From NCBI GenBank assembly GCA_003141855.1, contig PLNS01000015.1, positions 78,568 to 142,567 on the forward strand: a stretch of 64,000 nt of DNA, given 5' to 3'. Shown piece by piece: positions 1-64,000 of the stretch; position 1 is the stretch's first letter, and each line of letters opens with the position of its first letter. The notes under the pieces are model-generated. The model was not told the DNA's origin. It made no database searches and was given only the letters and a program-made list of their open reading frames with translations. Source of the DNA: Candidatus Bathyarchaeota archaeon (GTDB taxonomy: Archaea; Thermoproteota; Bathyarchaeia; Bathyarchaeales; Bathycorpusculaceae). The translations under genes and the position numbers were made by a program.

Positions 1-32
1 GGAGATCGTGGGTTCAAATCCCACCGGGCCCG
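1..32 (+). tRNA. tRNA 3' end (partial)
   Basis: The T arm is visible (stem GTGGG at 8-12, loop TTCAAAT at 13-19, stem CCCAC at 20-24). It is followed by a 7-nt 3' acceptor strand CGGGCCC (25-31) and discriminator G (32). The 5' half, with the anticodon, lies before the window, so the identity cannot be read. The implied 5' acceptor GGGCCCG is compatible with tRNA-Pro, but that is a guess. CCA is not encoded. Confidence 0.85.
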
Positions 33-200
33 CTTTCTTTTAGGTTACGAATCATCGCCAATGAAACGGATGTCATACCAACTGCTCCCTTGATTAAAAT
101 TTAAAGTGCACAATTGAGTAGGTTATTGAGAATTGTAAGACCATTATTTCTTTTACCTACTTCAATACCTTGATGAACTAAGGTGTTTGTTCCGCAAACG

Positions 201-229
201 TTTTAAATTACATATATTATTTTATTAAC
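201..229 (+). promoter_or_regulatory. Probable promoter of the hydrogenase operon
   Basis: This is an AT-rich stretch in the 238-nt gap before the hydrogenase genes. It contains TTTTAAATTA (201-210) and TTTATTAAC (221-229), both resembling archaeal TATA boxes. The second lies about 45 nt before the ATG at 271, leaving room for a short leader with the GAGGGG ribosome-binding site at 258-263. Placement is by inspection only. The rest of 33-255 shows no gene. Confidence 0.4.
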
Positions 230-270
230 AACCTTCGAAGAAAAAAAGGGGAATATTGAGGGGAAATGGT

Positions 271-2187
271 ATGAAAATAATTTCCAAAGAAGACTTCCAG
301 AGTTTTGTTAACGCCCTAATTCAAGAGGATTCTTGGAACGTCATAGGAGTTAAATCCCGAGGAAACAAGTTTGCTTTTGCCCCGTTGGATTCAGCAGACG
401 AATTGCACCTTGATTATGACGTAACCCTGTTGCCTCCCAAAAAATACTTCTTTCCTCAACGTGAAACACTGTTTACCTATGACATTTCAAACGGTTTTTC
501 CGCTAAAAATCCAGAAGAGACCAAGCCCATGATAATAATAGGCGTCCACCCCTATGACATCATAGCTTTACTCCACATGGATGAAATATTCAGAGAAACA
601 AAATCAGACTCCTTCTACTTCAAAAAACGCGAATCCTCCATAATAATCGGCGTTAACATACAAAAAATGTCAAAATATAATTTTTCTTCTTACATGGGCT
701 GTGCTACCGTTGACTATGGCTATGACCTTATGATTACAGACCTTGGAAACAGATACGCCATAAACGTTGGATCTCAAAAAGGAGAAGATCTCCTCTCAAA
801 ATACGCAAAAAATGTAACCCTGGCATTAGCGCGCGATGTTCAAACTGCAGGACAGAAAAAACGGGGAATCATGAACCAGTCAGAGCAAGAATTCAAATTT
901 CCGCCAGAACTCATTCCTGAACTCCTAAAAGACAGTTACGTGAAAAGTGGCTTTTGGGAAAAACACTCCGAAAAATGTTTAGCCTGCGGCTCATGCGTTC
1001 TAGTATGCCCAACATGTTACTGCTTTGACGTCAAAGATAACCCTGACCTTTCACTAGAGCATGGCGAGAGAATTAGGACTTGGGATGGGTGTCTGCTTGA
1101 AGATTTTGCGAAAATTGCTTCAGGAGAAAACTTCCGTGCCACCCGCCCCACAAGATACCGTCATCGGTACTTTAAGAAAGGAAAATACTTGTTTGACCGA
1201 TTTGGCTTTGTTTCCTGCGTTGGCTGCGGCAGATGTTCATCAAATTGTCTTCCAGACATAGCGAACCCTGTAAACTTATTCAACGACATGTACCAAGAAA
1301 GCCAAAACGCAGGAGCTCAATTTGCAACCTCCATTCAGCCAGACGTTAACATTAAGACTGAAGGAAACATAGATTACGTGCCAAAGTTAGCAACCATAAT
1401 CAAGAAAGTCCCGATGACGGCCAGCGAAACATTATTTGAAGTCAAATTAGAAGATGGCGTAGAACTTGGTCATAAGCCAGGACAATTCGTTGAGGTCTCT
1501 ATTTTTGGAATAGGCGAAGCACCAATCTCGATATCCTCCTCACCCACAAAGAAAGAAACTTTCGAACTCTGCGTGCGCAAATTAGGAAATGTTACAACCA
1601 AACTGCATAAACTAAATGTCGGTGATCGAATAGGCATTCGGGGTCCTTTTGGGAACGGCTTTGACGCTGAATCGCTAAAAGGTAAAGACCTTTTGTTTGT
1701 TGCAGGCGGTCTTGGAATTGCCCCTTTGAGGTCATTGTTCAATTATGTTCTTGACAACAGGAAGGACTATGGAAAAGTTTTCCTATTGTACGGATGCAAA
1801 GAACCAAAGGAAATACTCTTCGGCGAGGAACTTCTCTCACTTGCATCAAGAGAAGACGTCGAGTTTAAATCAGCCGTCAACTGGTGCCCCGAAAATGAAA
1901 CTTGGACAGGCAGCATAGGCGTCATCACAACGCTCATTCCACAAGTTTCCTTTGACCCAGAAAAAACCATAGCCGTACTTTGCGGGCCTCCAGTGATGTA
2001 TAAATTCGTAATTGCTGACCTAAAAGGGCGAAACGTGCCAGATGACCATATCATCATGTCGCTTGAACGAAGAATGAAATGCGGTGTAGGCAAATGTGGT
2101 CACTGCCAAATCAACCACATCTATGTGTGCAAGGACGGTCCAGTGTTTAATTATTCAAAAATTAAAGGTGTCCCGGAGGCGCTATAA
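271..2187 (+). CDS. Fused HydB-HydG electron-transfer subunit of group 3b [NiFe] hydrogenase
   Basis: About 638 aa. Residues 1-350 resemble the sulfhydrogenase beta subunit (AsrA-like), with two cysteine clusters for [4Fe-4S] centres: CLACGSCVLVCP from about Cys236 and CVGCGRCSSNC from about Cys316. Residues 370-638 resemble the gamma subunit (AsrB/ferredoxin reductase-like): FAD region (KPGQFVEVSIFG), NAD(P)-binding stretch (FVAGGLGIAPLRS) and a C-terminal 2Fe-2S motif (CGVGKCGHC...C, from about residue 604). In Pyrococcus SH-type enzymes these are two proteins, HydB and HydG. The ATG at 271 is preferred over the TTG at 256 because GAGGGG lies 7 nt before it. The stop overlaps the next ATG (TAATG). 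The predicted role is passing electrons between the hydrogenase module and NAD(P)H in the cytoplasm. Confidence 0.88.
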   Translation: MKIISKEDFQSFVNALIQEDSWNVIGVKSRGNKFAFAPLDSADELHLDYDVTLLPPKKYFFPQRETLFTYDISNGFSAKNPEETKPMIIIGVHPYDIIALLHMDEIFRETKSDSFYFKKRESSIIIGVNIQKMSKYNFSSYMGCATVDYGYDLMITDLGNRYAINVGSQKGEDLLSKYAKNVTLALARDVQTAGQKKRGIMNQSEQEFKFPPELIPELLKDSYVKSGFWEKHSEKCLACGSCVLVCPTCYCFDVKDNPDLSLEHGERIRTWDGCLLEDFAKIASGENFRATRPTRYRHRYFKKGKYLFDRFGFVSCVGCGRCSSNCLPDIANPVNLFNDMYQESQNAGAQFATSIQPDVNIKTEGNIDYVPKLATIIKKVPMTASETLFEVKLEDGVELGHKPGQFVEVSIFGIGEAPISISSSPTKKETFELCVRKLGNVTTKLHKLNVGDRIGIRGPFGNGFDAESLKGKDLLFVAGGLGIAPLRSLFNYVLDNRKDYGKVFLLYGCKEPKEILFGEELLSLASREDVEFKSAVNWCPENETWTGSIGVITTLIPQVSFDPEKTIAVLCGPPVMYKFVIADLKGRNVPDDHIIMSLERRMKCGVGKCGHCQINHIYVCKDGPVFNYSKIKGVPEAL

Positions 2188-2924
2188 TGAAACCTAAAGT
2201 TGCTTTCTTTGATTTTGCAGGCTGCGAAGGAGACCAACTTCAAGTAGCTAATCTTGAAGAAAACCTCTTAGATTTACTCGGTCAAGTCGAAGTTGTGAGT
2301 TTTAGAGAAGTCATGAAGGAACACAGCGATAACTACGACATAGCGTTTGTTGAGGGCTCTTGCACAAGGTTGCAAGATGAAGATAGGCTCAAGCAAATTA
2401 GGAAAAATGCTAAATTAGTAGTTGCCATCGGTTCCTGTGCAGCCATCGGCGGAATAAACTCTCTTAAAAACTACAAAGATCTGGATCAAGTAAAGAAAAC
2501 AGTTTATGGCGAACACGCGGCGCTCTTTGACTCTTATTCTGCAAGACCAATAGATGCCATCATTCCTGTTGATGCGTATGTTTATGGTTGCCCAATTGAC
2601 AGGGAAGATTTCCTGCAAGTCGTCAAATCACTTTTGCTTGGAAAGAAACCTGAAACTCCCACGTATCCTGTTTGCGTTGAATGTAAGAAAAACGAGAACG
2701 TATGTGCTTTCGAGCGAGGTCAATTCTGCGTTGGACCAGTAACTAGAGCTGGCTGCAATTCATGCTGTGTAAACGAAGGAACCATCTGCTGGGGATGTCG
2801 CGGACTAATTGACAATCCAAACGAGAATTCCCAGAAAGAAGTTCTGATAAAAAATGGTCTTACAGTAGACGATGCAATAGGCAAGTTTAGGTTATATTTC
2901 GGTTGGCAGGAGGCAAAACGATGA
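2187..2924 (+). CDS. hydD: [NiFe] hydrogenase small (delta) subunit, HydD-like
   Basis: 245 aa, related to NuoB/20-kDa subunits and to the small subunits of group 3 hydrogenases. The proximal-cluster cysteines are spread as in the family (GCEGDQLQV near the N terminus, EGSCT, GSCAAIGG, YGCP). A cysteine-rich C-terminal part (CVECKK, CNSCCV, CWGCRG) could hold further Fe-S centres. The start overlaps the fused HydBG stop (TAATG) and GGAGG lies upstream at 2175-2179. Its own stop overlaps the hydA start (ATGA), so the three genes look translationally coupled. It should sit between the NiFe site and the Fe-S clusters of HydBG. Confidence 0.9.
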   Translation: MKPKVAFFDFAGCEGDQLQVANLEENLLDLLGQVEVVSFREVMKEHSDNYDIAFVEGSCTRLQDEDRLKQIRKNAKLVVAIGSCAAIGGINSLKNYKDLDQVKKTVYGEHAALFDSYSARPIDAIIPVDAYVYGCPIDREDFLQVVKSLLLGKKPETPTYPVCVECKKNENVCAFERGQFCVGPVTRAGCNSCCVNEGTICWGCRGLIDNPNENSQKEVLIKNGLTVDDAIGKFRLYFGWQEAKR

Positions 2925-4225
2925 AACAATCAAACGTTGAAGTAAATGTCCATCATATCACGCGAGTTGAAGGTCACGGAAACATCTACGTGAACATCGA
3001 GAATGGTAAAGTTGAAAAATGCGAATGGAACATTCCGGAAGCACCACGCTTCTTTGAAGCGATGGTTGTTGGAAGATCTTGGAGTGAACTGCATCATATA
3101 ACATCTCGCATTTGCGGTATCTGCTCAATTGGCCACTCACTTGCTTCCCTGAAAGCTACAGAATCAGCATTAGGCATACCCATAAGTGAACAGGACCTAA
3201 AACTCAGAAAGCTGGCGTTACATGCAGAAAATCTGCAAAGCCATATTTTACATTTAGGATTCCTAGTTTTACCTGATCTGTTGGGCGTTGGTTCAGTTAT
3301 TCCTCTTGCAACTACAAATCTCAATGAAGTTAAAATGGTCCTGCAACTCCACAGAACTGCAAATGAAATGTCAAACTTAATCTGCGGTAGAACAACTCAT
3401 CCTCAAAGACTAATACCGGGCGGTTTCTCAAAAATTCCCTCAATGAAAGAATTGACATTGCTTAGAAAGAAATTGCAAGACTCCATTCCAAATCTTCAAG
3501 CAGTAGCAGAATTGTTCAGCAGTTTGGCAGGTAAATTGCCTAACTTTAAACGAGAAACAGAATATATTGCCCTCTCAGATCCCAGCGAGTATGCGTTCTA
3601 CGATGGAAAATTGGCTTCATCCGATACTGGCAGCGCACCCGTAAAAGAGTATCTTTCATTCACCAACGAATACATTGTTCCACATTCAACGGCTAAATGG
3701 GCAAAGCATGTTCGAGAATCCTACATGGTGGGTGCTTTAGCCAGGTTAAACATCAATTACAAACGGCTGTCACCGATGGCTCAAAAAACAGCAGAGAAAT
3801 TCAATCTCTTACCAATGAACTACAACCCCTTCATGAACAACATCGCCCAACTAGTTGAAGTAGTCCACAGCGTAGAAGACTCGATACGCCTAATTAACGA
3901 ACTTGAAGCCGCGGGATTGCAAACTCAACCAGATTACAACAAACCAGACATCAAAGTGAAAGCAGGCACCGGCGTTGGCGCAGTAGAGGTGCCACGAGGT
4001 ATTCTATTCCATGACTATACCTACAATGAAAAGGGCATATGCACCAAAGCCAATTGCATAATTCCAACCAACCAAAACCACGGCAACATTCAACAAGACA
4101 TGAATGCTCTTGTGCCGCAGATTGCAGAGAAAACCCAAAAAGAAATAGAGCTTGCATTGGAAATGTTAGTTCGCGCTTACGACCCATGCATTTCATGCTC
4201 AACACACGTGACCAAAATAAAATAG
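2921..4225 (+). CDS. hydA: [NiFe] hydrogenase large (alpha) subunit, group 3b type
   Basis: 434 aa catalytic subunit. The N-terminal Ni ligand motif is RICGICSIGH (Cys65, Cys68, His72) and the C-terminal ligand motif is DPCISCSTH (Cys423, Cys426, His429). Only five residues follow His429, so any maturation tail cut by the endopeptidase is very short, as in other HydA-type subunits. The opening HHITRVEGHGN is typical of the family. I use the ATG at 2921 (overlapping the hydD stop, GGAGG at 2909-2913) rather than an upstream in-frame codon at 2903. Group 3b enzymes couple H2 with NADP(H); sulfur reduction is possible. No maturation genes are seen nearby. Confidence 0.93.
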   Translation: MKQSNVEVNVHHITRVEGHGNIYVNIENGKVEKCEWNIPEAPRFFEAMVVGRSWSELHHITSRICGICSIGHSLASLKATESALGIPISEQDLKLRKLALHAENLQSHILHLGFLVLPDLLGVGSVIPLATTNLNEVKMVLQLHRTANEMSNLICGRTTHPQRLIPGGFSKIPSMKELTLLRKKLQDSIPNLQAVAELFSSLAGKLPNFKRETEYIALSDPSEYAFYDGKLASSDTGSAPVKEYLSFTNEYIVPHSTAKWAKHVRESYMVGALARLNINYKRLSPMAQKTAEKFNLLPMNYNPFMNNIAQLVEVVHSVEDSIRLINELEAAGLQTQPDYNKPDIKVKAGTGVGAVEVPRGILFHDYTYNEKGICTKANCIIPTNQNHGNIQQDMNALVPQIAEKTQKEIELALEMLVRAYDPCISCSTHVTKIK

Positions 4226-4384
4226 TCTAAAAACAAATCCGTTTCGACAGAACATCAAATATATACCTCCGAGTACCAAAATAAGCATGCAATAAGGCTC
4301 TAAAAAAAGTAAATGACAAAAAGAGTCAATTTACTCTTTCCTTTTTCGCTTATCGAGCAAAAATAGCTTGCGAGGAATCCAAAG

Positions 4385-7045
4385 TTGGGAATACAAAATC
4401 TTAACTGCTTCTTTAATCCCAAAGCCATAGCAGTTATAGGCGCCAGCGAAGACAAGGATTCATTAGGCGCTCGAATACTCTGCAACCTAATCGGGTCCTA
4501 TCAAGGGTTAATTTTCCCCGTAAATCCCTTCAGGCAAACAATTCAAGGAATCACCGCTTATTCAAACATAAATAAAATCCCAAATAAAATAGATCTTGCA
4601 ATAATCGCAACCCCCGCGCACACTGTGCCCCAAATTGTTGAAGAATGCGGAAAAGCCCAGGTGTCAGGCGTAATTATTGTATCTGCGGGTTTTAGCGAAT
4701 GCGATCCAGAAGGTCAACGTCTCACTCGACAAATTTTGGAGCATAAGAAATCTTATGGAATTCGGGTAATAGGTCCAAACAGTTTAGGAGTCATAAGACC
4801 AAGAAACGGACTCTACGCAACGTTTGGAGATAAAAAGGCAATGCCGGGAAAAATTGCTTTTATCTCCCAAAGTGCAGCTCTTTGCGGAACAGTTTTAGAT
4901 TGGTCCCAGGAAACAAAAGTCGGACTTAGTGCAGTGGTCTCGATTGGGTCAACGATTGATGTCGATCTAGGCGATTTGATTGATTATTTTGGCGCTGACC
5001 CTCAAACAAGAGCTATCATGCTTTACGTTGAATCAATAAGGAATCTTCGAAGTTTCATAAGCTCGGCAAGAGGTTTTGCAAGAACCAAACCAATTGTCAT
5101 CGTTAAGGCTGGTCGATCTAATGATAGTCACAGTTTTGCCCTTTCCAGCATCAGCAAATTGAATAAGGACCCTGTTTACGATGCTGTGTTTAGGCGTATT
5201 GGTATTGTTCGCGTGGAAACAATCAACGAGCTTTTTGATTGTGCAAAAGCATTGTCGATGCAGCCAAATCCAGGCAGTCCTTCCTTAACGATAATCACTA
5301 ATGCAGGAGGACCGGGACTTTTAGCTGCGGATCAACTTGCCTTACGAGGAGGTCAACTCTCCCAAGTAAGTAACACTTCAGCTCAGGCTTTAAGAAAAAT
5401 TCTGCCTAATTATTGTGGCGTATCCAACCCGATTGATATTCTTGAGGAAGCCACCCTTGAAAGATTCAGAAATGTATTGCAGGTATGCTTGAATGATCCT
5501 GCCAGCGGAAGTATTCTAGTAATACATTCTCCTCAAGGCGTAACTAACCCTTTCAATATCGCAAAAAATGTGCTGGAGTTATCGAAAAACAATAGAAAAA
5601 CACTTATGGTAACTTTAATGGGCGAAGACAGCAATTGTCAAGAGGCACGTAGAATGCTCAATCTTAACGGCGTCCCAGCGTTTAAGGCACCTGAGGAAGC
5701 TGTCTTAGCACTCATGAACATGTATACTTACACTAATAACTTGGAATCGCTTTATCAGACTCCTGAAGAAATCGAACTAAATTTAGGCGACCCAATACAC
5801 CTTAAACCCCTGATTAGAAGAGCATTTTGCGAGGGAAGACATGTTCTCAGCCTGCCTGAATCGTTTGCTTTATTAAACGCCTACAAGATACCCACCATAA
5901 AGTCATGTATTGTGAAGACAGCTGAAGAAGCCTTGGCAAAGGGGTTTGAACTGGGTTACCCATTTACCATGAAGCCAATATACACACAATCAAATAAAAG
6001 AAAAGAATTAACAAAAATATCAAACGATGTCTGTTCCGCATCTGAAATACCCAAAATATTTAATCATTTATCCGAAAAAATTAACAAAAGCAATTACTCA
6101 GAGTTTCAGGGATTAGTTATCCAGCCTAAGATTACTGACGGGTACGAATTGTTTTTAGGATTAAGGAAAGATGAAGAATTTGGCTCAATAATAGTTTTCG
6201 GAACATGCGGTAAATCTTCGGGAGCAATCGATGAAGTAACTGTTGGTTTTCCCCCGCTTAATCAGGTTTTAGCTGGGCAATTGATTGAAAAAGCAGATTT
6301 TTTCCAAAACGGCAGTGAAGTTGAAAAGGCTTTCAAAACAGGCATCGTTGAGGAAATAATGGCCAAGTTTTCTCAGCTGGTAATAGATTTTCCAGAGATA
6401 AAAGAAATAGACATTAACCCACTAATCGTTACCCACGCTGGCGCTATGGCCGCGGACGCATGCATAACTATCGATATGGATAGAGTTAGGCGTGAGCCAG
6501 CTGACCATCATGAACATTTAGTGATTGCTCCTTACCCGAAAAAATACATCGCCCAGCGGACGTTGAAAAATGGCTTGCGCGTGACTTTGCGCCCAATCAA
6601 ACCAGAAGATGAGGCAGGTTTCAATGAGCTTTTTAAGTCCTTGTCTGAAGAGAGTGTACGATTCAGGTTTTTTGAGATAATAAAAGAAATGTCGCATGAT
6701 ACTTTGTCTAGGTACTGCAACCTTGACTATGACCGTGAAATAGCGATAGTTGCTGAGCTTCAAGACGAGGGCAGGCTAATTGGTGTTGTCAGGTTAATTC
6801 TTGATCTCGACCTGAAACATGGTGAATTCGCCCTTATGGTTGGCGATTCGTGGCATGGGCAGGGTTTGGGTTCGAAACTTATGGATTGCATCATTGAGGT
6901 CGCTAAAGACTTGAAGTTGGAGACAATTTACAGTTATGTTACCCGTGCAAACTATAAGATGACTAGCCTATGTAACAAGAAGGGGTTTGAGACGCAGTCT
7001 GTAGACGAGTACACTGTCAACATGAACCTAAAATTGCCCTGTTAG
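4385..7045 (+). CDS. Pat-like protein: ADP-forming acyl-CoA synthetase-like domains + C-terminal GNAT acetyltransferase
   Basis: 886 aa. Order: CoA-binding Rossmann domain (about 1-130, FNPKAIAVIGAS), succinyl-CoA-ligase-like domains (about 150-460), ATP-grasp domain (about 490-705) and GNAT domain (about 722-886, RPIKPEDEAGF, with a GQGLGSKL acetyl-CoA loop). Length and order match bacterial Pat protein-lysine acetyltransferases. In active ADP-forming acetyl-CoA synthetases a phosphorylated His lies in SHTG near residue 257. Here the aligned stretch is SSISK, with Ser255 at the His position, so synthetase activity is probably lost. The predicted role is protein acetylation in response to metabolites. 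TTG start with GAGG at 4372-4375, 9 nt upstream. No substrate gene (acs) is visible. Confidence 0.85.
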   Translation: MGIQNLNCFFNPKAIAVIGASEDKDSLGARILCNLIGSYQGLIFPVNPFRQTIQGITAYSNINKIPNKIDLAIIATPAHTVPQIVEECGKAQVSGVIIVSAGFSECDPEGQRLTRQILEHKKSYGIRVIGPNSLGVIRPRNGLYATFGDKKAMPGKIAFISQSAALCGTVLDWSQETKVGLSAVVSIGSTIDVDLGDLIDYFGADPQTRAIMLYVESIRNLRSFISSARGFARTKPIVIVKAGRSNDSHSFALSSISKLNKDPVYDAVFRRIGIVRVETINELFDCAKALSMQPNPGSPSLTIITNAGGPGLLAADQLALRGGQLSQVSNTSAQALRKILPNYCGVSNPIDILEEATLERFRNVLQVCLNDPASGSILVIHSPQGVTNPFNIAKNVLELSKNNRKTLMVTLMGEDSNCQEARRMLNLNGVPAFKAPEEAVLALMNMYTYTNNLESLYQTPEEIELNLGDPIHLKPLIRRAFCEGRHVLSLPESFALLNAYKIPTIKSCIVKTAEEALAKGFELGYPFTMKPIYTQSNKRKELTKISNDVCSASEIPKIFNHLSEKINKSNYSEFQGLVIQPKITDGYELFLGLRKDEEFGSIIVFGTCGKSSGAIDEVTVGFPPLNQVLAGQLIEKADFFQNGSEVEKAFKTGIVEEIMAKFSQLVIDFPEIKEIDINPLIVTHAGAMAADACITIDMDRVRREPADHHEHLVIAPYPKKYIAQRTLKNGLRVTLRPIKPEDEAGFNELFKSLSEESVRFRFFEIIKEMSHDTLSRYCNLDYDREIAIVAELQDEGRLIGVVRLILDLDLKHGEFALMVGDSWHGQGLGSKLMDCIIEVAKDLKLETIYSYVTRANYKMTSLCNKKGFETQSVDEYTVNMNLKLPC

Positions 7046-7058
7046 ATGCCGATTGAAT

Positions 7059-7385
7059 TTAAAGATTCAAGTCATTTAGAAACTTCCAGAAATCTTCAAG
7101 CGACCTAATAATTCTAATTTCTAAATAGGCAAATCCTGAATCATTCTTTTTTTCCTCGATTGCTCCTTTGAAGTAACCAACTGTATGAGGAAAACATTCA
7201 AAATCGGCAGAATCTACGATTTCCATTAATCGGATTTGCGCTCTTCCTTGTTTCTTCTTTCGGTTTGTAAACTCTACTGAATAATACAGGTATTTTCTTC
7301 CTTCGTTGTCAGTGCTGGGAAAGCTGATTAACCAATCCATTTCTTGGAAATGAAAGTTTTTTGATTTGCGTTCCACGGTGCTCAA
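7059..7385 (-). CDS. Hypothetical protein
   Basis: 108 aa, no signal peptide, membrane segment or motif that I recognise. It is rich in charged and aromatic residues (FECFPHTVGYFKG, YLEIRIIRSLEDFWKFL), consistent with a small alpha/beta cytoplasmic protein. The start is a TTG; GTG three codons later is equally possible. It converges with the Pat-like gene, ending 14 nt from it. Function unknown. Confidence 0.55.
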   Translation of the reverse strand: MSTVERKSKNFHFQEMDWLISFPSTDNEGRKYLYYSVEFTNRKKKQGRAQIRLMEIVDSADFECFPHTVGYFKGAIEEKKNDSGFAYLEIRIIRSLEDFWKFLNDLNL

Positions 7386-7586
7386 GTCTTAAGTTTTATC
7401 TATTAACTGGCACTTGTTGTGTTAAAGATTTGCGTTATTCGGGCTGTTGCTGATTATTCGACGATATTTAACATGGCATTCCAGCTATTTGGTGCCAGTA
7501 AACTAACTGGTTGTTTCGGGTTAGCAAATCTTAAATCTGTCTGCCTATCCATAAGAAGAAAAGGTATCTAGCAGGAGAGAGATGGT

Positions 7587-8537
7587 GTGGTAGATATAAT
7601 TCAAGTCTTAGCGATAGTTGTCCCCTTAATTGTAATTGTGTACGCGGTTATTTCTTCACTGCGAATTGTTAGACCTACAGAAAAAGGTTTAGTGGAACGG
7701 TTTGGTAAATACCACCGATTCGTTGAAGGCGGCATAACTTTGCTGGTGCCTTTCGTGGACCGAATCATCAAAGTTAACGTCACCGAACGCATGACACCCG
7801 TACAGCGGCAAGACGTAATCACCAAGGATAAAGTCTTCATGGGCGTAGACGCAGTCGTATTCTACAAAGTTAAACTAGATGAAATATCAGTAAAAGCATC
7901 GCAATATTTCGTAAATAACTACGTATCCCAGATTGATACATTAGCAAGGACAGTTCTCAGGGACATCATAGGAGGTATGGATATGACTGTAGCAAACACC
8001 TCCAGACCCACAATTAACGAAAAACTAAAAGAAGCCTTAGATGAACAAACTAGGGATTGGGGTATAGAAATCGTTAGAGCAGAAATTAAAGACTTAGAGC
8101 CTCCTAGGGGATTAATGAGTTCCATGGAATCCGTCCTTAAAGCAGACAACGAACGGCAGGCAGCAGAGAAAACCGCCATAGCTCAAGCCACCTTGGCAAG
8201 TGGACAGAAGAACGCTGCGATTCAAGTTGCAGAAGGCCAAAAACAAGCTGCCATCCTCCAAGCTGAAGGCCAGAAAACCGCAACCATCGAGATAGCTGAA
8301 GGAGACGCCCAAGCAACCCGACTCAGGAACGAGGCGTTGACCACGTACTTCAAGGATAGCGCCATCACCTTCAAACAGTTGGACACTATTACGGCATCTT
8401 TGCAGAACAACACAAAGATAATCGTCCCCGAAGGCAAAGCAATTTCACTAATCCTCAATGAGCTAGACCACCTTTCAAAAGCAACAATTCTCCCAATTCC
8501 GTCGCCGCCACCACAGAAAAGCAGCAAACAAATGTAG
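7587..8537 (+). CDS. SPFH/band-7 membrane protein (stomatin/prohibitin family)
   Basis: 316 aa. One N-terminal membrane segment (about 5-25) is followed by the SPFH domain (about 25-190, FGKYHRFVEGGITLLVPFVDRI) and a helical Ala/Glu/Gln-rich region with repeated AEGQK units (about 200-245), expected to form a coiled coil. Such proteins assemble into rings on the membrane and often control a protease. The usual NfeD-type partner is not next to it. GTG start at 7587 with AGGAGA at 7573-7578; an ATG at 7582 in another frame ends at once. It stands alone between oppositely oriented genes. Confidence 0.88.
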   Translation: MVDIIQVLAIVVPLIVIVYAVISSLRIVRPTEKGLVERFGKYHRFVEGGITLLVPFVDRIIKVNVTERMTPVQRQDVITKDKVFMGVDAVVFYKVKLDEISVKASQYFVNNYVSQIDTLARTVLRDIIGGMDMTVANTSRPTINEKLKEALDEQTRDWGIEIVRAEIKDLEPPRGLMSSMESVLKADNERQAAEKTAIAQATLASGQKNAAIQVAEGQKQAAILQAEGQKTATIEIAEGDAQATRLRNEALTTYFKDSAITFKQLDTITASLQNNTKIIVPEGKAISLILNELDHLSKATILPIPSPPPQKSSKQM

Positions 8538-8561
8538 AGAAAATGCTTGACAGGCTCTGAT

Positions 8562-8981
8562 TTAGAGCCTTAACCCACTTTTTACATAGTCTTTTATCAT
8601 TTCTTCATGTTCAAAAGCCAACGGTTTAGGAAGCTCGTTTAGGCTGAAAAGTTTGATTTCTTGGATTTCGCCTTCTTGCTTTTTGGTTTCTCCGCCTACA
8701 GGTTTCACCACAAAACAGGTTGGGTAATACTCGTATTCAACATCATCTTTGACTCCCTTCTCAACATATTCGCCCACCTTGCTTGCAATGGTTACGTCGA
8801 GTCCTGTTTCCTCCTTAACTTCCCGAACAATCGTTTGTTCGACGGTTTCGCCAGGGTCCATTCTGCCGCCAGGCAACGCCCAGTAGCCTTTGAAGGGAAT
8901 CGTGTTGCGTTTTATCAGCAAAATCTTGTTGTCTGGAAACGGTATTATGGCGGTTGAGGTTTTACCCGTATATTTCTTCAT
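8562..8981 (-). CDS. NUDIX hydrolase
   Basis: 139 aa from the ATG at 8981; an in-frame TTG at 9017 would add 12 residues and overlap the transporter gene. The NUDIX box is complete: GGRMDPGE, seven residues, then REVKEETG. Such enzymes cleave nucleoside-diphosphate-X compounds using Mg2+ held by the REXXEE glutamates; the substrate cannot be told. It lies 11 nt downstream of the ZnuB-like permease, probably in the same transcript. Confidence 0.88.
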   Translation of the reverse strand: MKKYTGKTSTAIIPFPDNKILLIKRNTIPFKGYWALPGGRMDPGETVEQTIVREVKEETGLDVTIASKVGEYVEKGVKDDVEYEYYPTCFVVKPVGGETKKQEGEIQEIKLFSLNELPKPLAFEHEEMIKDYVKSGLRL

Positions 8982-8992
8982 AAAAGTCAATC

Positions 8993-9790
8993 CTATGACG
9001 TTAATTTCAATCTCCAATTAATAATCGCCGTTATGGCAAAGATTGCGATGCCCACGAAAACAACCAATGGTCCAGGAAAAGCTATGCCAAAACCAAAGGT
9101 GCTCCATAGAAAAACTCCTGAAAATCCCGCGATTGCACCGAAAACTGCGCTAAGCCATGAATATCTTCGCATATGGGAGCTTAAGTTTTTTGCTGCTATT
9201 GCAGGAACTATGACGAGAAAACCAACCAGTAATGTTCCAACTATCTGAATCCCTATGGCGACGACGACGGAAACGAGGAAAAGATACAGCAAGTTTGTTC
9301 TTGCAACATTGATGCCTTTTGAAATGGCCAGGTCTTCAGAAATCATGGCTAAAACCAATTTGTTATAGATAATTTTTGTAAGGATTATTGCTATAACACA
9401 AGCCGCTGCTGCTCCCACGGTGCTAAGTAATGTTACTTGCGAAATATCACCGAAAAGAGCATTTTCGAGGTCCTCCAAATGGGTCCCGTAAAGCAGTATG
9501 CCTATTGCCAATGCAAGAGTAAACATTGCCCCAACCAGCGCTTCAAAAGAAATCTTTGTTACTCTCTGAATATGCCAAATTATAGCTGCTGAAACAAACA
9601 AAAAGACGAAAGCACCCAGAAACGGGTTAAAATGGAAAGATATCCCAATAGCCAAGCCCGGCAAAGCAACATGCGACAGAGCGTCGCCGACAAGCGCCAT
9701 TTTCTCCAAAACCATCAATGACCCCAAGTAGCCTGTGGCAACGCCGACGAAAATTGATAGTATTAAACTGTAGAATGTTGTGTCAAGCAT
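8993..9790 (-). CDS. Zinc/manganese-type ABC transporter permease (ZnuB/TroC family)
   Basis: 265 aa with seven to nine hydrophobic segments, typical of the ABC-3 permease family. It has the early segment VGVATGYLGSLMVLEKMALVGDALSHVALPG that is characteristic of ZnuB/TroC proteins. It forms the membrane channel for a divalent metal (Zn2+ or Mn2+) and pairs with the ATPase encoded 5 nt upstream. No metal-binding lipoprotein (ZnuA) is encoded nearby, so it must be elsewhere. No operator for a metal-dependent repressor was recognised. Confidence 0.88.
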   Translation of the reverse strand: MLDTTFYSLILSIFVGVATGYLGSLMVLEKMALVGDALSHVALPGLAIGISFHFNPFLGAFVFLFVSAAIIWHIQRVTKISFEALVGAMFTLALAIGILLYGTHLEDLENALFGDISQVTLLSTVGAAAACVIAIILTKIIYNKLVLAMISEDLAISKGINVARTNLLYLFLVSVVVAIGIQIVGTLLVGFLVIVPAIAAKNLSSHMRRYSWLSAVFGAIAGFSGVFLWSTFGFGIAFPGPLVVFVGIAIFAITAIINWRLKLTS

Positions 9791-9795
9791 ATCAG

Positions 9796-10491
9796 TCAGG
9801 TTTCTCCTCTGATGGTTTCAACGCAGACTGTTTCACCGTAAATCTGTCTTTGGATGTCTGGTTTCGCTATTTCCGCTGCTGGTCCACAGAATGTAAGGCA
9901 CTTGTTTAACGCCAGCAAATCATCCGCGTATTCCTGGACGATGTGGATGTTGTGTGTTATTAGGAAAATCGTTATTTTCTGGGTTTTCTTGATATCGTTT
10001 AGCATTAGGTAGATGGGTTCTTCGCTGTCCATGTCAACGCCCGTTGTCGGCTCATCCAAAAGCAACACGTTGGGGTTGTCGTTTAGTGCCCAAGCAATCA
10101 AAACTCGCCTCAACTGCCCGCCCGAAAGGACGCCTAACCGCTTGTTCAAGATACTATTATCGTTTAATCTTACCTTTTTTAGCGAGTTTTCTATGTCCAC
10201 TCCGTTTCCAATTGAGAGGAACTCTCTAACTGACATTGGAATATCGGAAACAGCGACGTACTGGGGAACGTAGCCGATTTTTACTTTCTCTGTCCACTCG
10301 ATTGAACCTGTGTGCGGTACCAGGTTTAGGAGTGTTTTGAGTAGGATTGTTTTGCCTGCGCCGTTTGGTCCAAGTATGGCAAGGGTTGTTCCTTTCTTAG
10401 CGTTGAAGCTGATGTTGTCTAGTAAGATTTGGTTTTGCAGTTTTACACCGAGATTTGAAACTTTTAATATGTAACCGTTGTCTTCAGCCAC
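9796..10491 (-). CDS. Zinc/manganese-type ABC transporter ATPase (ZnuC family)
   Basis: 231 aa. Walker A GPNGAGKT, signature LSGGQLRR, Walker B VLLLDEPTTG and switch His (LITHN) are all present, so it should be active. The frame is open upstream to 10587 and would add a hydrophobic 32-residue leader foreign to this family. I therefore use the GTG at 10491, with AAAGGTG about 9 nt before it. It energises uptake through the adjacent ZnuB-like permease. The following NUDIX gene may be a passenger of the operon. Confidence 0.87.
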   Translation of the reverse strand: MAEDNGYILKVSNLGVKLQNQILLDNISFNAKKGTTLAILGPNGAGKTILLKTLLNLVPHTGSIEWTEKVKIGYVPQYVAVSDIPMSVREFLSIGNGVDIENSLKKVRLNDNSILNKRLGVLSGGQLRRVLIAWALNDNPNVLLLDEPTTGVDMDSEEPIYLMLNDIKKTQKITIFLITHNIHIVQEYADDLLALNKCLTFCGPAAEIAKPDIQRQIYGETVCVETIRGET

Positions 10492-10586
10492 AATTAACCA
10501 CACCTTTCGCACTGCAATAAACGGCGCGACTAACACAAATAGTATCTGTATGAGGAATGCAATAAGTTTTTTGAAACAACCAAACA

Positions 10587-12200
10587 TTAACTCTTTAATC
10601 GGCTGCTTAGAACTTGCTGTTCCTTGTCTGAGAGCCAGCCTTCATGCTTCAGGTAAACTAAGCCCCTTTCAACATTTTCCCTAAATAAACCATTATTTAA
10701 AAGATTGTTCCTTTGCGCTAAACCGTTAAGTTGACTTTCAAACATGGCATTTTGTTTGGTAAGCACTTGAACCTTGTCAATTAGGGCTGTTATCGCTTTG
10801 AAACGTGGCATAAGCAGGTCTTTGATTTTTGACATGCCTAACGCGCCTTTGAGTTTCGCTGAGAAATCGACGGCGCTAATGGTTGATGGGGGAAGGATAA
10901 GGTAGCGTCTTGTTGAGCCCATTTCAAAGCAAGCCACATAAAACGGAACATAGAACAAGGCTGAACTCTTCGACCCTTGGTCTCTAATGCCAAGCAACTC
11001 AAAATTATCTTTGATTGCCTCTCTGAACTTGATGCTTTTGTTTAGACTTTCGATTACTGGTTTTTCTTGTTTAAGCAGCTTGTCGGTTTCTTGTTTGAAG
11101 GTGAGCGTTTTAGCGTCGCGGGCAACTTCAAGCTCCCGCAAGGGCTGACGGGCGAACTTGATTTCAGCATCAAGCCCAAAATTTAACCTCGATATTTCCT
11201 GAATTTTTTGTTTGCTTAGCTTTTTAACGTTGCCTTCAATGTTCTTCAGTTCTTTTTTGAGGCCATTAAGTTCTTTTTGGGCTTGCTTGATTTTCTCCTT
11301 CCATCGCTTCTCGTAAATTGCATGGTTCTTTGCAGCTTGAGCTTTTGCTTCGCGTTGGTAGAGCTTGATTTTTCCTTCGTTAGTTCGGATGAACTTCAGA
11401 GTTTTTGCTTTTAGCTTTTGTAGGCTTTCGAGTTCTTTATCGAAGCTTTCTGTTAAACCCTTTATTTTCAGTTTGTACTCCTTGCTTAGTTTGGCTATTT
11501 TGGGGTTTACGATTTCTTCTTGAGCTCTGATTTTAGCGTCAGCTTCCTCCTTTGCAGCTGCTGATTCATAATCAAGCTCCGTTATGTACTGGCTTGTTGT
11601 CTTGTTTACAAGTCTTGCGCATTCCGGTAACCTCTCAGCCTCTTCCCTTAGAAACGATTGCAGCTTGTCAAACTCAACTATCAAGGAGGAAATTGTGTTT
11701 TCTTCAAGAGTCGGCGAAAGCAAAGCGGAATTTGCGGGTATCGCGTCTACGGCTTCTTTGCGGTAAACATTAAACTCATTCTTAAAATCCAAGTTGGCAA
11801 TTAAGCCCCTGAACACAAATTGTTTCTCTTTTATGGACTGCTGAAAATAGTTGCCGTAGTCTGACAAGAATGCCGTGTATTTTTCTCTCGGTCTTGAATT
11901 CGCCTCTAAGCTTTCCATGAACGCTTTTGCCGACGGAACCTCAGAATAGGAAATGCTGTAGCTGGAATCGGCAAATCCGTCGAAAACAAAACTTGAGTTG
12001 TTTTTGGGAAACAGCCACAAAGGGTACCCGACTTTCGATAAGAAAACGAGTTTTTCTTCAGGCTGCCTTGCTATCAAGCCACCGCCCTTGTTTCTCTCAA
12101 GCTCTGCAACGGCAAAAACGGCTGCTGCCTCAACCCCAGACTCGCTGGTTTTCTGGCTTGAAAAGGGTAAGCTAAACCGTTTAGTTGCAGAGGTTAACAT
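10587..12200 (-). CDS. Large coiled-coil protein of unknown function
   Basis: 537 aa. Residues about 1-130 look globular (aromatic, Ser-rich; KVGYPLWLFPKN). Residues about 170-390 are long charged heptad-like stretches (KELNGLKKELKNIEGN, KLLKQEKPVIESLNK) expected to be coiled coil. About 390-470 is again globular (FYVPFYVACFEMGSTRRYLILPPS), then a helical tail. No Walker motif, so it is not an SMC/Rad50 ATPase. It has its own TATA-like box (TTTTAAAAAA on the minus strand, about 12228-12238) and lies 54 nt downstream of nreA. I do not recognise the family. Confidence 0.75.
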   Translation of the reverse strand: MLTSATKRFSLPFSSQKTSESGVEAAAVFAVAELERNKGGGLIARQPEEKLVFLSKVGYPLWLFPKNNSSFVFDGFADSSYSISYSEVPSAKAFMESLEANSRPREKYTAFLSDYGNYFQQSIKEKQFVFRGLIANLDFKNEFNVYRKEAVDAIPANSALLSPTLEENTISSLIVEFDKLQSFLREEAERLPECARLVNKTTSQYITELDYESAAAKEEADAKIRAQEEIVNPKIAKLSKEYKLKIKGLTESFDKELESLQKLKAKTLKFIRTNEGKIKLYQREAKAQAAKNHAIYEKRWKEKIKQAQKELNGLKKELKNIEGNVKKLSKQKIQEISRLNFGLDAEIKFARQPLRELEVARDAKTLTFKQETDKLLKQEKPVIESLNKSIKFREAIKDNFELLGIRDQGSKSSALFYVPFYVACFEMGSTRRYLILPPSTISAVDFSAKLKGALGMSKIKDLLMPRFKAITALIDKVQVLTKQNAMFESQLNGLAQRNNLLNNGLFRENVERGLVYLKHEGWLSDKEQQVLSSRLKS

Positions 12201-12254
12201 CAGGCGTCACGTGAAGGTATAGAGGGGCTGCTTTTTTAAAACTTGCCATCAAAC

Positions 12255-13598
12255 TTAGCCCTTAAAGAAGTCGGTTATTCTCTTTTGGAACAGCGCCCTC
12301 TTTAACAGTTCACTCTGCAGTATCCATCGTTGCATTGGAATCTCAAACCTGCCGCTGATGAATTGTAGGGATTCAGCGAGGCTCTTGAACTCGTACGGTT
12401 TTTGGTGCATGGCGTTTCGGACGTTTTCTCGGACTTGCCAGACGCCGATAGGCATGATGTATCCTGGTCTCGCTTCTCTAAGGACGATGGCGGTGGCTTG
12501 GCGGCGTTCTTTTTGGAGTTGTTCGCAGACGGCTAAGCGCGCGGAGTAGTAGCAGCCGCCAATCTGAGCGTAAGTAGTTCGTCCATTGTTGCCTTCCCAA
12601 TCAGAGAAGATAGAAATGCTTGAGCCGTTTGGGTTCCACACTGTGCCTGGGTACCATGCTTCCATGGACTCATAGCTCCACTGCGCAGGAATCATTAAAA
12701 TCTCAAACACGTTATCCATGTAAATGGACTCGTAAACTCGGTACTCGTTGATTTCGGGGAAGGTTTTGACTTTTTCCCTGAGGTTCTTAGAGATGATGTC
12801 GTCGACGGCTGTTATGCTCCAGCGGGTTGGGACGAGGCGTCTTTTCTTTTCTATGCCGAATGCGCCGACGCTGAAGGCTTTCTGAATCTTAGATACCACT
12901 ACTCCTCGATTGTAGAGGTCCACCACTGCCTGCGTTGCCCGCAAGTCCGTGTCATAGTACGCTTTCTCAATTTTGTCATCGTAGCGTGCGTTGCCTACGT
13001 GTAGGTCGCGGATGGGCGCTGACGGACCAAACGGCTGCACATCATCATCGAGGTAAATGGAGCCACGCGGTTTTTTGGTAAGGTTCAACTCAATGTCAAC
13101 ACAGCTGTCGGCGAGAGCTAACTCGCGCGTCTGATCCAGTATCTTGCCGCCCTCCATGAACTTCTGCACATTAACCCTATGCTTACCCCGTACAAGCAAA
13201 CTGCGAAAACCCACAATCTCATCCACCGACTTCCCAAACCACCGCTCAGGCAAATCGTAAATGCTCGTGTCCTCATGAATGGGCGGAACAAGCGGTCCAG
13301 CGTAAACGTTGGGGTAGCCGATTCTTCCGATGAAAACGCTCGGTGGAGACATGCCGTTGATGTCTTCACTTGCCATTAGCGGCACGCTTTTGAGGAAATA
13401 GTTGACTTTAACCATTATTGGGCATCGGGTTTTGCCGCAGAGGGCTCGTGCGCCTTTGCAGAGGATGCAGAGGCTGTCGTTTCTGGCACGGGTTGTGATT
13501 TGTTGTTGTTCGATGGCGTTGCTGTTGACTTTTTTTATGATGTCCAATAGCCAGTTGTCGGGTTTTGTGGTGATTTGGGGTTTTTGGGTGGTCGTCAT
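12255..13598 (-). CDS. nreA: NreA-family archaeal DNA repair protein
   Basis: 447 aa. It begins with a conserved cysteine cluster (CILCKGARALCGKTRCP, about residues 45-61) that probably binds zinc, followed by the two conserved Nre blocks (SPPSVFIGRIGYPNVYAGPL; later SIFSDWEGNNGRTTYAQIGGCYYSARLAV). The last residues QKRITDFF (438-445) fit the PCNA-interacting PIP consensus Q-x-x-h-x-x-F-F, as described for archaeal NreA, which acts in DNA-damage tolerance. The ATG at 13598 places the zinc cluster at the usual distance. It is a single gene; the following coiled-coil gene has its own promoter-like box. Confidence 0.92.
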   Translation of the reverse strand: MTTTQKPQITTKPDNWLLDIIKKVNSNAIEQQQITTRARNDSLCILCKGARALCGKTRCPIMVKVNYFLKSVPLMASEDINGMSPPSVFIGRIGYPNVYAGPLVPPIHEDTSIYDLPERWFGKSVDEIVGFRSLLVRGKHRVNVQKFMEGGKILDQTRELALADSCVDIELNLTKKPRGSIYLDDDVQPFGPSAPIRDLHVGNARYDDKIEKAYYDTDLRATQAVVDLYNRGVVVSKIQKAFSVGAFGIEKKRRLVPTRWSITAVDDIISKNLREKVKTFPEINEYRVYESIYMDNVFEILMIPAQWSYESMEAWYPGTVWNPNGSSISIFSDWEGNNGRTTYAQIGGCYYSARLAVCEQLQKERRQATAIVLREARPGYIMPIGVWQVRENVRNAMHQKPYEFKSLAESLQFISGRFEIPMQRWILQSELLKRALFQKRITDFFKG

Positions 13599-13762
13599 GT
13601 TTGCTTTGATTATCTTGTTGTTCTCTCATATGGTTTTTTCTGCATGAAAGTGCTTAAAACGCTTGTTTTTTAGGCGTTTTTTGAGGGGTCGGTTGTTGAC
13701 ATTTCGGTTTTTCACCTCATGTCGGCTGTTGAAATCTCGCTCAAGCTCTTCATTTTCTTAAG

Positions 13763-14341
13763 CTATCGGTCATAAAGTGGCTTTGTAAATTTTTTAATGA
13801 ATAAAATCAACCTTTTCGGGAGCTTAGGTTTCGCTTCATCTACCATTTTCCATATTGTGGGAAGCGGAAACGGAGTCACGTTCACATCGATAATTTTTAG
13901 TTGACCATCAATTCTCTTCAGGTTATCTGGCTTTACATCAAAAATACCATACTTGTACACAGCCCTTCTTAGGCTAGCCAATTCCTCTGGGGTAACGTGC
14001 GCTGGAAATCCGTGCTCTTGCAATAAGCAGTATTTGGTGTGCCAAAATATCCTAGCAAACAGTTGATGCCGCACGCTTTCTGGGACTCGCTTGTAGGCTC
14101 GATGGTCGTTCTCGATGCTCTTTTTTGCTCCAACTTTAAGCACTATTTTTTGGTCTGTTGAGCGGATGCCGAAGACTATTTTGTGCCAGCCAACGTTTTT
14201 AACGTATAAGTCGGGGTAATTTTTCAGTATTAGGCTTTTTAATTCTTCTTGTGGGGTAAATAGGGAACCTCTTGAACGCATATAGTGGTCTATGAGGTGG
14301 TCGATTTGCTTGGCTTCATGATGGAATGTTTTGTACTTCAA
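13763..14341 (-). CDS. Small protein-kinase-like (PKL-fold) protein
   Basis: 192 aa. Several kinase-like elements appear in the expected order: a Lys in a beta strand (KIVLKVGAKK, about 70-80), a following acidic helix (SIENDHRAYK), a catalytic-loop-like FDVKPDNL (about 135-142) and an Asp at a metal-binding position (LKIIDVNV). The C-lobe is very short, ending in a basic tail (KLPKRLILFIKKFTKP). It could phosphorylate a small molecule or act as a pseudokinase; the substrate cannot be inferred. It is a stand-alone gene convergent to none. Confidence 0.65.
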   Translation of the reverse strand: MKYKTFHHEAKQIDHLIDHYMRSRGSLFTPQEELKSLILKNYPDLYVKNVGWHKIVFGIRSTDQKIVLKVGAKKSIENDHRAYKRVPESVRHQLFARIFWHTKYCLLQEHGFPAHVTPEELASLRRAVYKYGIFDVKPDNLKRIDGQLKIIDVNVTPFPLPTIWKMVDEAKPKLPKRLILFIKKFTKPLYDR

Positions 14342-14567
14342 CGTTCAAGCACTCAAAAAATTAAGTCTCACCAGAAAAATAGGACTTGGAGAATAATAAA
14401 CATAAAGAAGAGTAACCGTTGAAGAATAACAAATCCGTCGCGTCGAGTGCTCAATAAATAGACCCGAGCAAACCCATAGTTTAAGTATTTTTTTGGTACT
14501 TAAAAGTGAAATGAGCAAAATTCATGGTTCGGAATTGGATTAATTGTGGTTTTCATCCCATTGCACG

Positions 14568-14759
14568 CTAGACTACGTATTGGACTGCGATTTCTGGAAG
14601 CTGCACTTGCATTTGAATTGTTCCTGTGCTCAGTTGAGGCGCATGTTCAAGCAGCCACGCGGTAAGTTCTTTGCAGCCATCAGGATTGCAGGAAAATTTT
14701 TTCTCTTTGCTTTTCCATGACTGGCAGTTGGCACAGGGAATCTCGCCTTGTTTTTCCAT
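14568..14759 (-). CDS. Small cysteine-motif (possible zinc-binding) protein
   Basis: 63 aa from the ATG at 14759; a GTG three codons upstream is possible. Two cysteine pairs (CANCQSW and, later, CNPDGC) could bind one zinc. The rest contains a short helix (KELTAWLLEHAP) and a hydrophobic beta-like tail (IQMQVQLPEIAVQYVV). No ribosome-binding site is obvious. Function unknown, but the cysteine pattern argues for a real protein. Confidence 0.5.
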   Translation of the reverse strand: MEKQGEIPCANCQSWKSKEKKFSCNPDGCKELTAWLLEHAPQLSTGTIQMQVQLPEIAVQYVV

Positions 14760-14880
14760 AACAATCACGCATTCGTTTATGCTAAGCTTGATTTATCGCT
14801 TGTGAAAAGGAAATCTTGATTAGCTATTTGTATTCAAAATCTCGAAAAAGAGCTAAAACTTGGTGGAGGATGAGAAGAGA

Positions 14881-14958
14881 TGGCGCCCAGGCCGGGATTC
14901 GGACCCGGGTCCTGCGGGCGACAGCCGCATATACTGGACCGAACTATACTACCTGGGC
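14881..14958 (-). tRNA. tRNA-Asp (GTC)
   Basis: On the minus strand a full cloverleaf is readable: acceptor GCCCAGG/CCTGGGC, anticodon stem TGCGG/CCGCA around loop CTGTCGC with anticodon GTC, T arm CCGGG-TCCGAAT-CCCGG, discriminator G (14884). The CCA end is encoded (14881-14883). No intron is present. The tRNA body is 14884-14958. Confidence 0.95.
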
Positions 14959-15107
14959 AATTAAGCGCCGCAAGAATACTAATAACTTTAGCTAATTAAC
15001 CTTTCTCGGATTTGGCGTTTAACGGTTTGTTGGAAAAGCGGCTGTTTCGCTGCTAACCCCCAGTTTGTTAGGCTGAAGGTTGCTTTAGCGACAATTTTAA
15101 TACCTCT

Positions 15108-15119
15108 CGAAAATATTTA
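15108..15119 (+). promoter_or_regulatory. TATA-like box for the GT-C-like gene
   Basis: AAAATATTTAG lies about 27-35 nt before the GTG at 15145. At archaeal TATA-to-start distances this would give a leaderless or nearly leaderless mRNA beginning at that GTG. Confidence 0.4.
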
Positions 15120-15144
15120 GTGGGTGAACATTGCTTAAGGGTGG

Positions 15145-17055
15145 GTGAGAAGAGTCCTTAGGAATACTGGCGGCATGGCGGTTCTGCAAAAGTACTGGTT
15201 CATCTTAGCGATGTTGCTGCTGGTTTCGGTTTCGTTTGTTTCAGGCTACGTTGCCCTCTTAACGGCGTTGGTTTTTACTTTTTTGGTTCCAGGCTTAATC
15301 GCCTACAGGTTTTTCAGCTTAAAATCCCATGAAATCTGGGCTTTCGTACCCATATTCAGCGTTTTAGTCTCGGTTCAACTGGTGTACTATCTGTCTTTGG
15401 CTTTTGGGTATTCGCAGCAAACTATACTTTTGAGTTTTTTGGCTTTGACGGCAGTTTATGCGTTGGTGGTATACAAAAAAGGCGAACCGTTAAACCCCCA
15501 AAAGTTTCTCAAGCTAAAGCAGATTAAAAAAACCAGCCTCCTGGTTTTTGCGGTAATTTTCCTCATCTCCCTTGCGGTTCTCTACAAGAGCGTGTGGTAT
15601 GGGGACCAGTACGGCATAGTCCTTACAGGCTCGAATTGGCAGGACACCCCCTTCCACTACGAAATAATCGAAAGCCTCAACAACGGCAACTTCCCGCCGC
15701 AAACCCCCAACTACGTCGGCACACCGTTGACTTACCATTACTTTGTGGATTTCCACACCGCCCTCATAGAGAAAGTGTACGGTTATTTGCCTACGCTTCT
15801 GCCAGTTTTGAACGCGCTCTTCATTTTGGTCTTTGCTCTCTCCATTTATGCGTTGGCGCGGTCTTACGGCAGGCGCGTGGCGGTGATTGCTACGGTTTTG
15901 GCGGTGTTCGGCTGGGGACTGAGCTATTTCGGCTTGTTCTCGGCGCTGTTTAACGGGCAGTTTGATCCGACACAGAACTACATTTACCAGTTCGGGAAGC
16001 TGTTTGGTTTGCCTTCGGTTTTTGATAATTTGCTGCAGCAGCGGCCGTTGCTGGTGGGGTTGCCCGCGTTCGCGTTGGTTCTGGCTTTGCTCAAAAACAT
16101 CGATGACAAAAACCGCCTTATCCTTGCGGGCATAGTCACGGGGCTGGTGTACCAGTTTCATAACGTGGCGTTCTTCTGCTGCTACGTTGCCTTCGCCGTC
16201 TGCCTCATCCTGAACCTCAAACGCTTCAAGTTCAGCTACCTGTACTTTTTGCTGCCGAGCGTGTTTGCTTTGCCGTTTATTTTTTCGGGCGGACCGCCGC
16301 TCACGTTTGCCGTCAGCACGTCGTTTATAGCGAATTTTGCTCAGAACCCCTTCATCTACTACTTCCTCAACCTCGGCGTCCCGTTTGTGCTGGCGATTGT
16401 TTCGTTTTTGAAGCCGGGACACGAGTATCTGAAGTTGACTTTTCTGTTGTTGTTCTTGATTCCCAACATTTTGTTGCTGACGCCGTGGGTCTGGGACATG
16501 TACAAGTTCTTCATCTTTGCCTGGGTGCCCATCGCCGTTTTGAGCGGTATCGTATTGGCTAAAGTTCCAAGGAGCGTGGTTGTTGCGGTGGTTTTGCTCT
16601 CCATAATCACTTCTGCAAGCGTCATCATCTACAATGTTGGAACCGACTATACTGGCGTCAGTTGGGGCGAGTACCAGTTGGGATTGTGGGTGAGGGATAA
16701 TACGCCGCAGAACTCGGTGTTTTTGACTTATTATTCGGTTCATGCGCCTTCAAGCATGATCGGGGGGCGGCTGCGGGTGTCGTCGTATGTGTATTGGCCG
16801 TATGGTCACGGGATACCGCTTGATCAGGTGAACCAAAGGGAGCAAGACATCGACGCGGCGTACAACGGCACCGAAACCCAGCTGGCAGCGGTCGTCCGCG
16901 AGTACAATGTGTCTTACGTGTACGTCGGCAGTGAAGAGTTAAGTAATTATCCGGGTTGCGTGGCGCGTTTTGACGGGGCGGCGTGGCTGGCGCAGGTTTA
17001 CGCGGATGGGAACTTGCGGGTTTACCGGGTGGATTGGGCTCGGATGGGCAGTTGA
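15145..17055 (+). CDS. Polytopic membrane protein, GT-C-like glycosyltransferase candidate
   Basis: 636 aa with about 12 hydrophobic segments and a soluble C-terminal domain (about 520-636). An extracytoplasmic loop at about 150-205 has acidic and aromatic signatures (NWQDTPFHYEII, then YHYFVDFH) like the catalytic loops of lipid-linked-sugar GT-C enzymes. By analogy it would transfer a sugar from a polyprenyl phosphate outside the membrane; donor and acceptor are unknown. Start: GTG at 15145 fits the TATA-like box; ATG at 15175 is an alternative that keeps the first membrane segment. The last Cys/Trp-containing stretch resembles no family I know. Confidence 0.7.
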   Translation: MRRVLRNTGGMAVLQKYWFILAMLLLVSVSFVSGYVALLTALVFTFLVPGLIAYRFFSLKSHEIWAFVPIFSVLVSVQLVYYLSLAFGYSQQTILLSFLALTAVYALVVYKKGEPLNPQKFLKLKQIKKTSLLVFAVIFLISLAVLYKSVWYGDQYGIVLTGSNWQDTPFHYEIIESLNNGNFPPQTPNYVGTPLTYHYFVDFHTALIEKVYGYLPTLLPVLNALFILVFALSIYALARSYGRRVAVIATVLAVFGWGLSYFGLFSALFNGQFDPTQNYIYQFGKLFGLPSVFDNLLQQRPLLVGLPAFALVLALLKNIDDKNRLILAGIVTGLVYQFHNVAFFCCYVAFAVCLILNLKRFKFSYLYFLLPSVFALPFIFSGGPPLTFAVSTSFIANFAQNPFIYYFLNLGVPFVLAIVSFLKPGHEYLKLTFLLLFLIPNILLLTPWVWDMYKFFIFAWVPIAVLSGIVLAKVPRSVVVAVVLLSIITSASVIIYNVGTDYTGVSWGEYQLGLWVRDNTPQNSVFLTYYSVHAPSSMIGGRLRVSSYVYWPYGHGIPLDQVNQREQDIDAAYNGTETQLAAVVREYNVSYVYVGSEELSNYPGCVARFDGAAWLAQVYADGNLRVYRVDWARMGS

Positions 17056-17065
17056 GCGCTGGCAA

Positions 17066-17075
17066 GTTTTAAATA
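17066..17075 (+). promoter_or_regulatory. TATA-like box for the small membrane protein gene
   Basis: TTTTAAATAC lies about 25-30 nt before the ATG at 17099. This is the usual archaeal distance from TATA box to transcription start, so the mRNA is probably leaderless. Confidence 0.45.
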
Positions 17076-17098
17076 CAAAAACAAACAAAAAACCAGCC

Positions 17099-17521
17099 AT
17101 GACAACCAAACCAGCCGGCTTAGGCAAAATCCACAAAATCCTCATATTCTTTGTCATAATCAACATCGTTGGCGACGTAGGCAACGTTGCGTTGTGGTGG
17201 GCGAACTCTGCTTCGCGTGCGGCGTCGCTGAACACGGGCTACATCGGGGTCGCTGCAGGCGCCGGTAATGCGCTCATCGCAGGCACCATAGTCCTGTTGG
17301 CGGTTGCAGCCGTGTACATTGCCGCGTTGTTCGGTTTGCTGAAGCGGAGGACGTGGGCGCCAGAACTAATCATAGCCGTATCCGTAGCTAACCGCGCACT
17401 CGCCCTGGTACTGTACTTTATCAGTCCCGCGTTCGCGTTCTGGGCAGCCTGGAGCATCATACTAATAACCCTATCCTACTTTGACTGGCGCAAAATGAAC
17501 ACGGCAACCGCAGCAACCTGA
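17099..17521 (+). CDS. Four-helix small membrane protein
   Basis: 140 aa with four hydrophobic segments (starting KILIFFVIINIVGDVG; then IAGTIVLLAVAAVYIAALFGLL; IIAVSVANRALALVLYFI; FWAAWSIILITLSYF). The frame is open far upstream through the end of the previous gene, but the TATA-like box at 17066-17075 and the membrane topology favour the ATG at 17099. Family and function are unknown. Confidence 0.65.
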   Translation: MTTKPAGLGKIHKILIFFVIINIVGDVGNVALWWANSASRAASLNTGYIGVAAGAGNALIAGTIVLLAVAAVYIAALFGLLKRRTWAPELIIAVSVANRALALVLYFISPAFAFWAAWSIILITLSYFDWRKMNTATAAT

Positions 17522-17523
17522 CA

Positions 17524-17539
17524 ATTTTCTTCTCATTTT
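17524..17539 (+). terminator. T-rich terminator-like tract between convergent genes
   Basis: Oligo-T runs (TTTTCTTCTCATTTTTTATTTT) begin right after the stop at 17521 and run into the end of the convergent gene. Archaeal RNA polymerase terminates at T-rich tracts on the non-template strand. Confidence 0.4.
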
Positions 17540-18028
17540 TTATTTTAAATTTTTTGGCGCCTGGTGCTTCTTGCCAGACATGTAAGTGACGTCTATTCTG
17601 CCCATTGTGGTTTTGTCGAGTTTTTCGGGTTTGATTTTGGCGAGTTTCGCTTCGGGGTTTAGGGAGACTTGGCGCACGAGGGCTTCCATGGCGTGTTTTT
17701 TCTCGGCTGGGTCGGTGATTAGGCTGAGCGTGCCTTGGAAGTGGACGCTGATGTAGGCGTAGTCGCATTCGTCTGTGACTCCGAAGTCCAGTACGGCTTG
17801 CCCCCACACGCGCGGGTTGGCTTTTGCGTAGACGAGTTTTTTGCCTTCGGGTGCGCAGTGGAAGTAGAGGCAGTTTCGGGTTTGGTCGTAGCCGTGGCTC
17901 AGCGAAACCAAATAAGGCTCACCGTCCATGCAGAGGGCAACCGTAACGTACTTGGTGGCTTTGAGAACCATCCGCATCTCATCTGGGTCAGTGATTTCCC
18001 GCTCCTTGCGCCGAACATGAAAAGACAT
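17540..18028 (-). CDS. Pyridoxamine 5'-phosphate oxidase-like FMN-binding protein
   Basis: 162 aa, a single split-barrel domain of the PPOX/NimA-like flavin family: ATKYVTVALCMDGEPYLVSLSHGYD forms the first strands, and LYFHCAPEGKKLVYAKANPRV contains the basic flavin-phosphate region. Most such proteins bind FMN, F420 or heme; the cofactor cannot be chosen from sequence alone. Basic start MSFHVRRKERE. It is followed by T-rich sequence. No operon partner is clear, as the next upstream gene encodes a membrane protein 28 nt away. Confidence 0.8.
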   Translation of the reverse strand: MSFHVRRKEREITDPDEMRMVLKATKYVTVALCMDGEPYLVSLSHGYDQTRNCLYFHCAPEGKKLVYAKANPRVWGQAVLDFGVTDECDYAYISVHFQGTLSLITDPAEKKHAMEALVRQVSLNPEAKLAKIKPEKLDKTTMGRIDVTYMSGKKHQAPKNLK

Positions 18029-18056
18029 GCCTTGATTTTAAGCTGGAAAGCCAATA

Positions 18057-18602
18057 TTAACTTTTTTTGCGGCGCAACCTGCGGCAAGCGTTGACCAGTT
18101 TTGTTTTGGCAAAGCCAACCACGTCGGGCGTGAAAATCGAGAGGGAAGCCAGCAGGAAGTTGAGGGGGAAAACGAGCGGGGACTCGAAGAGGTTGCCGCC
18201 GTAGGAGCCTGTGACGTTTTGCATGTAACCCCAAAGCTGAAACAGCGACCACCCAGCCGTCCAGAGCAGGGCGCCGCCGAGCCGAGCCAGATACTTCTGC
18301 TTTCGGATGAAGGTTTCTTCATGTGCGTTTGCGTAGAAGATTTCTCCAGCCGCCGCACCCGCGCCTCCGGGAAAAAACGCGTTAACCAAAACCTTCTCCA
18401 CAATGTTGCCTGGGACGTAAGGGGTGACCCATGGAACCATAAACATGCTTAAGATTGGCAGGTGAATGCTGCCGGTTGCAAGCCTAACCGCCGCAGGTAT
18501 AGCATAGATGAGGGCGCCGCCTAACTGCCAAACCCAAAACCTCCTGCTTCGAAGCGTGCGTGCAATGGCTTCCAGATACATAGCTTCTAAACTAACGCGC
18601 AT
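18057..18602 (-). CDS. Hypothetical membrane protein
   Basis: 181 aa with about four hydrophobic segments (FWVWQLGGALIYAIPAAV; LPILSMFMVPWVTPYV; LGGALLWTAGWSLFQLW; FPLNFLLASLSIFTPDVVGF) and a basic C-terminal tail (RRLRRKKS), suggesting a cytoplasmic C terminus. ATG at 18602 or 18581 could be the start. It is 28 nt upstream of the PPOX-like gene in the same direction, so they may be co-transcribed. No family recognised. Confidence 0.55.
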   Translation of the reverse strand: MRVSLEAMYLEAIARTLRSRRFWVWQLGGALIYAIPAAVRLATGSIHLPILSMFMVPWVTPYVPGNIVEKVLVNAFFPGGAGAAAGEIFYANAHEETFIRKQKYLARLGGALLWTAGWSLFQLWGYMQNVTGSYGGNLFESPLVFPLNFLLASLSIFTPDVVGFAKTKLVNACRRLRRKKS

Positions 18603-18672
18603 ATTTTAAAAAGTCTTCCCAACTAAAAAGGCGCTGCTTATTTAGCGGAGAAGCGTGCGGGCAAACTATTTT

Positions 18673-19113
18673 TTATGCACCGTCAAATGTGATGCTTGCG
18701 CCCCAATCATAATTTCCAGCCAAAGTATGGGCGGGCACCTTGAGCGTTAGCGTTCCCGTTGCGGATCGACCCGCAGGAATAGGCTGGTTATCAAGCGAAA
18801 ACGTCAGGGTCCAACCGCGTGGCAAATTCGGCGACATTAATGATAGGTGCGGTGTGAGGTTTACGTTTGCATGATTTGTGATTGTTACAGTTTTAGTATT
18901 TTCCCCAAGGTTAACTGTACCCCACTTGAAAGGAATCGAGGCTCCATAACTTGAATAAACGCTGTTATCGCCCTGTATGGTAACTGTCACAACACCCTTC
19001 GAGGACTCCTTAGCTGATGCATTCATACTCAAATTAGCCAAAACAGTTCCAGAAACCATCGTGATGGCTACAGCTAAAACCAACAACAAAACTAAGACCC
19101 CTCTCTTGTTCAA
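18673..19113 (-). CDS. Secreted or membrane-anchored protein with an Ig-like beta domain
   Basis: 146 aa. A signal peptide is clear (NKRGVLVLLLVLAVAITMVSGTVLA). The mature part is beta-rich, with a pattern typical of NEW3/CARDB-like Ig folds (WGTVNLGENTKTVTITNHANVNLTP, then PAGRSATGTLTLKVPAHTLAGNY). It probably acts outside the cell or on the S-layer side. There is no cysteine for lipid attachment after the signal, and no C-terminal membrane anchor. Ligand unknown. Confidence 0.7.
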   Translation of the reverse strand: MNKRGVLVLLLVLAVAITMVSGTVLANLSMNASAKESSKGVVTVTIQGDNSVYSSYGASIPFKWGTVNLGENTKTVTITNHANVNLTPHLSLMSPNLPRGWTLTFSLDNQPIPAGRSATGTLTLKVPAHTLAGNYDWGASITFDGA

Positions 19114-19267
19114 ACCCTATACACCCACCTGCTAAGCCGCAAACATAAAAGGAAAAGAATGATTTATACATTCACACGTCTTTTTTTCTACCTACAACAA
19201 ACTCAACATCCTCGAAGACTTCACCGACCAAGTTTTTAAATGCGTGTTTAGCTCACTCACTGGTGAT

Positions 19268-19417
19268 TTGCTTAAGAAAATATCGTTGAATATAACTATT
19301 TACGGGTTTGAGTTTTCAATTACTGCTTTTGCTATAACTACATTTATAGTTAAAAGTATGGCTATTTGGATTGTGATAGTTAGTTTTTTTCTACTCAATA
19401 TTAACTATGTGATTTAA
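19268..19417 (+). CDS. Possible 49-residue membrane peptide
   Basis: A short open frame begins with TTG, with a TATA-like TTTTTAAATG about 30 nt upstream (19231-19240). It encodes about 49 residues with one long hydrophobic segment (MAIWIVIVSFFLLNI) and ends at TAA 19415-19417. It overlaps the 3' end of the opposite small gene by 17 nt. Support is only hydrophobicity and promoter spacing, so this is tentative. Confidence 0.25.
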   Translation: MLKKISLNITIYGFEFSITAFAITTFIVKSMAIWIVIVSFFLLNINYVI

Positions 19418-19580
19418 TAAAACCGATAACCATTGCAATGCCAAGAACCATTAACAATATTATACCAACAACTGCCATAAATGGGTTGATAGGAACTAAT
19501 GCCCATAGAATTATTCCACCTACAACAATAAAGATTATTGCAATAACTATGCCTATTACCGCTTCTGCAATTTCGCTCAT
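19401..19580 (-). CDS. Small two-helix membrane protein (59 aa)
   Basis: Starts at the ATG at 19580 and ends at TAA 19401-19403. The product is almost wholly hydrophobic: a short N terminus MSEIAEA, helix one (VIGIVIAIIFIVVGGIILWALV), a turn PINPF and helix two (MAVVGIILLMVLGIAMVIGFI), ending KSHS. A GTGAG sequence lies just upstream. The pattern of two Gly-rich helices with a PxNP turn is common in small archaeal membrane proteins. Function unknown. Confidence 0.55.
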   Translation of the reverse strand: MSEIAEAVIGIVIAIIFIVVGGIILWALVPINPFMAVVGIILLMVLGIAMVIGFIKSHS

Positions 19581-19696
19581 TTGCTCACTTTTTATGATAT
19601 TGAGAAATTGAACTAATAAGTTTTCTTTATAGTTTTGGATACGAAAATATTATAGGTTGATAAAAGCGAATTGTTTCCTTACAAGGAAGAGAAAGT

Positions 19697-19864
19697 ATGC
19701 TATTGAGTATGAGGTCTGCTTTATTTGTATTTCCAGTTTTGTTAATTATTTTAGCATTCATCATTTTATTCGCTGACAATTCAACGCTGACTCAAGTTGC
19801 ATGGGTTTTAATCATATTGGCGGTTCTGCTTCAATTTCTTAACGTTTTCCGCAAGAGGTTTTAG
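19697..19864 (+). CDS. Small two-helix membrane protein (55 aa)
   Basis: The ATG at 19697 follows GGAAGAG (19685-19691). The product has two hydrophobic helices (ALFVFPVLLIILAFIILF and VAWVLIILAVLLQFL) and a basic tail NVFRKRF. Its stop TAG (19862-19864) lies 1 nt before the ATG of the next gene, so the two appear to form an operon. The 5' part of the 19.1-19.9 kb gap also holds the opposite 59-aa gene and a doubtful 49-aa frame. Confidence 0.5.
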   Translation: MLLSMRSALFVFPVLLIILAFIILFADNSTLTQVAWVLIILAVLLQFLNVFRKRF

Positions 19865-19865
19865 A

Positions 19866-20318
19866 ATGGTTCCACGAAGAATCAAAGCAACGGATTTCAC
19901 GAAGAAGCAAGAAAAGGTCTTAGAAAAAATGGCTTTTGTTACTCTTTTCAACCTTGCTCTCATGGTTTTACTAACAAGCATTCAATTAATAATCTCCAAG
20001 ACAACGGATATGATGATTCCATTCAAGATGTTGATAATAATGGGATTCTGTTATCTTTTAGCTAACAGCACCTTGAGCGTGTATTTCCATGTTAAGCAAA
20101 AGCGATTTGGAAACCCTCAAACGCTATTTCTAAAGATACTGGCGGCTGTAGGCTTGATTTTTTCAACGGCTTATGCTCTTCCATCAGCTTTCATGCTAAC
20201 TGCTACTTTCCATCTTAATTATTCGCTCGATTTTTCCTTTATCGCCGCTTTCGGTGCAGGAATTTTTGCAACTTTAGTGGGTATGGCTCTAACTGCGAGC
20301 AGGTCTATTCAAGATTAA
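19866..20318 (+). CDS. Hypothetical four-helix membrane protein
   Basis: 150 aa. A basic N-terminal segment (MVPRRIKATDFTKKQEKVLEKM) is followed by four hydrophobic helices (about 25-45, 57-78, 92-115, 125-145). Directly downstream of the 55-aa membrane protein with a 1-nt gap, implying coupled translation. No enzymatic motif is seen. The region is AT-richer than its surroundings. Confidence 0.6.
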   Translation: MVPRRIKATDFTKKQEKVLEKMAFVTLFNLALMVLLTSIQLIISKTTDMMIPFKMLIIMGFCYLLANSTLSVYFHVKQKRFGNPQTLFLKILAAVGLIFSTAYALPSAFMLTATFHLNYSLDFSFIAAFGAGIFATLVGMALTASRSIQD

Positions 20319-20456
20319 GATAATAAACAAAGTTAAACTAAAGCTGAAATCACTGGAAAGCGCCTTGTCCTGTTTGACACGTCGTCGTTGCGTCGTCGTC
20401 GGGTTACATGGTGTGGCTCTTTTAATTTGAACCGACCGCTGGGTTAAAAAAATATA

Positions 20457-20791
20457 GTTTTCTTGGCAAGTTGGTGTTTTTCTAGATTTCGTTAGGGTTT
20501 TTATGTGCGGGGTTGTTTTTTGTTGGTTTAGGGGTTTGGAGCGTTTTTGGTTTGGTTGGGGGTGAGGTTGGAGGGGAGGAAGTTGGTTTTGTTAGGGTTA
20601 TTCTTTTGAGCCCCATTCATTGGCAATTCGCGTTCATATTTGGAGCCTAATAGCCAGTCATTGCAGAAAACGAGGAGGGAGGCAGGCGCGCGAACATATT
20701 TGGAGCCTAATAGAAACTCATTGCAGAAACCTATAGGGGGAGGTCAAAAAAGCCCTAAGAGGGGTAGGTCGGTATTGGCGTTTTTTGGAGC
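20457..20791 (+). repeat. Dispersed repeat, copy 1 (inverted relative to the 60-kb copy)
   Basis: This segment matches the reverse complement of 59956-60209. Three blocks are perfect: 27 nt (20479-20505 = 60161-60187), 46 nt (20695-20740 = 60007-60052) and 28 nt (20753-20780 = 59967-59994). Between blocks similarity is partial, with indels. Inside it, a 60-nt period is visible: ATATTTGGAGCCTAATAG starts at 20636 and again at 20696. The 20319-20456 stretch before it shows no gene. Confidence 0.85.
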
Positions 20792-20891
20792 CAAACACAT
20801 GTTGCTTCGCGGATGCAATAGCTTTTTTAATCCACGCCTTCACCATATTTTGCGGTGCACACAAACGGAAGAACCACAGATTTGGACTCCT

Positions 20892-21905
20892 ATGGATGGA
20901 GACACCTTCGTCACGAAAGACGGCTTTATCATGAACACTTTCGGGTACGAACACCCCGACGACAGGGTTTTCGCGTTCCTCAAATACATTCCCGCCCAGT
21001 TCAAAGGGCTTTTTAACGTGGAAATGCTCACCCGAACGTGGAAATTCGGCACAAGCGAACTTACAAACCAGCTTTTCCGCGCCGAAAAACTCTACACAGC
21101 CAAAAACTACCAAACCTTCATCGAAGCCTTCCGCAAAACCTTCCCCAACTACCTCTACTACGACCAAACGCGCGGCAAAGAACTCATAACCGCCCCGCTC
21201 GACGCAATCGAGCAGGTTTTCGTCCCCAAAGACCGCTTAGTCTGGCTCCAGAACCTCCCAAACCCCGACGGACTCCAAAAAACGGCGCTCAACCTCATCG
21301 ACCTCATCTCCAAAGAATCAGGCGTCGACTGCACCGATTTGGGTATTCACGGCTCCATCGCGCTGGACATGCATGCGCCCGAATCAGACATCGACTTTGT
21401 CGTTTACGGCACAGAGAACTTCCGCCTGATGGAAGAAGCCATCCAGCGGCTCGTCAACGCCGCCAAACTCAGCTACATCGCGGGCAACCGCATCGAAGCA
21501 GCCCGAAAATTCCAAGGCAAATACCTCGGCAAAATCTTCATGTACAACGCAACCCGAAAACCCGACGAGGTCACCGCCAAATTCGGCGACTACACCTACA
21601 CGCCGCTTGAACCCGTCCGATTCGCAGCAACCGTCTGCAGCGACGCAGAAACCATGTACCGCCCCGCAACCTACAAAATCAGCAGCTACCAACCCCAAGA
21701 CGACCAATCAGAGCTTAACCTCGACAAAATCCCCGTCCAAATCGTCTCAAACATCGGCTGCTACCGAAACGTCGCCCGCACAGGACAACAAGTCAAAGCT
21801 GCAGGCACACTCGAAAAAGTCCAAAACACGCGCGACGGCGCAGCCTTCTACCAGGTCGTCGTGGGCACAGCTACTTCGGAAGAAGAGTACATATGGCCAA
21901 CTTGA
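20892..21905 (+). CDS. Predicted nucleotidyltransferase (COG2413-like), paralog 1
   Basis: 337 aa from the ATG at 20892. The Pol-beta-type core is [22 protein letters not shown] (about residues 152-173): GS, then D-x-D, the usual metal-binding pair. An N-terminal domain shared with the next two genes begins [23 protein letters not shown]-terminal part ([19 protein letters not shown]) resembles an OB-like strand set. The frame is open back to 20640 through the repeat, which could add about 84 residues; alignment with the two paralogs argues for 20892. Codon use is strongly C-rich. Substrate unknown. Confidence 0.75.
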
Positions 21906-22966
21906 AGCTGCGGGACCGCGACGCCGTCCAAACCAGCGAGGGTTTGATTTTCCGAGTCTTCGGCTACTCGCATCCCAAAGACGCTTATGTCTGCGACGCC
22001 GAATACGCCTCACAAAAAATTTTCCAGTCAAGTGACCCGCGGGCGCCGAGAACTGGCAGAAGCGAACTTTTCTACAAGTTTTATAATGACGAGGGCATGA
22101 AGCTCATCGCAAAGAATTATCCCCAATATCTCATTTCCCATGAAATGCTCGGTGCAAAAATCGTGGGCGTACCTCAAAGCGCCGTTATGGAGGCGCGAAA
22201 ACCCCCCGAACGCCTGCGGGAATTGCTCAAGGCGGGACCAACCGACCCGCTGCTTTCCGCAATGCAGCGCGTCCTGAACACAGCAACTGAAAACTCAGGG
22301 GTTCCAGCGTCAAGTTTCGGGGTCTTCGGCTCCATGCTGCATGGTTTTCATCATCCAAAGTTTTCTGACATTGACTTTACAATCTACGGTAAAGCTGAAA
22401 ACGCCAAAATGCGCCAAACAATGGCAGAATTGTACTCCGATGGCAGTTCAGGCTTAAGAAACGAATTCGAATCCGAAGACGCCATGAAAGGCAAAACCTG
22501 GCGCTTCAAAAACTTCGACGTTTCGGATTTTGTTTGGCACCAGCGCCGCAAAATGATCTACGGATTATATGACGACACATCCGCGAGCGGCAGAGTCATC
22601 AAAGCCGAATTCGAGCCCGTGAAGGATTGGAGCGAAATCAAATCCGAATACAGCCCGCAAGCGCGCATTAAGCAGAAGGGCTGGGCAAAAATCAAAGCCC
22701 GCATAACAGCGGACGACGAAGCGCCGTTCATTCCATCCGTCTACGGCATAGAACCCTTAGAAGTGTTAAGCGGCCCAAAAGAAGCCCTCGAAGCAACGCG
22801 GATTTTCTCGTACATGGAAGAGTTCCGCCAGCAGGCGCAAAAAGACGAGACCGTGATTGTTGAAGGCAACCTAGAAGAAGTCGAGTCGCCAACGGGAAGT
22901 TTTTGGCAGGTAACGTTGACTTATTGCCCGCGCTACTACGAACAAGTCCTCAAAGTGCAGCATTAA
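21893..22966 (+). CDS. Predicted nucleotidyltransferase (COG2413-like), paralog 2
   Basis: 357 aa. Starts 13 nt inside the end of paralog 1, so translation is probably coupled. The N terminus ([23 protein letters not shown]) aligns with paralogs 1 and 3. The catalytic motif is [22 protein letters not shown] (about 145-166), with GS and D-I-D intact. The C terminus again carries [19 protein letters not shown], equivalent to the end of paralogs 1 and 3. Likely transfers a nucleotide to RNA, protein or a small molecule; the target cannot be told. Confidence 0.75.
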
Positions 22967-24006
22967 TGCAGAAGCACCATGTAATCCGACGGTTTATTGC
23001 CGATAATTAAACGGTAATGTTCACGACCGCTTTTCTTGTTGGTTACGAATTCAACTTTTCCCTGCGCCTCGATGGCTTCAGTGTTTGTTGCTTGCTGGCA
23101 GAACCTGCCGCGGAACGAAACAACCTCTGTAATTGGCGTGAGTTTGGGGCCTTCAACAACCGCCACATCCTTAAGCTTGTAAGTGCAGGGCGTAAAAAGT
23201 GAATCAGAATCATCAGCTATGTTGGCGGTTATTTTCGCGTAGCCGCTGTTTTTGTAGCACACGTCGCCGTACTGCTCGTTTGTTTCGGGCCAGTCCTTCA
23301 CGAAGCGGATGAAGTAGTCGGTTCCCATGAACATGCCCTGGAAGGCTTTGCGGCTTTCGACCAAAACGAAGTCTTCGAAGCTCATCTGGGTGTCCTTCGA
23401 ACGGAAGTCGAAGAGCGTTTGGAGTTCTTCTCGGCTGTAAGGTTTGAACCCGGAATCCGCTGTTTTGAGCAGTTCCTGCAGGGCGGAGTAGGCTTTGCGG
23501 CAGTTCTCCACACCATAAACTAGGGGGTCGATGTCTGATTTTTCATTGGTTAAGCCTGCCATTATCGAGCCGGAGATGCCTATGGCGCTCCAAGGGATGT
23601 CTGCTTTTTCTTTTAGCGCTGTTGCCAGCCGCAGCGCCTTGTTTTCTAAGGCACTGAGGTTTTTGGATGTGCGTAGAGATGCCAGTTTTTCTGGGGGCTG
23701 GTAGTGTTCGGCGATTTGGCTGGTTGGGATTTCGCAGAGGGTTTCGCCGAAAACTGGGTCAAAAACTATGAGGTCAGGATGGTTCTCCTGCAGGTACTTG
23801 AAGCGGTCGCCGAGGCTGTAGACTTTGCTGTAAAGCGTGTCTTTGCCTTGCCTTGTGCCCTGCGGCGAGGGAATGAATCGTGGAAACGCGATGACTTTGT
23901 TTGGCGGGTGAACTAAGCCCTTAACGTCAAAAACCACGTTGCTCTTTGTTTTAATTAAGTCGCCTTCACGCGCCCTCATGCCAATCCCCAGTAAGCCTCG
24001 TTTCAT
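22963..24006 (-). CDS. Predicted nucleotidyltransferase (COG2413-like), paralog 3
   Basis: 347 aa, convergent with paralog 2 and overlapping it by 4 nt. N terminus MRAREGDLIKTKSNVVFDVKGLVHPP matches the family. Catalytic motif ISGSIMAGLTNEKSDIDPLVYG (about 145-166) retains GS and D-I-D. The C-terminal QGKVEFVTNKKSGREHYRLI matches the last domain of the others. The ATG at 24006 follows a TATA-like TTTATTAAAG at the leaderless distance. Its codon use is less C-rich than that of paralog 1, so the three copies are probably not recent duplicates. Confidence 0.75.
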   Translation of the reverse strand: MKRGLLGIGMRAREGDLIKTKSNVVFDVKGLVHPPNKVIAFPRFIPSPQGTRQGKDTLYSKVYSLGDRFKYLQENHPDLIVFDPVFGETLCEIPTSQIAEHYQPPEKLASLRTSKNLSALENKALRLATALKEKADIPWSAIGISGSIMAGLTNEKSDIDPLVYGVENCRKAYSALQELLKTADSGFKPYSREELQTLFDFRSKDTQMSFEDFVLVESRKAFQGMFMGTDYFIRFVKDWPETNEQYGDVCYKNSGYAKITANIADDSDSLFTPCTYKLKDVAVVEGPKLTPITEVVSFRGRFCQQATNTEAIEAQGKVEFVTNKKSGREHYRLIIGNKPSDYMVLLH

Positions 24007-24069
24007 TGGTTGTAGTTTTCAAAACTTTAATAAACCTTTTTTAAACCACAATAGGTCGGAGCATCCCAG

Positions 24070-25017
24070 ATGACCAACTGCGAAAAAGCACAACACATAT
24101 CCAAATGCTTACAACTGGCGATAATGCTGGAAGTCAGCGCCCAAAAACCAGGCAACGTGAGCTTCACGTCAAGTTTTGAAGGGACAAGGGTGGAGCATTT
24201 TTTGGCATCAGCCGTTGCCGCAGGACCAACCTTCCAAGAGGCAGCTTACCGCGGAACATCGGTGGCAGAGAAAAGGCTTGAAGTCGGCGAGGTTGGTTTG
24301 GGGGAGCTGATAAAGACTTGTGCTGTGGATGTTAATGGTTGGCAGAGGGGCGGAAACACAATTCTTGGCACGGTGATGTTGTTTGTTCCCATCGCTGTTG
24401 CCGCAGGCATGACGCCGACAAAGGAAGATTACGGTTTAGATTTTTCGCTTCTGCGGAAAAATACTGATTTGGCAGTTAAATCAACAACCGCGTGGGATTC
24501 GGTTCACCTCTACGAAGCAGTAGACATTGCCAGTCCAAGCGGACTTGGCGATGCACCAGACCTTGACGTTACCGACCCAGCTTCTAAAGAGCGGCTGCTA
24601 AAAGAGAATGTCAGTTTGTTTGAGGTTTTCAAAATCGCCTCAGAATACGACGACATATGCTACGAATGGGTCAACAGTTACCCGATTACTTTCGACTTAG
24701 CATATCCTTACCTGATGAAACAGCTTGAAAGCAAACCCCTCAACACCGCCGTCGTTCACACTTTCCTTAAAATCCTCTCTGAACGCCCAGACACCTTCAT
24801 CGCTCGAAAAGTCGGCAAAGAAAAAGCCCGCGAAGTATCTTTGGATGCGAAAGGTGTGCTGGAGCTGGGCGGATTAGAAACCGCTAAAGGAAAAAAGAGC
24901 CTCGCAGAATTCGACAAAAAACTACGCTCATCAGGCAACTCATGCAATCCAGGAACTACAGCGGATTTAACTGCCGCTGCATTGGCACTCTGCACGCTCA
25001 GCGGATACAGACCTTAA
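24070..25017 (+). CDS. CitG/MdcB-like protein (triphosphoribosyl-dephospho-CoA synthase family)
   Basis: 315 aa. Family motifs: SAQKPGNVS (about 20-28), RGGNTILGTVML (about 96-107) and CNPGTTADLTAAALAL near the C terminus. Characterised members join ATP and dephospho-CoA to make the prosthetic group of citrate lyase or malonate decarboxylase. No lyase subunits or CitX are here, so the archaeal role may differ. ATG at 24070, with GGTCGGAG about 9 nt upstream; divergent from paralog 3 with a shared 63-nt promoter region. The downstream mch gene is separated by a repeat. Confidence 0.8.
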   Translation: MTNCEKAQHISKCLQLAIMLEVSAQKPGNVSFTSSFEGTRVEHFLASAVAAGPTFQEAAYRGTSVAEKRLEVGEVGLGELIKTCAVDVNGWQRGGNTILGTVMLFVPIAVAAGMTPTKEDYGLDFSLLRKNTDLAVKSTTAWDSVHLYEAVDIASPSGLGDAPDLDVTDPASKERLLKENVSLFEVFKIASEYDDICYEWVNSYPITFDLAYPYLMKQLESKPLNTAVVHTFLKILSERPDTFIARKVGKEKAREVSLDAKGVLELGGLETAKGKKSLAEFDKKLRSSGNSCNPGTTADLTAAALALCTLSGYRP

Positions 25018-25040
25018 AACAGTATATCCTTTGTCGCTTA

Positions 25041-25234
25041 GATCTAGCGCTCGGAGCAGACTATACCCCCCTTTTATATAGGCAGGTTCTAGCGTTGACC
25101 TACTACTCTGAGGCACCTACCCCCTCCCTTATATATAGACTTAAACGCTGAGGCGCTAATGGCTGCAAAAAACGGCAATGGCGACCTACCCCCTATAGGT
25201 TTCTGCATGCTATTGCTATTAGGATCCAAATACG
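25041..25234 (+). repeat. Dispersed repeat, copy 2 (A-B-C motif arrangement)
   Basis: Three GACCTACCCCC-like motifs occur in the same order as at 59.8-60.05 kb: A (CTATACCCCCCTTTTATA from 25061), B (CACCTACCCCCTCCCTTATA from 25114) and C (GACCTACCCCCTATAGGTTT from 25183, followed by a diverged copy of the TTCTGCA...CTATTAGG block). Spacing differs between loci. The 25018-25354 gap otherwise holds only the mch promoter. Confidence 0.75.
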
Positions 25235-25305
25235 TTTATGGTAGCTTCTGTTCAGGACACGCAAAAAAACGGATAAACCTTAAAAACGCCAAAACCAGCG
25301 TTACC

Positions 25306-25318
25306 TTTAATATTTAAA
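25306..25318 (+). promoter_or_regulatory. Probable mch promoter
   Basis: TTTAATATTTAAA is a strong archaeal TATA-like element about 40 nt before the mch ATG. That leaves a short leader containing the AAAGGTG ribosome-binding site at 25342-25348. Confidence 0.5.
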
Positions 25319-25354
25319 AACAATCAAGTTAAAGGTACTCTAAAGGTGAAAGTC

Positions 25355-26317
25355 ATGGGAAAAGCATTAAGCGTAAACCAAATGGCTTGGAAAAAAGCTC
25401 AAAGTTTTATCGATAACCCAGAATTTTATGGCGTATCCGTTTCAAAATCGACTGCTGGAGCAACAATCGTGGATGCAGGCGTAAATGCATCGGGCGGTTT
25501 TCAAGCAGGCAAAAAACTAACCGAATTGTGCATGGGCGGCGCTGGCAAAGCACAGTTAGGCTTCAAAACGTATGGCGATTTGACTTTTCCATCGATTACT
25601 GTTTCGTCTGATCACCCTGCGATTGCCATGTTAGGCGCGCAGTTTGCTGGCTGGCGCATTAAAGACGGCGACTCAATAGCCATCGGGTCTGGTCCTGTTC
25701 GTGCTCTGGCGCTAAAGCCCAAAGACGTTTTTGAAGAGATCGGCTACAAAGACGTAAGCGATAAGGCAGTGCTCACACTGGAGAGCAATGCTCTTCCTTC
25801 CGATGCGCTTATCGAGAAGGTGACGACTGCAAGCGGCGTTTCAGCGGAGAATTTGATTGTTGTTGTGGCTCCAACCGCAAGCATCGCTGGTTTAACTCAG
25901 GTAGCTGGCAGGGTTGTTGAGGTCGGCATTCACAAACTAAGAACTTTAGGCTTAAGCCCCAAGGTAATCCGTTACGCGATGGGTTATGCCCCGATTCCGC
26001 CGATGGGCAAAGACTTCGAGGTTGCCATGGCACGAACCAACGACGCAATCCTTTACGGAGGAACAGTGTACTGCACCGTTGAATATGACGATGAGGCTGC
26101 ACTGCAGAAAATTGTTGATCAAGCACCTTCCATGGCATCGAAGGATTATGGCAAGCCGTTCCTGCAGATTTTCCGCGAAGCCGACAAAGACTTCTACAAA
26201 ATAGACCACGGCTTGTTCGCCCCAGCAGTGCTCATGATTAATAATGCTAAGACTGGAAGAACTTTCAAAACAGGGAAGATTAATCCTAAAGTATTAGCGG
26301 AATCCTTAGGGTTCTAA
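25355..26317 (+). CDS. mch: Methenyltetrahydromethanopterin cyclohydrolase
   Basis: 320 aa, full length for Mch. Family signatures include STAGATIVDAGVNASGGFQAGKKLTELCMGG near the N terminus and GYAPIPPMGKDFEVAMARTNDAILYGG in the C-terminal half. It interconverts 5,10-methenyl- and 5-formyl-H4MPT, a step of the methyl branch of the archaeal Wood-Ljungdahl pathway (or of formaldehyde/formate C1 metabolism). The ATG at 25355 is preferred over an upstream GTG (25346) because AAAGGTG gives proper spacing. No other H4MPT genes lie in the window. Confidence 0.96.
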   Translation: MGKALSVNQMAWKKAQSFIDNPEFYGVSVSKSTAGATIVDAGVNASGGFQAGKKLTELCMGGAGKAQLGFKTYGDLTFPSITVSSDHPAIAMLGAQFAGWRIKDGDSIAIGSGPVRALALKPKDVFEEIGYKDVSDKAVLTLESNALPSDALIEKVTTASGVSAENLIVVVAPTASIAGLTQVAGRVVEVGIHKLRTLGLSPKVIRYAMGYAPIPPMGKDFEVAMARTNDAILYGGTVYCTVEYDDEAALQKIVDQAPSMASKDYGKPFLQIFREADKDFYKIDHGLFAPAVLMINNAKTGRTFKTGKINPKVLAESLGF

Positions 26318-26336
26318 ACTTTTTCATTTTTTATTT
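26318..26336 (+). terminator. T-rich terminator-like tract
   Basis: CTTTTTCATTTTTTATTTT directly follows the mch stop and lies against the end of the convergent S-component gene, a typical archaeal intrinsic terminator position. Confidence 0.45.
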
Positions 26337-26954
26337 TTGTGCGGTATTGCATTTTATTTCTTGCGGCATGGTCAGGTGCAGGACTTTTTGTACTCTTTGA
26401 GCGATTAGGAAGCCAATGGGTATGGTGTACAACGCTAGTGACGCGTTAAATACGGCGGCGAAAGGCAGGTAGCCTATTGTTGCTTCTATGGGGAATGAGT
26501 AACCGATTGGTGATGGTTGAGGAAGCGCAAAGTAGAGAACGACTGACATGAACGCTGCTCGGGTTAGCATTCCAAAGGCAGTTGATACTGTGGCCCATTT
26601 AGCTTTGAAGAGGACGGTTGTGTCTTTATTTTTTGAGCAGGAAATTCTCTTACCGATTGTTAATACGGCGAAGATGCCAATTTGCATTGACAATGTTGCG
26701 GCAAGGTTGTAGACTGGTCCTGTTGGTAGGGCGCCCGGAAAGATTGCGAATAGTACTGCTGTGTTTAACAGCGATATTGTTAGTCCTGCTATGGGGCTGA
26801 TTATTAGGAATGCTACTACAATGGGTATTTCCCATATTTGGTATATGAGTCCTTGTGCGAAGGGTGCGTACAACGCGATGTGTGTGAAGGTTGGGTTTAA
26901 TGCTATTGCTAGTGCTGCGAAGACTATTGTTAGGGTGAGTTTTTTGGTGTTCAA
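26331..26954 (-). CDS. ECF transporter S-component-like membrane protein
   Basis: 207 aa with about six hydrophobic segments. The opening KKLTLTIVFAALAIALNPTF and the conserved YQIWEIPIVVAFLIISPIAGL resemble the substrate-binding S subunits of energy-coupling-factor vitamin transporters. The substrate (a vitamin, tetrapyrrole precursor or lipid precursor) cannot be fixed. It would need ECF T and A components, which are not in this window. TTG start at 26954 with GAGGAAA about 6 nt upstream. Confidence 0.65.
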   Translation of the reverse strand: MNTKKLTLTIVFAALAIALNPTFTHIALYAPFAQGLIYQIWEIPIVVAFLIISPIAGLTISLLNTAVLFAIFPGALPTGPVYNLAATLSMQIGIFAVLTIGKRISCSKNKDTTVLFKAKWATVSTAFGMLTRAAFMSVVLYFALPQPSPIGYSFPIEATIGYLPFAAVFNASLALYTIPIGFLIAQRVQKVLHLTMPQEIKCNTAQK

Positions 26955-27084
26955 TTGTGTTTCCTCGTACGGTTGTTCAATGCAATCGTTACCTATTTAA
27001 GAGTAACTACCCAAAAAAGAGTTGTTAAATTAAGCTAAAATTGATAAACAAGCCAACACAACAATATGATACAGTGAAGCAGCA

Positions 27085-28338
27085 TTGACGGAAACAACAA
27101 CCCAGTTCTCATCCTCCAGCGAAGTGAAACGTTGGCTTGAAACCCAAACCCACTCCATCCTCACACCCGTACATGCCCAAGCCAAAAAGCTACGCGACGA
27201 CATGAACTTTTCACTTCAAACAGTTGCAGATATCAGCAAACAACTTTTTGACACCAGTTCAAAAGAGATTGAAAAAAGAAACATGAAAGTTTACAACCGA
27301 GCACGAGCCCTAAACAAACTGGCCCGCCTGTTCCTTGACCGACTCAAAAAACTAAATCCTCCCGAACAAGTCTCTTACGATAGTTTAAGTCGGTATGTTC
27401 AGGAAACTCAAAAGGTGCTATTGGTAACTGATATCGATATTAAGAATTGGTTTCCAAGAATCTCGCCCTTCTTCATCATGGATAGAAGAAAATTCTTAGC
27501 CGTGTACGAGCGAGCCAAACAAGCCTACAATGCGCTAAACGATTATGTTACCAAGGAATATGTCAAAACTAAGACTTTGGAAGAAGCTCTCCAGCAAATC
27601 AATGAGCTTCAAAACGTAGAAAAACAACTATCTGTACTCGGCGAAGATAAGGAAAACATAAAGAACGAGCGTATGCCAATCGAGCAAGAAATCGCCGCAC
27701 TGGAAGAAAAAATCAATGAGCTCAAATGCAAAGGACCCATCAACAAGCTGAACCTGGTTAATTGCGAGATTGAATCCTTAAGCAACGAATTGAAGCATGC
27801 GCTTAGGCACTTGCAGAAGCCATTTATTAAAATGCAAGCCTTGGCCACTGGAGGCGGCGGCGGAGGAATAACGCCTGATGAACTAAACAAGATAAACCAG
27901 TACTTGGAGACGTCTTTTGATGCGTTGGTGTCCGAGAAGGCGGGGTATCCATTGCTTAGGGAGATTCTGCAGAAGCTTGAAGGGTTAATGGCTGAGGATA
28001 AGCTAAAGTTGAAGCCTGATAAGGCTCGGAAAGCTGAGCAGTCCGTGAATGAGATTCTGCATAAGGATTCTTTGGCGAACCTTCAACTAAGATGCATAGA
28101 GATGGCGACGAACAGAGATCAGTTGGTGGCTTCATCGAAGATGGATGAGATAAAACAAAACATCTCCCAATTCCAAGAACAAGTTGATCTGCTGAAAGCT
28201 AGAAAAACAAGCGTTGAAACCCACGAAACCGTCAAAGAGAACGCTTACAAAGAAGCAGTGGACAAAATCAGCAACCTTAAACGCACAATTGAGCGAAACG
28301 TCTGCAGTTCAATTGACAAAAAAATCCAAATCGCATAG
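27085..28338 (+). CDS. Coiled-coil protein of unknown function
   Basis: 417 aa, hydrophilic, with heptad-rich stretches at about 160-255 (LEEALQQINELQNVEKQL, EQEIAALEEKINELK) and about 330-405. These are separated by a flexible GGGGGG linker (near residue 256) and a helical middle domain. A Pro/Phe-rich segment (NWFPRISPFFIMDRRKFLAVYERA) lies at about 120-145. No ATPase or membrane motif. TTG start at 27085. It could be a structural or adaptor protein; I do not recognise the family. Confidence 0.7.
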   Translation: MTETTTQFSSSSEVKRWLETQTHSILTPVHAQAKKLRDDMNFSLQTVADISKQLFDTSSKEIEKRNMKVYNRARALNKLARLFLDRLKKLNPPEQVSYDSLSRYVQETQKVLLVTDIDIKNWFPRISPFFIMDRRKFLAVYERAKQAYNALNDYVTKEYVKTKTLEEALQQINELQNVEKQLSVLGEDKENIKNERMPIEQEIAALEEKINELKCKGPINKLNLVNCEIESLSNELKHALRHLQKPFIKMQALATGGGGGGITPDELNKINQYLETSFDALVSEKAGYPLLREILQKLEGLMAEDKLKLKPDKARKAEQSVNEILHKDSLANLQLRCIEMATNRDQLVASSKMDEIKQNISQFQEQVDLLKARKTSVETHETVKENAYKEAVDKISNLKRTIERNVCSSIDKKIQIA

Positions 28339-28507
28339 TTCCTAACGTTTGGCGGTCGCTCAAAGAGTTTAAAACCTTTTTTTGTTGCTTCCATCAAGGT
28401 GAGACTTGGCCACCCAGCGCAGGGAGCGTTCAAAGCGGCTATCAGCATGCTTTTATTATCGGGGCAACTATCCAGTAACAAAACCACTCGTTGCGAAGGC
28501 AAACAGG

Positions 28508-30037
28508 ATGGCTGAACTTAGAACCCAAGAACAACAATTACTCTCCGCGTTGGAATCGCTCGGCGGAACAGCAACCGTTGAACAATTAATCCAAGCCTGC
28601 GGATTCCCTGACTCAGCCGTCATGCGCAACGCCTTAACGCTTCAAGAAAAAAACTTCCTCTCGATCCACGCAAAAATCCAAAACATCATCAAACTAACCA
28701 CGGAAGGCGAGCAGTATGCGAAAGATGGCTTGCCTGAACGCAACCTCATCCTTGCTACCGCACAACTCGGCGGAGCGGCAGACCTAAAAAAAGCTGCAGA
28801 AAAAGCAGAACTCGAGTCGCAGTTCATTCAGATTGCGCTCGGCTGGGTAATAAGAAAAAAATGGGCAATCTACACCCCGCAAAACAACACCCTCAGCATC
28901 ACCGAAACACTCCTACACCAAACAACCATCCCTGAAGGTTGCGACGAAACCCTCCTAAAACACCTGCAAGACAAACACCAAGTCACCCAAGAAGACCTCA
29001 GCCCAGAACTCCAACAAGCAACCGAGCAACTCAAAAAAAGAAAACTTCTAACAGTCGAACCCAAAACCACGCGCACTCTCCAAATCACATCCGAAGGCAA
29101 AAAAGCCTCAACGGAAAACAAAATTGCCCCCCAAGAAATCACCCAACTCACCCCCGAACTCATAATCACAGGGAAATGGCACACCGCAAAACTCCAAAAA
29201 TACAACATCGAAGCGCCTGTAGCAAAAACATGGCCTGGAAAAAAACATCCGTACCTGCAGTTCCTCGACGAGGTCCGGGCGAAACTGGTTCAATTGGGCT
29301 TTAAAGAGATGACTGGAACAAGCGTGGAAACCAGCTTCTTCAACTTCGACGCGCTCTATGTGCCGCAGGACCATCCCGCGCGCGAGCCTTCAGACATCTA
29401 CTACGTCAAAGACCCCCAGTGCGGCGAATTAACCAAACATTCCAAATCACTCGAACACGTGAAAGAAACCCACGAAAACGGTTGGAAAACAGGCTCCACA
29501 GGCTGGGGATACAAATACTCGCTTCAGGCTGCCCAACGCTTACTTCTCCGCGGACACGGCACATGCCTGAGCGCACGAACACTCGAAGCTGGAAACCTCG
29601 AAGTTCCAAGCAAACACTTCTCCATCGCACGCGTCTACCGACCTGAAATAACCGACAAAACCCACCTCTCAGAATTCAACCAAGTCGAAGGCATCATAAT
29701 CGACCAAAACCTCAACCTGAAAGACCTCCTCGGAGTTTTAGGCAAATTCGCAATGGAAATCGCTGGAGCAGACAAAATCCGCTTCAAACCCGACTACTTC
29801 CCATTCACCGAACCCAGCGTGGAACTCAGCGCCTACAAGGAAGGTTGCGGCTGGATAGAATTCGGAGGCTCAGGAATCTTCCGTCCCGAAGTCACCCTGC
29901 CACTGGGCGTAAAAGAGCCTGTGATTGCTTGGGGCTTGGGCGTGGACCGCTTGTTTATGATGCGTGCAGGCATCGATGATATCCGCATGATTTTTAGCCA
30001 AGACCTCGGGTGGCTGAGGAAAAAACAGGTGACATAA
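28508..30037 (+). CDS. pheS: Phenylalanyl-tRNA synthetase alpha subunit
   Basis: 509 aa. The N-terminal part (about 1-190) has winged-helix-like repeats, as usual in archaeal/eukaryotic PheS. The class II catalytic core starts near HPYLQFLDEVRAKLVQLGF (motif 1), then FNQVEGIIID (motif 2) and GLGVDRLFMMR (motif 3). The frame is open to a TTG at 28406, but the ATG at 28508, behind GAAGG, gives the normal length. Followed 1 nt later by pheT. Charges tRNA-Phe as an alpha2beta2 enzyme. Confidence 0.95.
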   Translation: MAELRTQEQQLLSALESLGGTATVEQLIQACGFPDSAVMRNALTLQEKNFLSIHAKIQNIIKLTTEGEQYAKDGLPERNLILATAQLGGAADLKKAAEKAELESQFIQIALGWVIRKKWAIYTPQNNTLSITETLLHQTTIPEGCDETLLKHLQDKHQVTQEDLSPELQQATEQLKKRKLLTVEPKTTRTLQITSEGKKASTENKIAPQEITQLTPELIITGKWHTAKLQKYNIEAPVAKTWPGKKHPYLQFLDEVRAKLVQLGFKEMTGTSVETSFFNFDALYVPQDHPAREPSDIYYVKDPQCGELTKHSKSLEHVKETHENGWKTGSTGWGYKYSLQAAQRLLLRGHGTCLSARTLEAGNLEVPSKHFSIARVYRPEITDKTHLSEFNQVEGIIIDQNLNLKDLLGVLGKFAMEIAGADKIRFKPDYFPFTEPSVELSAYKEGCGWIEFGGSGIFRPEVTLPLGVKEPVIAWGLGVDRLFMMRAGIDDIRMIFSQDLGWLRKKQVT

Positions 30038-30038
30038 A

Positions 30039-31754
30039 ATGCCCACAATCGACGTAGATTACCCTGAACTTGAGCGTTTGCTCAACGTGAAATTGAACGG
30101 CGACATGGCAAAGCTCGACGACATTCTCGCTAACATTAAAGGCGAAGTAAAAGCATTCAACGAAAAAGAATGCACAGTCAGCATCGAAATGAAAGACACA
30201 AACCGCCCAGACCTTTGGAGCGTTGAAGGCTTAACCCGCGCACTACAAGGCTACCTAAACCAAACAAAAGGGGTAAAACAGTACGCGGTTGGCAAATCAG
30301 CCCTTGAAGTCAAAGTTAACGCCCAACTGTACAACATTCGCCCCTACATTTGCTGTTCAATAATCAAAGACGTCCACCTCTCAGACAACATCATCAAAGG
30401 AATCATGCACCTCCAAGACAAACTAGACCAAACTAACGGTCGAAACCGCCAAAAAACATCCATCGGCATCTACAATTTGGACCTCATCAAGCCGCCAATC
30501 GAGTACACCGCCGTGAAGCCTGCGGAGGTTAGTTTTGTTCCTTTAGGATTCACTGAGAAAATGAGTTTAGATGAAATTCTTGAACGTCACCCAAAGGGCG
30601 TAGAGTACGGTCACATAGTCAAGAAGAACCCGCTCTACCCAATGTTGTTTGACGGCGAAGGCAAAGTCCTATCGTTCCCACCCATCATCAACTCGAATGA
30701 CTTAGGCAAGATTACTGAGGAATCAAGGAACCTGCTTGTTGAAGTCACAGGGACCTTGCACAAGACGGTTTTGAACGCGCTGAATTTGGTTACGTTGGCG
30801 CTGATTGATCGCGGAGGCAAAGCCTACAGCGCAACCATACGCTACCCAGAAAAATCAGATTACACGGAAGGAACCGTTGTTACGCCAAACTTCGACAACA
30901 AACGCTTCCAGCTAAGCGTTGAGGACACAAACCGCCTCTTAGGCTTAAAGCTGTCGGCTAAGGAGATTTCTGATTTGCTGCTTACTGCTGGATTAGGGGT
31001 TGAGAAGGTGGCTGGCGACTGTTTAACCGTGCTGGTTCCCTGCTACCGAGTTGACGTCATGCATCAAGTGGACATAATCGAAGACGTCGCTATCGCATAC
31101 GGCTACAACAACATCGAGCCAATGTGGCGTGAACTGCCAACAACTGGACGAGCAAAACCAGACCAGCGGTTCATCGATATCGCGCGTGAACTATTGGTTG
31201 GGTTAGGCTACCAAGAAACCCTCAACACCACGCTGTCCAATCAAGAAAGCCTTTTCAAAAAAATGAACACAGAGCCAGCCAAAATCATCGAACTATCCAA
31301 CCCAAAAATAGTGACCATGACCTGCCTGCGAAACTGGCTCCTGCCCAGCCTCATGGAATTCCTCAGCATCAACCAGTCAGTGGAGTTTCCGCAAAAAATC
31401 TTTGAACTGGGCAAAATAACCTTGCCAGATGAAACCAAGGAAACTCAAACGCGCGATGAAGATTGGCTTGCAGCCGTAACTACTCATCCAAACGCGAATT
31501 TCAGCGAAATCAAATCTGCCTTAGACTCGTTTATGGGCAATTTCGGGGTTGAATGGCAAATAAAAGAAACCGCTCACCCGAGCTTTATCGATGGTAGAGT
31601 TGGCAAAGTAATCGTTGGCGGCATCGAGGTCGGCGTTGTCGGGGAAGTTAATCCTTTGGTGCTTGAAGCGTGGAAGCTTGAGAACCCAGTAGCATCCTTT
31701 GAACTTAACTTTCAGCAAATTCTTGAAAGAAAACTAAACAAAAACAAGACGTAA
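30039..31754 (+). CDS. pheT: Phenylalanyl-tRNA synthetase beta subunit
   Basis: 571 aa, the shorter archaeal type of PheT that lacks the bacterial N-terminal tRNA-binding extension. Family stretches include the B1 region (MPTIDVDYPELERLL), the B3/B4 tRNA-editing region near NGRNRQKTSIGIYNLDLIKPP, a B5-type domain near VTPNFDNKRFQLSVEDTNRLLGLKLSAKEI, and the catalytic-like core (RELLVGLGYQETLNTTLSN). It lies in an operon with pheS. Confidence 0.95.
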   Translation: MPTIDVDYPELERLLNVKLNGDMAKLDDILANIKGEVKAFNEKECTVSIEMKDTNRPDLWSVEGLTRALQGYLNQTKGVKQYAVGKSALEVKVNAQLYNIRPYICCSIIKDVHLSDNIIKGIMHLQDKLDQTNGRNRQKTSIGIYNLDLIKPPIEYTAVKPAEVSFVPLGFTEKMSLDEILERHPKGVEYGHIVKKNPLYPMLFDGEGKVLSFPPIINSNDLGKITEESRNLLVEVTGTLHKTVLNALNLVTLALIDRGGKAYSATIRYPEKSDYTEGTVVTPNFDNKRFQLSVEDTNRLLGLKLSAKEISDLLLTAGLGVEKVAGDCLTVLVPCYRVDVMHQVDIIEDVAIAYGYNNIEPMWRELPTTGRAKPDQRFIDIARELLVGLGYQETLNTTLSNQESLFKKMNTEPAKIIELSNPKIVTMTCLRNWLLPSLMEFLSINQSVEFPQKIFELGKITLPDETKETQTRDEDWLAAVTTHPNANFSEIKSALDSFMGNFGVEWQIKETAHPSFIDGRVGKVIVGGIEVGVVGEVNPLVLEAWKLENPVASFELNFQQILERKLNKNKT

Positions 31755-31791
31755 CAATATTTACAATCAGAGAAGCATAAAAAGCTCAAAC

Positions 31792-32265
31792 TTAAGGTAC
31801 ATTTGTTCCATAATCTTTTATATGTAATACCTTGAAATGCCCTTTTGATTTTTCGTATAATTTATTGTCAGACGTGACGAATTGGGCTTTAATTTTGTCT
31901 GCTAAGAAGAGGTAGGTTGAATCATAAATTGCACAATCAAGCCTGCATCCTGTGTTAAGTATTTGTGATGCTTCTGCCCAATCAAGTTCATGAAGACCTA
32001 GGTTGATGTTGCCGAGTGTTTTTAGGGCTTCTTGGGCATCCTCTTGAGATAGCCTTTTCAATTTTACGGCTTTCCACAAAACATTAGTGACTTCAATAGT
32101 TAAGACTGCGGGCGCATATAATTCTGCTCTTTTTGAAACGTAGTCATCTTTTAACTTTAAAGCGTTTTCTTGGTATGGTTCGATTGGTAGAACCCATTTA
32201 GCTACGACGCTGGCATCCACGACGTACTGACTTGTTTTTATCTTTCTCTGCCCTCTCGGATCCAT
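31792..32265 (-). CDS. PIN-domain ribonuclease toxin (VapC-like)
   Basis: 157 aa. The PIN acidic residues are visible: YVVDASVVAKW (first Asp), LTIEVTNVLWK (Glu), DCAIYDSTYLFLA and FVTSDNKLYEK (later Asps). Such toxins cleave RNA, often tRNA or rRNA. The start overlaps the antitoxin gene by 28 nt, so the pair is co-translated. Autoregulation is likely through the operator at 32481-32501. Confidence 0.88.
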   Translation of the reverse strand: MDPRGQRKIKTSQYVVDASVVAKWVLPIEPYQENALKLKDDYVSKRAELYAPAVLTIEVTNVLWKAVKLKRLSQEDAQEALKTLGNINLGLHELDWAEASQILNTGCRLDCAIYDSTYLFLADKIKAQFVTSDNKLYEKSKGHFKVLHIKDYGTNVP

Positions 32266-32465
32266 GATTGTAATTCTTCTTCAGAAACTGGCTTGGCGCG
32301 CATCCTGATTTCGTCAAGTTTAGCTGAAGCTTCTTTCATTTTTTGTTCATCTATCTTTTTTTGGACACATTCGCGGATGTACTCGCTCCAGTTGACGTCA
32401 ATTTGCTTCATCTTTTTTTTGAGTTCGTTTGGGACTTTTACAGTTATTATGTTTGTTTGACTCAC
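32238..32465 (-). CDS. Antitoxin-like DNA-binding protein (VapB-like)
   Basis: 75 aa from GTG at 32465. The first half (ITVKVPNELKKKMKQIDVNWSEYIRECVQKKI) fits a ribbon-helix-helix DNA-binding domain. The C-terminal part (KMKEASAKLDEIRMRAKP...EELQSWIREGRER) would wrap the toxin. The gene precedes and overlaps the PIN toxin. Near-leaderless: TATA-like TTTAAAAGTATATAC lies just upstream and contains part of the paired GTATATAC operator. Confidence 0.82.
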   Translation of the reverse strand: MSQTNIITVKVPNELKKKMKQIDVNWSEYIRECVQKKIDEQKMKEASAKLDEIRMRAKPVSEEELQSWIREGRER

Positions 32466-32480
32466 GAGATGAACACCACT

Positions 32481-32501
32481 GTATATACTATGCGTATATA
32501 C
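32481..32501 (-). promoter_or_regulatory. Probable VapB operator
   Basis: Two copies of the self-palindrome GTATATAC (32481-32488 and 32494-32501) are separated by 5 nt, so their centres are 13 nt apart. They overlap the minus-strand TATA-like box of the vapBC operon. This is the arrangement expected for a dimeric ribbon-helix-helix autorepressor. Confidence 0.55.
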
Positions 32502-32565
32502 TTTTAAACTTTACCGCTTCATGAACACATGTTATACTCCGTATGCTGGTTAGTGGACCATTGGT

Positions 32566-33360
32566 TTAGAACCATGAGAGGGTTCCGTTTTTTCTGGCCG
32601 TTTTTAGGCACCAATAGTAAATGCCATAGCCCAAAGGCACGATTATTGCGCACATCAACGCCAGAATGAGCAGTTCGGGCATTATCATTTGGATAGTCCA
32701 TCCTGTAAGCATGAGACGGATGCAGGTGAAGAAGTAGTATTGCGGAACCACGTAGGAGATGGCTTGCAGCGCAGCGGGCATGACCTGCGGCGGGAAGAGG
32801 ACATTGCCAAAGAGGCTTGTTGCGATGGTTATGAGTGCAGTGACGGGGTCGCCTTGCTTGGTTAAAATCAGGATTCCTGCGCCAATCATGCTAAAGCCGA
32901 TGAACGTGCCGATGCCCAGCGCCAAAACGATTATGGTTCCCAGAATGTTGACGCTTAAGGTTACGCCGAAGATGAAGACGCCGATGGCAAGGTAGATTAC
33001 CACCACCGCGGTGCTCCAGATGAAGCCCCACAGCGAGCTGCCGACGATGAAGGTCGTTAGGCGCGTGGGGGAGACCAGGACTTCTTCGAGCGCCCATGGA
33101 TTAATGGTTTTCTGGACGAGCGTGAGGGCTTGGGCGAGGTAGCTGTTGAAGGCTAACCCGATGATGAGGTAGGTAGTTAGGTTCATGTGATACGTTTCGA
33201 GGACGCTTTGACTGGTTGCGCTTGAGCCCAGATACGCGAATGAGAGTGCGCCGAAGAGTGCGGTCATGACGAGGATGGCTATGTTTGTTTTGTAGGTTGA
33301 GAAGCTGATGATGTCTCGTTTCATGAAGTAGTAGATTTTTTCTAGTTCTTGCTGAATCAT
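32566..33360 (-). CDS. ABC-2 type transporter permease
   Basis: 264 aa with six hydrophobic segments and the ABC-2 layout: cytoplasmic N terminus (QQELEKIYYFMKRDIISFSTY), then AILVMTALFGALSFAYLG and later pairs including LFGNVLFPPQVMPAALQAISYVVPQYYFF. Forms the channel of an exporter with the ATPase encoded upstream, whose stop overlaps this ATG (ATGA). The substrate may be a lipid, polysaccharide or drug-like compound. Confidence 0.87.
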   Translation of the reverse strand: MIQQELEKIYYFMKRDIISFSTYKTNIAILVMTALFGALSFAYLGSSATSQSVLETYHMNLTTYLIIGLAFNSYLAQALTLVQKTINPWALEEVLVSPTRLTTFIVGSSLWGFIWSTAVVVIYLAIGVFIFGVTLSVNILGTIIVLALGIGTFIGFSMIGAGILILTKQGDPVTALITIATSLFGNVLFPPQVMPAALQAISYVVPQYYFFTCIRLMLTGWTIQMIMPELLILALMCAIIVPLGYGIYYWCLKTARKNGTLSWF

Positions 33361-34367
33361 GGTTGGGCTCTCTGGGTTAATTCAATAAACGCGTCTTCAA
33401 GGGTTGGTTCTTCTCGTTTATAGTTTACAAGTTTGATTTTTTGTTCGAATATGAAGTCGAATATTGACGGGAGTTGATCGACGTTTTTTAGCTGGATGCA
33501 TAAGCCTTTTTGGTTGGGCAAAACGTCGCCGTTGTTTTCGGCTATGTCTATAACGCCTGGGAGGGTGCGCATGTTTTCTATTTGCTGTGGGGTTATGTTT
33601 TCGAGCGTGAGGTGGATTTGTTCTTCTTTCTTGATTTTGTCCCGCAGCGCGTTGGGGGTGTCGAGCGCGATGAGTTTTCCGCGGCCAAGGATGCCGATTC
33701 TGTCGCAGATTTGGGCGGCTTCTTCGATGTAATGGGTGGTGTAGAGGACGGTTTTGCCTGTTTCTTTGACGGTGTTTTGGATGAATTCGCGGATGTTTCG
33801 CGAAGAGGTGGCGTCTAAGCCTGTGGTGGGTTCGTCTAGGAGCAGTATAGGCGGGTCAGGCAGCAGCGTTCGTGCGAGGGCGAGTTTGCGTTTCATGCCG
33901 CCCGAATACTTCTGGTACAGGTCGTAGGTGCTGTTTTCCAAGCCCACAAGCTTGAGCACTTCGAGGATGCGGTCGCGGCGTTTCTGTCTGGGCACGTTGT
34001 AGATGGCGGCGAAGAATTCCAAGTTGCGGTAGCCGTTTAAGCGCCAAAAAAATCCGCGTTCGCCAACGCTGAAGAGCGTGCCCAAGGACTGCTTGACCTG
34101 CATTTGCTGCTTGATGATGTCGTAGCCGTTGACGGCGGCGGTGCCTTGGTCTGGCGGCAAAAGAGTGCAGAGCATTTTGACGAGGGTTGTTTTTCCTGCT
34201 CCGTTGGGTCCGAGGAGCCCGAAGAGTTCGCCTTTTTTTATGGTTAAGTTGAGGTTGTCGATGGCGTTGACGGATACGGTTTTGCGGCTGAACAAGCTGG
34301 TGTTTGGGGTTTTGGTTTTGAATGTTTTTGTCAAGTTGACTGTTTGGATGGCGTACTCGTTTTGCAA
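33357..34367 (-). CDS. ABC-2 exporter ATPase (DrrA/NatA-like)
   Basis: 336 aa. Walker A GPNGAGKT, signature YSGGMKRKLALARTLL and Walker B ILLLDEPTTGLD are intact. The C-terminal extension (about 235-336) with LENITPQQIENMRTLPGV and the final LEDAFIELTQRA is typical of DrrA-type exporters. TTG start at 34367 with a G-run 7 nt upstream. Probably exports lipids or amphiphilic molecules. Confidence 0.88.
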   Translation of the reverse strand: MQNEYAIQTVNLTKTFKTKTPNTSLFSRKTVSVNAIDNLNLTIKKGELFGLLGPNGAGKTTLVKMLCTLLPPDQGTAAVNGYDIIKQQMQVKQSLGTLFSVGERGFFWRLNGYRNLEFFAAIYNVPRQKRRDRILEVLKLVGLENSTYDLYQKYSGGMKRKLALARTLLPDPPILLLDEPTTGLDATSSRNIREFIQNTVKETGKTVLYTTHYIEEAAQICDRIGILGRGKLIALDTPNALRDKIKKEEQIHLTLENITPQQIENMRTLPGVIDIAENNGDVLPNQKGLCIQLKNVDQLPSIFDFIFEQKIKLVNYKREEPTLEDAFIELTQRAQP

Positions 34368-34491
34368 CCGTAAACCCCCTTTTCAGACAGGATTATTTGT
34401 TTGTGGGAAAATTTTGTGAATAGTTCTGTTAGCGTTGACGCGGCAATTAAGCATTTCTACAGAAACGTCGTTGCACTCTATTGCTCGAAAC

Positions 34492-34511
34492 GACCTCTCC
34501 CTCCCTTATAA
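34492..34511 (+). repeat. Isolated copy of repeat motif B
   Basis: GACCTCTCCCTCCCTTATAA matches the B motif found in the repeats at 25.1, 52.7, 53.4 and 59.9 kb. It is the only recognisable structure in the 34368-34594 gap apart from AT-rich flanks. Confidence 0.55.
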
Positions 34512-34594
34512 AAAGAACCAAACGCTCTCCGCAATTGTTGCTTGTCTATGGTTATTCGTGTACTTCAAAAAACACAAACATCGAGCGATTTAGC

Positions 34595-34786
34595 TTAATG
34601 CTCAGTTGAGTCCTTGGTTCGTTTTCTTATTGTCTCATACTGTTGGGGCGTGAACAATTCTTCCTCGCATGCAGGACACCTAAGTGCATTTACGTTGTGC
34701 AGGATAAAGCCGTCAACTTCAAGGTCAAATTCAACTTCGACGTATTCAACGCAACAAGCTGGGCAAAGCAGCGCACTTGCCTTCAT
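34595..34786 (-). CDS. YgiT-type zinc-finger protein
   Basis: 63 aa from the ATG at 34786. Two CPxC knuckles (CPACCVEY and CPACEEEL) flank a beta-rich segment VEVEFDLEVDGFILHNVNALR, the pattern of YgiT-type zinc fingers (as in the N-terminal half of MqsA antitoxins). There is no helix-turn-helix part, so it is unlikely to be a complete antitoxin. It is 10 nt downstream of the flavodoxin-like gene. Confidence 0.72.
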   Translation of the reverse strand: MKASALLCPACCVEYVEVEFDLEVDGFILHNVNALRCPACEEELFTPQQYETIRKRTKDSTEH

Positions 34787-34796
34787 GACGTTTGGT

Positions 34797-35270
34797 TTAT
34801 TGGGTGAATTTTTTTCCAAGCTCTTCTGCCCAAGCCTCAACCTTAGCCAAATCCGTGTTGTCGCTGACGGTTTTTCCAAGAATCCTTATGCGTCCGCCAA
34901 AGGCGTCCCAACCCACAGGATTAATGTTCGGGTACTTAGCTAGGGTGTTTTCTACGAATTTGATTTTTGCTTTCTCGTAGCTTCCAGGCGCCCCTGCTTC
35001 AGCCGAGGAAACAAAAAACGCCACCTTTTTACCAGTCAAGTCGTTCTCAAGAAACTTTAATGTCTTACAGTAAATTTTGCCTGCCCTGACGCCGCCGCCA
35101 AGGATGACGTTTTGGTACTGTGCTAAGTCAGAGGGCTTTTGTTCTTTGAGGTCGACCAAATCAACTTCTAATTGGAACTTGGAGCGTAGGGTTTCCGCTA
35201 TTTTCCTCGATGCCTCCTCTGTAGCTCCACCCTTGCTTTCGTAAGCGATAAGAGTCTTATTTGCACTCAT
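34797..35270 (-). CDS. Flavodoxin-domain protein
   Basis: 157 aa. The FMN-phosphate loop is YESKGGATEEASRKIAETL (about 7-25) and later flavodoxin strands are YQNVILGGGVRAGKIYCKTLKFLEND and KKVAFFVSSAEAGAPG. This resembles the flavodoxin/HemG-like group. It probably carries electrons or oxidises a small substrate. ATG at 35270, which overlaps the end of the double zinc ribbon gene by 14 nt; the Met at 35288 is less likely. Confidence 0.82.
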   Translation of the reverse strand: MSANKTLIAYESKGGATEEASRKIAETLRSKFQLEVDLVDLKEQKPSDLAQYQNVILGGGVRAGKIYCKTLKFLENDLTGKKVAFFVSSAEAGAPGSYEKAKIKFVENTLAKYPNINPVGWDAFGGRIRILGKTVSDNTDLAKVEAWAEELGKKFTQ

Positions 35271-35628
35271 TTTTCCAAGTGCTCCCATGTGACTCTTCAG
35301 CGGATGCTACCTTGGCGCCGCAGTTGTTGCAGAAAACCGCGCCAGAAACATTCTTGGTTCCGCAGCTGGAGCAAACAACCGTTCCCTGCGTAGAGGCGGG
35401 TTTTTGCTGCATGTTCTCCCTTGCTTTCAGGATGGCTTGGTGGGTTTCGTGCGCAGCAATGTTGAAGGCTCGCTCAAGCTCAATTCCCACTTGGTAGAAA
35501 GCGTCTCGCAATTCATCGGCTGGGTAAGCCGCTTTTGAAGCTTTACCTATGGGGGTTTTGGTGCCGCATTTTGGGCAGAAATAAGCGTCATCAGCTATTT
35601 TTTCGCCGCAGTTAGAGCAATAAACCAT
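35257..35628 (-). CDS. Double zinc-ribbon protein
   Basis: 123 aa. Two zinc ribbons: CSNCGEKI...CPKCGTK (residues 4-22) and CSSCGTKN...CNNCGAKV (about 86-106). They are joined by a helical linker (LRDAFYQVGIELERAFNIAAHETHQAILKARENM). Likely a protein-protein adaptor. It overlaps the flavodoxin gene by 14 nt and shares an operon with the YgiT-type gene, suggesting these three work together. Confidence 0.8.
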   Translation of the reverse strand: MVYCSNCGEKIADDAYFCPKCGTKTPIGKASKAAYPADELRDAFYQVGIELERAFNIAAHETHQAILKARENMQQKPASTQGTVVCSSCGTKNVSGAVFCNNCGAKVASAEESHGSTWKNECK

Positions 35629-36058
35629 TTTTTTTCACCAGTAAATATGCATGTACACTGTGAATTTAAGCATTTACAAAAAGCCGCATTATGTTGCTCT
35701 GCCAACCCTCCCCTTGTTTAAAGGGCAAAAGTTCGCTTTTCTACGGTTTTTTCTCTTTATGTGGGTGTGGCGGTTTTAGAATTGCCACAAGACTGCAATT
35801 GGGGGCGGTTGCTTTTTGTGGTTGCAATGTTTTTCAGCGCCTGTTTAGTTGTGGGATATGTGTTCTTCTCCACACGCCCTACATGGCTCCATGTTAAAGG
35901 GGTCAGGATGTGGATGTGAAAGCATGTGTCGACTGCTTTAGAATTCACAAGCCATCAAAGAATAGCAATGAACAGCACAATGCAACCGGGCACTATCATG
36001 GCATGCAACCGCTTCAAACCATATCCCCATTTCTGAACTCTGGAAAGGTACCCTTGCT
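35629..36058. other. Non-coding gap of 430 nt
   Basis: I see no convincing gene. The left end carries a probable minus-strand promoter for the zinc-ribbon gene (GCTTAAATTC near 35662-35671, then GGTGAAA before the ATG). The remainder shows no repeat or RNA fold I recognise. Confidence 0.5.
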
Positions 36059-37498
36059 TTATTTAACCAGTTGCGTAGCTGGAGGTATCCAAGATTTGTC
36101 TATCACCGTCTCCTGTGGCCAGTAAAGGCGCAACGTCAATGAAAAATTGCCGCTTGCAGGCGCCGGCAGCCAATTGGGCATCTTATCCTCTTTAGGTGGA
36201 TTGCGCTGAATGTAGATGTCAATTGAGCCGTCGGGATTCATTATTAGGGGCGGATCACTTAATGAGCCCACGTTGTATCTGTTGATCGGATTGTCGACAA
36301 ACAGGATTTGGTCATTATACATAGAAAGCGACCAGAAACCGTTTACCGGCGGAATCTCGTCCTTATTGAAATGAAGGACATATTGTTTGTCACTAGAAAA
36401 TTTGGTCCCATCGCCGCCTTTTATGGCTGAGGCATAGAAAGCATCGTTAATTAAATTACCTCCCAGCCCCCGATAAGCGACAGTTGCTCTTACTGTGTAG
36501 TCAGTGGTGAAATTAGCGATATTGTAAGTGAATTGCCACCCATTTTTTACGCTTCCCATGCTTGCTTTAGGAATGTCTGCTAGAGCAGCCTGATAACCAT
36601 TTTCAATCGTTGCCCTAACATCACTATCAAGCCCATCAAAATACAACGTATAGTTAGCTCCAGGCTTGATGCCTATCTTTGTTATTTCAGACAGTAATGG
36701 TGCATCCGCCGCATACGGAGGATTATCAACCATCAACTGGCAGACATAATTGAAGTAGCTGGCCGCATCAAGAGCCAACGTCTGGTTCAGTGGAGGGACC
36801 TTGGTATTAACATTAGGATCGACCGGAACATCATTCGGTGGCACATAATCCGTGCCCCAGGCAGAAAGCGGTGTCAGCTTAACTTGATTTTGAAGCTCCC
36901 AGACGTTTTTGTAATCTGAAGAACCATTACAAGCTATGCGACCCACGATCCAGACCCAGCGGGTCGAAGAATTCATCCGTATGATACCTTCAGGCAAGGC
37001 ACCATCCCAGTTCAGGCCAGTGATAGCATAATTACCGGGTCCTGTGCCCGTCGTCCGCGAGCCAGGCGAGGCAAAACAATCGGTCCAGTAATTAAACATG
37101 GGCATCAAGTAGTAGCGGCCATGAGTATCCGGCAAGGACAGGATTATAGGTTCTTTTTCAGTGTCAACCCAAGCTACTGAATAAAGCGTATCTGCATTAG
37201 GATTCACCACATTAGTAAATGACGCGTTTGGAAACATTCTTTTATTTCCAAATTGGTTGACTGGCGCTCCATTACTATTAGGGGCCGGGACCGCAGTAAG
37301 AACCTGTCGGGTAAAGTCCATTATGACCAGCGGGAATCCATATACAGTAGCATCATAAGCGATCTGCCGATTATCCTGTACCTCAACGGATTGCCGAGTT
37401 GGAACAATATTGGGACCATAAACCACAATCATGGTAACCGCTATGATAAGTAGTACAATTAGAACCAGAAATTTCTTCAAATTTTTGGTAATGTGCAA
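36059..37498 (-). CDS. DUF1254/DUF1214-domain membrane-anchored protein
   Basis: 479 aa. An N-terminal hydrophobic segment (FLVLIVLLIIAVTMIVVYG) anchors or exports it. The DUF1254 part (about 45-190) has AYDATVYGFPLVIMDF and NADTLYSVAWVDTEKEPIILSLPDTHGRYYLMPMF; the DUF1214 part (about 350-475) includes GFWSLSMYNDQIL and IQRNPPKEDKMPNWLPAPASGNFSLTLRLYWP. The family is mostly bacterial and its reaction is not known. Here it is a single gene outside the cytoplasm, and transfer from bacteria is plausible. Confidence 0.85.
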   Translation of the reverse strand: MHITKNLKKFLVLIVLLIIAVTMIVVYGPNIVPTRQSVEVQDNRQIAYDATVYGFPLVIMDFTRQVLTAVPAPNSNGAPVNQFGNKRMFPNASFTNVVNPNADTLYSVAWVDTEKEPIILSLPDTHGRYYLMPMFNYWTDCFASPGSRTTGTGPGNYAITGLNWDGALPEGIIRMNSSTRWVWIVGRIACNGSSDYKNVWELQNQVKLTPLSAWGTDYVPPNDVPVDPNVNTKVPPLNQTLALDAASYFNYVCQLMVDNPPYAADAPLLSEITKIGIKPGANYTLYFDGLDSDVRATIENGYQAALADIPKASMGSVKNGWQFTYNIANFTTDYTVRATVAYRGLGGNLINDAFYASAIKGGDGTKFSSDKQYVLHFNKDEIPPVNGFWSLSMYNDQILFVDNPINRYNVGSLSDPPLIMNPDGSIDIYIQRNPPKEDKMPNWLPAPASGNFSLTLRLYWPQETVIDKSWIPPATQLVK

Positions 37499-37659
37499 AA
37501 CTATTCCTCGCGCACCAATTTAGTTTTTGCAAATACTTGCTTATAACATTTTAGTAAAATCACTCTTTTTTATTTCTACATGCATCAATATCCAACTTCA
37601 TTATTTGGTTCAGTTGAGGAAACGGTTGATATCGAATGATTTTCAAGCCAATAAGCGAC

Positions 37660-37691
37660 GGCGAAAAAAATAAAAAACGAAAAAAGGGTTT
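37660..37691 (-). terminator. T-rich terminator-like tract after the GGR gene
   Basis: Read on the minus strand, the sequence just after the stop codon has runs of T (AAAAACCCTTTTTTCG then TTTTTTATTTTTTT). This is the usual signature of archaeal termination. Confidence 0.45.
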
Positions 37692-39050
37692 TTAGAGGAG
37701 TTTTTGTCTGCCTTCCTCTATCAGCTTTACCGTCTGGTCACGCCATGCGTCGAAGCCGATTGGCGTTGTGGGGTATGTGTTGTAGTGTGCTCTCAGACCT
37801 TTCATCATTGTAACCGTCAGGCGCAGTCTGTTGAGGAAGCCAACTCTGCGTAAGCCTCTGAAGACGCGTTTTGCGGTTTCGGTGATGTTTAGGTGGAAGT
37901 CGTCGCCCATGCCTGCTTTTAGCACGTCGTCTTCGGTCATAAGTTTCTCGTTCATGCCATAGTTGAGGTCTTCGTCGCTGCAGGATAAGAGGAACATTTT
38001 GAAGATGTCGAGGCTGCCTTGTTTTTTGCCGTAGGTGTCGATGTATTTTTTGTTGTAGCCCCAGAGTGCTTCTTTTGTGGGTTCGCCTTTGCTTAGTGCT
38101 TCAACGATTTGTTGTCCCGCAAAATAGCCACTTAGCATTGAGGGTCCGATGCCGCCGCCGTGAATCGGGTTAACCAACGAAGCAGCGTCGCCGACCAACA
38201 TGACACCGTTTGAAACCATGTTGTCTAAGGGTCTACGGACTGGATCAAACCATGAGCCAGCAGTCAAAACCAAGGAACCATCAAAGATTGGTTTCTTAAA
38301 GGCTGTCTCGTAGAGTTGCTGTTTGGGGTTAGGATAGTTTTTGCGCATGCAGATGCCTAAGCCGACGTTTACGCGTGCGCCGCCTTTAGGGAAAATCCAT
38401 ATGTAACCGCCCGGTGAGGCTGTTTGATTAAGGTAGATCTCGCAGAAGCGGGTGTTTTCTGTTTCCTGTTTTAGTTGGCGGATTTCTCGGTAACATGCTT
38501 CAACATCTTGGTTTGCTATGTCGCGGTCTATGCCCATCTCGGGTGGTAGCTGTTTACGTACCATGCCGAAGTAGCCGCTGGCGTCAACCACAACTTTGCT
38601 GCGCATCTCGGTGACTTTGCCTGTGGCCATGTTTTTGGCTGTTATGCCTACGACTGCGTCTTTCTCGATGATAGGTGAGCGGAAGTTCATGTTGTCCTGG
38701 AGAACTGCGCCTTTGTCGGTGGCTTTTTTGAGGAGCCATTGCCCAAACAACCGCCTATTCAACAAGAAGCCGATGAAGTCTTTGTCTGCGATGGTGAAGA
38801 CTGTGTTTTCGTCTGGCGAATAAATTTTTATGCCGTCGATTTTAGCTTCTAACTCGCCGCCCGTGGGCTTCTCGAGCCCCAGAAACTTTAGGTGGTGCTC
38901 TCCGAGGGCGTCGCCGCAGATTTTTTCTCCGATTTCTTCGCGTTTTTTCTTTTCTACTAAGCATACTTTTAATCCTGATTCAGCTATGGTTTTTGCTGCT
39001 AAGCAGCCTGCTGTTCCTGCGCCAACGACTATGGCGTCATATTTTTCCAA
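37692..39050 (-). CDS. Geranylgeranyl reductase family protein
   Basis: 452 aa. N-terminal FAD-binding motif VVGAGTAGCLAAKTIAESG (7-25) with VCLVEKK as the end of the second strand, and a C-terminal family signature GDAASLVNPIHGGGIGPSMLSG (about 293-314). It belongs to the archaeal GGR/digeranylgeranylglycerophospholipid reductase group, which hydrogenates the isoprenoid chains of membrane lipids. A cysteine-containing EEIGEKICGDAL matches the family. TTG start with GGAGG 10 nt upstream. Divergent from an HxlR-type regulator across a palindrome. Confidence 0.9.
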   Translation of the reverse strand: MEKYDAIVVGAGTAGCLAAKTIAESGLKVCLVEKKKREEIGEKICGDALGEHHLKFLGLEKPTGGELEAKIDGIKIYSPDENTVFTIADKDFIGFLLNRRLFGQWLLKKATDKGAVLQDNMNFRSPIIEKDAVVGITAKNMATGKVTEMRSKVVVDASGYFGMVRKQLPPEMGIDRDIANQDVEACYREIRQLKQETENTRFCEIYLNQTASPGGYIWIFPKGGARVNVGLGICMRKNYPNPKQQLYETAFKKPIFDGSLVLTAGSWFDPVRRPLDNMVSNGVMLVGDAASLVNPIHGGGIGPSMLSGYFAGQQIVEALSKGEPTKEALWGYNKKYIDTYGKKQGSLDIFKMFLLSCSDEDLNYGMNEKLMTEDDVLKAGMGDDFHLNITETAKRVFRGLRRVGFLNRLRLTVTMMKGLRAHYNTYPTTPIGFDAWRDQTVKLIEEGRQKLL

Positions 39051-39081
39051 GACCTGTTTTCCTCCAAGTTAACTTTACTTT

Positions 39082-39099
39082 GTATACCTTGTTGTATAT
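39082..39099. promoter_or_regulatory. Palindromic operator candidate between GGR and HxlR genes
   Basis: GTATAC (39082-39087), 6 nt, GTATAT (39094-39099): an inverted repeat with TATAC/GTATA half-sites, in the 100-nt region shared by two divergent genes, one of which encodes a DNA-binding protein. Confidence 0.45.
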
Positions 39100-39150
39100 G
39101 TAAAGCTTAATAAATTATGAAGTGAGCAAAACCACACCAGTGTAAATCGC

Positions 39151-39579
39151 ATGAGTGCCCCCTTAACTTTGAGTGCAGAATTTCGCAAACTCGTAGAAGC
39201 CCGCATGAACCAAGTCCTAAAAGGCATAGAAGTTACCTTCAACGAAATCATAGAAAAACAAAATATCACACCCAATGAACTCAAAGATGAATTGGAAAGC
39301 CTCGAGGCAAGCTTCAACTTCCTGTTCCAGAAATGGAGCCTCGAAATCCTCTATACACTGATGCTTAAAGACGCCATCGGTTTTGGCGGCATCAAAAAAA
39401 TCTTAACCGTTAACTCACGAACGCTCTCCGACAAGCTCAAGATGCTTCAGAAACACGGCTACATAACCAGAAACATCACGGCTGGACCGCCACTGCGAGT
39501 GGAGTACGCTCTAACTGCTAAGGGAAAAAACACCGTACTGCTGGCATTGCCCTTGCTGTACTATTCCAGTTCAGCCTAA
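39151..39579 (+). CDS. HxlR-like winged-helix transcriptional regulator
   Basis: 142 aa. An N-terminal helical segment (FRKLVEARMNQVLKGIEVTFNEII) is followed by a winged helix of the HxlR/MarR-like type: FQKWSLEILYTLMLKDAIGFGGIKKILTVNSRTLSDKLKMLQKHGYITRN (about 53-103) and a wing ending PPLRVEYALTAKGKN. It is divergent from the GGR gene. It probably represses itself and/or GGR by binding the palindrome at 39082-39099. Confidence 0.85.
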   Translation: MSAPLTLSAEFRKLVEARMNQVLKGIEVTFNEIIEKQNITPNELKDELESLEASFNFLFQKWSLEILYTLMLKDAIGFGGIKKILTVNSRTLSDKLKMLQKHGYITRNITAGPPLRVEYALTAKGKNTVLLALPLLYYSSSA

Positions 39580-39580
39580 C

Positions 39581-40090
39581 CTAAGGTTTCGGCAGGTTTC
39601 TCCTGAACATTTGAGGAAGACTCGTTGACTCTTTCACAGTCTCAAAAACCATGCATGTTAGCGTCTTCTCCAACCCCTTAATCAACCGCAACTTATCCAC
39701 GACAAACTTGCCGACTGATTCCACATTTTCCGCTCGCAGTTTCACGAGCAAGTCCCAGTCGCCTGTGATTATGTGGACTTCTTGGACTTCTGGGAAACGT
39801 GCGATTTCTTCTGCTACTTGTCTTTGGGAAATTGGTGTTTCGTCTTCGTTTTTTGCTCTGTAAGAAACTGAGGCTAAGATGAAGGCGGCTGTGCCGAGGT
39901 TTAGTTTTTCTGCTGAGAGGATGGCTCGGTACTGTTTTATGATGCCCATTTCTTCCATGCGTTTGGTTTTGGCGAAGACTGTTGTGATGGGGGTGTTGAT
40001 TTTTTTGGCTATTTGGTTGGCGGTGAGTTTGCTGTTCTCTTGGATGAGTGTTAGGATGGCGAGGTCTTTTTCGTCTAGTTTAACGCTCAT
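39581..40090 (-). CDS. Lrp/AsnC-family transcriptional regulator
   Basis: 169 aa. The DNA-binding part is LDEKDLAILTLIQENSKLTANQIAKKINTPITTVFAKTKRMEEMGIIKQYRAIL (about 4-60). The RAM ligand domain (about 68-155) has FILASVSYRAK and VQEVHIITGDWDLLVKLRAENVESVGKFVVDKLR. Convergent with the HxlR gene (1 nt apart) and upstream of the asparagine-synthetase-like gene on the other side. A perfect 13-nt palindrome just before its ATG is likely its own operator. Confidence 0.92.
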   Translation of the reverse strand: MSVKLDEKDLAILTLIQENSKLTANQIAKKINTPITTVFAKTKRMEEMGIIKQYRAILSAEKLNLGTAAFILASVSYRAKNEDETPISQRQVAEEIARFPEVQEVHIITGDWDLLVKLRAENVESVGKFVVDKLRLIKGLEKTLTCMVFETVKESTSLPQMFRRNLPKP

Positions 40091-40091
40091 A

Positions 40092-40104
40092 TGTAATTAT
40101 TACA
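40092..40104. promoter_or_regulatory. Palindromic operator at the Lrp start
   Basis: TGTAATTATTACA is a perfect 13-nt palindrome one base upstream of the lrp ATG. It lies downstream of a TATA-like CTTTTATAC (about 40115-40125, minus strand), i.e. at the predicted transcription start, a position suited to autorepression. Confidence 0.5.
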
Positions 40105-40215
40105 GGTTTCAAGTATAAAAGCTTGTATTAATTGTAAATTATCCATGTTTTATTGTAGAAAATTTATTACCTGCCCTGCACAGTGTACACAAAAACAAAT
40201 TCACAGTGACCTAAG

Positions 40216-41181
40216 TTGCCAAAACAAGAATTAATCGAAATCCCCAAACCGTTAGACCAACTGACGGCAACAGAAATAGAAAGAAAAGCCTGCATAGGCA
40301 AAATCATGACTTACACCCTGAAAAGCCTCTCAACCACTTTTGTAAACAAAGGCTTCCAATGGCTATTGCCCGTGGCATTAAGCCAAAGCACCGACCCGCT
40401 CTGGCCAGACCCAGGCGCATCCATAGAAAAAAGAATCGAAATAGACATCTACGGCAAACCAGTACGCACCACAGCCAGCATGATCATCCACAAACTCGTC
40501 GCCGCCTCAACCGCCTACCCCAAACTATTCATACTCTCACCCAACATCCGCATCGAAAAAGCCGAACGCGCCAAAACAGGCAAACACGTCTACGAATTCA
40601 CACAACTCGACTTTGAAGTCCGAGATGCTACCTCAAAAGACGTTTTCGCCCTCGTTGAAGAAGCCATAAGCACTTTAGTCAAGGACTTAAAACGTGAAAT
40701 GAAGAGCGAATTAACTACTCTGTGCCGCTGCGACACCCTAAAGGCGCCCAAGACGCCCTTCAAAACCTACGACCGCGTAGACCTTGAAGCCAAATACGGC
40801 GCAGACTGGGAAGCCGGCATATCCCAAGAAACAACCGAACCCATCTGGGTAACCAACATTCCAAGAGAATTCTACGATTTTGAAGATTTCAAGACGGGCA
40901 AATGGGACAACTATGACTTGTTCCTGCCCCAATTCGGCGAGGTACTTTCAGGCGCCAAACGCGAGTTTGAATACGCTAAAATCCTAAAGAAGATTGAGCG
41001 CGACCAAGTTAAGAAAGAAAACTATGCCTTAATCTTGAAAATGGCGAAGGAAGGCAGACTCAAACCCACCGCTGGCGGAGGCATAGGCATGGAACGCTTA
41101 GTCGGCTGGATTGCAGGCGTCAAACACATCGCTGAAACTCAACCGTTCCCACGTGTACCTGGAACAGTAAACGAACTCTAA
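40216..41181 (+). CDS. Archaeal asparagine synthetase (AsnRS-like, class II aaRS paralog)
   Basis: 321 aa. It has a class II aminoacyl-tRNA synthetase core related to AspRS/AsnRS but no anticodon-binding domain: motif 2 region YEFTQLDFEVRDA and motif 3 region GGGIGMERLVGWIAGVKH near the C terminus. Such stand-alone proteins in archaea were shown to act as ammonia-dependent asparagine synthetases (AS-AR). TTG start; no clear Shine-Dalgarno, so probably leaderless. The downstream PEPCK gene is 5 nt away. Confidence 0.85.
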   Translation: MPKQELIEIPKPLDQLTATEIERKACIGKIMTYTLKSLSTTFVNKGFQWLLPVALSQSTDPLWPDPGASIEKRIEIDIYGKPVRTTASMIIHKLVAASTAYPKLFILSPNIRIEKAERAKTGKHVYEFTQLDFEVRDATSKDVFALVEEAISTLVKDLKREMKSELTTLCRCDTLKAPKTPFKTYDRVDLEAKYGADWEAGISQETTEPIWVTNIPREFYDFEDFKTGKWDNYDLFLPQFGEVLSGAKREFEYAKILKKIERDQVKKENYALILKMAKEGRLKPTAGGGIGMERLVGWIAGVKHIAETQPFPRVPGTVNEL

Positions 41182-41186
41182 AGGAA

Positions 41187-43091
41187 ATGATGAAAATGAA
41201 CCCATACCTTGAAGCATTACAATCTAAACTTAGCCCCCGAGACTTCCAAAAACTAAGCGCCATCGACAACCCCAACGTCCACGAGTTTATCGCTAAAGAA
41301 AGCGACCTCTGCCACGCCGAAAAAATCTTCATCTGCAGCGACTCAGCTGAAGACATCGCTTATGTGCGAAAACAAGCAGTTGCGATTGGAGAAGAACAAG
41401 CAATCTTAACTCTTTCAGGGCATACCGTTCACTTTGACGGCGAAAATGACCAGGGAAGAGACCGCCAAAACACCAAATACCTTGTTCCCAAAGGCGTTGT
41501 CCTTAGTAAAGCGCTTAACCAGATGGATCGCCAAGAAGGCTTAACAGAGGTTAGAGGACTACTCAGAGATTCAATGGTGGGCAAAACGATGATTGTCCGC
41601 TTTGTCTCGTTGGGACCCGCTGACTCGGTCTTTACGATTCTTGGTTTACAATGCACTGATTCATGGTATGTAGCGCACTCGGAAGATTTGCTTTATCGTT
41701 CTGGCTATGAACAATTCGTTAAGGCTGGACCAAAAAGCGATTTCCTACGCGTTCTGCATTCAGCAGGAAAACTAAACGAGGATATGGTCAGCGTAGATTA
41801 CGATAAAAAACGCATCTACATCGACCACATGGACAACACCATCTACAGCGTCAACACCCAGTACGCAGGCAACTCGGTGGGCTTCAAAAAACTCGCCTTC
41901 CGCTTGGCAATCAGAAAAGCCAGCAGTGAAGGTTGGCTAGCCGAACACATGCTGCTCATGGGCGTCTTTGGTCCAAACGGACGCAAAACCTACTTTGCAG
42001 GCGCTTTCCCAAGTGCATGTGGCAAAACCTCAACAGCTATGCTTTCAGGCGAAACAATCCTTGGCGACGACATAGCTTACATCCGAGACATCGACTCCGC
42101 CGCCCGCGCAGTGAACGTTGAATCAGGCATCTTCGGCATCATACAAGACGTAAACCCCAAAGACGACGCTCTAATCCACAAAGTGCTGACTAACCCGGGC
42201 GAAATCATATTCTCCAACATTCTGGTTAAAGATGGCAAACCATACTGGCTTGGCATGGGACAAGAACTGCCTAAAGAAGGCTTAAACTACACTGGCACAT
42301 GGTATGAAGGCAAAAAAGACGAAAACGGCAACGACATTCCAGTCGCCCACAAAAACGCGCGTTACGCAGTAGCACTAAAAGCGCTAGAAAACGTTGACCC
42401 TGAGTTGGATAATCCTATTGGTGTTGAATTAGGTGGCATAATGTACGGCGGACGTGACGTTAAGGCTTACGTGCCTGTTCAGCAAAGCTTCAGCTGGGAC
42501 CACGGCATAGTCGCTTACGGCGCCTCACTTGAAACCGAAACTACTTTCGCAACCATCGGCAAAGAAGGAGTTCCAGAAATTAACATGATGAGCATCCAAG
42601 ACTTCATCTCAATTCCCATGGGCAAAAACGTTCACAACAACTTAAACTTCGGACGAAAACTCAAAAAGCAACCCATAGTCTTCGGCGTCAACTATTTCCT
42701 CAAAGAAGTAGGCAACGGCAAATACCTCAACAGTCCACAGGACAAGCATGTTTGGATAAAATGGATGGAACTACGAGTCCACAACGAAGCCAGCGCCCTA
42801 AAAACACCAACCGGATACATACCAAAATACGAAGACCTCCGCAAACTGTTCAAGCAAGTGCTCGGCAAAAACTACGCTAAAGAAGACTACAACAAGCAAT
42901 TCACCATACGCGTCCCAGAAAACCTAGCAAAGATCGAGCGGGTCTCGCGTTTCTACCAAGAAAACGTTACTGATACGCCGCTGGAAATGTTCGGTATCCT
43001 CTACATGCAGCGCGAACGCTTGCTCCAAGCCAGAGAGAAGTATGGCGACTATATTTCGCCCGAAAACTTTGAAAAAGAAGCAGAGGCGTAA
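41187..43091 (+). CDS. pckG: Phosphoenolpyruvate carboxykinase (GTP)
   Basis: 634 aa, full length for the GTP-dependent enzyme. P-loop region FAGAFPSACGKTSTAML (about 268-284) and the GTP-type signatures ILGDDIAYIRDID and WDHGIVAYGASLETETTFA are visible. It interconverts oxaloacetate and PEP, linking C4 metabolism to gluconeogenesis or CO2 fixation. ATG at 41187 with AAGGA upstream. In an operon with the asparagine synthetase-like gene, a pairing that suggests oxaloacetate/aspartate traffic. Confidence 0.96.
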   Translation: MMKMNPYLEALQSKLSPRDFQKLSAIDNPNVHEFIAKESDLCHAEKIFICSDSAEDIAYVRKQAVAIGEEQAILTLSGHTVHFDGENDQGRDRQNTKYLVPKGVVLSKALNQMDRQEGLTEVRGLLRDSMVGKTMIVRFVSLGPADSVFTILGLQCTDSWYVAHSEDLLYRSGYEQFVKAGPKSDFLRVLHSAGKLNEDMVSVDYDKKRIYIDHMDNTIYSVNTQYAGNSVGFKKLAFRLAIRKASSEGWLAEHMLLMGVFGPNGRKTYFAGAFPSACGKTSTAMLSGETILGDDIAYIRDIDSAARAVNVESGIFGIIQDVNPKDDALIHKVLTNPGEIIFSNILVKDGKPYWLGMGQELPKEGLNYTGTWYEGKKDENGNDIPVAHKNARYAVALKALENVDPELDNPIGVELGGIMYGGRDVKAYVPVQQSFSWDHGIVAYGASLETETTFATIGKEGVPEINMMSIQDFISIPMGKNVHNNLNFGRKLKKQPIVFGVNYFLKEVGNGKYLNSPQDKHVWIKWMELRVHNEASALKTPTGYIPKYEDLRKLFKQVLGKNYAKEDYNKQFTIRVPENLAKIERVSRFYQENVTDTPLEMFGILYMQRERLLQAREKYGDYISPENFEKEAEA

Positions 43092-43233
43092 ACGAAAGTG
43101 GCGAACAAATCAATAATTTATCCCTTTTTTTGCGTCAAACTTTTAAATGAATCATGCATACTGAATAGAAATTCATAATCGTTAATTAATAAAAACGGTC
43201 AATGAAAATTTAAAGAAAAAGAAGTGAAGGAAT

Positions 43234-43482
43234 ATGATGATGAAAAAGCTGGACAAAAAAGCTTCGGCATACAAGATAGACTTGGCTAGTGTTGAAGGTG
43301 ACGGTTCGTTCCAATGTCCCAAATGCGGAAAGTCAATATCGCCTGATGACGAATCGGAAGAGAACTACCAAATCTTAGATACCAAAGTCGTCAATGACGA
43401 ACTTGCTGAGTTAGTTATCAGCTGCGCCAAATGCGGAAGCACCATAAAGCTTACTGGTTTCCAACAAAGCCCTGATGCTTAA
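43234..43482 (+). CDS. Small zinc-ribbon protein
   Basis: 82 aa. One zinc ribbon: CPKCGKSI...CAKCGSTI (about 28-31 and 69-72), with an acidic loop (SPDDESEENYQILDTKVVNDE) between the knuckles. GAAGGAAT precedes the ATG; two further ATG codons follow at once. Function unknown; it could bind nucleic acid or act as an adaptor. Confidence 0.72.
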   Translation: MMMKKLDKKASAYKIDLASVEGDGSFQCPKCGKSISPDDESEENYQILDTKVVNDELAELVISCAKCGSTIKLTGFQQSPDA

Positions 43483-43602
43483 CACTCATTTTCAAAGTTT
43501 TAGCTAAAACTTTTCATTTACAGATGTCAGCTTAGGCGTAAATAGGGAAAGACAAAGGCAAATACTTTATTTCATCTAGGCGTATTTTGCATCTTGATTT
43601 GT

Positions 43603-44223
43603 ATGCTCATTGAAACCTTCGCTGTTGGCGGGTTATCAACCAACTGTTACATTGCAAGTTCCAAAGATAAAGAAGCAATCCTAATCGATCCAGGACTGGA
43701 TTTTTCTTCTGAAGCCAAACCCATCTTCGAGTACATAACCGCTGGCAAGTTAAAGGTAAGGTTTATCGTGAACACGCATGGGCACGACGACCACGTCAAG
43801 GGAAACGCACTTTTCCAGCAAAAACTCAATGTTCCCATCTGTATCCACTCGCTTGACGCCCATTTCATCGAAGGCGCAGAAAAAGGCAAGTTTCCCGCTA
43901 ACGTTATGTTGGAAGATGGCGGCTTAGTCAAATTTGGCAGTGAAACCCTCAAAGTTATGCATACACCCGGACACACGCCTGGCAGCATATGCCTGGTTGG
44001 AGAAAAACTCGTTTTCACAGGCGACACGCTGTTTGCTGGCGGAATCGGCAGAACCGATTTTCCAGGCGGCTCAATGAGCGATATGCGGGTTTCTTTGCAA
44101 AAACTTGTGCGTTTGCCTGATTACTTGCTGGTGTATCCTGGTCACGGCGAGACTTCGATGATTCGTGAAGAAAAGAGAATGAACCCTTTTTTAAACAATA
44201 GAAGTCAAAATATGCTGTTTTAA
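43603..44223 (+). CDS. Metallo-beta-lactamase-fold hydrolase (glyoxalase II-like)
   Basis: 206 aa. The metal motif is THGHDDH (about residue 57), with later ligands H in MHTPGHTPGS, D in FTGDTLF and H in VYPGHGE. This matches glyoxalase II-like and related thioesterases. The substrate is likely a thioester. I use the ATG at 43603; a TTG three codons upstream is possible. It overlaps the end of the convergent htpX gene by 4 nt. Confidence 0.9.
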   Translation: MLIETFAVGGLSTNCYIASSKDKEAILIDPGLDFSSEAKPIFEYITAGKLKVRFIVNTHGHDDHVKGNALFQQKLNVPICIHSLDAHFIEGAEKGKFPANVMLEDGGLVKFGSETLKVMHTPGHTPGSICLVGEKLVFTGDTLFAGGIGRTDFPGGSMSDMRVSLQKLVRLPDYLLVYPGHGETSMIREEKRMNPFLNNRSQNMLF

Positions 44224-45209
44224 TAAGCGTTTGGGGATTGGCTGATTTCCTGCAGCGCCCGCAACCGCTTGATTATGTTTGGGTGGGTTGAGAAGATTTC
44301 GGCGAACTTGTCGACTGATGTGGGTTGTTTTGCGAGTGTTTCTCTTAGCAGGTCTTGCTTGTTTGTTATGCGGTTTGCGTTGAGTTCTGCTGCGTCTGCG
44401 GTTGCTCGTTCGGGGTCAGCGATGAAGAGGGCTTTGTAGGCGCTGTGGCTTTTCTGTTGGTCTTTTTGTTGTTTAGTTGGATTTTTGCTTTCTTGCACGA
44501 TTGTTACTAGGCCAGTAGAGAGTTTCTGTGCGCCGTTTTCGACGATTGCAGCGCTGTGCCTGTCAGCGTAATATTCACGTAAGCGGCTAAGGTAAAGAGT
44601 AAACAGAGTTAGTACCCACGAGAATGCCATGAAGGCAATGCCGAATACCGCGTTGTTTCCGCCGCTGTTTTTCTTTTCTCCCCCACCGAAGATGCCTGAG
44701 AGCATAAGCGAGTAACCAATGTAATAGAACAATGCAGGCAGGAACGAAACCACCATCATGACTTGTACGTCACGGTGTTTCAGGTGACCAAGCTCATGAC
44801 CAATGACTGCTTCAACTTCTCCATTATCAAGGTGCGTTAAAAGCCCCTGAGTTACGGCTACGCGGCTGCCCGTTAGTGGGGAACCGTATGCGAATGCGTT
44901 GGGCAGCGGGATTTGTGATAGCATGAGTTTTGGTGTTGATATGCCGCTTTTTCGGCTTAAATCGCTAACCATCTGGTGCAACTGAAGGTTTTCGTTCTGG
45001 GGCATTTCTTTAACTTTGTAAATCCAGCCTACAAGGTAAGGCGACAATAGCCATTGGGCAACGTTTAGGATGACCACAAATATCCCTACGGTGTATATAC
45101 TGAGGCCAAATCCAGCCCAAGTTAAAACAACCGCGAAAACAAGGGTGGTTAAACCAAAGATTACGGCTAGGGTTGCAGCCATAGAAAGTCTTAGTTTCCA
45201 AGCGTTCAT
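44220..45209 (-). CDS. htpX: HtpX-family membrane metalloprotease (M48)
   Basis: 329 aa. Two N-terminal hydrophobic helices (LAVIFGLTTLVFAVVLTWAGFGL and IYTVGIFVVILNVAQWLLSPYL), then the zinc-protease motif AVIGHELGHLKHRD (about 135-148), two further helices and a third-ligand region (SRLREYYADRHSAAI). It degrades damaged membrane proteins, with the catalytic site on the cytoplasmic face. Confidence 0.93.
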   Translation of the reverse strand: MNAWKLRLSMAATLAVIFGLTTLVFAVVLTWAGFGLSIYTVGIFVVILNVAQWLLSPYLVGWIYKVKEMPQNENLQLHQMVSDLSRKSGISTPKLMLSQIPLPNAFAYGSPLTGSRVAVTQGLLTHLDNGEVEAVIGHELGHLKHRDVQVMMVVSFLPALFYYIGYSLMLSGIFGGGEKKNSGGNNAVFGIAFMAFSWVLTLFTLYLSRLREYYADRHSAAIVENGAQKLSTGLVTIVQESKNPTKQQKDQQKSHSAYKALFIADPERATADAAELNANRITNKQDLLRETLAKQPTSVDKFAEIFSTHPNIIKRLRALQEISQSPNAY

Positions 45210-45310
45210 GCTTTGTCACTGTCTGATTCTTCAATGTTTCTTTATGGGCGCTTATAACTTTTATGCGCTAACACAGAACATACATCCCTAAAACAACGAC
45301 AGATGAAACC

Positions 45311-46042
45311 TCAATTTGCAGTCGCAACTAAAATAAGCCTCAAAGAAACAGAGCTAAACTCTTGCCCCTCGTAATCGCCATAAACCTGTTTCACAGAAAA
45401 ACCTGCTTTCTCCAACAAACCCTGCAAACGACCGTGCCCATACAAGCGGACCAAATGCTCAAAAACCTCTAATCGACCGCTTGCCTTATCGCGAATGGTC
45501 CACAAATCACAAAGCCAATCGCCCCTTTGGCTTACGGTTCGTTTTTGTTGTAGGAAAAAACTAGGATATTCTTTCCACTTGGAAGAATGGGTTTTTTCTA
45601 CGTGTTTGAGGGTTAATTCTTCTCGGTTAAAAACATCGATAACAAAAACGCCCCGCTGAAATAGTACCCTTCGCACTTCAGCCAAGCTAACCCTATCATC
45701 CGCCTCAGACGGCAAGTACCCAAAACTCGTATCCACACTAACCGCAGCCGCAAACGCTCCAGCCTTGAAGGGCAAATGTCGCATATCACCCAAAACCACC
45801 TCAACCACGCGGGAACGCTGCTTGGCAATCCTGAGAAGCTTCGCGGAAACGTCCAAACCCACCATTCCGTACCCTTGCTGGCTTAGAGGAATCGAGTGCC
45901 TTCCCGTTCCACAAGCAAGATCCAAAACGTATCCATCAGGCTCAAGATGGCGTTTTAGGAATTGGATTTGCCTATCAGTTTGGTTTTTGTCCGCTATCTC
46001 TGCCCAGTAAACGCCCATTTCATCAAAAACGTTCGCCGTCAA
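45311..46042 (-). CDS. Class I SAM-dependent methyltransferase
   Basis: 243 aa. Motif I VLDLACGTGRHSIPL (about 37-51), the acidic end of strand two (MVGLDVSAKLL) and motif II-like VVEVVLGDMRHLPFKAGAFAAAVSVDTSFGYL. The C-terminal domain (RTVSQRGDWLCDLWTIRDKASG) resembles small-molecule methyltransferases. Substrate unknown. TTG start; an internal ATG 8 codons in is possible. Single gene. Confidence 0.85.
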   Translation of the reverse strand: MTANVFDEMGVYWAEIADKNQTDRQIQFLKRHLEPDGYVLDLACGTGRHSIPLSQQGYGMVGLDVSAKLLRIAKQRSRVVEVVLGDMRHLPFKAGAFAAAVSVDTSFGYLPSEADDRVSLAEVRRVLFQRGVFVIDVFNREELTLKHVEKTHSSKWKEYPSFFLQQKRTVSQRGDWLCDLWTIRDKASGRLEVFEHLVRLYGHGRLQGLLEKAGFSVKQVYGDYEGQEFSSVSLRLILVATAN

Positions 46043-46178
46043 GTTCGCCTCGGTTTTTCATATCCTAAAGCAATTAACCATTAAGGGTGGCACAAATTTA
46101 GCGGTTTGGTTTCAAGCGGTTTTTGTTGGTGATGTCACCATTCTCCACAGTTCTCTTCTTTCTTTTAGCAACTATTGA

Positions 46179-46901
46179 TTAAGACAAAATAGATTTTTGT
46201 ACTTCAAGCACAAACCAGTCTTTGTCTGGGCATAATGTTTTGTTCAGGCAATCGTTTTTTCGCATTATAACTCTAATCCCGTAAGGCATATTTAGCAATT
46301 GAACACCCTTAATGCTAATCATTGGAATATTCGACATAGCCATTGATTTAAGCACGATGCAGTTTAATTTTTTACTCGCTTTTCCAAAATAAGTAAAATC
46401 AAACTTGTTAATGTGGCGGTCATGTTTCCAATCCCTATGACGCAATAGTTTCTCTCCTCGTCTATGCACCGTTTCTATAACTACTAAATCCTTGCTTGTT
46501 CTAACCATTTCATTAATCATAGTCATGGGCTGTTTAATATGCTCAATAACTTGCCTACTAACCACTATGTCAAAAACATTCTTTTTGAAAGGTAAATACT
46601 GAGCATCACAAACCACAAAATTCGGAATTTTCTTACAATCCAACAAATAATGATCCTTTATTTCTTTATTTGATCTATGACCTTCAACATCTTCTACAAA
46701 AAGGTCACAGTTAACGTCTCCGACAGGAGCATAACCACAACCAATGTCTAAAACAAACACCCTACCGTTTTGGCTTTTGCGACTTAATCCAAATTTTACT
46801 ATTACCTTGTTTTTAGCTTCAGGCATCTTTATAGCTTTGTCGCTGTCTTCTTCGTAAGCTAAAATTATGGGTTCATTTCTATCTTCTACTTCAAGCTCCA
46901 T
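46179..46901 (-). CDS. Methyltransferase-like protein (Methyltransf_11 type)
   Basis: 240 aa. SAM motif VFVLDIGCGYAPVGDVNCDLFVEDVEGH (about 49-76), a loop YLPFKKNVFDIVVSRQVIEHIKQPMTMINEMVRT (about 105-139) and a divergent C-terminal half with RRGEKLLRHRDWKHDRHINKFDFTYFG. It is clearly AT-richer than the neighbouring genes, which hints at separate acquisition. Substrate unknown. Confidence 0.8.
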   Translation of the reverse strand: MELEVEDRNEPIILAYEEDSDKAIKMPEAKNKVIVKFGLSRKSQNGRVFVLDIGCGYAPVGDVNCDLFVEDVEGHRSNKEIKDHYLLDCKKIPNFVVCDAQYLPFKKNVFDIVVSRQVIEHIKQPMTMINEMVRTSKDLVVIETVHRRGEKLLRHRDWKHDRHINKFDFTYFGKASKKLNCIVLKSMAMSNIPMISIKGVQLLNMPYGIRVIMRKNDCLNKTLCPDKDWFVLEVQKSILS

Positions 46902-47192
46902 TTTGTAAACCTACCCTTCTGTTTTAGGATGTGTATCTTAACTACTGATTTCAACTGATTAGTATTACAGGTTGACGACTTCAGAATCTGAATTGCGAAT
47001 ATGAATTCACAATTTACAATCCATAGCTTGCAGATCAATGATGAATCTTGGCGGGCAAGGCTATTACGCAACCTACAACGTATTGACCTGTCAACAAATC
47101 GGGGCAACTCCTAGCGGAAGTTTGCCTGTTTTGTTTCGAGCCGCTTAAATAGCTACACTGCCTACTTTTCTAATCCACTGGAGACCCATGCG

Positions 47193-47885
47193 TTGACTGA
47201 GAAACAGGAGTGGCAGCACCTCTACATGCTCCTAAAACTCGCGGAGATGGGTGCTTATCGGCGAATTGCCAAAATCTCAACCGAATACTTAGCTAAGAAA
47301 CTTGGGATTTCCCAGCAGACAGCATCCCGCTACCTCATAGAGCTTGAACGCAAAGGCTGGATACAGAGGAACATAACTCCAGACGGCAGCTTAATCAAAA
47401 TCGAAGAGCAAGGCACCAAAGAACTGCAAAAACTGTATTCGGGGCTTAAGGTTTTGATGGAGAAATCTTATCCGCCTTCAGTGACGCTGGAAGGAACCGT
47501 TTTTACGGGCTTAGGTGAAGGCGCCTACTACATTGGAAAAGAGCATTATCGAAAGCAGATTGTTGAAAAGTTAGGTTTTGAACCTTACCCAGGCACACTC
47601 AACCTGAAGCTGTCATCGGATTATGATATTAAGACTCGCATGGAACTAGATGCGTACCCAGCGATTGAAGTTAAAGGCTTCAAGAATGAGGACCGCACGT
47701 TTGGACTTGTGAAATGTTACCCTGCTGTTATTGGCGGCGAGGTTAAGGGTGCGTTGATGACGGCGTTGCGCAGCCATTACGATGCTTCTGTTCTGGAGAT
47801 AATTGCGCCCGTTTGCTTAAGAAAAGCGCTCTGTCTTAAAGACGGCAATAAAGTGAAAGTTGAAGTCTCCACGCAACCCAGCTAA
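47193..47885 (+). CDS. ribK: CTP-dependent riboflavin kinase with N-terminal HTH (RibK/RbkR type)
   Basis: 230 aa. N-terminal winged helix (about 8-90: ISTEYLAKKLGISQQTASRYLIELERKGWIQRN) fused to an archaeal riboflavin kinase domain (about 95-230: EGTVFTGLGEGAYYIGKEHYRKQIVEKLGFEPYPGTLNLKL). The kinase makes FMN using CTP. Proteins of this architecture also act as repressors of riboflavin genes in archaea. The next enzyme, FAD synthetase, is encoded nearby on the other strand. Confidence 0.93.
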   Translation: MTEKQEWQHLYMLLKLAEMGAYRRIAKISTEYLAKKLGISQQTASRYLIELERKGWIQRNITPDGSLIKIEEQGTKELQKLYSGLKVLMEKSYPPSVTLEGTVFTGLGEGAYYIGKEHYRKQIVEKLGFEPYPGTLNLKLSSDYDIKTRMELDAYPAIEVKGFKNEDRTFGLVKCYPAVIGGEVKGALMTALRSHYDASVLEIIAPVCLRKALCLKDGNKVKVEVSTQPS

Positions 47886-48487
47886 AACGGCATAGCAGCA
47901 GAATACGAGTGCCTCACAGGTTCCTCGCTTGGTTTGCGTCTTGTAGCGATTAAGTAGCCAAGGAGCAACCCGAAAACTAATCCGCCTAAGTGCGCTACGA
48001 TGTTGACGCCTTCCCCTGTGTTGATGAAGAATAGGAAGAATGCGTAAACTAACGCTCCTAGAATTGATTGCCGCACAGAACGCCTGCCATAGATTACGCA
48101 TGCACCGAACAACGCGAAAATGGCGCCTGATGCTCCAACCGAAATAAAGAGTGGACCGAATACTAAAGAAAGGACGTTGCCGAATAAGCCGCCGACGAGG
48201 TAGATTGCGAGGAACTCTGGGAGCGAAAACATTTCTTCCCCCCGCAAACCGAAGATGAGTAGGAACAGCATGTTGCCGACAAGGTGAACTATCGAGGCGT
48301 GAATGAACATAGATGTGAACAGTTGCCAGTACGCGCCTTGGAAAACAAACAGGTTTACCTGTCCCCACTGGTAGACGACGTTATCTCCTGTTGTAAAGGC
48401 GTTTCCGCCGACGATTGCACCGATAATGTAGATGGCCACGTTTATGGCAATTAAGATGTAGGTGGGTTTATACTTCTCGCAGTTCAT
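47882..48487 (-). CDS. Rhomboid-family intramembrane serine protease
   Basis: 201 aa with about six membrane helices. The catalytic Ser lies in VGASGAIFALFGA (GASG motif) and the catalytic His in AHLGGLVFGLLLGYL, two helices later. Cleaves transmembrane substrates, which are unknown here. It overlaps the end of ribK by 4 nt and lies 14 nt after ribL, so it may belong to the dphB operon. Confidence 0.93.
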   Translation of the reverse strand: MNCEKYKPTYILIAINVAIYIIGAIVGGNAFTTGDNVVYQWGQVNLFVFQGAYWQLFTSMFIHASIVHLVGNMLFLLIFGLRGEEMFSLPEFLAIYLVGGLFGNVLSLVFGPLFISVGASGAIFALFGACVIYGRRSVRQSILGALVYAFFLFFINTGEGVNIVAHLGGLVFGLLLGYLIATRRKPSEEPVRHSYSAAMPF

Positions 48488-48501
48488 AAGCGTGCAACCA
48501 G

Positions 48502-48960
48502 TTATTTGGCGAGTTTGTCGATTATTTTCTGTTTAATCTTTGATGAACTATCTAAAGCATTCTCCCCAAACCTGCCAATCCTGACAACCTCAACGGGCAG
48601 TTTATGCTTAGCCACGTAGGTTTTTACTTCATTTTCCATTTCTGCTTGGTCGTAGCCTAACGCGATTATGTCTGGCTTGATTTTTTCAATAACCTCGCCA
48701 ATATCAAGACCTTCATAGCCGAGGACTGCTTCATCAACCACCCTCAACGACTCCACCAATGCACACCGCTGGTCCTCAGACATTATGGGTTTTCTGCCCT
48801 TCATTTTTTCTATCGTGCTGTCTCTGGCGATGATAACTACGAGTTTAGCGTGCTCTCCGCCTGCTCTCTTTGCTTCCTCCAAAAACCTGACATGCCCCAA
48901 ATGAAGCAGGTCAAAAACGCCCGATGCTAAGACAACTTTTTCTCTTGGTTTGTTGGCCAT
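48502..48960 (-). CDS. ribL: Archaeal FAD synthetase (RibL)
   Basis: 152 aa cytidylyltransferase-like nucleotidyl transferase. The HxGH motif is in FDLLHLGHVRFLEEAKRAG (about residue 22), and the second conserved stretch is KPIMSEDQRCALVESLRVVDEAVLG. It adds AMP to FMN, making FAD, and works after RibK, encoded convergently. Its start lies inside the DUF357 gene (34-nt overlap), so the two are co-translated. Confidence 0.92.
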   Translation of the reverse strand: MANKPREKVVLASGVFDLLHLGHVRFLEEAKRAGGEHAKLVVIIARDSTIEKMKGRKPIMSEDQRCALVESLRVVDEAVLGYEGLDIGEVIEKIKPDIIALGYDQAEMENEVKTYVAKHKLPVEVVRIGRFGENALDSSSKIKQKIIDKLAK

Positions 48961-49211
48961 TCGAACTTCACCGCGCCCAATAATCTCAACGCGTCAAGTA
49001 GCCCTTCACAGTAAGCTACCGAGGTTAAGCTGGTTTCAAGCTTGTCTTGAGCCTTATAATACTTTGCATCCTCCAAGTAATCAACTGCCCAACGCAAAAC
49101 ATCCGCAACAGACTCCTCTGTCAGAGTGATGGGAGTTTCTGTTCGCTTGAGTTCACTGAGGACCCTTTCAGCCATAGAAATATACTTCGCCGTTAAAGCT
49201 TCTACGCTCAT
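48927..49211 (-). CDS. DUF357 protein
   Basis: 94 aa, wholly helical (ALTAKYISMAERVLSELKRTE, ADVLRWAVDYLEDAKYYKAQDKLETSLTSVAYCEGLLDALRLLGAVKFEW). The pattern SVAYCEGLLDALRLLG is the DUF357 signature. This archaeal family often sits next to FAD synthetase or diphthine synthase, as here. Its biochemical role is not known; a binding partner of RibL or DphB is plausible. ATG overlaps the dphB stop and GGAGG precedes it. Confidence 0.88.
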   Translation of the reverse strand: MSVEALTAKYISMAERVLSELKRTETPITLTEESVADVLRWAVDYLEDAKYYKAQDKLETSLTSVAYCEGLLDALRLLGAVKFEWPTNQEKKLS

Positions 49212-50005
49212 TTGGCAAGCCTCCTAAACCCAACAGGCGCACCCGCAAAAGCAATCAACGAATCAACCTCCATAAAATGCAAATCCCCCGGAAAAATCAG
49301 GCTGTATGGTGGTTCGCCGAAATCGTAATTTGCCAAGTCTTTGATGAAGTCGGCTTTTAGGGTTGGGTTGTTGCCTCCTGCTCTGGCTATTCCAACCGCA
49401 ACCGTATCTGGAGTAATTACGTCCAATTTCTTTTTTTCTTCAACCTCCATCAGCATTTTGATGGCTTGGTTGATGCTGAGGAAGAGGTTTTCGTTAGCTT
49501 TCAAATCTAACAGGCAAAGCGTATGCAAGCCGACTTTCTTGTTTTGGGCGATGACGTTGTAGGGTGTTTCCGAAAAATTCTCGGGGAAAGGTACGGTGAC
49601 GGTTTTTCCGAACTTGTAATTGTGCAAGCCTGATAAGCTGATGATTGCGGACATGATGGATGTGCCGTGGATTATGCGTGTTTTTATTCCCTGTTTTTCG
49701 GCGTCAATCCGCAGGGTGACGTGGGTTGTTGCGATGAAGGGGTCGCCTGGAACCAGAAACACGGTTTTGCCTTTTTTGGCGGCTTGCAGGATGATTGTTC
49801 CGTTTTCTTCTTCAAGCTCACGTCTAGAAACCATGTGAACTTTTTTGTCGCATAAAGCCTCGAACCGCGGTAACGAGAAGTCTGGCATGAGGCTTGTGTA
49901 GAGTTCCATAAAAACGGTGTCTGCCGTTTTGGTTTCCTCTAACCCTTTGACGGTGATGCCTTTCTCGTCGTTTAATCCTAAGCCTATGAAGACAAGTTCA
50001 TTCAA
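49208..50005 (-). CDS. dphB: Diphthine synthase
   Basis: 265 aa, tetrapyrrole-methylase fold. The N terminus ELVFIGLGLNDEKGITVKGLEETKTAD is characteristic, as are FLVPGDPFIATTHVTLRIDAEKQGIKTRIIHGTSIMSAI and FGKTVTVPFPENF. It methylates the modified histidine of elongation factor 2 during diphthamide synthesis. TTG start. It heads an overlapping operon with DUF357, ribL and rhomboid genes. Confidence 0.95.
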   Translation of the reverse strand: MNELVFIGLGLNDEKGITVKGLEETKTADTVFMELYTSLMPDFSLPRFEALCDKKVHMVSRRELEEENGTIILQAAKKGKTVFLVPGDPFIATTHVTLRIDAEKQGIKTRIIHGTSIMSAIISLSGLHNYKFGKTVTVPFPENFSETPYNVIAQNKKVGLHTLCLLDLKANENLFLSINQAIKMLMEVEEKKKLDVITPDTVAVGIARAGGNNPTLKADFIKDLANYDFGEPPYSLIFPGDLHFMEVDSLIAFAGAPVGFRRLAK

Positions 50006-50047
50006 CTGTGAGCCCTTGTAGAGTAATTGGGCGCTTAAAACTTAAAG

Positions 50048-50239
50048 TTATTTTTCTTTAATATCACCGTTTTCAACTAGAAGGTTGTAGTAATACCTGC
50101 ATGTTCCCGGGGAAAGTCCGTGGCGTTCGCAAAAGATGGCGAGAACTTTCTCGACTGGCTGGTCTGGGCTTTTTTCTTTTACCATTTCTCTTAGTTCTTG
50201 AATTTTGTGTTTGTCTAATTTGTCGCTCATCTGCATCAT
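50048..50239 (-). CDS. Small helical protein
   Basis: 63 aa, mostly helical (DKHKIQELREMVKEKSPDQPVEKVLAIFCERHG) with a C-terminal LSPGTCRYYYNLLVENGDIK that looks like the recognition helix of a small HTH protein. Three Met codons (50239, 50236, 50230) are possible starts. It is 43 nt upstream of dphB in the same direction and may share its transcript. Function unknown. Confidence 0.55.
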   Translation of the reverse strand: MMQMSDKLDKHKIQELREMVKEKSPDQPVEKVLAIFCERHGLSPGTCRYYYNLLVENGDIKEK

Positions 50240-50394
50240 CCGTGCTAACTTTCACCTAATACCATTGTTTTGCCTTCTCAAAAACCCTTTTACTGACAAG
50301 TTGTTTTGGATGGAACATCCAACCAAACATTTATATGATTTACGTTAAAAAGAAACCATAGAATTTAGCGGCATAGCAAAGGAACAGAAACACA

Positions 50395-51528
50395 ATGAAG
50401 CCCATTGAGAGCCTAGTTAGGGATAATGTTAAAAATCTTAAACCGTGCGTTCACGGCGCGGAGGTTTTAGGTGCCGCAGAGGAGAGCGGGTTTAAAGCTG
50501 AGGCGATTTTGGATTTTAGTTCAAGCGTGAATCCGCTGGGGCCGTCAAAAAAAGCGCTTGATGCCGCCAAAAAAGCCTTCGGCCAGATTGCGGCTTATCC
50601 GGACTCAAACTCCAGCGAGCTAAGGCAGGTTATTGCCAGTCACTTTGGCGGAATCACTAAGGGCAATGTTGTTGTCGGTAACGGCTCCACTGAACTCATG
50701 TATTTGTTCGCTGAGGTTTTCATGAAAAAAGGCGACAAAGCACTTATGCCAGCGCCAACGTTCGGCGAATACGAGAGTGCGGTTCGCAAAACTGGGGAAA
50801 CACCGAAATTCGCCAAATTAAGTAAAAACTTTACGATTAAATCAGAAGCGTTCAAGCGCGAGATGGCGGGTGCAAAACTTGTTTTCCTATGCAATCCCAA
50901 CAACCCAACCAGCATGCTTATTCCCCAAGAAACCCTAACGGGCATAATCGAGAACGCTTTGGAACAGGATACCCTTGTTTTTCTCGACGAGGACTTTTTG
51001 GAGTTTGTGGAAAACGAAAAAACCCTCACATTGATCGGCAACATCAACAAGTATCCTAACCTGTTCATTTTGCGGTCGTTCACGAAGATTTTTGGGTTGA
51101 CGGGTTTGCGGGTTGGTTACGGAATTGCCAATCAAGAAATCATCAATGTGCTCTTGTGCGCGAAGATTCCTTGGAATGTTAATTGTTTGGCGCAGGCTGC
51201 TGCTGTTGCGGCGTTGAAGGATGAAGCTCATCTTCTGGTGACGCGTGAGCTTATCAAAAAAGAGAAAGCTTGGTTACAAGTTGAGTTAGGGAAAATAAGG
51301 TCATTCAAGTTTTCTCCGCCGGACGCTAACTTTTTCTTCATCGACATTCGCAAGTCAGGCTTAACCGCTGCTGACCTGAAGAATAAAATGTTGCAGCAGG
51401 GTATTCTGATTCGCGATTGCACCTCGTTTAAGGGACTAGACGAGTTTTACGTTCGGGTTGCAGTTAAGACTCGTGAGGAGAATGAGCGGTTGATTGACGC
51501 TCTCAAGCGGACAGTAAAGGCAGTTTGA
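50395..51528 (+). CDS. cobD: Threonine-phosphate decarboxylase-like PLP enzyme (CobD/HisC family)
   Basis: 377 aa fold-type I PLP enzyme: substrate-side motif LDFSSSVNPLGPSKKAL, cofactor residues GNGSTELMYLFAEVF, CNPNNPTS and DEDFLEF, and the Schiff-base Lys in RSFTKIFGLTGLRVGYG. VHGAEVLG near the start is typical of CobD, which makes aminopropanol phosphate for cobamides. HisC is the closest alternative, but the downstream cbiB gene (10 nt) supports cobamide synthesis. Confidence 0.87.
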   Translation: MKPIESLVRDNVKNLKPCVHGAEVLGAAEESGFKAEAILDFSSSVNPLGPSKKALDAAKKAFGQIAAYPDSNSSELRQVIASHFGGITKGNVVVGNGSTELMYLFAEVFMKKGDKALMPAPTFGEYESAVRKTGETPKFAKLSKNFTIKSEAFKREMAGAKLVFLCNPNNPTSMLIPQETLTGIIENALEQDTLVFLDEDFLEFVENEKTLTLIGNINKYPNLFILRSFTKIFGLTGLRVGYGIANQEIINVLLCAKIPWNVNCLAQAAAVAALKDEAHLLVTRELIKKEKAWLQVELGKIRSFKFSPPDANFFFIDIRKSGLTAADLKNKMLQQGILIRDCTSFKGLDEFYVRVAVKTREENERLIDALKRTVKAV

Positions 51529-51538
51529 GTCGTGACCT

Positions 51539-52540
51539 ATGTTTACGCTTGACGTTTCTTGGCTTATCGATTCTGTTTTCATTTTTGCGTTAGCTTTCCT
51601 CATTGACTTAGTCTTGGGCGAGTATCCTGACAGGATTCACCCAACAATCGGCATAGGCAAAATAATATTGTACCTCAAGCGCAAAGCGAAGAATGTGAAT
51701 CCGCGGGTTGAGAAAGCAAACGGCGTCTTAATGGCGTTAACCATAATGCTGGTTGTTTCGTTTCCAGTGTTCCTGTTGCTTTTCTGGCTCCGCTTATCCT
51801 TCGGGTCTATACCATACATCATTGCGGGCGCTGTCTTGTTTAAGGCTACTTTTGCAGTGAAAGGCATGGGACAATACACCAACCCCATCGCTAAAGCCCT
51901 AAAGCAGAACGATTTGGCTGAGGCACGGAAATGGCTACCCTACATCGTCAGGCGCGACCCAAACAGCCTCAATGAGCGCCAGATTATTTCTGCAGCCGTC
52001 GAATCCATCGCGGAAAGCACCACCGACGGGATAACTGCCCCGTTCTTTTTCTTTGCGTTGTTTGGTGTTCCGGGCGCTTTTGCGTACCGCGTGGTTAACA
52101 CGTTGGATTCTATGGTTGGCTACAAGAACGTGGAAAACAGGAACATCGGCTGGTTCTCGGCCAACCTTGACACTGTAGCCAACTACATTCCAGCACGGTT
52201 GACAGCTTACTTGATGGTTGCCGCATCCTTTCTTTTAGGCGAGGATTGGCGCGAGTCATGGCGCATCCTCCAGCGCGACAAGCATAAAACGGCAAGCCCA
52301 AACGCTGGCTACACCATCTCAGCTATGGCGGGAGCATTAAACATCCAACTCGAAAAACAAGGCTACTACACCTTGGGCGATGACCATGGAATTTCGCCTG
52401 AACACATTTCGAAGGCTTTGCGGGTGATGACGTTGACGGCTGTGCTGTTTGGGTTGGTCGTGGTTGTGCCCGTTTTGGCGTTGCGAATTATGTTGTGGGA
52501 CTCTAGTGCTCTTGCAGTCTATACCCCCCTGTATTTATAG
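51539..52540 (+). CDS. cbiB: Adenosylcobinamide-phosphate synthase (CbiB)
   Basis: 333 aa membrane enzyme joining aminopropanol phosphate (from CobD) to cobyric acid. Family segments: FLIDLVLGEYPDRIHPTIGIGK near the N terminus, AESTTDGITAPFFFFALFGVPGAFAYRVVNTLDSMVGYKN and SPNAGYTISAMAGALNIQLEK. The last residues after IMLW (DSSALAVYTPLYL) and the stop are encoded by the left end of the adjacent IS-like element, so the natural C terminus seems to have been replaced. The enzyme is probably still functional, as the conserved core is complete. Confidence 0.92.
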   Translation: MFTLDVSWLIDSVFIFALAFLIDLVLGEYPDRIHPTIGIGKIILYLKRKAKNVNPRVEKANGVLMALTIMLVVSFPVFLLLFWLRLSFGSIPYIIAGAVLFKATFAVKGMGQYTNPIAKALKQNDLAEARKWLPYIVRRDPNSLNERQIISAAVESIAESTTDGITAPFFFFALFGVPGAFAYRVVNTLDSMVGYKNVENRNIGWFSANLDTVANYIPARLTAYLMVAASFLLGEDWRESWRILQRDKHKTASPNAGYTISAMAGALNIQLEKQGYYTLGDDHGISPEHISKALRVMTLTAVLFGLVVVVPVLALRIMLWDSSALAVYTPLYL

Positions 52541-52541
52541 T
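52502..52541 (+). repeat. Left terminal inverted repeat (motif A)
   Basis: TCTAGTGCTCTT, a short variable stretch, then GTCTATACCCCCC and TATTTATAG. It matches the reverse complement of 53465-53504. It encodes the last residues of CbiB. Confidence 0.75.
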
Positions 52542-52851
52542 TTCAACGAATGCAGACCACTTAATGTTTAGATGAGGCGCATTCATTGTAGAGAAGCAAT
52601 TTGTTGGCAGCATTTGTGAGGAAATTTTTGTGTTCTCTCATCATTAGCTTTTGGCGCTGGTTTGTTTGCTTCAAAATTAATTTGAATTCTGCCTCTCTCT
52701 GTGTGACCTCCCCCTCCCTTATATCAGTAGATCAAAAAATTCGCAATTTTTCAAGCTCTCAGCTTTTCTTCATCATTGCTTTTTCCTTTGCCACCTTCAA
52801 TCCACAGACTTCAAAGTCTTCTCATCATCACATATACCCAAACAAGTCATC

Positions 52852-53343
52852 TCAACCCACCTTCACGTGCCCAAGTATACATTTATCCAGCATTGGAGCT
52901 ACTGCTAAGGTTACTCTTTCTCCGTTGACAAGGACGCTTGCAGTGGCGAACCTGTAGGCAAGGTTGGAACCGTTCTTGCGCACGGCGCCTACTACTCCTT
53001 GCGAAGAGGGGTTGCCATAGTACATTATGTCATGCCAATCTATTGCCAAAGTGAGCGGTTTGGATAGGGCGTCTCTTTTCTTCATTTTCTGTATGATTTC
53101 ATGGTTGATTATGGCGAAGCGTTGTGGGTTTTGGGGTTTTAGGTGGTTTCTGACTGTTTGGCCGCAGATGCGTAAGCTTTGGGCGCATCCTTCAACGTAG
53201 CTGTTGTCTAGTGAGGCTAAAAGTAGAACTCGGATGGTGTCGTCGCTTTTTCTGGTGTCTTTGAATTCAAAAAAACTGCTGATTGATTCTTTAAAATATA
53301 AGTAAGCCTTTGCCCTATCAAATCGTTTAGGGATGTGCTGTAG
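52852..53343 (-). pseudogene. Transposase remnant (DDE type, IS4/ISH3-like)
   Basis: An open frame of about 163 codons with no usable start in its first half (first ATG at 53085). It encodes a helical N-terminal part (RVLLLASLDNSYVEGCAQSLRICGQTVRNHL) and the first catalytic block LTLAIDWHDIMYYGNPSSQGVVGAVRKNGSNLAYRFATASVLVNGERVTLAVAPM. After APM the frame ends within 13 codons, so the second half with the remaining D and E residues is missing. The element therefore cannot make its own transposase. Confidence 0.8.
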
Positions 53344-53464
53344 CTATTCATCTCTAATTCACCAAAATTGGTTACAGCGCAATCCCCTAAAAGTTTTGAT
53401 CTGCTGGTATAAGGGAGGGTAGGTCACACTGAGCACTAGCTTTTTTCATTTAGCCAGTAATTTT

Positions 53465-53504
53465 GCCTTTAAATAGGGGGTATAGTCAAAAAAGAGCACT
53501 AGAC
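53465..53504 (-). repeat. Right terminal inverted repeat (motif A)
   Basis: Reverse complement reads TCTAGTGCTCTT, variable bases, then GACTATACCCCC and TATTTAAAGG, mirroring the left end. It ends 10 nt from the stop of the ABC-2 permease gene. Confidence 0.75.
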
Positions 53505-53513
53505 TTCTGGGTT

Positions 53514-54803
53514 TTATTCGCTGTGTTGTTTTGCTTTTCCCCTGCCGAACTTGAGTTTTGCCGTCAATATTTTTTCAGTTGCAAACAGTCGTGAAGCGAT
53601 GTACATTATGACGATGGTGAAGACTGCAACGTAAACAATCCCGAACACGACCGTTCCATAATCGCCTGTAACCACGGCTTTTGCAGCGAGAATGGGGTGG
53701 CTGTAGGGAATGGCGTAAAAGATGGCTTTTATGGCAAGCGGCAGCGAATTCACGTCGAGGTAGATTAGTGCCATTGCGGGTATGAAAATCAACGGGTAAA
53801 TGTAGCCGACTAAGGCTTGTGCTCCGCGAACGTTCTCGCTGAAAGCTGACATCACAACCGCCAGCGCCAAAGCCGACAGCAACGTGAAGAACAGGCTTAT
53901 GCCCAGCAGAATGTAGCCGCCAACGGAAGGCACTAAGCCTAAAGCGACTAAGTCAACGCTGCCGCCTGAGTTGCCTGCAATTCCAACTGATAAAGAACCC
54001 AGCATGTAATTGTAACCGATTAAAACCGTGACCGCCGCAACACCCGCAACGATTATGGTGCTTGAGACTTTTCCCATTAAAATTGCAAACCTGTCAACAG
54101 GCGTAGTTAGGAGTGTTTCCAGCGTCTTTTCCTCTTTCTCCATCGCAACGCTGGTTGCGGCAATCTGCATGGCATAAGTCAACATAACCATGATGGTAAT
54201 GGGCAAAGCAATCGACTGCGTCAGCAACAAACCTGACAATACGCTGACACTGACGCCTTCAGTAATCGTGCCCTTGATAACGCTCGATTGCGAAACTGCA
54301 ACAACGTCGGGTGCAACTGCACGATTAAACCCTGCAATAACTGCAGTTACAGTTGAACCGCCAACACCGCTAAAAATGCCACCTCCGCCGTTGAATACGC
54401 CGTAAGCATTCACAACGCCCGTAACATTCCATTCTCCAGCATTATGCCTCGTTAAATTATCGCTAAACCCCGATGGGATAACCACAAAGGTGCTGCTATT
54501 GTATTGGGCAAGCAAGCCTCGGTCAATTACGCTCTGAGGCGAAGTATTATTGAGGACCTCAACGTTCATTGTGCTGTTTAGGTAGCCGACGAAAACTTGG
54601 CTCCAGTTGCCACAGTCATTATCAACCACCAGCAAAGTCGCCCTTTGAGCCTCTGTCTGCGCTGTCTGCACAGCGAAACCCATGACTAAACCGAGGACTG
54701 GAAACATAATCAGGGGCAGAACTATCATGCCGATGAGAATCTTGGGGTCACGCATGAGCTCTTTTAGCTCTTTGATGAGTATGGTTGTGAAGCCTTTAAG
54801 CAA
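53514..54803 (-). CDS. ABC-2 type permease with large external domain (NatB-like)
   Basis: About 429 aa. First helix at about 20-42 (ILIGMIVLPLIMFPVLGLVMGF), then a large extracytoplasmic domain (about 45-180), then five to six helices. Family signature EKEEKTLETLLTTPVDRFAILMGKVSS lies between helices. The TTG at 54803 is chosen: GAAGGTGG lies 6 nt upstream; an open extension to 54884 lies inside the ATPase gene. It overlaps the ATPase stop by 8 nt. Probably an ATP-driven exporter (Na+ or a peptide/drug); the substrate is not clear. Confidence 0.87.
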   Translation of the reverse strand: MLKGFTTILIKELKELMRDPKILIGMIVLPLIMFPVLGLVMGFAVQTAQTEAQRATLLVVDNDCGNWSQVFVGYLNSTMNVEVLNNTSPQSVIDRGLLAQYNSSTFVVIPSGFSDNLTRHNAGEWNVTGVVNAYGVFNGGGGIFSGVGGSTVTAVIAGFNRAVAPDVVAVSQSSVIKGTITEGVSVSVLSGLLLTQSIALPITIMVMLTYAMQIAATSVAMEKEEKTLETLLTTPVDRFAILMGKVSSTIIVAGVAAVTVLIGYNYMLGSLSVGIAGNSGGSVDLVALGLVPSVGGYILLGISLFFTLLSALALAVVMSAFSENVRGAQALVGYIYPLIFIPAMALIYLDVNSLPLAIKAIFYAIPYSHPILAAKAVVTGDYGTVVFGIVYVAVFTIVIMYIASRLFATEKILTAKLKFGRGKAKQHSE

Positions 54804-55527
54804 AGCCAACCACCTTCGCAAAAACTTCTTCCAAGTTTTCGCTGTTGAATTTCGCTTTGAGCGCTTTAGGTTCCCCTTCAACAACCAATTTGCCCTTATT
54901 CACAAGCGCAACACGGTTGCAGAGGTATTCGACTTCCAGCATGTTGTGGCTGCTCATGAGCACTGTGACGCCGTGCTCCTTAACATAGCTTTTAACAATC
55001 TCTCGAATATGATAAGCATGCAAAACATCCAAACCGCTCGCGGGCTCATCAAGCACCGCCAACTTAGGCCTAGTCATTAAAGCTCTGGCAACGAGCAATC
55101 GCCTCTTCATGCCTTTGCTGTAAGTTTTAGCCTTGTCCTTTAAGCGGTCTCCGAGTCCGCAGATTTGAATGGCTTCATCTATCGTGGCTTTTAGGTTTGT
55201 GTCTGGTTTGCTTTGGAGTTTTGCCATGAACTGAAGGTACTCTAAACCCGTAAGGTTCGGGTAAGCTCCCGATTCCTCGGGCAAATAACTGATGATTTGC
55301 CGAGTCTTTTCAGGCTGTTTAGTTGCATCTTGATTGAAAATTTTTATGGTGCCCGTTGTCGGCTTGATTAATGTGCAGATAATGCGCAGGGTCGTGGTTT
55401 TTCCTGCACCGTTGGGTCCGATTAAGCCGTAGATTTCGCCAGGTTTAATGTTAAAACTTACCCCGTCGAGTGCTCTTATCTGGCCAAACTGCTTAGTTAA
55501 CGATATTGCTTCTACGGCTAAACTCAA
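54796..55527 (-). CDS. ABC transporter ATPase (NatA-like)
   Basis: 243 aa. Walker A GPNGAGKTT, Q-loop YLPEESGAYPNLTGLEYL, signature YSKGMKRRLLVARALM and Walker B LAVLDEPASGLD, followed by the switch His (MSSHN). The Lys in the signature (YSKG) is common in NatA-type ATPases. Works with the permease encoded just downstream. Confidence 0.9.
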   Translation of the reverse strand: MSLAVEAISLTKQFGQIRALDGVSFNIKPGEIYGLIGPNGAGKTTTLRIICTLIKPTTGTIKIFNQDATKQPEKTRQIISYLPEESGAYPNLTGLEYLQFMAKLQSKPDTNLKATIDEAIQICGLGDRLKDKAKTYSKGMKRRLLVARALMTRPKLAVLDEPASGLDVLHAYHIREIVKSYVKEHGVTVLMSSHNMLEVEYLCNRVALVNKGKLVVEGEPKALKAKFNSENLEEVFAKVVGFA

Positions 55528-55579
55528 GTTTCCCCGCTCTCTTACGTGTTGAGATGAGAAATTGTTATTTAAGTTTTAA

Positions 55580-55828
55580 CTAGCCTTCGCCTAGCTTCTG
55601 AAGGTAGTCTAGAAACTTTTCCAGCTCAGCCTTATCCATATCCACCAACTCAGTGCGCTCCGCCCTAACATACTTACGAAAAGACTCCAAACATTGACTA
55701 GACGAAACATTCTGCTTAAAAGTCCGCACCTGCTCGCGCTCAATCTTAATGCGATAAAGCGTAGCCACGAAAGTAGCAAAAACAACCAACGTATTGCTAA
55801 CAATCACAATTAACGAAATGTCAACCAT
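55580..55828 (-). CDS. Small single-helix membrane protein
   Basis: 82 aa. One N-terminal helix (ISLIVIVSNTLVVFATFVATLY) followed by a charged cytoplasmic tail that is helical (KIEREQVRTFKQNV; ELVDMDKAELEKFLDYLQKLGEG). It lies 52 nt upstream of the NatA-like ATPase in the same direction and could belong to that system, but a link is not shown. Function unknown. Confidence 0.55.
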   Translation of the reverse strand: MVDISLIVIVSNTLVVFATFVATLYRIKIEREQVRTFKQNVSSSQCLESFRKYVRAERTELVDMDKAELEKFLDYLQKLGEG

Positions 55829-55885
55829 GAACGGTCACTCTTGCCCTAATGGATAATAAGAAAGGGTTATTTTCCCTTTCGCTGT

Positions 55886-57115
55886 TTAGTGACAGTTGTT
55901 GCTTTCTGGCAGTATCTTCAGTATGCGAAGGATTTTCTTGAATTCTTCCTCTTTAAGCGAAGCTCTGCGACCGTTGGCGTACATATCTTTGACTGTGTCC
56001 ACGACTGCAGCTACGGTTTGGTCGTCTGGAACGTTTCCTGATAGCTCAGTGATTTTGTGTTTGATTATGCCTTTGCCTGATTGTTTGCCGATGGTTAAGC
56101 GTCTTGTGTTGCCGACCAGTTCAGGCGGATAAGGCTCGTACGTCCATGGGTCGTTGAGGACTCCGTGGGTGTGGATTCCTGATTCGTGCGCGAAACCGTA
56201 GTCGCCAACGATTGCCTTGTTAGGCGGCACTATGTAACCTGTGGCTTTGCCAATGTAATCGGCGGTTGCCTTTAGCTTCTCTGTTTTGCCCGCGAACTTT
56301 TGTACGCCATAATGCAAGTACAGATTCAACAGAACCTTCTCTGTCTCCGCGTTACCCGCACGTTCACCAATGCCAAGATACGTTGTGCTGGCGTATACTT
56401 TGTCCCAAACGCCTGAAGCAGCCTTAATCGCAGCCATCGTGTTCTCAACAGCGTTGCCGAAATCGTCATGCGCATGAATCTCAATGGCGCCAATCCGAGT
56501 TTCCTTCTTGATGGCTATCACTTTAGCGGGGATGCCGTGGGGTAAAGGTGCTTCTGGATCAGATAATCCAATGCCGACTGTGTCGCATATGCGGTAACAT
56601 TCTGCGCCAGCGTCAGCAACAGCGTTGATGAAGCGTTTTTCAAAGTCCCAGTCTGCACGGGTGCTGTCTTCGCCGTGAACGAAAGTTCGCAAGCCACAAG
56701 TCTTAGCCGCATACTCAGTAACGTCTACTATGTTAGCTAAGATTTGTTCTTGGGTTTTTTCTGGCCATTTAGCCTTAAAATGTATGTCTGAAACGGGGTG
56801 TGAAATGCCTACTTCTTTTAGTCCGCATTGGACAGCGCTGTCAATGTCTTCTTTGACGGCTCTACACCAACCTGCAACGCGTAGATTAAGGTGTAAATCC
56901 CCGATTAGTTTTGCTGCTTTTTTGTCAGGTTCCTGATAATGGAAAAGTTCGATGCGTTCAACGCCTATTTCATTGAGCAACTGGGCAATTTTTGCTGCGT
57001 CCTTGGGTCCAGCCGCTAAGCCCGGCATTTGGATGCCGTCACGAAGGGTAGTATCATCTATGATTGGTTCGGTTTTTAGGGGCTTGAGTTTGAAGTAGAA
57101 GTCTTTTATGTCCAT
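55886..57115 (-). CDS. LeuA/NifV-family acyl-CoA condensing enzyme (homocitrate/citramalate/Re-citrate synthase-like)
   Basis: 409 aa DRE-TIM metallolyase. First motif DTTLRDGIQMPGL (family: DTTLRDGEQ) and metal-binding HAHDDFGNAVENTM; then YLGIGERAGNAETEKVL. The C-terminal part (HESGIHTHGVL, GKQSGKGIIKHKI) belongs to the family, but the allosteric LeuA dimer domain is absent, favouring homocitrate, citramalate or Re-citrate synthase over isopropylmalate synthase. ATG at 57115 after GAGAGAG; an earlier Met (57151) lies in the leader. The reaction cannot be settled from sequence. Confidence 0.85.
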   Translation of the reverse strand: MDIKDFYFKLKPLKTEPIIDDTTLRDGIQMPGLAAGPKDAAKIAQLLNEIGVERIELFHYQEPDKKAAKLIGDLHLNLRVAGWCRAVKEDIDSAVQCGLKEVGISHPVSDIHFKAKWPEKTQEQILANIVDVTEYAAKTCGLRTFVHGEDSTRADWDFEKRFINAVADAGAECYRICDTVGIGLSDPEAPLPHGIPAKVIAIKKETRIGAIEIHAHDDFGNAVENTMAAIKAASGVWDKVYASTTYLGIGERAGNAETEKVLLNLYLHYGVQKFAGKTEKLKATADYIGKATGYIVPPNKAIVGDYGFAHESGIHTHGVLNDPWTYEPYPPELVGNTRRLTIGKQSGKGIIKHKITELSGNVPDDQTVAAVVDTVKDMYANGRRASLKEEEFKKILRILKILPESNNCH

Positions 57116-57140
57116 TTTTTGCTCTCTCAGTCTGTTTTTT

Positions 57141-57176
57141 GCGTTTCTCAAACGCTTTTTGTAACGTTAATTAACG
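57141..57176 (-). promoter_or_regulatory. Palindromes upstream of the LeuA/NifV-like gene
   Basis: A perfect 12-nt palindrome CGTTAATTAACG (57165-57176) lies at the predicted transcription start, about 20 nt from a TATA-like TTTATC (minus strand, about 57190). Then GCGTTT-CTC-AAACGC (57141-57155) forms a 6-bp hairpin in the leader. A second palindrome, TTAACGTTAA, is at 57262-57271. The shared AACGTTAA suggests a regulator site. Confidence 0.4.
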
Positions 57177-57296
57177 CATGTATGGAATTGATAAACGTTT
57201 CTGCACACTTTATGTAAGTTTGTCCAAGCGAATATGAGACTTAACTGTGAAATGTTTTGTCTTAACGTTAACAAAACCTTTACATTCAAAAATTAA

Positions 57297-57611
57297 CTAG
57301 CCGACATTAGCATACAAAGCCTTAAGCGTACCTGAAACAGCTAAAACATGCATCGAAGCACCCTTACCAGCCACACCTGTAACCGTAGCCAACGAAGCCC
57401 TCACCATAGGCAAAGACGCAAGCGAAGTGCGAACCACAAAAATTTTGCGTTCACCATCAAAATTAATCAAAGCCAACCCCGTCAAACTTGCCCCAACTTC
57501 ACCATACAACTTTGTCACGGCACCCCAAACCGCATCCATAAACTCCCGCTCAGTCGGCAAGCCTTCAGATTCCAGCTGCAGGGCAAGGTAGCGACGCTTA
57601 ACACGTTTCAA
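57297..57611 (-). CDS. rnp2: RNase P protein component 2 (Pop5)
   Basis: 104 aa, the Pop5/Rpp14 fold: KRVKRRYLALQLESEGLPTEREFMDAVWGAVTKLYGEVGASLTGLALINFDGERKIFVVRTSL is characteristic. With Rnp3 it forms the catalytic-domain-binding pair of archaeal RNase P, which matures tRNA 5' ends. It overlaps rnp3 by 4 nt and is the last gene of the operon. Confidence 0.93.
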   Translation of the reverse strand: MKRVKRRYLALQLESEGLPTEREFMDAVWGAVTKLYGEVGASLTGLALINFDGERKIFVVRTSLASLPMVRASLATVTGVAGKGASMHVLAVSGTLKALYANVG

Positions 57612-58342
57612 ACGGAGTTGCCCTCCTTAACCACGCTTATGCCAGGAGCAACAAACCTTGAGCTGAGCTTCTCTCGGTTACGCAGAACAATCCCAGACGG
57701 ATTAGCCGAAACTGCATCCAAAGCCTGCGCCTCACCGAGCCCAAACAAATAAGCCAAACTCGCCAAATCCCTCGGCAAACGCATCAAAGGCTCCTCGCCA
57801 ACACCGCTCGAAACCACAACGGGCACGTGGAACTCAAGTGCAATAGCCACTTCACGCCGCAAACTCGAAAGCAGTCTGACCCGCGGTGGGCCCTCCAAAA
57901 CCAGCAGGGATTTAACATCCACTTCCAAAGCTGCTAAACTACAGCTGGCTAACTCGGCTTCGGCGCGGTCAAAAAACCGTTTGTGATAATCAAGGCTTGG
58001 AAAATTGAGTAGGTCAACGCGTCTGTCTTTGGCGGCTTGTCTTGCAATCTCTTTGCTGTCGCAAACTATGCATATGACTTCGAATCTTCGCCTGAACTTG
58101 CGCAGAAAACGCATCAGGTCTTCTTGGGTTCTTGGTTTAAAATCCGCGCGTAAAACAAAGTCTATGCCCGCTTTTGCGCACATGGCTTTGAGTGCAGCTG
58201 CTTCGGTTTCTTGTAGTCCAGCGGTGAATGGAACGCTAATGTAGTGGTAGCCCATTTGCGCCGCTTTGCCGATTAGCCGCTGAGCCGTTTGCTGGTCTTT
58301 GGGGTTAATGCGCAAATGCAAATCGGCGAAGCTTCGTGTCAT
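57608..58342 (-). CDS. rnp3: RNase P protein component 3 (Rpp30)
   Basis: 244 aa TIM-barrel PHP-like fold: RSFADLHLRINPKDQQTAQRLIGKAAQMGYHYISVPF at the start, then VDLLNFPSLDYHKRFFDRAEAELASCSLAALEVDV and VPVVVSSGVGEEPLMRLPRDLASLAYLFGLGEAQALDAVSANP. Pairs with Rnp2 in RNase P. Overlaps both neighbours by 4 nt, so the three genes are tightly coupled. Confidence 0.93.
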   Translation of the reverse strand: MTRSFADLHLRINPKDQQTAQRLIGKAAQMGYHYISVPFTAGLQETEAAALKAMCAKAGIDFVLRADFKPRTQEDLMRFLRKFRRRFEVICIVCDSKEIARQAAKDRRVDLLNFPSLDYHKRFFDRAEAELASCSLAALEVDVKSLLVLEGPPRVRLLSSLRREVAIALEFHVPVVVSSGVGEEPLMRLPRDLASLAYLFGLGEAQALDAVSANPSGIVLRNREKLSSRFVAPGISVVKEGNSV

Positions 58343-58785
58343 GGCAGCAACCCAGTTTGCTTAGAAATCGCCGTTATTTCCTGAGCGGTTTTGTTTTTGA
58401 AGTGGATTTTTAGGTGAATGGGGTCGTTTTGAGAAAACTTGAGTGCTCCCAAAAAGGCAGATTGCTTATCAAACCGCAGATACAAGTTGCCCTTTTCAAG
58501 GTGCAGTTTGATGTTGCGGCTTAACTCTTCCTTATCCAGCGCTCCCAGACCTTTGCCGATTTTTTCCAATGCTGTTGGGAGCAGTTTTTTGTCTGTTAGT
58601 TTAGATGTAAAAAGAATGATGGGGTTTCCGTGATGCCCCGTGCAACTTGTTTTTTGGAAAACAAGGGTTTGTGCCAGCTCCATCGGCAGTAGGTTGCGTA
58701 CGGCTATTTGGACTTTGTCTGGGTCTTCGGTTGCGTGTGCGAAGACTCGTACGTCTATGTAGGCTATGGGCGGTTTAGTAGACAT
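58339..58785 (-). CDS. COG1325-type RNA-binding protein (predicted exosome-associated)
   Basis: 148 aa. IAYIDVRVFAHATEDPDKVQIAVRNLLP is the characteristic start; then TGHHGNPIILFTSKLTDKKL and NLYLRFDKQSAFLGALKFSQNDPIHLKIHF. The family lies beside exosome, RNase P or ribosomal genes in many archaea and is thought to bind RNA. Here it is between L13e and RNase P, supporting a role in RNA processing. Confidence 0.88.
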   Translation of the reverse strand: MSTKPPIAYIDVRVFAHATEDPDKVQIAVRNLLPMELAQTLVFQKTSCTGHHGNPIILFTSKLTDKKLLPTALEKIGKGLGALDKEELSRNIKLHLEKGNLYLRFDKQSAFLGALKFSQNDPIHLKIHFKNKTAQEITAISKQTGLLP

Positions 58786-58818
58786 TGGGCACCGGGTTTG
58801 TGTTGTGTGTTTTGGCTT

Positions 58819-59079
58819 TTAGCTTTTTGGTTTGGCTTTGAATGTGGGTTTTGGTTTTTTTGGTGCTGCGTCGGCTATGGTTTTTGCTTGCTGGGCGTGT
58901 GATTTTACGCAATCTACGTTTTCTTTGTGGGTGGATTTGCGTTTAACGTCGACTCGTAAGCCAATTTGTTTGGCTTGCTGCTTGTTTACGCCTGCTTCTT
59001 TGAGTTCATTTGGGCTGAAGCCTTGTCCTATGCTTTGTCTGCCGTTCTGTTTGGTTATGATTATTTTAAGGTGATGCAT
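58819..59079 (-). CDS. rpl13e: Ribosomal protein L13e
   Basis: 86 aa. The core GFSPNELKEAGVNKQQAKQIGLRVDVKRKSTHKENVDCVK matches the small archaeal L13e, with a basic, Lys/Pro-rich C-terminal tail. L13e is present in TACK-type archaea and eukaryotes but missing from most Euryarchaeota, which helps place the organism. It starts immediately after the L15e stop. Confidence 0.82.
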   Translation of the reverse strand: MHHLKIIITKQNGRQSIGQGFSPNELKEAGVNKQQAKQIGLRVDVKRKSTHKENVDCVKSHAQQAKTIADAAPKKPKPTFKAKPKS

Positions 59080-59688
59080 TTACTTGCCTCCTTTTAGCTG
59101 GTGGTCGCCGTGGCGCCCTGTGTTACCGACCCTATGGCTTGGGCGGGCTTTCTCTGAGCCTCTGCCGCGGTGGTGGAGTCCTCGGACGTTTTTGCCCGCG
59201 CTCGTCATGCTTCTAAAGACTCTGCTGGTGTGTTGTTTTTCTGTTATCCAGCCAACGTCTTTGTCAGTCTTTATGGTTGGCGCGTTGGGGTCGAGAAGTA
59301 TGACTTCGAACCATTTGTGTTTGCCGTCTTCGCCTACCCAGTAGCTGTTTAAAACTTCTAGGTTGGGGAATCTTTTGGCGGTGCGTTCTTCTGCTATTAG
59401 TCGGATGCTTTTTCCTGGTTTGAATTTGGCGACTCCCATGCGTTTGGGTCGTCGTCCTGATCGGGGACGTTGTTTTCTTAATCCGCCTCGGCGGACTTTT
59501 GCGCGTGCGACTACGAAGCCTTGTTTTGCTTTGTAGCCTAGTTTTCTTGCTCTATCAAGCCTTGTCGGGTGCTCTATGCGTAGTACGGTTGGTTGTTTGC
59601 GCCATTGTACTAAGCGTTGGCGCATGAGTTCTTCAACGAAGCTTTTTTCGGGTTGAGCCCATTCTTCGGCTATGTATTTGTATGCCAT
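59080..59688 (-). CDS. rpl15e: Ribosomal protein L15e
   Basis: 202 aa, full length. Characteristic start [68 protein letters not shown], then [47 protein letters not shown]. It heads an operon followed by L13e, COG1325, rnp3 and rnp2, a typical archaeal RNA-processing cluster. Confidence 0.95.
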
Positions 59689-59804
59689 CTAATTTTTTTC
59701 TCCTATGTGTTGTTTGCTTGCGGTTCAGCCTTTCGGCCACATCCCAACGGACATGATTGTCCGCCTGCAATTTCACATCATAGTGCCCTGCAACGAAATA
59801 AACC
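59689..59804 (-). promoter_or_regulatory. Promoter and structured leader of the L15e operon
   Basis: A TATA-like GGTTTATTTCG (59794-59804, minus strand) predicts transcription from about 59770, giving an 80-nt leader. It contains a 6-bp hairpin CGGACA-ATCA-TGTCCG (59748-59763) and a GCC-GAAA-GGC hairpin (59728-59737), then AGGAG before the ATG. The stretch ATGATGT...CTGA also resembles C/D-box sRNA boxes, but no second box pair is clear. Confidence 0.45.
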
Positions 59805-59831
59805 TTTCCCGCATCGGATGCTTGGAACAGT

Positions 59832-60209
59832 CTATAGCCCCCTTATTTAAAGGCGGATTAACGCTGTGTTGAAGGGCTAGCTCTCTCACGGCGACCTACC
59901 TCCTCCCTTATATATAGAACCCAACGATAAGGCACCGATTTTCAACATGCTAATGAGCCTGTTTTTCGCCAATACCGACCTACCCCTCTTAGGGATTTTT
60001 GACCTACCCCCTATAGGTTTCTGCAATGAGTTTCTATTAGGCTCCAAATATGAATGCGACTTGCCAATGAAATTGGGCTCTAGCATGGCCCGACAACGCA
60101 TATCTACGCCACCCCTCACCCCACCAAACGCTAACAGGAAAAACCAGAAAACACCCCACCCATAAAAACCCTAACGAAATCTAGAAATAAAGAAATTTAC
60201 CAAGAAAAC
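59832..60209 (-). repeat. Dispersed repeat, copy 3 (most complete)
   Basis: On the plus strand this reads A (CTATAGCCCCCTTATTTAAA from 59832), B (GACCTACCTCCTCCCTTATA from 59893), a diverged C (GACCTACCCCTC from 59977) and C (GACCTACCCCCTATAGG from 60001), followed by TTTCTGCAATGAG...CTATTAGG and a flank to 60209. The 59956-60209 part is the inverted match of 20457-20791. A 77-codon frame (60119 to 59886, minus) runs through it. The 60210-60312 remainder shows no gene. Confidence 0.85.
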
Positions 60210-60312
60210 AATTTTCTCAGCGTACAACAGAGGTTGTTAGGAATTCATTGCTTTACGCTGTGTGGTTCGTCGTTTCAAAAATTGCCTCAAGCTTTTGTGT
60301 AAACTTATCGCT

Positions 60313-60540
60313 TCAAAAGATTAGTAAATCAGCTATTTGGATATAGTCAATCTCTATTTGTTCAGGCGTCAGCTTGGGGTATTTTTGCAGAGCCTTTTGC
60401 AATGCTTCGCTCGAGTTTTCGCCAGCTGCAATGATTTTGTTATCGTAGATTGCAACGTTTTTGCCCCAGTATTTTTTATATTCTTCAGGGCTTATTTTTG
60501 GCGCTTTGATAGTAACCTCAGTCATAACGATGCCATCCAT
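60313..60540 (-). CDS. DUF5678-like small protein
   Basis: 75 aa. EEYKKYWGKNVAIYDNKIIAAGENSSEALQKALQKYPKLTPEQIEI matches the DUF5678 pattern (Y-W-G-K-x-V-A-x, then G-K/N, helix, Y-P). ATG at 60540 lies about 30 nt after a TATA-like GTTATAAAAAC; a second Met is 5 codons in. The family occurs beside toxin-antitoxin genes; here it follows a DUF433 gene by 30 nt. Confidence 0.7.
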   Translation of the reverse strand: MDGIVMTEVTIKAPKISPEEYKKYWGKNVAIYDNKIIAAGENSSEALQKALQKYPKLTPEQIEIDYIQIADLLIF

Positions 60541-60570
60541 ATTTAGATGAACTAAAGGTTATTTCTGTTT

Positions 60571-60897
60571 TTATAACGGTTGTCTGGTAGGCTTCAAGAT
60601 TTTGAAGAGGTTCGCGATGAATTGCTTATCATCCCTTATCTTCTTGTCCATCGCATCTCGATTTTCATAATAGTATGATAACGCATCATGAACTTGCTCC
60701 AGCTTCAAATGCGGATAAGTGCCAATTATTTCGTCGGGGTCGCAGTCAAAATACTCATACGCAATAGCTATATCTACAATTCTGACGCGAGTCCCAGCAA
60801 CCACTGGGCTACCGTTGCAGATTTTAGGATTAATCGCCACATAAGGATGGCCAGTTTTAGTCTGCAAACTCCAACACCGACTTATTGCTGTGGTCAA
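60571..60897 (-). CDS. DUF433 protein (antitoxin-like)
   Basis: 108 aa. The DUF433 core is VAINPKICNGSPVVAGTRVRIVDIAIAYEYFDCDPDEIIGTYPHLKLEQVHDALSYYYENRDAMDKKI (about 20-88), a small winged-helix-like fold. DUF433 proteins usually neutralise a PIN-like DUF5615 toxin, but the neighbour here is a DUF5678-like protein. TTG start; no Shine-Dalgarno seen. Confidence 0.82.
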   Translation of the reverse strand: MTTAISRCWSLQTKTGHPYVAINPKICNGSPVVAGTRVRIVDIAIAYEYFDCDPDEIIGTYPHLKLEQVHDALSYYYENRDAMDKKIRDDKQFIANLFKILKPTRQPL

Positions 60898-61100
60898 TCA
60901 TGTGCTTTAGAAACTCTTAACTTTTATTGTGCCTTCAACAAATAACCAGATTACAGTTTACTGGACAAGCAAACCCCAACGACTTATAGAGCAAGCAGAA
61001 TACAACCAAAAAGCCGACGCCATTACTCTGGCTAAGAAAAAGGCATTATTGATAAGGAAAAAAGAGAAAAAAGATTTGTGATTTTATTTAGGAATGCTTA

Positions 61101-62117
61101 TCAAATCAAATATTGGATGAGTGTAGAAAGACCAACTGAGACAATGACAATAATTGCATCATCTCTTAACTTCCATCTTCTTTGTCTACTTTCACTTTCC
61201 AACGCGCTAACCGATTTGTAATATTCCTCTATGTCATTTTTTGCCCTTTCAAAAACTGACCTACAATTGTTGCAAGCGGCAATTTTTAAATTCCAACTAT
61301 TAAAAAACCTTGACAACAATATCAAGTTGACAGAATGCTTGTAAGAAAACAAGGAATAAGGCTTTATTTCTTTCTCAAAAAGTACATCCCATAAGTGGTC
61401 TAAGAAATCATCCATTGCAACTAAATCAAAGTCAACAAATTGTCCAGTATCCCGTCTCATCTCCTCAGCATAGCCTGTTTCATCAACCTCACTATCAACT
61501 GGAAAACTATTTTGATAATCTTCAAAATTTTGTGCCTCAATTTCTTCTTCAAGAGAAAACAGTTTGTTAATTGGAACTAACACCTCACTTGTGCAATTAC
61601 AAAAAATGTCGATTCTTTGTTTAAGTCTATTAAGTTCAAAATTGGCTACTGGTGGCGAAACAATTTCTGAATTTTCCAAGAAAAATTCCAAATTTTTTCT
61701 TAGTTCGCTTATGCCAACTTGAAAAGAACGATAATTCTTCTTTCCAACAGATTTAGATAAGTTTTTAATTTTCCACTTTAAAGAACTTACCCTTATGTTA
61801 ATCTCAATTTCGCAAGATAGTTGATTATAATTTGTCCACAAATATTTTGCGGGAAAGTATATTATGGTGAAAAACACGGCGAAGCTAACCAATGTAATAA
61901 CCAAACTGTTGATTTGTCTAAGTGCTGATGAAAGCATAGCCAATGAAATTAAAATCAGACTTAAAATAAGAAGGGACAAAAGTATTCGATATGCGGAGTT
62001 TGATAATATATTTCTGAGATATCTATAATATGTTCTCTGTATTGGAGGTAACTTGTTCTTTTTCTTGATATACCACTTCTTTAGTGGATTTTTCGTTTCA
62101 TTAGCTTGTTTAGGCAT
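61101..62117 (-). CDS. Large helical membrane protein of unknown function
   Basis: 338 aa. A basic N terminus (KNPLKKWYIKKKNKLPP) is followed by two close helices (ILLSLLILSLILISLAML and LVITLVSFAVFFTIIYF), a long helical cytoplasmic region (about 95-310) with acidic stretches (SVDSEVDETGYAEEMRRD-like) and Cys residues in a CNNC pair, then a final hydrophobic tail (AIIVIVSVGLSTLIQYLI). AT-rich, like the genes on either side of it up to 63.2 kb. No family recognised. A 200-nt stretch before 61101 holds no gene. Confidence 0.65.
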   Translation of the reverse strand: MPKQANETKNPLKKWYIKKKNKLPPIQRTYYRYLRNILSNSAYRILLSLLILSLILISLAMLSSALRQINSLVITLVSFAVFFTIIYFPAKYLWTNYNQLSCEIEINIRVSSLKWKIKNLSKSVGKKNYRSFQVGISELRKNLEFFLENSEIVSPPVANFELNRLKQRIDIFCNCTSEVLVPINKLFSLEEEIEAQNFEDYQNSFPVDSEVDETGYAEEMRRDTGQFVDFDLVAMDDFLDHLWDVLFEKEIKPYSLFSYKHSVNLILLSRFFNSWNLKIAACNNCRSVFERAKNDIEEYYKSVSALESESRQRRWKLRDDAIIVIVSVGLSTLIQYLI

Positions 62118-62197
62118 TTTATTAACTAATGTAATGGATCTTGTTTTAAGCGTTTAGTTTTTGCATCGCTAAGTTGCTTTTAGTTTTTGAGTAAAAA

Positions 62198-62701
62198 TTA
62201 CTGATTTCCTAAATGTGGAAGTCTCTTAAGTGTTGATGCCGTTTTGAAATCGTAAGAGCCATGCGTATGAAAAACTGTAAATGTACAACCTATTTTTTCC
62301 GCTTCAGTTCCGTCATAGATTCGATAAAAATCCGCATGTATGATAACGCTATCGTGAGCCTCAAGCCACTTAGGACCTACCTTGCAATTTCCATTGGGTA
62401 AAAGTTCGTTTAATTGTTGTGCTTTTAAATCATATTCGGCATTATTCATCCTGAAATGTAAACCTATATCGTTAATTCTTGTACCCCTGTCTCCCAAATT
62501 CTTGAGGCGAAATTTTAGCCAGAAATTAATGTGCTTGCCATTGTCAGCAGTGGGCGTAAAATTGTGCGTTGAACTTAACACTTCTACCTCAAGGTTTGGT
62601 TTTTCTTTCCTATATGTCCAATAGGAAATCAGGAGAGCGATTATTCCGGTAACGGTTCCTATCAAGCCCAAAACAAGAGTTATGGTTGGAAATTCGCTCA
62701 T
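62198..62701 (-). CDS. Membrane-anchored protein with beta-rich domain
   Basis: 167 aa. One N-terminal helix (TLVLGLIGTVTGIIALLISYW) anchors a beta-rich domain (PNLEVEVLSSTHNFTP, NFWLKFRLKNLGDRGTRINDIGLHFRM, HDSVIIHADFYRIYDG, CTFTVFHTHGSYDFK). The arrangement resembles proteins with Ig-like or C2-like domains bound to the inner face of the membrane. It lies 80 nt upstream of the 338-aa membrane protein in the same direction. Function unknown. Confidence 0.65.
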   Translation of the reverse strand: MSEFPTITLVLGLIGTVTGIIALLISYWTYRKEKPNLEVEVLSSTHNFTPTADNGKHINFWLKFRLKNLGDRGTRINDIGLHFRMNNAEYDLKAQQLNELLPNGNCKVGPKWLEAHDSVIIHADFYRIYDGTEAEKIGCTFTVFHTHGSYDFKTASTLKRLPHLGNQ

Positions 62702-62710
62702 CGCTTTTAC

Positions 62711-62974
62711 CTATTTTATGAATCTTCCAATCGCAATAGCACCAGCGTGGCAATAACCCCAATAGATAGTGTTTATTTTACCGCAATCATTAGCTTTGCA
62801 TTTGTAATCAACTTTTATATGGTCTTCGTAGTCCTTTTCATTTCTAGTTGCAAAATCATGTTTATCATCTGGGGGATAAGCATCAAAAGGAGTTCCACAG
62901 TAGACACAACTATATTTTTTCGGTAAGTCGTTTTTTGGAAAACCTTTCACCCACCTAAATAACAGCGTCACCAA
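62711..62974 (-). CDS. Zinc-ribbon protein, twin 1
   Basis: 87 aa from GTG at 62974. Two knuckles CVYCGTPF and YKCKANDCGKINTIYWG flank the insert DAYPPDDKHDF...EDHIKVDYK. The segment YPPDDxH, the ED-IKV-YKC element and the closing YWG are shared with the next gene, so the two arose by duplication. It overlaps its twin by 20 nt and ends 9 nt before the beta-rich membrane protein gene. Confidence 0.68.
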   Translation of the reverse strand: MVTLLFRWVKGFPKNDLPKKYSCVYCGTPFDAYPPDDKHDFATRNEKDYEDHIKVDYKCKANDCGKINTIYWGYCHAGAIAIGRFIK

Positions 62975-63170
62975 AACTCATTTTTTGCGAACCCCAATAT
63001 AGAACACTTATGTTTCCGCAATTTTGACACTTGTATTCTACTTTAATAGGGTCTTCTATTTCAGAGGATTTTAAAGATGCGGTTTGATGAAAATCGTCAG
63101 GTGGATACCCTATGAACATAGACCCACATTTAAGACAACTAAATTGCTTGCCTCGGTCATCTTTAACCAC
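62955..63170 (-). CDS. Zinc-ribbon protein, twin 2
   Basis: 71 aa from GTG at 63170. CLKCGSMFIGYPPDDFHQTASLKSSEIEDPIKVEYKCQNCGNISVLYWG has the same CxxCG, YPPDDxH and YKCxxCG...YWG elements as its twin. Both lack a recognised enzymatic domain. The order twin 2, twin 1, beta-rich membrane protein, large membrane protein suggests a transcription unit. The 63171-63406 gap holds no other gene. Confidence 0.68.
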   Translation of the reverse strand: MVKDDRGKQFSCLKCGSMFIGYPPDDFHQTASLKSSEIEDPIKVEYKCQNCGNISVLYWGSQKMSFGDAVI

Positions 63171-63406
63171 AATATCACGCTTACCGTAGTATTCGAATGA
63201 ATTTAGTTTTAAGCGTTTGCATCAAGCATAAAGTTCTCGGCTGTTGTTGACTCCACGATCTATGTTGGTTCTTATCTTGCAAATGTTGAAACTTGGATGT
63301 GTTATCAACAAAAACCGAATAGCCTAATTTTTGGGCTAATTGGAATTTGTTAAATCAATTGATAAAAAATACAAAAGAGGCAAGGGGTAACAATTTGTGT
63401 TGACTG

Positions 63407-64000
63407 TTAGTTTCTTTTGAATACTTTTCTTACGTCTTCTATATTTGAACCAACGATTTCTATGTTGTCGATGTTTCCTAGTGCTTTTTGGTGGGCTGTT
63501 CTTATGTGGCTGATTTCGTGTGGGTCGATTCCCATGATGCGTGCGCCTGTGGCATCGGTGGCGACGACGTCTTTTCCCGCGATTATCAGGTCCATTTTGA
63601 CTGGTGTTCCGTCGGTTGGTCCGCGTCCTTCCATGGCTACGAAGCCGTCGATTACTGTTAGGGCGGGTTTGAGGACTGTGTTGATGTCTACTACGACTTT
63701 GCTAATGCCCTTTGCATGGTACTTTGCCTTAAACTTGTCGGGCAATAGGCCGAACATGTTCTTCATGCCCAACGTGACTTTTGTGGACATGTGAGTTTTC
63801 ATTTTGGCTGCGCTGATTATGGCGGATTCCGTTACGATGCGTGGTACGGTTATGTCTTTGAGTGTTTCGCCGTTGGGAATGTTGATTTTGACTTTGTCTT
63901 CTACGTGCCGTAAGTTGAGGCATTGGATGCCGTTTTGTTTGCACATCTCACCCATCCCTGTAGCCTCGAAGGCTTTGTCAGCATTAGTCACAGTCGCATC
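63407..64000 (-). CDS. DUF362 protein (N-terminal part beyond the window)
   Basis: The frame is open through the window edge, so the start is missing; about 197 residues are seen. PRIVTESAIISAAKMKTHMSTKVTLGMKNMFGLLPDKFKAKYHAKGISKVVVDINTVLKPALTVIDGFVAMEGRGPTDG is the DUF362 core, followed by DLIIAGKDVVATDATGARIMGIDPHEISHI. The family often carries or works with a ferredoxin-like Fe-S region, which is not seen here; it could be in the missing part or absent. Function not established. Confidence 0.85.
   Translation of the reverse strand, partial: DATVTNADKAFEATGMGEMCKQNGIQCLNLRHVEDKVKINIPNGETLKDITVPRIVTESAIISAAKMKTHMSTKVTLGMKNMFGLLPDKFKAKYHAKGISKVVVDINTVLKPALTVIDGFVAMEGRGPTDGTPVKMDLIIAGKDVVATDATGARIMGIDPHEISHIRTAHQKALGNIDNIEIVGSNIEDVRKVFKRN

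Follow-up and report, generated by a model that had tools for sequence, protein, structure and literature searches.

Two families of short modular intergenic repeats share a core motif in an archaeal genome

Introduction

Three described repeat systems appear closest, judged by form, to the elements reported here: BOX (PMC3049150), REPIN (PMC3116915), and STAR (PMC3532100). BOX elements of Streptococcus are composite intergenic repeats made of a few module types in a fixed order, with an inner tandem module of variable number, for which ISSpn2-like terminal inverted repeats and a predicted RNA stem-loop have been reported (PMC3049150). REPINs are inverted REP doublets that fold into hairpins and are linked to Y1 (RAYT) transposases; these short repeats are non-autonomous, lie outside genes in high copy, and have near-identical copies at unrelated sites (PMC3116915). 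STAR elements of Staphylococcus are interspersed intergenic direct repeats of ~50 bp, whose arrays expand and contract and whose copy number does not follow phylogeny. Their loci lie in different places in different species, and their spacers are locus-specific (PMC3532100). A search of the open-access literature returned no description of the present repeats in Bathyarchaeia or other archaea. We analyzed them starting from a stretch of 64,000 nucleotides (the window), which is part of a 2.39-Mb archaeal genome labelled G000; its relatives are labelled G0xx.

Results

A preliminary description of this DNA had reported that variants of an 11-mer, GACCTACCCCC, recur in the window. All the sites that it listed are present, and searches with two models, R2 for A/B modules and R1 for C modules, match those sites and give no other strong hit. 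R2 has nine window matches (at 25044, 25101, 34478, 52503, 52695, 53408(-), 53466(-), 59819, and 59883), and R1 matches at 25183(+), 60000(+), 20690(-), and 20631(-), with E values of 1e-12 to 1e-20. However, the 11-mer itself is the wrong unit. Exact GACCTACCCCC occurs only twice in the window, and at two or fewer mismatches there are 10 matches versus 6.2 expected, a count reached in 12 of 100 shuffles. We therefore rejected the 11-mer as the repeat unit on its chance-level count. The significance resides in extended modules and not in the 11-mer alone, the true units being longer modules with a common GACCTACCCCC-like core. What had been taken for a single motif thus survives as a shared core, but the module types are four (A, B, C, and D). 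The features of the window are as follows.

20631-20673 (-): E module, a degenerate tandem C copy; R1 match, E 1.7e-12
20690-20745 (-): C module; R1 match, E 4.8e-20
20746-20805 (-): D module; together with C, 93% complementary to 59967-60052
25044-25082 (+): A module, directly after the stop codon of a CitG-family gene; R2 match, 25.6 bits
25101-25139 (+): B module; R2 match, 23.5 bits
25155-25182 (+): conserved stretch upstream of C, TAATGGC...GCAATGGC; from the alignment of upstream regions
25183-25236 (+): C module, upstream of mch, in a slot also occupied in G022 and G025; R1 match, E 1.4e-15
34478-34517 (+): B module without C; R2 match, 29.1 bits
52503-52540 (+): A module that overlaps a CobD/CbiB gene at its 3' end (ORF 51539-52540; CobD_Cbib match); R2 match
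52695-52725 (+): B module, its TATA interrupted by an insertion sequence (IS) relic; R2 match, 24.3 bits, and sequence
52725-53406 (-): IS relic with ends CAGTAGATCAAAA / TTTTGATCTGCTG; transposase fragment at 52855-53310
53408-53439 (-): B module, inverted; R2 match
53466-53502 (-): A module, inverted, directly after the stop codon of an ABC-2 permease gene; R2 match
59819-59853 (+): A module, upstream of the eL15 leader; R2 match
59883-59919 (+): B module; R2 match
59939-60000 (+): D module, TTTTCAACATGCTAATG...CGCCAATACCGACCTACCCCTCTTAGGGATTTTT; repeated at many G000 loci
60001-60056 (+): C module, in a slot common to G022, G024, and G018; R1 match, E 1.7e-20; identical to copies at unrelated loci
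60057-60215 (+): C/A-rich tail, common to the copy at 20.45-20.66 kb; inverted repeats I2 and I3

Some of the listed sites change identity under this scheme. Those at 52517 and 53487 are A modules of the GACTATACCCCC type rather than of the GACCTACCCCC type, and the sites at 52.5/52.7 and 53.4/53.5 kb make up two inverted A-B pairs flanking the IS relic. The conserved A-B-C order at 25 and 60 kb was correctly recognized, as A-B-(D)-C, and A-B-C is also found at the orthologous eL15 locus of G018. The A module at 52503-52540 extends over the final codons of the CobD/CbiB-like gene, whose TAG stop it provides. The eL15 ribosomal leader (RF03144), which is named for Euryarchaeota, lies at 59717-59763 (-) of the window, in a Bathyarchaeia-like genome, and similar sequence is found upstream of eL15 across the genus.

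Family C has a 52-bp unit, CCTATAGGTTTCTGCA-N8-CTATTAGGCTCCAAATATG, laid out as GACCTACCCCCTATAGG TTTCTGCA N8 CTATTAGG CTCCAAATATG, often with TTTAACATGCTAATGGCTGCAAAAAACGCCAATAGC just before it. Family A/B has the form GCTC-N15-CCCTTATTTAAAG, module A being CTAGTGCTC-N5-GACTATAGCCCCCTTATTTAAAGGC and module B CTAGTGCTC-N4-GACCTACCCCCTCCCTTATTTAAAGCAC. D consists of the upstream stretch of C followed by GACCTACCCCTCTTAGGGATTTTT, and E modules are degenerate tandem copies of C, with no change of strand within a locus. The complete order is A-B-D-C-E, with a partial set at most loci. In distant members of the order (L182, L180, L184, and L179), a low-copy variant core carries GTTTTCAACA instead of TTTCTGCA, and then CTATTAGGCTCCAAATATG; the D module likewise starts with TTTTCAACATG.

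The ordered composite with a variable inner tandem module that characterizes BOX is found here (A-B-D-C-E, with 1-4 C/E copies per locus), a likeness of form, the boxA, boxB, and boxC sequences being outside the comparison. Of the terminal inverted repeats and predicted RNA stem-loop reported for BOX, a conserved RNA structure was not found here, and by eye no terminal inverted repeat was seen at the ends of the 52-bp unit. REPINs and STAR elements each differ from the present repeats in at least one defining feature that was tested. Like REPINs, these are short, extragenic repeats in high copy, non-autonomous and near-identical at unrelated places, but here the copies are in tandem on one strand, with no conserved structure, and in most element-rich genomes no Y1 transposase is found. 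PF01797 (Y1/RAYT) was not found in G000, G007, G013, G018, G022, or G032, and it is present in some genomes without the repeat. A REPIN/RAYT system was rejected on these grounds, mixed strands occurring in 0 of 19 multi-copy loci and no hairpin being conserved. Direct-repeat arrays as in STAR, where spacers are ~40 bp, are also present, the tandem C/E cores being mostly 56-67 bp apart, and here too copy number is independent of phylogeny. In contrast to STAR, slots and orientation are common to species, and some cores are identical at unrelated loci. As for MITEs, no autonomous copy was seen, nor was a terminal inverted repeat detected by eye.

Across G000, we found ~130 copies of C at ~108 loci on 23 of the 30 contigs, and at least 89 copies of A/B, which together make ~200. 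Placement between genes or at gene ends, as reported earlier for the window, holds for the whole genome. C copies are intergenic in 115 of 124 cases although the examined DNA is 77% coding (binomial P 3e-62), which is far from the chance-level occurrence in coding regions that had been named as the observation that would count against the motif. The nine remaining copies are all in doubtful ORFs, and A/B modules are also intergenic. Neither family shows an orientation bias relative to neighboring genes: the tandem-same, convergent, divergent, and tandem-opposite classes hold 23, 22, 24, and 18 C modules and 12, 10, 8, and 14 A/B modules, respectively, a few of these context calls being possibly wrong under the simple longest-ORF rule used. 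Spacing of C loci is slightly more even than random (CV 0.77, P 0.03). C modules also lie at the start or end of contigs (C12:1-29, C18:3-36, C19:1-45, and C2:16735-16773), and contigs ending within C modules indicate that the repeats probably break the assembly, so that the copy number is a lower bound.

Among 121 genomes, C copy number is bimodal. It is at least ~45 in roughly 15 genomes (G000, G007, G013, G018, G022, G024, G025, G029, G032, G067, G072, G079, G087, G092, and G096), intermediate in a few, and 0-7 in all others, many congeners among them; the search scored no more than 45 candidates in each genome. Within the genus, genomes lacking the repeat include G002-G006, G008, G010, G012, and G014. 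On a tree of eL15, C-rich genomes are scattered, and G018, which is rich, stands next to G011, which has 5 copies. A/B modules are abundant in G000, G018, G011, G015, and G009, less numerous in several other genomes, and undetected in the majority, as judged with an R2 model that derives mainly from G000 copies and could overlook divergent ones. As this distribution differs from that of C, each family varies between genomes independently of the other. In a contig scan with a pattern whose spacer was 9 rather than 8 bases long, the sole named carrier found was a Candidatus Bathyarchaeota MAG; together with the archaeal eL15 leader and the mch gene of the window, this makes a host in or near Bathyarchaeia probable. 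A viral origin was rejected, as viral contigs gave no match to one exact pattern of the repeat.

In the close relative G022, 47 of the 73 loci examined are at G000 C slots, 44 of the 47 in the same orientation, versus a chance expectation of ~5% for ~108 loci among perhaps 2000 intergenic regions (the latter an estimate). Elements stand in the eL15 slot of G000, G022, G024, and G018, and relics in C-poor G011 and G015 are located at G000 slots. The gap between aspS and asnB holds C in G000 and B in G022 and G011, and B-like modules stand directly after aspS in G013, G018, G007, and G006. At shared slots, the 31 conserved core columns are 91% identical, compared with 58-61% in the flanks and a background of 55.5%. 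The DNA around these slots has thus nearly lost similarity while the core is kept, and the present data fit selection and re-copying equally. An argument for concerted evolution, from orthologous cores being no more alike than others, was toned down because the flanks are nearly saturated and selection alone would give the same result.

An identical 36-bp core is present at six unrelated G000 loci, which points to recent copying. Alignments between unrelated loci start and stop at unit borders. One pair, C25:21754 and the 20.7-kb copy, has 272 bp in common at 92%. Near-consensus cores are found both at slots shared with G022 and at slots only in G000, which allows for in-place replacement as well as new insertion. 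A clean empty site with a target duplication was not obtained.

Discussion

The explanation that we favor, with a little more confidence than doubt, is that two families (C/D/E and A/B) of short modular intergenic interspersed repeats, BOX/REPIN/STAR-like, have the motif as their common core; these repeats would have spread by copying and be kept by a trans-acting factor. Shared slots together with near absence in many close relatives suggest upkeep by some factor. This putative factor, DNA-binding or DNA-processing and sequence-specific, would recognize the cores, would have copied them in unit-sized pieces between intergenic slots, and would keep them intact by re-copying, selection, or both; in a lineage losing it, copies would decay to few relics. 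The protein-binding motif proposed earlier agrees with this insofar as a motif recurs between genes, genome-wide and in related species, as judged from sequence; binding itself is predicted. RAYTs are excluded as the factor for most rich genomes, and the local IS is excluded as the source. Counting against the favored explanation, no factor was found, no autonomous copy was seen, a clean empty site did not turn up, and freely mobile repeats would not usually keep the same positions across species.

C/G tracts and short inverted repeats, visible in single copies, could mark structured RNA or G-quadruplex elements, and unusual structures had been proposed for the G-rich strand. This we regard as extremely improbable and rejected, as the consensus structure of the C module has 0 pairs (63 sequences), the upstream stretch has no conserved RNA structure on either strand, no canonical G-quadruplex motif is present on either strand of six element regions, and Rfam has no match at the modules. 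It is also improbable, if less so, that the modules are transcription signals, with A/B (carrying TTATTTAAAG) acting as promoters or with modules ending transcription between genes. A/B do have TATA-like stretches, some stand directly after stop codons, and D contains CCCTCTTAGGGATTTTT, which resembles a weak terminator. But both C and A/B, being free of orientation bias, are equally frequent between divergent and convergent genes, for which a promoter or terminator role was rejected; moreover, at eL15 a conserved leader stands between module and gene, and the leader region is kept in relatives without the element. That the modules are decayed ends or miniature copies of an IS, such as the one at 52.5-53.5 kb, seems to us quite improbable, although the transposase fragment there is flanked by inverted A-B pairs and weakly matches PF14210 (DUF4322), and a DDE_Tnp_1 domain is present in its full-length relative in G018. 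That genome has the complete IS and a miniature copy, both placed within B boxes and bounded by their own CAGTAGATCAAAA ends, which differ from module ends, and by TTAA/ATAA-type target duplications; among 60 relatives, a close match to the window transposase was found only in G018; and no terminal inverted repeat was seen by eye in the 52-bp unit. Most element-rich genomes are without the IS, which was rejected as the repeat source and is a visitor in B boxes. In 3 of 3 cases examined (window 52725-53406, L254, and L309), the IS and its miniature copy lie within the TATA of B modules, and the IS may therefore target these boxes. The inverted A-B pairs around the window IS are not accounted for by a single insertion.

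A further alternative, which we consider unlikely but worth serious attention, is that the modules are host-functional sites of a lineage-specific chromosome-organizing, segregation, or nucleoid protein, selected at fixed slots and lost with the system, their spreading being incidental. Slot and orientation kept between species, a core kept in decayed surroundings, the all-or-few distribution across relatives, the spacing slightly more even than random, and the lack of a link to gene orientation are all consistent with it. Yet the modules at a given slot vary freely in number and type, as between aspS and asnB, the C and A/B families vary independently of each other, copying is indicated by identical cores at unrelated loci, the evenness of spacing is a weak signal, and many congeners do without modules. 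Along the same lines, the modules could conceivably, though we doubt it, be recognition sites of an undescribed archaeal chromosome-scale system (an organizer, a segregation machinery, or a site-conversion machinery), filling about a hundred inherited intergenic slots; these sites would be rewritten where they stand and would all disappear from a lineage that loses the system.

The repeats coincide with breaks in the G000 assembly, and one IS family inserts into them. If the favored explanation of copied and factor-maintained repeats is true, archaea would have BOX/REPIN-like repeat populations, in which slots outlive the surrounding sequence and wholesale loss occurs in sister species. Such lineages would provide a natural experiment, by presence and absence, through which the factor maintaining the repeats could be sought, a question shared with bacterial STAR elements.
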